DNA of 13,971 nucleotides, from NCBI GenBank assembly GCA_020428895.1, contig JAGQLZ010000037.1, positions 1-13,971 of the forward strand. The letters run 5' to 3'. Position numbers and translations under genes: made by a program. The DNA comes from Candidatus Kaiserbacteria bacterium (GTDB taxonomy: Bacteria; Patescibacteriota; Minisyncoccia; Phycocordibacterales; UBA918). Of the stretch, positions 1-13,971 are shown one piece after another (position 1 is the first letter of the stretch; the number at the start of each line of letters is the position of its first letter). Under the pieces are notes generated by a model. The model was not told where the DNA came from, ran no database searches, and saw only the letters and a list, made by a program, of their open reading frames with translations.

Positions 1-299
1 TCTACCAATGAAATTATATGATTTATGTGTTCAAGAATTTCTTGTCGGTGTTTATCATCTAATGGTATATTCCAAATTTCATTATTTTCTAAATCAGTAG
101 CATGATTACCATTTTGACCCAAAGTATAAGCTATCAATTCATTACTCTGCCAACCAATTTTTGAAACTTCTTGTCCAGACACAATAGTAATATCTCGATC
201 CATTTCATCTAAAATCTTATACATTTCTGGTAAGATTTTTTCCCGTGATGGTGCGATAGTTAAGTCCATATCAAAAAATAGATGTCGATAATGTTTCAT
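1..299 (-). CDS. HAD-superfamily hydrolase, phosphomannomutase/HAD-IIB-like (5' part, truncated by window edge)
   Basis: Ninety-nine codons are readable from the ATG at 299-297 without a stop, and the frame runs off the left edge, so the C-terminal part is missing. The N-terminus has the HAD motif I nucleophile signature DMDLT (Asp10, Asp12, Thr14), followed by APSREKI, which resembles the DVDGT-L-T-P-x-R region of eukaryotic-type phosphomannomutases. A second HAD motif (IVSG, Ser41) and the segment QNGNHA near residue 62, similar to the ENG segment of PMM/Cof-type enzymes, support HAD class IIB. The likely chemistry is phosphoryl transfer through an aspartyl-phosphate, on a sugar phosphate or similar substrate; the substrate cannot be told. 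The first Asp of motif I is the expected nucleophile and the second the general acid/base. The start is chosen because a consensus TATAAT lies 9 nt upstream. Whether it is a mutase or a phosphatase is undecided. Confidence 0.75.
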   Translation of the reverse strand, partial: MKHYRHLFFDMDLTIAPSREKILPEMYKILDEMDRDITIVSGQEVSKIGWQSNELIAYTLGQNGNHATDLENNEIWNIPLDDKHRQEILEHINHIISLV

Positions 300-308
300 A
301 TGTTGAAT

Positions 309-314
309 ATTATA
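309..314 (-). promoter_or_regulatory. -10 box for the HAD gene, leaderless geometry
   Basis: On the minus strand a perfect TATAAT (314 to 309) is followed by 9 nt and then the ATG at 299. A start point about 7 nt after the hexamer would leave a leader of only about 3 nt. No Shine-Dalgarno sequence is possible in that space. A convincing -35 element is not visible. Confidence 0.5.
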
Positions 315-319
315 CTAAT

Positions 320-348
320 TTGAAGGATTGAGTCTGTTAATATATAAA
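320..348 (+). promoter_or_regulatory. Possible promoter of the membrane protein gene
   Basis: TTGAAG (320-325) and TATAAA (343-348) are separated by 17 nt, a good sigma-70 layout, but the -10 ends only 4 nt before the ATG at 353, which is too close for a start point upstream of the codon. The overlapping TAATAT (338-343) would put the start point near 350, giving a leader of about 3 nt. No Shine-Dalgarno sequence is present. It shares a 53-bp divergent intergenic region with the HAD gene. Confidence 0.35.
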
Positions 349-352
349 TATC

Positions 353-931
353 ATGTCATTTTTTGTGGTAATTATCTACATATTACAGTCAATTGCCATT
401 TCTCTAGGAGTGGGTGCGTCCACTTTAGCCATTGTTAATTTTTTTGTGGCCATAGCTGACGGTCATATCGATGAAACTGAACGCAATATGATGGGGATTG
501 TATACGTAGTTCTACGGGTAGCCATGGTGGCGATTCTTTTCTCTGCTGCGTACATCGGTCTATATGAATATTCCATAGCTGGCAGTTCTGCTATGGACAT
601 ACATACCATTTCTCAATGGGTTGTTATATTTATTTTGTACTTTAATGCAATTTTGATGACAGCACATATCATGCCAAGTACGTTTGGGCCGGCTATTCAG
701 GCTTCTAGTTGGTACACACTGGGTATAATGACAGCCTTATTACCGATTGGTAAATCAGTAAATAGTTTTAATATTTTCTTTGCAATCTACTTATGTGCCA
801 TTGTATTTGCAGTAGCTATCGTTAACGGCATAATGTGGCATATTAAAGTCAACAAATTAGCAAGGGGAATCTCGCCAAAAAGTAAACAGCCAATTAATCA
901 CTCAGTTGACCAGGATTCCGATGATAAATAA
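353..931 (+). CDS. Unrecognised integral membrane protein, about five TM segments
   Basis: I do not recognise this 192-residue protein. Hydrophobic stretches suggest membrane segments near residues 4-33, 49-71, 87-106, 119-133 and 140-163. A polar acidic loop, DGHIDETERN (residues 37-46), separates the first two, and a hydrophilic, lysine- then aspartate-rich tail follows from about residue 166. There is no cleavable signal peptide with an obvious processing site; the first hydrophobic segment is long and probably a signal anchor. No catalytic motif or transporter signature is visible. The last 12 codons and the stop overlap the 3' end of the convergent RND transporter gene by 38 bp, so the two mRNAs can pair at their ends. 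The start has no Shine-Dalgarno sequence and lies just after an AT-rich -10-like region. It could be a small lineage-specific membrane protein; any link to the efflux pump is only positional. Confidence 0.7.
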   Translation: MSFFVVIIYILQSIAISLGVGASTLAIVNFFVAIADGHIDETERNMMGIVYVVLRVAMVAILFSAAYIGLYEYSIAGSSAMDIHTISQWVVIFILYFNAILMTAHIMPSTFGPAIQASSWYTLGIMTALLPIGKSVNSFNIFFAIYLCAIVFAVAIVNGIMWHIKVNKLARGISPKSKQPINHSVDQDSDDK

Positions 932-3900
932 TTGGTATAAACAATAAAGTAATTAGCACCGAAAATACTAGCCCGTACATCACAGCGTAAGCCAAAGGTG
1001 ACCACAAATCACCAGCGTAAGTAAGTGGTATCATACCAATTACTGTTGTTGTCATGGTTAAAAGAATTGGTCGTAATCTACTTCCTGCAGAGTCAATTAC
1101 GATATTTCTAATATCTTTATTTGGGTTTTCTCTACGTTGTTGGTTCATCATATCGATTAAAAGAATTGAGTTGTTTACCACAATACCAGTTAAGGCGATA
1201 AAGCCCATCATAGAAGGGAAGGAAAGTGAGCTACCCATTATCGCAAGTCCTGCAAAGATACCGATTAGTGAATATGGCAAGATAGAAAGTACGTATAACA
1301 TGTGTCGGTAAGAATTAAACTGCAAAGTCAAAATCCCCACCATTAAAGCTAGACCAACAATTAAGGCTAGAAACATTTCTATAAAAGCCTTATTGGACTC
1401 ATCGGTTTCTCCACCACCAGTACTAAATTCCACATTATCTGGAATGTTAAGTTCAGTTTTAATTTTGTTAATAGCTTCAGTTTGAATTTCTCGAGCATTT
1501 CCATTAGCGGTTACGTCTGCTGTGACAGTAACTACCCGTTTACTACTTTCGTGATTAATTACAGAACTTGATTCACGTAGTGAAATAGTTACCAATTCAG
1601 AAAGCGGAACTGTACCAAAAGCAGTAGGTAATGAAATTCTAGCTAATGTATCAATTGCAGTTACATTAGTATTTCCACTAGTTACGTTTTCGTTATTATC
1701 GATATTGAGTTTAACTACCACGTCTATATCCTCATCTAAGGTAGTAAGCGAAGTTGCATCAGTTCCAAATACCGCTGTTCTAGCAATTTGTGAAACCATA
1801 AATGGATTCAAACCTAAAGCTGCTGCTTTGTCTCGATCAAGCTCTAGTACAAACTCGGTATTATTGTTATTGGTACTAGTTTCAATATTTGTAGTATCCG
1901 GTATTGATTTAAATATTTCAGCTGATTGATTAGCGAGTCTGGTTATCTCTTCTAAGTCATCACCAAGAAACTTAACAATAATAGCGGCTCCAGTTGGCGG
2001 ACCGTCACTTGGCTGACTAACAGTTACCTTTACATCAGTAATAGGAGACATTTTTGTTCTTAAGTCTTCGATGATTTCAGAACTAGTTAAGTCACGTTTA
2101 TCTTTTAGTGAAACAAATATATTTGCAAATTTTTCGCCAGTACCGCCAGAACCAAATTCACTACCACTTCCAACTGTCACAGAGAACGACTCAATGTAAT
2201 TTGTCTGATATAACACCTCTTCTACTCTCCTCACATCAATATCAGTAACTTCTTTAATAGTTCCTTCAGGATTTTCTACCTCTACAATAATGTACTCTAC
2301 GTCACCTGAGTCAAAGAAAACTACTTTAACAAGATTATATTCAGGTAGGAAAGTTGTAGCTACAAAGAAACCGATTAAAACACTAAACCCAGTGGTTGCA
2401 AACCATAAGCCAAGTGATGCAAGTCCATTGAGCCAATTACGATAATTTAACTTACGGACATAACGATATCGCCAACGGTAAGTAAAATAAATTAATACAG
2501 ATGAAATAATGCCAGCAAAAACATTAAACGTTAGAAAAATTGCCAGTATTAATCCGGCTGCAATAATAGCAGTAAACTTATCTTCTTTGTTGGCATTACC
2601 AATAATTGTTGATAGCCAATTTTTATAACGTGTTTCCAGTTTGTGTGCCAATTCAACTTGTTTTTCTTCAAATCGAGTGTTGTTTTTTCTATGTAGAAAG
2701 ATTGAAGCTAATAGAGGAATTATTGCAAGTGACACAAACATGGATGCGAACAACAAGAAAATCAAAGTGAACGGTATACTGGCAATAAATTGACCAATGA
2801 CTCCTGACACAATAAATAGTCCGGCAAACATTGCTACCGTAGTTAGAGTCCCAGAAATTAAAGGAGCTGAAAATTCTCTAATAGTTTTTATAGCCGCTTC
2901 ACGTTTATCAATCGTTGGATTATCTTTCATTCGGCGATTAATTCCTTCAACCATCACAATGGATGAATCCACTAAAATACCGATACCCAGAATTAATGAA
3001 AAAAGACTTAAAAAGTTAATAGTGTTTTCAGAAAAATATAGGCCAATAAAACCAAACAAAAATGATAGAGGAATTGCTGTACCTGCCAAAATACCTTCAC
3101 GCCAGCCAATTGCTACCACTAGTAATAAAACAACTAAAAATACTGTTTGTAATCCAGAAGTAGATAGTCTAATTAAGTCAGTTTCAATTTGTTCACCGGC
3201 GTCGAGAATTGTTACTGAATTAACATTTTCCAACAGTTCATTAAGCTGTTTAAGTTCATCAATCCGTGCGTTAACAGCTTTAGCGATACTAGTAATATCT
3301 CCACCTGACAATTTATAAACATTAAAAGTTATTGAATTTTGTGATGGTTCATTCTCGACGCTAAGTCGAGAAATTGAAGAAGCCGGAGCCAGACCATCTT
3401 CAACAACAGCAATATCACGAATATAAACTGGTTGACCTCCCAAAGTAGTTACAGCGATATTTTGAATTTGTGAACTATCAGTAATGTCACCATCAAAAGC
3501 GACATTATAAGCCACACCGTTATTTACAATCTGCCCAATTGGTAAAGTCAGATTGGCATTTCTAATAGCATTGGTAACTTCCGTAAGAGAAATACCAAAC
3601 TTTAAAAGATCAGCTTGATTAACAATAACAGCTACCTCACGGTCTCTTACGCCTTGAGTTTGTACTCTGGCTACTCCAGCTATAGACTCAATTTCTCTTT
3701 CAAGATCTTTAGACAACTCAGCAAATGCAAAGTCGCTTAAATCAGCTGAAAAAGCGATTGCCATAATTGGTTGATCAACGAAGTTTACCTCTGACACAAA
3801 CGGATCCTCTGCGTCGTTAGGTAAGTCTTGTTTAATTTTATCCACTTCGTCTTTAAGATCTTGAATTGATGTATCAATATCAGCACTTGCCTCAAACTCA

Positions 3901-4172
3901 ACTACTACAGAAGAGACACCTTCTCGTGAAGTAGAAGTAATCTTTTTAACATTCTCCAAGGCAGTTAAACCTCGTTCTATTTCATTGGTAATTAGTGATT
4001 CGATATCAGAAGCTGGTGCACCTGGTAAAACAGTTGTAATGACACCAATCGGAATAACCACCTCTGGCGATGATTCTCTTGGAATTGAAACCAAACTATA
4101 AACACCAAGTCCAATTAATACTACAAGAAATAGATACGCAAACTTATTGTTTCGAATAAAAAATTCCCACAT
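894..4172 (-). CDS. RND-family efflux transporter (AcrB/CusA-like permease)
   Basis: The 1092-residue protein has the duplicated RND architecture: TM1 (about 11-30), a large extracytoplasmic porter loop, TM2-TM6 (about 340-493), TM7 (about 583-608), a second large loop, and TM8-TM12 (about 929-1083). TM4 carries GILVDSSIVMVEG: Asp402 matches the first of the paired proton-relay aspartates of AcrB (Asp407), while the second is Ser. TM10 has GIVVNNSILLID, with Asn where AcrB has Lys940, a variant I have seen in many non-proteobacterial RND pumps. An extra hydrophobic hairpin at about 531-565 lies in the linker between TM6 and TM7, which would raise the TM count to about 14. The family couples proton entry to substrate export; substrates cannot be predicted. 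The gene follows the adaptor gene with one base between stop and ATG (TAATATG), so it is probably translationally coupled to it. Its 3' end overlaps a convergent gene. Confidence 0.93.
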   Translation of the reverse strand: MWEFFIRNNKFAYLFLVVLIGLGVYSLVSIPRESSPEVVIPIGVITTVLPGAPASDIESLITNEIERGLTALENVKKITSTSREGVSSVVVEFEASADIDTSIQDLKDEVDKIKQDLPNDAEDPFVSEVNFVDQPIMAIAFSADLSDFAFAELSKDLEREIESIAGVARVQTQGVRDREVAVIVNQADLLKFGISLTEVTNAIRNANLTLPIGQIVNNGVAYNVAFDGDITDSSQIQNIAVTTLGGQPVYIRDIAVVEDGLAPASSISRLSVENEPSQNSITFNVYKLSGGDITSIAKAVNARIDELKQLNELLENVNSVTILDAGEQIETDLIRLSTSGLQTVFLVVLLLVVAIGWREGILAGTAIPLSFLFGFIGLYFSENTINFLSLFSLILGIGILVDSSIVMVEGINRRMKDNPTIDKREAAIKTIREFSAPLISGTLTTVAMFAGLFIVSGVIGQFIASIPFTLIFLLFASMFVSLAIIPLLASIFLHRKNNTRFEEKQVELAHKLETRYKNWLSTIIGNANKEDKFTAIIAAGLILAIFLTFNVFAGIISSVLIYFTYRWRYRYVRKLNYRNWLNGLASLGLWFATTGFSVLIGFFVATTFLPEYNLVKVVFFDSGDVEYIIVEVENPEGTIKEVTDIDVRRVEEVLYQTNYIESFSVTVGSGSEFGSGGTGEKFANIFVSLKDKRDLTSSEIIEDLRTKMSPITDVKVTVSQPSDGPPTGAAIIVKFLGDDLEEITRLANQSAEIFKSIPDTTNIETSTNNNNTEFVLELDRDKAAALGLNPFMVSQIARTAVFGTDATSLTTLDEDIDVVVKLNIDNNENVTSGNTNVTAIDTLARISLPTAFGTVPLSELVTISLRESSSVINHESSKRVVTVTADVTANGNAREIQTEAINKIKTELNIPDNVEFSTGGGETDESNKAFIEMFLALIVGLALMVGILTLQFNSYRHMLYVLSILPYSLIGIFAGLAIMGSSLSFPSMMGFIALTGIVVNNSILLIDMMNQQRRENPNKDIRNIVIDSAGSRLRPILLTMTTTVIGMIPLTYAGDLWSPLAYAVMYGLVFSVLITLLFIPIIYHRNPGQLSD

Positions 4173-4173
4173 A

Positions 4174-5739
4174 TTAATTTTCTATTACGTTTACAGTTTG
4201 ACCGCTTGATAAACCTCGAGCGTCAGTAACAAACACGGTATTTCTATCAATGCCTGAAATTATTTCTATAAATGAGCCACTGATGTTACCAATAGTAACT
4301 GGGTTAGAAACAAGTTTACCGTTTTCAATTGTAAACACAGTACCGTCTGAAGCAGTGAACTTTACTGCTGTAAGTGGGATTAAAATTGGGCCAGTCAAAT
4401 CTTTGTCTGGTTCGTTATAATCACTAGTAATTGCTATTGATACAGTATCGCCGTTTGCAATGTCGATTGAGTCAGTTTGAATTTTAATTTCAATTTTTTT
4501 AGTAGCAGGATTAATGGCCGGTGAAATATGAGTAACTGTACCACTGTATAGTTTCTCAATAGTTACTGATTGACCAATATTTATTCGATCTCGTTCTGAT
4601 TCGCCAATAAAAGTGGTTATCTCAAGAGCGTTGTTATTGGCAATAGTTGCAACTGGAGCTGTTTGTGAGACATAGTCACCAACCTTAACATCAAGTGAAT
4701 TAACTACTCCAGCGATAGGTGTTCTAATGATAGTTTTAGCATAATTTGCCTCAGCCGCTCTAAGTGAACCCAAAGCTTGTTTAACTTGGGCGTTTGCTGA
4801 AGAAATATTTGAATTTGTTCCACCAAGTTCGGCTGTCGCTACTGCATCTTTAGCTTGAGAAAGGCTAGTTAACTGAGCTTCTAATGAAGCCAAAGTGCTG
4901 TTTAAAACGCCACGCTTGGCTGTAAAAGTGCTTTGCAAGCCAGCAAATCTACCAGTTTCGTATTTACTTGGATCTTCATTAAATATATTAATCACAACGT
5001 CCATCAGTTCGATAGCTGTTGTGGTAATAGAAATTGCTTCACGAATCTCACCTTCAATATTGCTATTTTGATTAATCTGACCAGTGCCAATTTGCCAACT
5101 TGTCATGGCTGTCTGAAGATTTGCTCTTGTAGAGTTAAGGTAGTTAACATTATTTTTAGCATCAAGTCGCACCCCCGGTATACTGTTATTTGGATCAGCA
5201 TAAATTACGTCAACGCTATTAAAGATAATGTCACTAAGTGTGTTGTAGGCACTCCGGTAGGTAGAGATTGCGTTGTTTTTTGCACTAGTAAGACCGGTTT
5301 TAGCTGAGTCGACACTAACATCACTTTTTGCAGCCGCTGCCACAGCTGCTTCGTAAGCTCCTTCAGCCTGTAGTAAGGTAGCATATTGAGAAGCGTTTTC
5401 TAGTTGAGCGATAACTTGTCCAGGAACCACAGTTTGGCCCAGTGAAGTATTTACCCTTGTTATTCGTCCAGAAGTTTCAGCGATAATATTAGCTTGATCT
5501 AAGGAAGCAACAGACCCGATAAGTTGCAGGGAAGCAACATCAGAGTAGTCACTAACACTAGCAACGCTTACAGAACGTACTTGTTCTTCAGCTACTGTTT
5601 CGTTTGGTGATTCTTGATTGGTAACAAAATATAAACCCATCAAGCCAATAGTAAGAACTACCAAAGCCAGTCGACCTCTTCTAGTTTTGTAATTAAAAAA
5701 TGCAAGTAAGTCCTTGCCAACCGAAATAAGTATTTTCAT
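4174..5739 (-). CDS. Periplasmic-adaptor/membrane-fusion protein of an RND pump (HlyD/AcrA family)
   Basis: The 521-residue protein starts with a basic segment and one TM anchor (about 23-40, no lipobox cysteine). It then has two lipoyl half-motifs, at about 86-115 (ETSGRITRVNTSLGQTVVPG) and about 338-368 (RTPIAGVVNSLDVKVGDYVS), flanking an alanine-rich helical hairpin, and finally beta-barrel and membrane-proximal domains (about 372-521). This order is diagnostic for HlyD/AcrA-type adaptors. The hairpin region spans about 220 residues and includes an unusual polar insert (about 165-265), so this protein is longer than the roughly 350-400 residues typical of AcrA-like adaptors. It is the first gene of the operon with the RND permease. 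The ATG at 5739 is supported by an AAGG Shine-Dalgarno sequence 7 nt upstream. The usual third partner, a TolC-like channel, is not nearby. In a lineage thought to lack an outer membrane the adaptor may work without one. Confidence 0.9.
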   Translation of the reverse strand: MKILISVGKDLLAFFNYKTRRGRLALVVLTIGLMGLYFVTNQESPNETVAEEQVRSVSVASVSDYSDVASLQLIGSVASLDQANIIAETSGRITRVNTSLGQTVVPGQVIAQLENASQYATLLQAEGAYEAAVAAAAKSDVSVDSAKTGLTSAKNNAISTYRSAYNTLSDIIFNSVDVIYADPNNSIPGVRLDAKNNVNYLNSTRANLQTAMTSWQIGTGQINQNSNIEGEIREAISITTTAIELMDVVINIFNEDPSKYETGRFAGLQSTFTAKRGVLNSTLASLEAQLTSLSQAKDAVATAELGGTNSNISSANAQVKQALGSLRAAEANYAKTIIRTPIAGVVNSLDVKVGDYVSQTAPVATIANNNALEITTFIGESERDRINIGQSVTIEKLYSGTVTHISPAINPATKKIEIKIQTDSIDIANGDTVSIAITSDYNEPDKDLTGPILIPLTAVKFTASDGTVFTIENGKLVSNPVTIGNISGSFIEIISGIDRNTVFVTDARGLSSGQTVNVIEN

Positions 5740-5746
5740 GTAACTA

Positions 5747-5750
5747 CCTT
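5747..5750 (-). promoter_or_regulatory. Shine-Dalgarno sequence of the adaptor gene
   Basis: AAGG on the minus strand, 7 nt before the ATG at 5739. It is one of only two clear Shine-Dalgarno sequences in the window and fixes the start of the efflux operon. Confidence 0.6.
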
Positions 5751-5763
5751 AAATTTTAACCCC

Positions 5764-5794
5764 TTGACAATATACTATTTCTGTTACTTGTCAA
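5764..5794 (-). promoter_or_regulatory. Inverted repeat with face-to-face -35-like boxes upstream of the efflux operon
   Basis: TTGACAA (5764-5770) and its exact reverse complement TTGTCAA (5788-5794) are separated by 17 nt. On the minus strand TTGACA (5794 to 5789) is a perfect -35. With a 16-nt spacer the best -10 is TATTGT (5772 to 5767), a weak match that lies inside the other arm. This is the best candidate promoter of the adaptor-RND operon, giving a leader of about 20-25 nt with a Shine-Dalgarno sequence. The symmetry could also be an operator. A plus-strand promoter from the TTGACA at 5764 lacks a good -10. Confidence 0.4.
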
Positions 5795-5848
5795 TGGTAA
5801 AGTTATAACCGACATATATATAATACGCCTTTCTCATTAATTTATTTC

Positions 5849-5857
5849 TGTTACAAT
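5849..5857 (+). promoter_or_regulatory. Extended -10 for the methionine-rich gene, leaderless geometry
   Basis: TG at 5849-5850, one base, then TACAAT at 5852-5857 form an extended -10. Nine bases separate it from the ATG at 5867, predicting a leader of about 3 nt. The -35 region is poor, as is usual with extended -10 promoters. A second -10-like TATAAT lies at 5819-5824 and could give a longer leader, but no Shine-Dalgarno sequence would be present in either case. Confidence 0.5.
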
Positions 5858-5866
5858 TGCGTCATT

Positions 5867-6184
5867 ATGTTTGGAAAAGTGAAAAACTTTGCGATGAAAA
5901 AAATGATTCAATCGCAAATGAAAGACGCTCCACCGGAGCAACAAAAAATGATTATGGAGATGATGGAAAATGATCCAAAACTCTTCGAAAAGATTGCAAA
6001 AGAAATGCAGGCTGAATTAAAGTCTAACGGTAACAATCAAATGGCTGCGGCTATGAAAGTATTGCCAAAATATCAAAGTGAAATTATGGCAGCGATGAGT
6101 CCAGAAAGCCGAGAACAATTAATAAAGATGCAAGGTGGGGGAGCGGCTGGTAAGTTTAATCCTAACGGCTCAATTAGACGCTAA
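5867..6184 (+). CDS. Small methionine-rich helical protein, unrecognised
   Basis: I do not recognise this 105-residue protein. It is predicted soluble and mostly alpha-helical, with 14 methionines (about 13%) spread along the chain. Many sit in amphipathic stretches such as MIMEMMENDPKLFEKIAKEM (residues 28-47). The last 17 or so residues are glycine-rich and basic and look disordered. Methionine-lined amphipathic helices recall hydrophobic-substrate binders such as the SRP M domain, and the NDPKLFEKI stretch is loosely like STI1-type repeats; neither resemblance is strong enough to name a function. It is an independent transcription unit: an extended -10 lies just upstream and a strong intrinsic terminator 27 nt downstream. 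The ATG at 5867 is the first in frame after that -10. Confidence 0.7.
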   Translation: MFGKVKNFAMKKMIQSQMKDAPPEQQKMIMEMMENDPKLFEKIAKEMQAELKSNGNNQMAAAMKVLPKYQSEIMAAMSPESREQLIKMQGGGAAGKFNPNGSIRR

Positions 6185-6210
6185 CGAAAACAATACTCTA
6201 TCAACAGATT

Positions 6211-6245
6211 CTTAAAAAACACCGTTCATGTCGGTGTTTTTTAAG
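6211..6245 (+). terminator. Strong, symmetric intrinsic terminator
   Basis: A perfect 14-bp stem pairs 6211-6224 with 6232-6245 around a 7-nt loop (TTCATGT). The core is ACACCG/CGGTGT flanked by A6 and T6 runs, so it has the U-tract on either strand. It ends the methionine-rich gene. The opposite strand has no gene ending here. Confidence 0.85.
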
Positions 6246-6252
6246 TTAGAAT
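6225..6252 (+). promoter_or_regulatory. Possible promoter of the flavoprotein-sppA operon overlapping the terminator
   Basis: TAGAAT (6247-6252) is followed by 9 nt and the ATG at 6262, the same geometry as at other genes here. The best -35-like hexamer, TTCATG (6225-6230, 16-nt spacer), falls in the terminator loop, so the terminator DNA may serve as the upstream half of the next promoter. No Shine-Dalgarno sequence is present. Confidence 0.4.
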
Positions 6253-6261
6253 TCAATATAT

Positions 6262-6840
6262 ATGACAAAGAAAATACTAGTTATTTGTGGTAACCCTGAC
6301 GCTGATTCATTTAGTGGTGCAGTATCAGATCGTTATCAAGCCGGTGCAGAAGATGCCGGACATGAAGTAATGAGAGTGAATCTCGGAGAGTTACAATTCG
6401 ACCCAATTTTGCACAAAGGGTATAAATCAATTCAAGAATTAGAACCTGACTTGATTGAACTGCAAGACAAATTCAGAAACGCTGATCATATTGTAATTGT
6501 GTATCCAAACTGGTGGTGTACCATGCCAGCCCTGTTAAAGGGACTTTTTGATAGATTTTGGTTACCGGGGTTCGCTTTTAATTTCAATAAAGAAACTAAA
6601 AGACTTGATAAACATCTAAATGGGCGAACCGCGCGAGTAATAATCCTTTCAGGTTCACATAGTCCATTTAAAACTTGGTGGAATTTTGGAGATTTCACAA
6701 ATGAAATTCAATACGGTATTCTTGAATTTGCTGGTATTAAAACTAAAGTAAGTGCCTATGGACCTTGCGAAAAAGTGACGGATACCTATCGCGAAAAGTG
6801 GCTTAAAGAAATAGAAAACCTTGGAAAACGAGCAATCTAA
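6262..6840 (+). CDS. NAD(P)H dehydrogenase (quinone)-like flavoprotein, flavodoxin_2 family
   Basis: The 192-residue protein has the full length of the NQO1/KefF/MdaB flavodoxin-fold family. Beta-1 and the phosphate-binding loop of the flavin are seen at KKILVICGNPDADSFSGAV (residues 3-21). The characteristic central segment YPNWWCTMPALLKGLFDRFW with GFAF after it spans about 81-106, and the later strand ending in the loop SGSH is at about 126-133. Family members are soluble FMN- or FAD-dependent dimers that pass two electrons from NAD(P)H to quinones or related acceptors; some (KefF) are ancillary subunits of transporters. No such partner is seen here. The 3' end overlaps the sppA-like gene by 20 nt in another frame, so both are probably one operon with coupled translation. 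The start has no Shine-Dalgarno sequence and follows a -10-like box by 9 nt. Confidence 0.88.
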   Translation: MTKKILVICGNPDADSFSGAVSDRYQAGAEDAGHEVMRVNLGELQFDPILHKGYKSIQELEPDLIELQDKFRNADHIVIVYPNWWCTMPALLKGLFDRFWLPGFAFNFNKETKRLDKHLNGRTARVIILSGSHSPFKTWWNFGDFTNEIQYGILEFAGIKTKVSAYGPCEKVTDTYREKWLKEIENLGKRAI

Positions 6841-7726
6841 TCAATCTTCTGAATCACCAACCACGGTGATAAATAATACTTATACTCCACCATTACCAAG
6901 TGTTGGACGAGAGATTTTGAGTGCGTTTGTAAGACTATTTACAATTGGCGCGGGTTTTTTTGTAATTGTTTTTGTTGCTTTTTTCTTTTACGACAACGCA
7001 GAAAGAGTCAGTGACGGTGCTTGTAATATCGCTGTTTATCCAATTGAGGGCGTGATTTACCCATATGAATCGTTTAGTGAATATGATCTTGTGGTAACAC
7101 CAGGTGCTGTTAGGTCATTCTTCAGTAGCGTTGAGCAAGACCCATATATAAAAGGGGTTTTGTTAGAAATTAATTCTCCAGGTGGAACTCCAGTGGCTTC
7201 TGAACAGATTGCTAAAATAATTGATTCATCAAAAGTTCCAGTTTATGGTTTGATTGGTGATTATGGACTTTCTGGTGGCTATTTAATTGCAGCTAGTACT
7301 GATCAATTATTTGCTTCAACAATGTCTGATATTGGTAGTATTGGAGTAACTATGTCGTATATTGAAAATACTGAACAAAATCTTGAAGAAGGCTTATCTT
7401 TTGTTGAGTTAACGGCTGGTGACTATAAAGAAGCTGGTAATCCTAACCGTCCACTCACTGAAGAAGAAAAATTAATGTTCGAAAAAGACCTAAGGATTGT
7501 TCATGATGAGTTCATTAATCAAATTGCCTATTACCGTGGTAGTACTTACGACGAAGTTAAAGTGCACGCAGATGGTTCGTCAATGACTGGAAAGGAAGCT
7601 TTTGAAGTTGGCTTAATCGATGCCATTGGTAGTAGAGAAGAAGCCCGAAAAGTGTTTGCTGAACAGCTTGGCTATGATGTGTCTGAAGTTACATTCTGCG
7701 AATATCAACCACCACTACTTTACTAA
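6821..7726 (+). CDS. sppA: Signal peptide peptidase SppA-type serine protease (S49)
   Basis: This is a 301-residue short-form SppA with one N-terminal TM segment (about 36-57) and an extracytoplasmic protease domain. The catalytic serine is Ser151 in GLSGGYLIAAS. The lysine base is Lys203 in DYKEAGNPNRP. Their separation, 52 residues, equals that of the Bacillus subtilis Ser147/Lys199 dyad. The substrate-binding loop NSPGG lies at 118-122. The family cleaves remnant signal peptides and other membrane peptides, usually as a ring-shaped oligomer. The start is uncertain: TTG at 6821 is the first possible start after an in-frame stop at 6812-6814 and lies inside the preceding gene. A GTG at 6866 would shorten the polar N-terminus without affecting the domains. 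Neither has a clear Shine-Dalgarno sequence. No intrinsic terminator follows. Confidence 0.9.
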   Translation: MENEQSNQSSESPTTVINNTYTPPLPSVGREILSAFVRLFTIGAGFFVIVFVAFFFYDNAERVSDGACNIAVYPIEGVIYPYESFSEYDLVVTPGAVRSFFSSVEQDPYIKGVLLEINSPGGTPVASEQIAKIIDSSKVPVYGLIGDYGLSGGYLIAASTDQLFASTMSDIGSIGVTMSYIENTEQNLEEGLSFVELTAGDYKEAGNPNRPLTEEEKLMFEKDLRIVHDEFINQIAYYRGSTYDEVKVHADGSSMTGKEAFEVGLIDAIGSREEARKVFAEQLGYDVSEVTFCEYQPPLLY

Positions 7727-7805
7727 TCTGTTTAAATTATAGTTTTCAAACAAACTAAGCTACTATTTATCTTATAGTAGGTTAACTTTAACAAACAAAA
7801 AATAA

Positions 7806-7850
7806 TGCTATAGTTAGCTGATATTTTAATTAAAATATTAAACTTATACT
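7806..7850 (+). promoter_or_regulatory. Candidate promoters in the gap before tyrS
   Basis: The 141-bp gap between 7727 and 7867 is very AT-rich. Two -10 elements are credible: an extended -10, TG-C-TATAGT (7806-7814, with TTTAAC at 7787-7792 as weak -35), giving a leader of about 47 nt; and TATACT (7845-7850), giving a leader of about 10 nt. The first shares the 11-mer ATGCTATAGTT with the promoter at 13420-13430. A 7-bp hairpin (7760-7766/7774-7780) has no U-tract. No T-box features are visible and no Shine-Dalgarno sequence precedes the ATG at 7868. Confidence 0.4.
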
Positions 7851-7867
7851 CATATTAATCACAAAGT

Positions 7868-9133
7868 ATGGCTAAAACAAAACTGCAAACTGATCTAGAA
7901 GAACGGGGACTGATAGCCCAAACTGGTGGGGGTGATTTATCTGAAGTACTAAGTAAAAAGCGATCAATGTACGTAGGCGTTGACCCAACCGCTGACTCTA
8001 TGCACGTTGGAAATTTGGTGCCAATTATTCTTATGAAGCATCTAAGTGACGCCGGTTATACTCCATACTTGTTGGTTGGTGGTGCTACGGGCATGATTGG
8101 TGACCCAAGAGAAAGCGGAGAAAGACAGCTTTTGGATGATAAAACCCTCAAACACAATTTGGCTTGTATTAAGTCTCAAATGTCTGGTCTTTTAAACAAA
8201 AAAGATTTAAAAGTACTAAATAATGCTGACTGGTTAAGTAAAATAAAACTGCTTGATTTTTTACGTGATGTTGGTAAACACTTCACAGTTAACCAGCTAA
8301 TCAAACGTGACATTATCAAACGTCGATTAGAAACTGACGAAGACAGTATTTCTTATACAGAATTTTCATACTCACTATTACAAGCTTGTGATTACTTACA
8401 TTTACACAAAACATACGGAGTTGATTTACAGATTGGTGGTTCTGACCAGTGGGCAAATATTATTTCTGGAGTAGATTTGATTCGTAGAAAACATGGCAAC
8501 AATGTTTATGCGTTAACCACTCCAATGATTAACGACAAAACTACTGGCAAAAAGTTTGGTAAGTCTGAAGGTAACGCTGTTTGGTTAGATCCTAAAAAAA
8601 CTTCACCGTTAACTTTTTATCAATTTTGGATAAACACCGCTGACGAAAATGTTGAAGAATACTTGCATGTCTTTTCATTCACTCCATTAACCAAATTAAA
8701 AACCATTATCAAGAAACACAAGGCTGAACCACACAAACGTTTGGCACAAAGACAACTGGCTGACGACATGACCACTTTTGTGCACGGTAAACTGGTAGCT
8801 ACTTCTGTAAAGAAAGTGACTGATATACTCTATGGAAAAAAGCCAAGTTCTAATCTTACCAAGACAGAAAAAGCTTTACTGATTTATGAAGCACCTAGTT
8901 TAGCAATATCAAAAACCAATCTTAAAAAAGGTTTGAATATCTCTGAAGTTTTAGTGTTACTTGATTTAGTAAAATCAAAATCTGAAGCTAGAAGGATTAT
9001 TGAAGCCGGTGGTGTATCAGTAGATACTAAACCAGTCGGTATTGATTTTTGTTTTAACGAAAAAACTCTTAAAAAAGATTTAACTTTAGTAAAAAAAGGC
9101 AAAACAATTGGCGTTGTATACAAAAATAATTAA
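7868..9133 (+). CDS. tyrS: Tyrosyl-tRNA synthetase
   Basis: The 421 residues match the usual length of bacterial TyrRS. It charges tRNA-Tyr with tyrosine in the cytoplasm through a tyrosyl-adenylate. The class I signature HIGH appears as HVGN (46-49) after YVGVDPTADS. The tyrosine/ATP-pocket segment GGATGMIGDP (71-80) and QIGGSDQWAN (188-197) are present, and the KMSKS loop reads KFGKS (229-233), the usual TyrRS variant. The C-terminal S4 RNA-binding domain spans about 357-390 (ISEVLVLLDLVKSKSEARRI). All expected parts are present, so it should be active. It appears to be transcribed alone from the upstream AT-rich region. No good terminator follows: a 7-bp inverted repeat at 9170-9176/9194-9200 has a 17-nt loop and no U-tract. 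Confidence 0.97.
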   Translation: MAKTKLQTDLEERGLIAQTGGGDLSEVLSKKRSMYVGVDPTADSMHVGNLVPIILMKHLSDAGYTPYLLVGGATGMIGDPRESGERQLLDDKTLKHNLACIKSQMSGLLNKKDLKVLNNADWLSKIKLLDFLRDVGKHFTVNQLIKRDIIKRRLETDEDSISYTEFSYSLLQACDYLHLHKTYGVDLQIGGSDQWANIISGVDLIRRKHGNNVYALTTPMINDKTTGKKFGKSEGNAVWLDPKKTSPLTFYQFWINTADENVEEYLHVFSFTPLTKLKTIIKKHKAEPHKRLAQRQLADDMTTFVHGKLVATSVKKVTDILYGKKPSSNLTKTEKALLIYEAPSLAISKTNLKKGLNISEVLVLLDLVKSKSEARRIIEAGGVSVDTKPVGIDFCFNEKTLKKDLTLVKKGKTIGVVYKNN

Positions 9134-9192
9134 GATTTATCGCAAGTCTTGATAAAAATTTGTAACAAAAATAGCATTTTTTGAAACATAGC

Positions 9193-9221
9193 TTGCTATT
9201 AAAGTTTAATAAAGCTAATAT
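9193..9221 (+). promoter_or_regulatory. Possible promoter of ychF
   Basis: TTGCTA (9193-9198) and TAATAT (9216-9221) are separated by 17 nt, placing the start point near 9228 and leaving about 9 nt of leader before the ATG at 9237. No Shine-Dalgarno sequence is present. The rest of the 103-bp gap after tyrS is AT-rich without other features. Confidence 0.4.
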
Positions 9222-9236
9222 TCTTTGACTTAATTT

Positions 9237-10337
9237 ATGTCTTTATCTGTTGGAATTGTTGGATTACCGAACGTTGGGAAATCAACGTTGTTTAATGCTT
9301 TAACTAAAAAATCCGTACCGGCTGAAAATTATCCATTTTGTACCATCGATCCATCAGTGGGAATAGTTCCGGTGCCTGACGGTAGATTAAAAACTCTTTC
9401 TGATATTTCAGGCAGTAGTGAAATCATTCCCGCTGTAATTGAATTTACTGACATTGCAGGTTTGGTAAAAGGTGCTTCTGATGGTGAAGGTTTGGGTAAT
9501 AAATTTTTAGCCAATATTCGTGAGACTGACATGATTGCTCAGATGGTCAGAATCTTTGAAGACGATGATATACATCACGTTTCGGGAGTAATTGATCCTA
9601 AAGCTGATATTGAAGTCATCAATCTAGAGTTGGTTATGGCTGATATGGAAACAGTTAGTAAACGACTACATAGTGTCGGTCGTGAAGTAAGGAGTGGTGA
9701 TAAAAAAGCTATTCTTGAAGAGTCAGTTTTAAATAAAATCTTTCCAGTGCTTGAAGCGGGTAACTTGGCAAATAGTATTGATTTGAACAAAGAAGAGTTG
9801 AACGTTGTTAAAGGTTTAAATTTGCTTACCTTAAAACCATTTTTGTATGTCTGCAATAAGAAAAATGGTGCGCATAACTTTGACGAGACCAATGACGAGC
9901 GATGGACTGAATTAGTTGAATTTTTTGAAAATAATAATGCACAGTATGTGTTTGTTGACGCTGGAATGGAACATGAACTGATGGATTTATCGCCCGAAGA
10001 AAAAAATGAATTTCGCCGTGAATATGGTGCTCAGGACAGCGGAGTAGACGCTTTAATTCGAGCTTGTTATGTTCGTCTTGGCTTAATGTCATTCTTTACC
10101 ACCGGTGAAAAAGAAACTCGCGCTTGGACAGTCCCAATTGGTAGTACCGGCCCAGACGCAGGTGCAGCTATTCACACTGATTTTCGTGACAAATACATTC
10201 GAGCTCATGTAGTTACTTTTGATGACTTAGTTGAATGTGGTTCATTAAAACAAGCTAGAGATGAAGGAAAGCTTCGTACAGAGGGCAGGGAATACATAGT
10301 GAAAGATGGTGACGTGATTGAATTCTTACATTCGTAA
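9237..10337 (+). CDS. ychF: Ribosome-associated ATPase YchF (Obg-like, OLA1 family)
   Basis: The 366-residue protein has the normal YchF length and order: a P-loop domain with G1 GLPNVGKST (9-17) and G3 DIAGL (72-76), an inserted coiled-coil region (about 125-190), and a C-terminal TGS domain (about 283-366) with the family signatures GEKETRAWT, IHTDF and DGDVIEF. The family hydrolyses ATP rather than GTP and associates with ribosomes and stress responses. The region corresponding to the specificity motif, normally Asn-x-x-Glu, reads NKKN here (207-210), lacking the glutamate. The sequencing frame around it is intact. It appears to be a single-gene unit followed directly by the promoter of a small RNA gene on the same strand. 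Confidence 0.95.
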   Translation: MSLSVGIVGLPNVGKSTLFNALTKKSVPAENYPFCTIDPSVGIVPVPDGRLKTLSDISGSSEIIPAVIEFTDIAGLVKGASDGEGLGNKFLANIRETDMIAQMVRIFEDDDIHHVSGVIDPKADIEVINLELVMADMETVSKRLHSVGREVRSGDKKAILEESVLNKIFPVLEAGNLANSIDLNKEELNVVKGLNLLTLKPFLYVCNKKNGAHNFDETNDERWTELVEFFENNNAQYVFVDAGMEHELMDLSPEEKNEFRREYGAQDSGVDALIRACYVRLGLMSFFTTGEKETRAWTVPIGSTGPDAGAAIHTDFRDKYIRAHVVTFDDLVECGSLKQARDEGKLRTEGREYIVKDGDVIEFLHS

Positions 10338-10341
10338 ACTA

Positions 10342-10369
10342 TTGACATGTTTTTAATCAGTGATATAAA
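10342..10369 (+). promoter_or_regulatory. Strong sigma-70-type promoter of the intergenic RNA
   Basis: A perfect -35 TTGACA (10342-10347), a 16-nt spacer and TATAAA (10364-10369), with the extended -10 TG at 10361-10362. It starts only 5 nt after the ychF stop codon and is the best promoter in the window. The predicted start point is near 10376. No protein gene on this strand follows for 600 bp, so it should serve the structured RNA. Confidence 0.7.
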
Positions 10370-10379
10370 TCACTGATTA
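10354..10379. repeat. Perfect 11-bp inverted repeat centred on the -10 box
   Basis: TAATCAGTGAT (10354-10364) and ATCACTGATTA (10369-10379) are exact reverse complements with 4 bp (ATAA) between. The -10 hexamer occupies 10364-10369, so the dyad overlaps the promoter core and the start point. It could be an operator for a dimeric repressor. If ychF transcripts read through, it would form an RNA hairpin, but no U-tract follows on the plus strand. Confidence 0.75.
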
Positions 10380-10600
10380 GCGTCACTGTCGAGTGACGCA
10401 GGGGATGTTGGGATATACCGTTCTTTACTCAACATTCTTAAATTTGTACAAAGATGCCGTGTGTCGTCAGCACACTAAGGGGTCGGCACTTAGTCTCGAG
10501 CCGTACTGCCAAATGTCGAGTATGAGGGCAAGTTAGGAACTGACAAACCTTAAGCACCCTCATTACAATACGGCCTCGCTACACAGCGAGGCCGCCTTTT
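10376..10600 (+). ncRNA. Putative independent structured small RNA (about 225 nt), family not recognised
   Basis: It is bounded by a strong promoter and an intrinsic terminator and is visibly richer in G+C than the flanking gaps. Helices, in order: H1, 8 bp 10380-10387/10392-10399 with loop GTCG at the 5' end; H2, 8 bp 10403-10410/10430-10437 with one G-U and a 19-nt loop; H3, GTGTG/CACAC 10459-10463/10471-10475 inside TGCC/GGCA 10455-10458/10485-10488; H4, TAAG/CTTA 10476-10479/10489-10492, which would form an H-type pseudoknot with the TGCC/GGCA stem; H5, CTCGA/TCGAG 10495-10499/10516-10520; H6, GCCGTA/TACGGC 10500-10505/10569-10574, whose 5' strand lies in the H5 loop (second pseudoknot) and which competes with the terminator; H7, ATGAGGG/CCCTCAT 10522-10528/10557-10563. 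No signatures of tmRNA, RNase P RNA, SRP RNA or 5S rRNA are seen. The ends are estimates. Confidence 0.6.
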
Positions 10601-10605
10601 ATTTT
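10571..10605 (+). terminator. Intrinsic terminator of the small RNA
   Basis: A perfect 10-bp G+C-rich stem (CGGCCTCGCT 10571-10580 with AGCGAGGCCG 10585-10594, loop ACAC) is followed by CC and a T4-A-T4 tract. The tail covers the stop codon of the convergent DUF3467-like gene. The opposite strand lacks a T-run after the stem, so it terminates mainly plus-strand transcription. Confidence 0.85.
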
Positions 10606-10873
10606 AACTTCCTTCCATCGGTGGATTGGCTCTTTGGACCGGACTAATTACATTAGGATTCCACTCTGCAGTAATTTCTCCATGCTTCTTTTCGTATTCA
10701 ATTATTTCGTGGGCTAGATACTGCTGTAAGCGCTTGATATGGGCTGGTGTTAAAGCATAAGTTTGTAACTCAGAACCTGAACTGATACCGAGCACAAAGT
10801 ATTCTGGAGTATGTCCAACTTTTATGTTCTCGATAAAAATTTTCTGCGACTGTTTTAAATCTTCAAGTTTCAT
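10604..10873 (-). CDS. DUF3467-like small protein
   Basis: The 89-residue soluble protein resembles the DUF3467 family as I remember it. The shared features are an N-terminal strand with a residue pattern like NIKVGHTPEYFVLGI (16-30), the segment ALTPAHIKRLQQYL (40-53, family pattern SPEHAKRL) and YEKKHGEI (60-67, family pattern YExxFGEI). The family has no established function to my knowledge. The C-terminal 20 residues are proline-rich and probably flexible. The ATG at 10873 lies 8 nt after an extended -10, with no Shine-Dalgarno sequence. Its stop codon falls in the U-tract of the convergent small RNA's terminator, so the two transcripts meet tail to tail with little or no overlap. The promoter is divergent from that of leuS. 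Confidence 0.75.
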   Translation of the reverse strand: MKLEDLKQSQKIFIENIKVGHTPEYFVLGISSGSELQTYALTPAHIKRLQQYLAHEIIEYEKKHGEITAEWNPNVISPVQRANPPMEGS

Positions 10874-10881
10874 ATTTGGCT

Positions 10882-10909
10882 ATTGTATCACTATCAATTT
10901 TTTTACCAA
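10882..10909 (-). promoter_or_regulatory. Promoter of the DUF3467-like gene, leaderless geometry
   Basis: On the minus strand: TTGGTA (10909 to 10904), a 16-nt spacer, and TACAAT (10887 to 10882) with an extended -10 TG. Only 8 nt separate the hexamer from the ATG at 10873, predicting a leader of about 2 nt. Confidence 0.55.
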
Positions 10910-10920
10910 ATTTAACAAAT

Positions 10921-10949
10921 TTGACTAATAATATGTGTGATGCATAATA
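10921..10949 (+). promoter_or_regulatory. Possible promoter of leuS
   Basis: TTGACT (10921-10926) and ATAATA (10944-10949; CATAAT with a 16-nt spacer is equivalent) are 17 nt apart. The leader would be about 25 nt. The only purine-rich stretch before the ATG, GGGG at 10976-10979, is one base from the start codon and too close for normal Shine-Dalgarno pairing. Confidence 0.45.
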
Positions 10950-10980
10950 AACATTATTTTACAAAGTCAATCGATGGGGT

Positions 10981-13395
10981 ATGCACAAAAAATTTGATCA
11001 CAAAGGGTTTGAAAAAAAGTGGCAAGAGCAGTGGCAGAAAGACAATCTGTATAAGGCTGGTGATCGAGATAAATCAAAAAGTAAAGAATACGTTTTGGTT
11101 GAACTACCATACCCATCTGGCAATCTTCATATAGGACACTGGTACGCATTTGCTGTTCCCGATATCTATGTACGCTACAGGCGCATGAATGGCGTTCAGG
11201 TAGTTTATCCGATGGGTTTTGATGCATTCGGTCTGCCAGCTGAAAACGCCGCCATAAAGCGCAATCTAAATCCACGAGAGTGGACTGAAGGAAATATCGA
11301 ATACATGAAAGGTCAGTTGGCTAGTATGGGTAACGCTTTCTCTTGGGATAAAACTGCTTCTACCATTGATCCGAATTATTATAAATGGACACAGTGGATG
11401 TTTACCCAATTTTTTGAAAATAACATCGCTTATCGTGGTAAAGGAATTGTAAATTGGTGTCCGGGTTGTAATACTGTAATTGCTAACGAACAAGTACTAA
11501 GTGACGGTACGTGTGAGCGTTGTAGTAACGAAATTGAAAAACGTGAAATGCCACAATGGATGTTGCGAATCACTAACTACGCTGATCGCTTAGTAGATGA
11601 TCTTGATGATTTGAATTGGCCAGAACATATCAAAGATTCTCAACGTAACTGGATTGGACGAAGTAAAGGAGCAGAAATTTCCTTTAAGCTTTCAACTGGT
11701 GATGATATTACCGTCTTTACCACTAGACCGGACACGCTCTTTGGTGCCACTTATGTGGTTTTAGCTCCTGAGCATAAGTTAATTACTGATAATAAAGAGA
11801 AAATTAGTAACTGGTCTGAAGTTGAGGCGTATATAAAAACCACCGCTAAAAAAGACGAACAAGATCGTTTGAATGACACTAAAGAAAAGACTGGTGTGAA
11901 GCTAGAAGGTGTTACCGCTATCAATCCAGCCAATAATGAAGAAATTCCTGTTTACATTGCTGACTATGTACTTGCTTCATACGGAACCGGCGCCATCATG
12001 GCGGTGCCAGCTCACGATGAACGAGATTTTGCTTTTGCTGAAAAGTTCGAAATTAACATCATAACAGTGGTTAGAGCTAAGGGTGAGTCATCTGCTTCTA
12101 ATGAAAAGAACGAGAAAAGTATTTTGTTTACTGACAGTGGTGAACTAATTAACTCTGGTGAGTTTGATGGAATGGACTCCGAAGAAGCTAAGGTCGCCAT
12201 CACTGAAAAAGTGGGTGGTAAATTGACCAACACCTATCGCTTGAGAGATTGGTCTGTTGGCCGTCAGCGTTACTGGGGAGTCCCGATTCCAATTGTTTAT
12301 GATCCGGAAGGGAAGCCTCATATTGTACCGAAAGAACACCTGCCGTGGACACTGCCTGAGGATGTTGATTTTCGACCAACTGGGGAAGCACCATTAGCTA
12401 AATCTGCTGAACTCAAAAAACGAACTGAAGAAATCTTTGGTAAAGGTTGGACACCAGAAGTGGAGACCATGGATACGTTTGTAGATTCTTCATGGTATTT
12501 CTTGCGTTACTTGGACAATGCTAACGATGAAGTATTTACGTCACTGGATGTTCAAAAAGACTGGATGCCAATAGACATTTATTTTGGTGGTGCAGAACAC
12601 ACCACTATGCACTTGCTTTACTCACGATTTTGGCAGAAAGCTTTATTTGATCTTGGTTTAGTAAATGTTCAAGAACCGTATCAAAGACGAATTAACCGTG
12701 GACTAATTCTTGGTCCAGACGGAAACAAAATGAGTAAGAGCAAAGGCAACGTTATTGATCCTGATGAACAGGTAGCTAGAGTTGGTTCAGATACCGTTAA
12801 AATGTATCTAGCTTTTATGGGACCTTATGGTGAAGTGTCTAACTATCCGTGGGATATGGGTGGTATCGCTGGATTACATCGCTTCCTAGAACGAGTTAAT
12901 GGTTTAAGCGAACACATTTCTGAAACAGAACCTAAAGAAATAACAAAACTACTTCACAAAACAATTAAAAAGGTGAGTGAAGATATTCCAGAGTTTAAAT
13001 TTAATACTGCAATCAGTGCCTTGATGGTATTTGTTAATTCAGTTGAAAAGCAATCTCTTACAAAAGAAAGTTACGATGCATTTTTGCGTTTGTTGGCACC
13101 GTTTGCTCCACACTTAACTGAAGAATTGTGGGCGCTGGCTGGAAATTCTGGCAGTGTTCACACTGCCGAATTTCCAGCCTATGACAAAACTTTGTCGAAA
13201 GATGAAACTGTCACAATCGGTGTCCAGATTAATGGAAAATTACGCGGTGACATCACTTTGTCTCCAGAAGCAACCAAAGACGAGGCTTTAGACGCAGTGA
13301 TAACCAAGCCAAGATTTGCCCCTTACTTAACTGCAAAACCAGCAAAAGTTATCTACGTACCGGGTCGAATTCTTAATTTAATAGTAAATGATTAA
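10981..13395 (+). CDS. leuS: Leucyl-tRNA synthetase
   Basis: The 804-residue protein is a complete, somewhat short bacterial LeuRS (usual length about 860). It charges tRNA-Leu and hydrolyses mischarged products. Visible parts: PYPSGNLHIGH with the HIGH motif at 50-53; a zinc-ribbon module with Cys160/Cys163 and Cys178/Cys181; the CP1 editing domain with TTRPDTLFG (247-255) and GTGAIMAVPAHDERD (335-349), containing the conserved Asp of the editing site; the catalytic segment MDTFVDSSWYFLRY (497-510); KMSKS at 583-587; the anticodon-binding helical domain; and the C-terminal domain with VQINGKLRG. The second zinc-binding insert common in bacterial LeuRS before the MDTFVDSSW segment lacks cysteines here. 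ATG at 10981 gives the standard N-terminus; another ATG at 10974 is out of frame. Confidence 0.97.
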   Translation: MHKKFDHKGFEKKWQEQWQKDNLYKAGDRDKSKSKEYVLVELPYPSGNLHIGHWYAFAVPDIYVRYRRMNGVQVVYPMGFDAFGLPAENAAIKRNLNPREWTEGNIEYMKGQLASMGNAFSWDKTASTIDPNYYKWTQWMFTQFFENNIAYRGKGIVNWCPGCNTVIANEQVLSDGTCERCSNEIEKREMPQWMLRITNYADRLVDDLDDLNWPEHIKDSQRNWIGRSKGAEISFKLSTGDDITVFTTRPDTLFGATYVVLAPEHKLITDNKEKISNWSEVEAYIKTTAKKDEQDRLNDTKEKTGVKLEGVTAINPANNEEIPVYIADYVLASYGTGAIMAVPAHDERDFAFAEKFEINIITVVRAKGESSASNEKNEKSILFTDSGELINSGEFDGMDSEEAKVAITEKVGGKLTNTYRLRDWSVGRQRYWGVPIPIVYDPEGKPHIVPKEHLPWTLPEDVDFRPTGEAPLAKSAELKKRTEEIFGKGWTPEVETMDTFVDSSWYFLRYLDNANDEVFTSLDVQKDWMPIDIYFGGAEHTTMHLLYSRFWQKALFDLGLVNVQEPYQRRINRGLILGPDGNKMSKSKGNVIDPDEQVARVGSDTVKMYLAFMGPYGEVSNYPWDMGGIAGLHRFLERVNGLSEHISETEPKEITKLLHKTIKKVSEDIPEFKFNTAISALMVFVNSVEKQSLTKESYDAFLRLLAPFAPHLTEELWALAGNSGSVHTAEFPAYDKTLSKDETVTIGVQINGKLRGDITLSPEATKDEALDAVITKPRFAPYLTAKPAKVIYVPGRILNLIVND

Positions 13396-13401
13396 TGGGT
13401 A

Positions 13402-13429
13402 TTGACGAATTAGAATGAAATGCTATAGT
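13402..13429 (+). promoter_or_regulatory. Promoter of the sigma-region-4-like gene
   Basis: TTGACG (13402-13407), a 16-nt spacer and TATAGT (13424-13429) with the extended TG at 13421-13422. It begins 7 nt after the leuS stop. The predicted leader is about 48 nt and contains a Shine-Dalgarno sequence. The 11-mer ATGCTATAGTT is identical to one upstream of tyrS. Confidence 0.65.
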
Positions 13430-13472
13430 TTAGGCCACGCATTGAATCTGACCCGAAGTCAAATTGTAAAGT

Positions 13473-13476
13473 AGGA
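13473..13476 (+). promoter_or_regulatory. Shine-Dalgarno sequence of the sigma-region-4-like gene
   Basis: AGGA lies 7 nt before the ATG at 13484 and fixes that start. Confidence 0.6.
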
Positions 13477-13483
13477 ATTAATT

Positions 13484-13971
13484 ATGATTACATTTAAACC
13501 TAAGCAGGTTACAAAAAAACTATTGAGTGCACTACCGGAGCGAGCTCGGGATGTGTTAGAGAAACGTTATGGACTTGGTCCAGACGGTGAATCTTACACC
13601 CTTGAAGCCATCGGTCAGTCTTACGGTATTACCCGTGAACGAGTTCGACAGATTGAAAACCACGGTATTCAGTCGATTCAGAAGTCAAAAGTCTATACTG
13701 AATTTGAAGAACTATTTAATGAACTCAAATCACACATTGAACAACTTGGTGGTGGTATTATCGCTGAACACGTTCTTCTTGATGAGTTAAGTAGTGATGC
13801 CTCTACCAAAAATCACCTATACTTCCTACTTGTAGTAGGTGATGTTTTCTATAAAGGTAAAGAAAACGGACAATACAAACATCGTTGGTTTACAGAAAAG
13901 AAAGTGGCTGAGCTGGTAGAAAAAGGATTACGAAATGTTTACCAAAGTCTCGATCGTGATGAATTGGTAGA
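13484..13971 (+). CDS. Sigma-70 region 4 / HARE-HTH fusion protein, putative transcription factor (3' end beyond window)
   Basis: At least 162 residues are encoded, with no stop before the window edge. Residues about 14-66 form a sigma-70 region 4 helix-turn-helix: LPERARDVLEKRYGL, then EAIGQSYGITRERVRQIENHG with the classic recognition-helix signature T-R-E-R-V-R-Q-I-E. Residues about 76-140 resemble a HARE-HTH winged-helix domain, as in the N-terminal domain of the RNA polymerase delta subunit (the segment around GGGIIAEHVLLDEL and the later FYKGKENGQYKHRWF). There is no room for sigma region 2, so it cannot act as a complete sigma factor from what is visible. A DNA-binding regulator or RNA-polymerase accessory factor is more likely. 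It has its own promoter and a Shine-Dalgarno sequence. The rest of the protein is outside the window. Confidence 0.8.
   Translation, partial: MITFKPKQVTKKLLSALPERARDVLEKRYGLGPDGESYTLEAIGQSYGITRERVRQIENHGIQSIQKSKVYTEFEELFNELKSHIEQLGGGIIAEHVLLDELSSDASTKNHLYFLLVVGDVFYKGKENGQYKHRWFTEKKVAELVEKGLRNVYQSLDRDELV

Follow-up and report, generated by a model that had tools for sequence, protein, structure and literature searches.

The stretch of plus-strand DNA at positions 10376–10600, between ychF and a convergent DUF3467-like gene, can tentatively be read as a species-specific spacer that is transcribed at least as the 3′ tail of ychF; we give this reading close to, though just short of, an even chance. 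It lies in a 13,971-nt stretch of Candidatus Kaiserbacteria DNA that was analyzed at full length and is hereafter called the window. A preliminary description had taken the stretch for an autonomous structured RNA gene. Overall, what that description observed was partly confirmed and what it made of the observations was partly supported. The spacer reading is favored by an intrinsic terminator that is common at this junction in the genus, by upstream sequence that varies from genome to genome, and by a middle part that folds like shuffled sequence.

The ychF open reading frame (9237–10337, plus strand) encodes a YchF-type GTPase with Pfam matches to YchF-GTPase_C and MMR_HSR1. The convergent neighbor (10604–10873, minus strand, 89 aa) matches PF11950 with 23.3 bits, slightly below the 25-bit cut-off. 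The next gene on the ychF strand is leuS, which starts at 10981. The earlier statement that no gene on this strand follows for 600 bp holds when counted from 10376 (605 nt to the leuS start) and fails when counted from 10600 (just 380 nt). The source genome assembly amounts to 671 kb in 105 contigs and is 80% complete. Among the matches listed (80 loci), the closest ychF relative in a named genome belongs to a Candidatus Kaiserbacteria assembly and is 70% identical. Full-length YchF proteins were 64–75% identical, the nearest being at 75%, and two partial ones reached 79 and 81%. Close to the start of an ORF at 13484–13969 lies a sigma-70 region 4 domain; the ORF runs past the window end, and its part within the window has no other Pfam match.

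The terminator reported earlier is present, with a 10-bp stem at 10571–10594 (z −7.2) and a T-rich tail, the whole spanning 10571–10603 on the plus strand. A lax consensus scan of positions 9000–11100 (2.1 kb) returned one terminator, compared to 1.3 expected by chance, and no terminator-like site upstream of 10571. The gene order was then compared in relatives. Of the 38 genomes of the genus, 31, the source genome included, contain a detectable ychF, and the comparison covered 30 ychF loci, one from the source and 29 from relatives. A convergent DUF3467 gene lies downstream of ychF in 20 of the 29 relative loci (21 of 30 with the window); in the remaining nine, one of which is at a contig end, it was not found within the retrieved DNA. 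The whole spacer is 5–73 nt long in seven of these 20 relatives, compared to ~230 nt from the ychF stop codon to the terminator in the window, and 148–1269 nt long in the other 13. In loci L005–L033 the slot holds short ORFs that differ by genome, some with an N-terminus that looks signal-like by eye. Of the 21 spacers, the window's included, 13 have a terminator no more than 45 nt from the DUF3467 end, two very short spacers being left unscanned and scored as misses. Twelve of the 20 relatives thus have the arrangement seen here, a hairpin and T-run beside the 3′ end of DUF3467. The 13 terminators in the 19 scanned spacers compare with a mean of 0.2 and a maximum of 1 in 40 rounds of shuffling. 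The spacer of the window itself had no match better than E 0.055 in the retrieved loci at the DNA level (121 loci) or E 0.03 after translation (loci L001–L033). We conclude that the terminator is a property of the ychF/DUF3467 junction, that relatives do not share the sequence upstream of it, and that the spacer is a small variable cargo site in the genus. Since the terminator occurs at the same junction in relatives that do not have the element, its presence here does not point to an autonomous RNA.

The stable hairpin that had been placed at the expected 5′ end was recovered at 10380–10399 (8 bp; z −4.1, 0/200 shuffles). Back to back with it stands another at 10400–10440 (z −3.2, 1/200 shuffles as stable), the third of three tandem hairpins that span 10354–10440 on the plus strand; the first of them is the inverted repeat described below. 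The full 227 nt proved more stable than its shuffled versions (z −3.59, 0/200; z −3.8, 0/100 in a repeat run), and the 5′ piece 10376–10440 reached z −5.55. Without the terminator the element scored z −1.4 (5/100 shuffles), and when the first 5′ hairpin was removed as well the value was shuffle-like, z −0.59. The G+C-rich middle (10440–10569, 130 nt, G+C 0.469), for which no homologue was detected, had no excess stability (z −0.03, with 48/100 shuffles as stable; z −0.14, with 85/200). It is thus the 5′ hairpins, together with the terminator, that make the element fold better than its shuffles. At least six additional possible helices had been proposed; the hairpin at 10400–10440 is above chance, another at 10515–10570 is marginal (z −2.1, 6/200 shuffles as stable), and most of the proposed helices are at the level of random sequence with the same composition. 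A pairing of positions 10500–10508 with 10566–10574 would be antiterminator-like, since it would occupy the 5′ side of the terminator stem. As a control, 56 windows of 200 nt on the plus strand were folded with 20 shuffles each, giving a mean z of −0.56 (sd 1.48). Two that overlap the element scored −3.67 and −3.26, and one within leuS (at 13001) scored −5.25, so the z value of the whole element is by itself no mark of an RNA gene. Structure predicted from a single sequence is no evidence for functional structure (PMC8250186). With a terminator typical of the junction and a remainder that, once the first 5′ hairpin is also taken away, folds as shuffled sequence does, an autonomous structured RNA is no more than a candidate.

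Searches for homologues covered overlapping sets of genomes. BLASTN recovered the stretch's own copy and one match of 27–28 nt among 146 relatives, and likewise among 49 genomes of the family; only the own copy among 397 genomes of the order at a limit of E 0.005; and the own copy plus two matches of 27–31 nt among 379 genomes of the phylum. Single-sequence covariance models found nothing besides the own copy in the 397 order genomes (model R1), in the 38 genus genomes (model R2) or in 56 of 120 loci. The 27–28-nt match, which adjoins a tRNA-Ser gene in a congener (G032, locus L002), was rejected: its E values of 0.008 and 0.006 per genome (146 and 49 genomes, respectively) are about what chance yields over such numbers, it scored E 0.055 in short-word BLASTN against 121 loci, and it fell outside the limit of the order-level search. 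The two phylum-level matches (E 1.6e-4 and 5.5e-4 per genome, which for 379 genomes amounts to ~0.06 and 0.2 expected) overlap in the window, at 10409–10439 and 10424–10450. They sit within ORFs 410 and 455 aa long and were taken as probable chance matches. Tandem guide arrays were also considered. TIGR-Tas systems are reported to be RNA-guided, in a study that mentions Patescibacteria; the stretch holds two-copy repeats only, and this candidate was set aside. Conservation in ychF-downstream regions had been named beforehand as a test, its absence counting against a functional RNA, and no homologue was found in these searches. With the nearest full-length YchF just 75% identical, a fast-evolving RNA may escape both BLASTN and single-sequence models, so the lack of homologues would be weak evidence against function, yet it offers no comparative support.

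The near-consensus promoter noted right after ychF was recovered as a promoter-like site on the plus strand. It consists of TTGACA (10342–10347), 16 nt and TATAAA (10364–10369), begins 4 nt past the ychF stop codon, and agrees with the consensus in 11 of 12 letters, its −10 element having no final T. It is the sole 11/12 site in the whole window (both strands, spacers of 15–19 nt), where composition predicts ~0.84 per window and 0.0012 per given 40 nt. A consensus scan of 9000–11100 gave 10 promoter-like sites compared to 6.9 expected; the site after ychF was not among them because the scan requires the final T of the −10 element. The promoter-like site overlaps a perfect 11-bp inverted repeat with a 4-nt loop (10354–10379, plus strand; z −7.0), and the −10 element spans the loop. 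Judged from its sequence, this palindrome may be operator-like in DNA, a predicted function, or may form a hairpin in the ychF 3′ tail. No second copy was found in the source genome or in 37 congeners with up to two mismatches allowed. A weaker copy of its half-site pattern, with two mismatches, is seen at 10370–10389.

The G+C content of the stretch, 0.489, is higher than in the surrounding gaps, as had been pointed out: six other gaps measured 0.20–0.35, and the whole window 0.372. The stretch is also longer than the other gaps measured. Among 2750 positions of a 225-nt window, 13 reach 0.489, and these fall in two places, which makes the stretch equal to the richest parts of the window. At four other loci of the source genome, 225-nt windows had a mean G+C of 0.40 and a 95th percentile of 0.54. 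According to PMC8632094, high G+C in long intergenic regions is a recognized sign of structured RNAs. Like the candidates screened there, the stretch is rich in G+C and exceeds in length the other gaps measured. It differs from them in that comparative sequence analysis was applied there, while the stretch has no comparative support. The argument from G+C is weakened by the tmRNA genes of the source genome, which are no more G+C-rich than their flanks (0.418 and 0.427; 0.464 and 0.466).

Genes for intergenic bacterial sRNAs have a promoter, a 5′ hairpin and an intrinsic terminator. The stretch is like them in the order of its parts, in its length of ~225 nt and in a G+C content above that of other gaps; it differs in the lack of detected conservation and of a folding signal in the middle, and in being known from sequence alone. 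The chief rival to the spacer reading, although we consider it unlikely, is an orphan sRNA transcribed from a promoter of its own that an operator may control. Such a gene would start near 10376, would be controlled by a dimeric regulator bound to the −10 palindrome and would end at 10600. Its product, stabilized by the 5′ hairpins, would act by base pairing or by binding a protein, and to this part we assign the same low probability jointly with the gene itself. The promoter-like site, palindrome, 5′ hairpins, terminator and G+C enrichment do come in the proper order, and the whole-length fold is better than that of shuffles (z −3.6 to −3.8). Several points speak directly against the spacer reading: a spacer that is simply decaying would be expected to be rich in A+T, a promoter-like site is improbable at this place by composition and has a palindrome on top of it, and at 64–75% YchF identity a divergent sRNA could escape detection. 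It is the G+C content, the promoter-like site and the palindrome that keep the sRNA reading alive. Set against it are the missing homologue, the middle without a folding signal, the incomplete −10 element, a terminator that the junction would have even without an sRNA, and tmRNA genes that do not stand out from their flanks in G+C. A more specific proposal, a lineage-specific RNA gene of ~225 nt outside the described families, with a palindromic-operator promoter and placed in a variable cargo slot ahead of the shared terminator, appears improbable.

A piece of foreign or mobile DNA, or a locally duplicated segment, might have landed in this variable slot and be as yet functionless. We regard this as rather improbable. 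What the spacer contains varies between the 20 relatives that have the DUF3467 neighbor, several of which carry short ORFs there, and the G+C of the stretch is far from that of local gaps. In addition, a repeat search found an imperfect 15-nt direct repeat (13/15) on the plus strand, at 10322–10336 in the ychF 3′ end and at 10434–10448, that encloses the promoter-like site with the three hairpins and is a possible footprint of insertion or duplication. When the 301-nt region was shuffled 300 times, five shuffles contained an equally good repeat. Against an insertion, the two copies of the direct repeat are not identical, and no terminal inverted repeat that would mark an inserted piece was recognized. 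The stretch had no match in 72,556 plasmid records and only a 28-nt match (E 0.07) in 50,697 phage records, and three exact probes of 20–22 nt found nothing in viral contigs, which is a weak test.

Translation of the stretch is very unlikely. The candidate would be an mRNA for a protein of 43–47 aa that starts just past the first 5′ hairpin, and an open frame is indeed present at 10393–10536 on the plus strand (47 aa from GTG 10393, 43 aa from ATG 10402). Small ORFs occupy the same slot in some relatives, and the phylum-level match in G557 lies in the 410-aa ORF, whose reading frame matches, by eye, the frame of the 47-aa ORF at its end. With a codon table trained on nine window genes, 82 in-frame segments averaged 0.25 per codon, with a 5th percentile of −0.04, and out-of-frame segments averaged −0.35; this ORF, at −0.40, lies below that percentile. 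The DUF3467 gene, which was outside the training set, scored 0.14. This control is imperfect: plausible small ORFs in the spacers of relatives had scores from 0.29 down to −0.31 (L033, −0.265; L006, −0.197; L013, −0.306), so a low codon score does not rule out a gene. Of Markov sequences, 6% contain a frame this long by chance, and the best non-self match of the 47-aa frame at the protein level in loci L001–L033 had E 0.51. Judging by these scores, the ORF is probably non-coding.

The stretch had been called unassigned, and this was borne out. The Rfam scan of the window gave no match at E≤5, ARAGORN found neither tRNA nor tmRNA in it, and no covariance match to RNase P RNA or small bacterial SRP RNA was obtained there. 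When 341 nt were scanned alone, five unconvincing Rfam matches, short or weak, appeared in the element and at its edges and were rejected; the lowest E value (0.24) was that of CC0196, which aligned over the terminator. A weak tmRNA match at 6172–6240 (8.3 bits, E 0.10) lies outside the element. Elsewhere in the source genome there are two tmRNA genes, on contigs C2 and C5 (L035, 1501–1892; L036, 1503–1894). Their tag peptides differ, AKKNILSPYAKSFGFAPAFA and ANKSVPSPYANAFGFAPAVA; either the genome truly has two tmRNAs or the bin contains another organism as well. On another contig a match to the RNase P RNA model (54.3 bits, E 1.7e-16, below the 100-bit cut-off) is probably that RNA. Small bacterial SRP RNA was not found in the source genome, which is 80% complete. 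The 6S RNA model found nothing in the window and nothing above the Rfam cut-off in the 38 genus genomes, so this model may be blind in the genus; a weak 6S match in G028 (E 0.12, 16.3 bits) was dropped after an Rfam scan of the locus showed just a nearby tRNA. These gaps leave some room for a very divergent housekeeping RNA, 6S or SRP, yet such an RNA should be recognizable in congeners, where nothing was found, and with tmRNA and probable RNase P RNA genes located elsewhere and no convincing Rfam match here we consider it extremely unlikely.

In the spacer reading, the slot between ychF and the junction terminator would here be filled by ~200 nt, consisting of three tandem 5′ hairpins and the G+C-rich middle. 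RNA polymerase leaving ychF, which shows no terminator before 10571, is expected to read through into the stretch, and it would stop at 10571–10600. The tandem hairpins could then protect the end of the ychF mRNA. Less surely, some transcripts may start at the promoter-like site in the palindrome and yield an orphan transcript of ~225 nt, which would have no conserved structure or known role. Among the titles listed in literature searches, none dealt with an RNA downstream of ychF. The case carries a caution: a promoter, a hairpin and a terminator in a row can mimic an RNA gene where a junction terminator exists anyway. Should the transcript exist, it would give a Patescibacterium an orphan small RNA.
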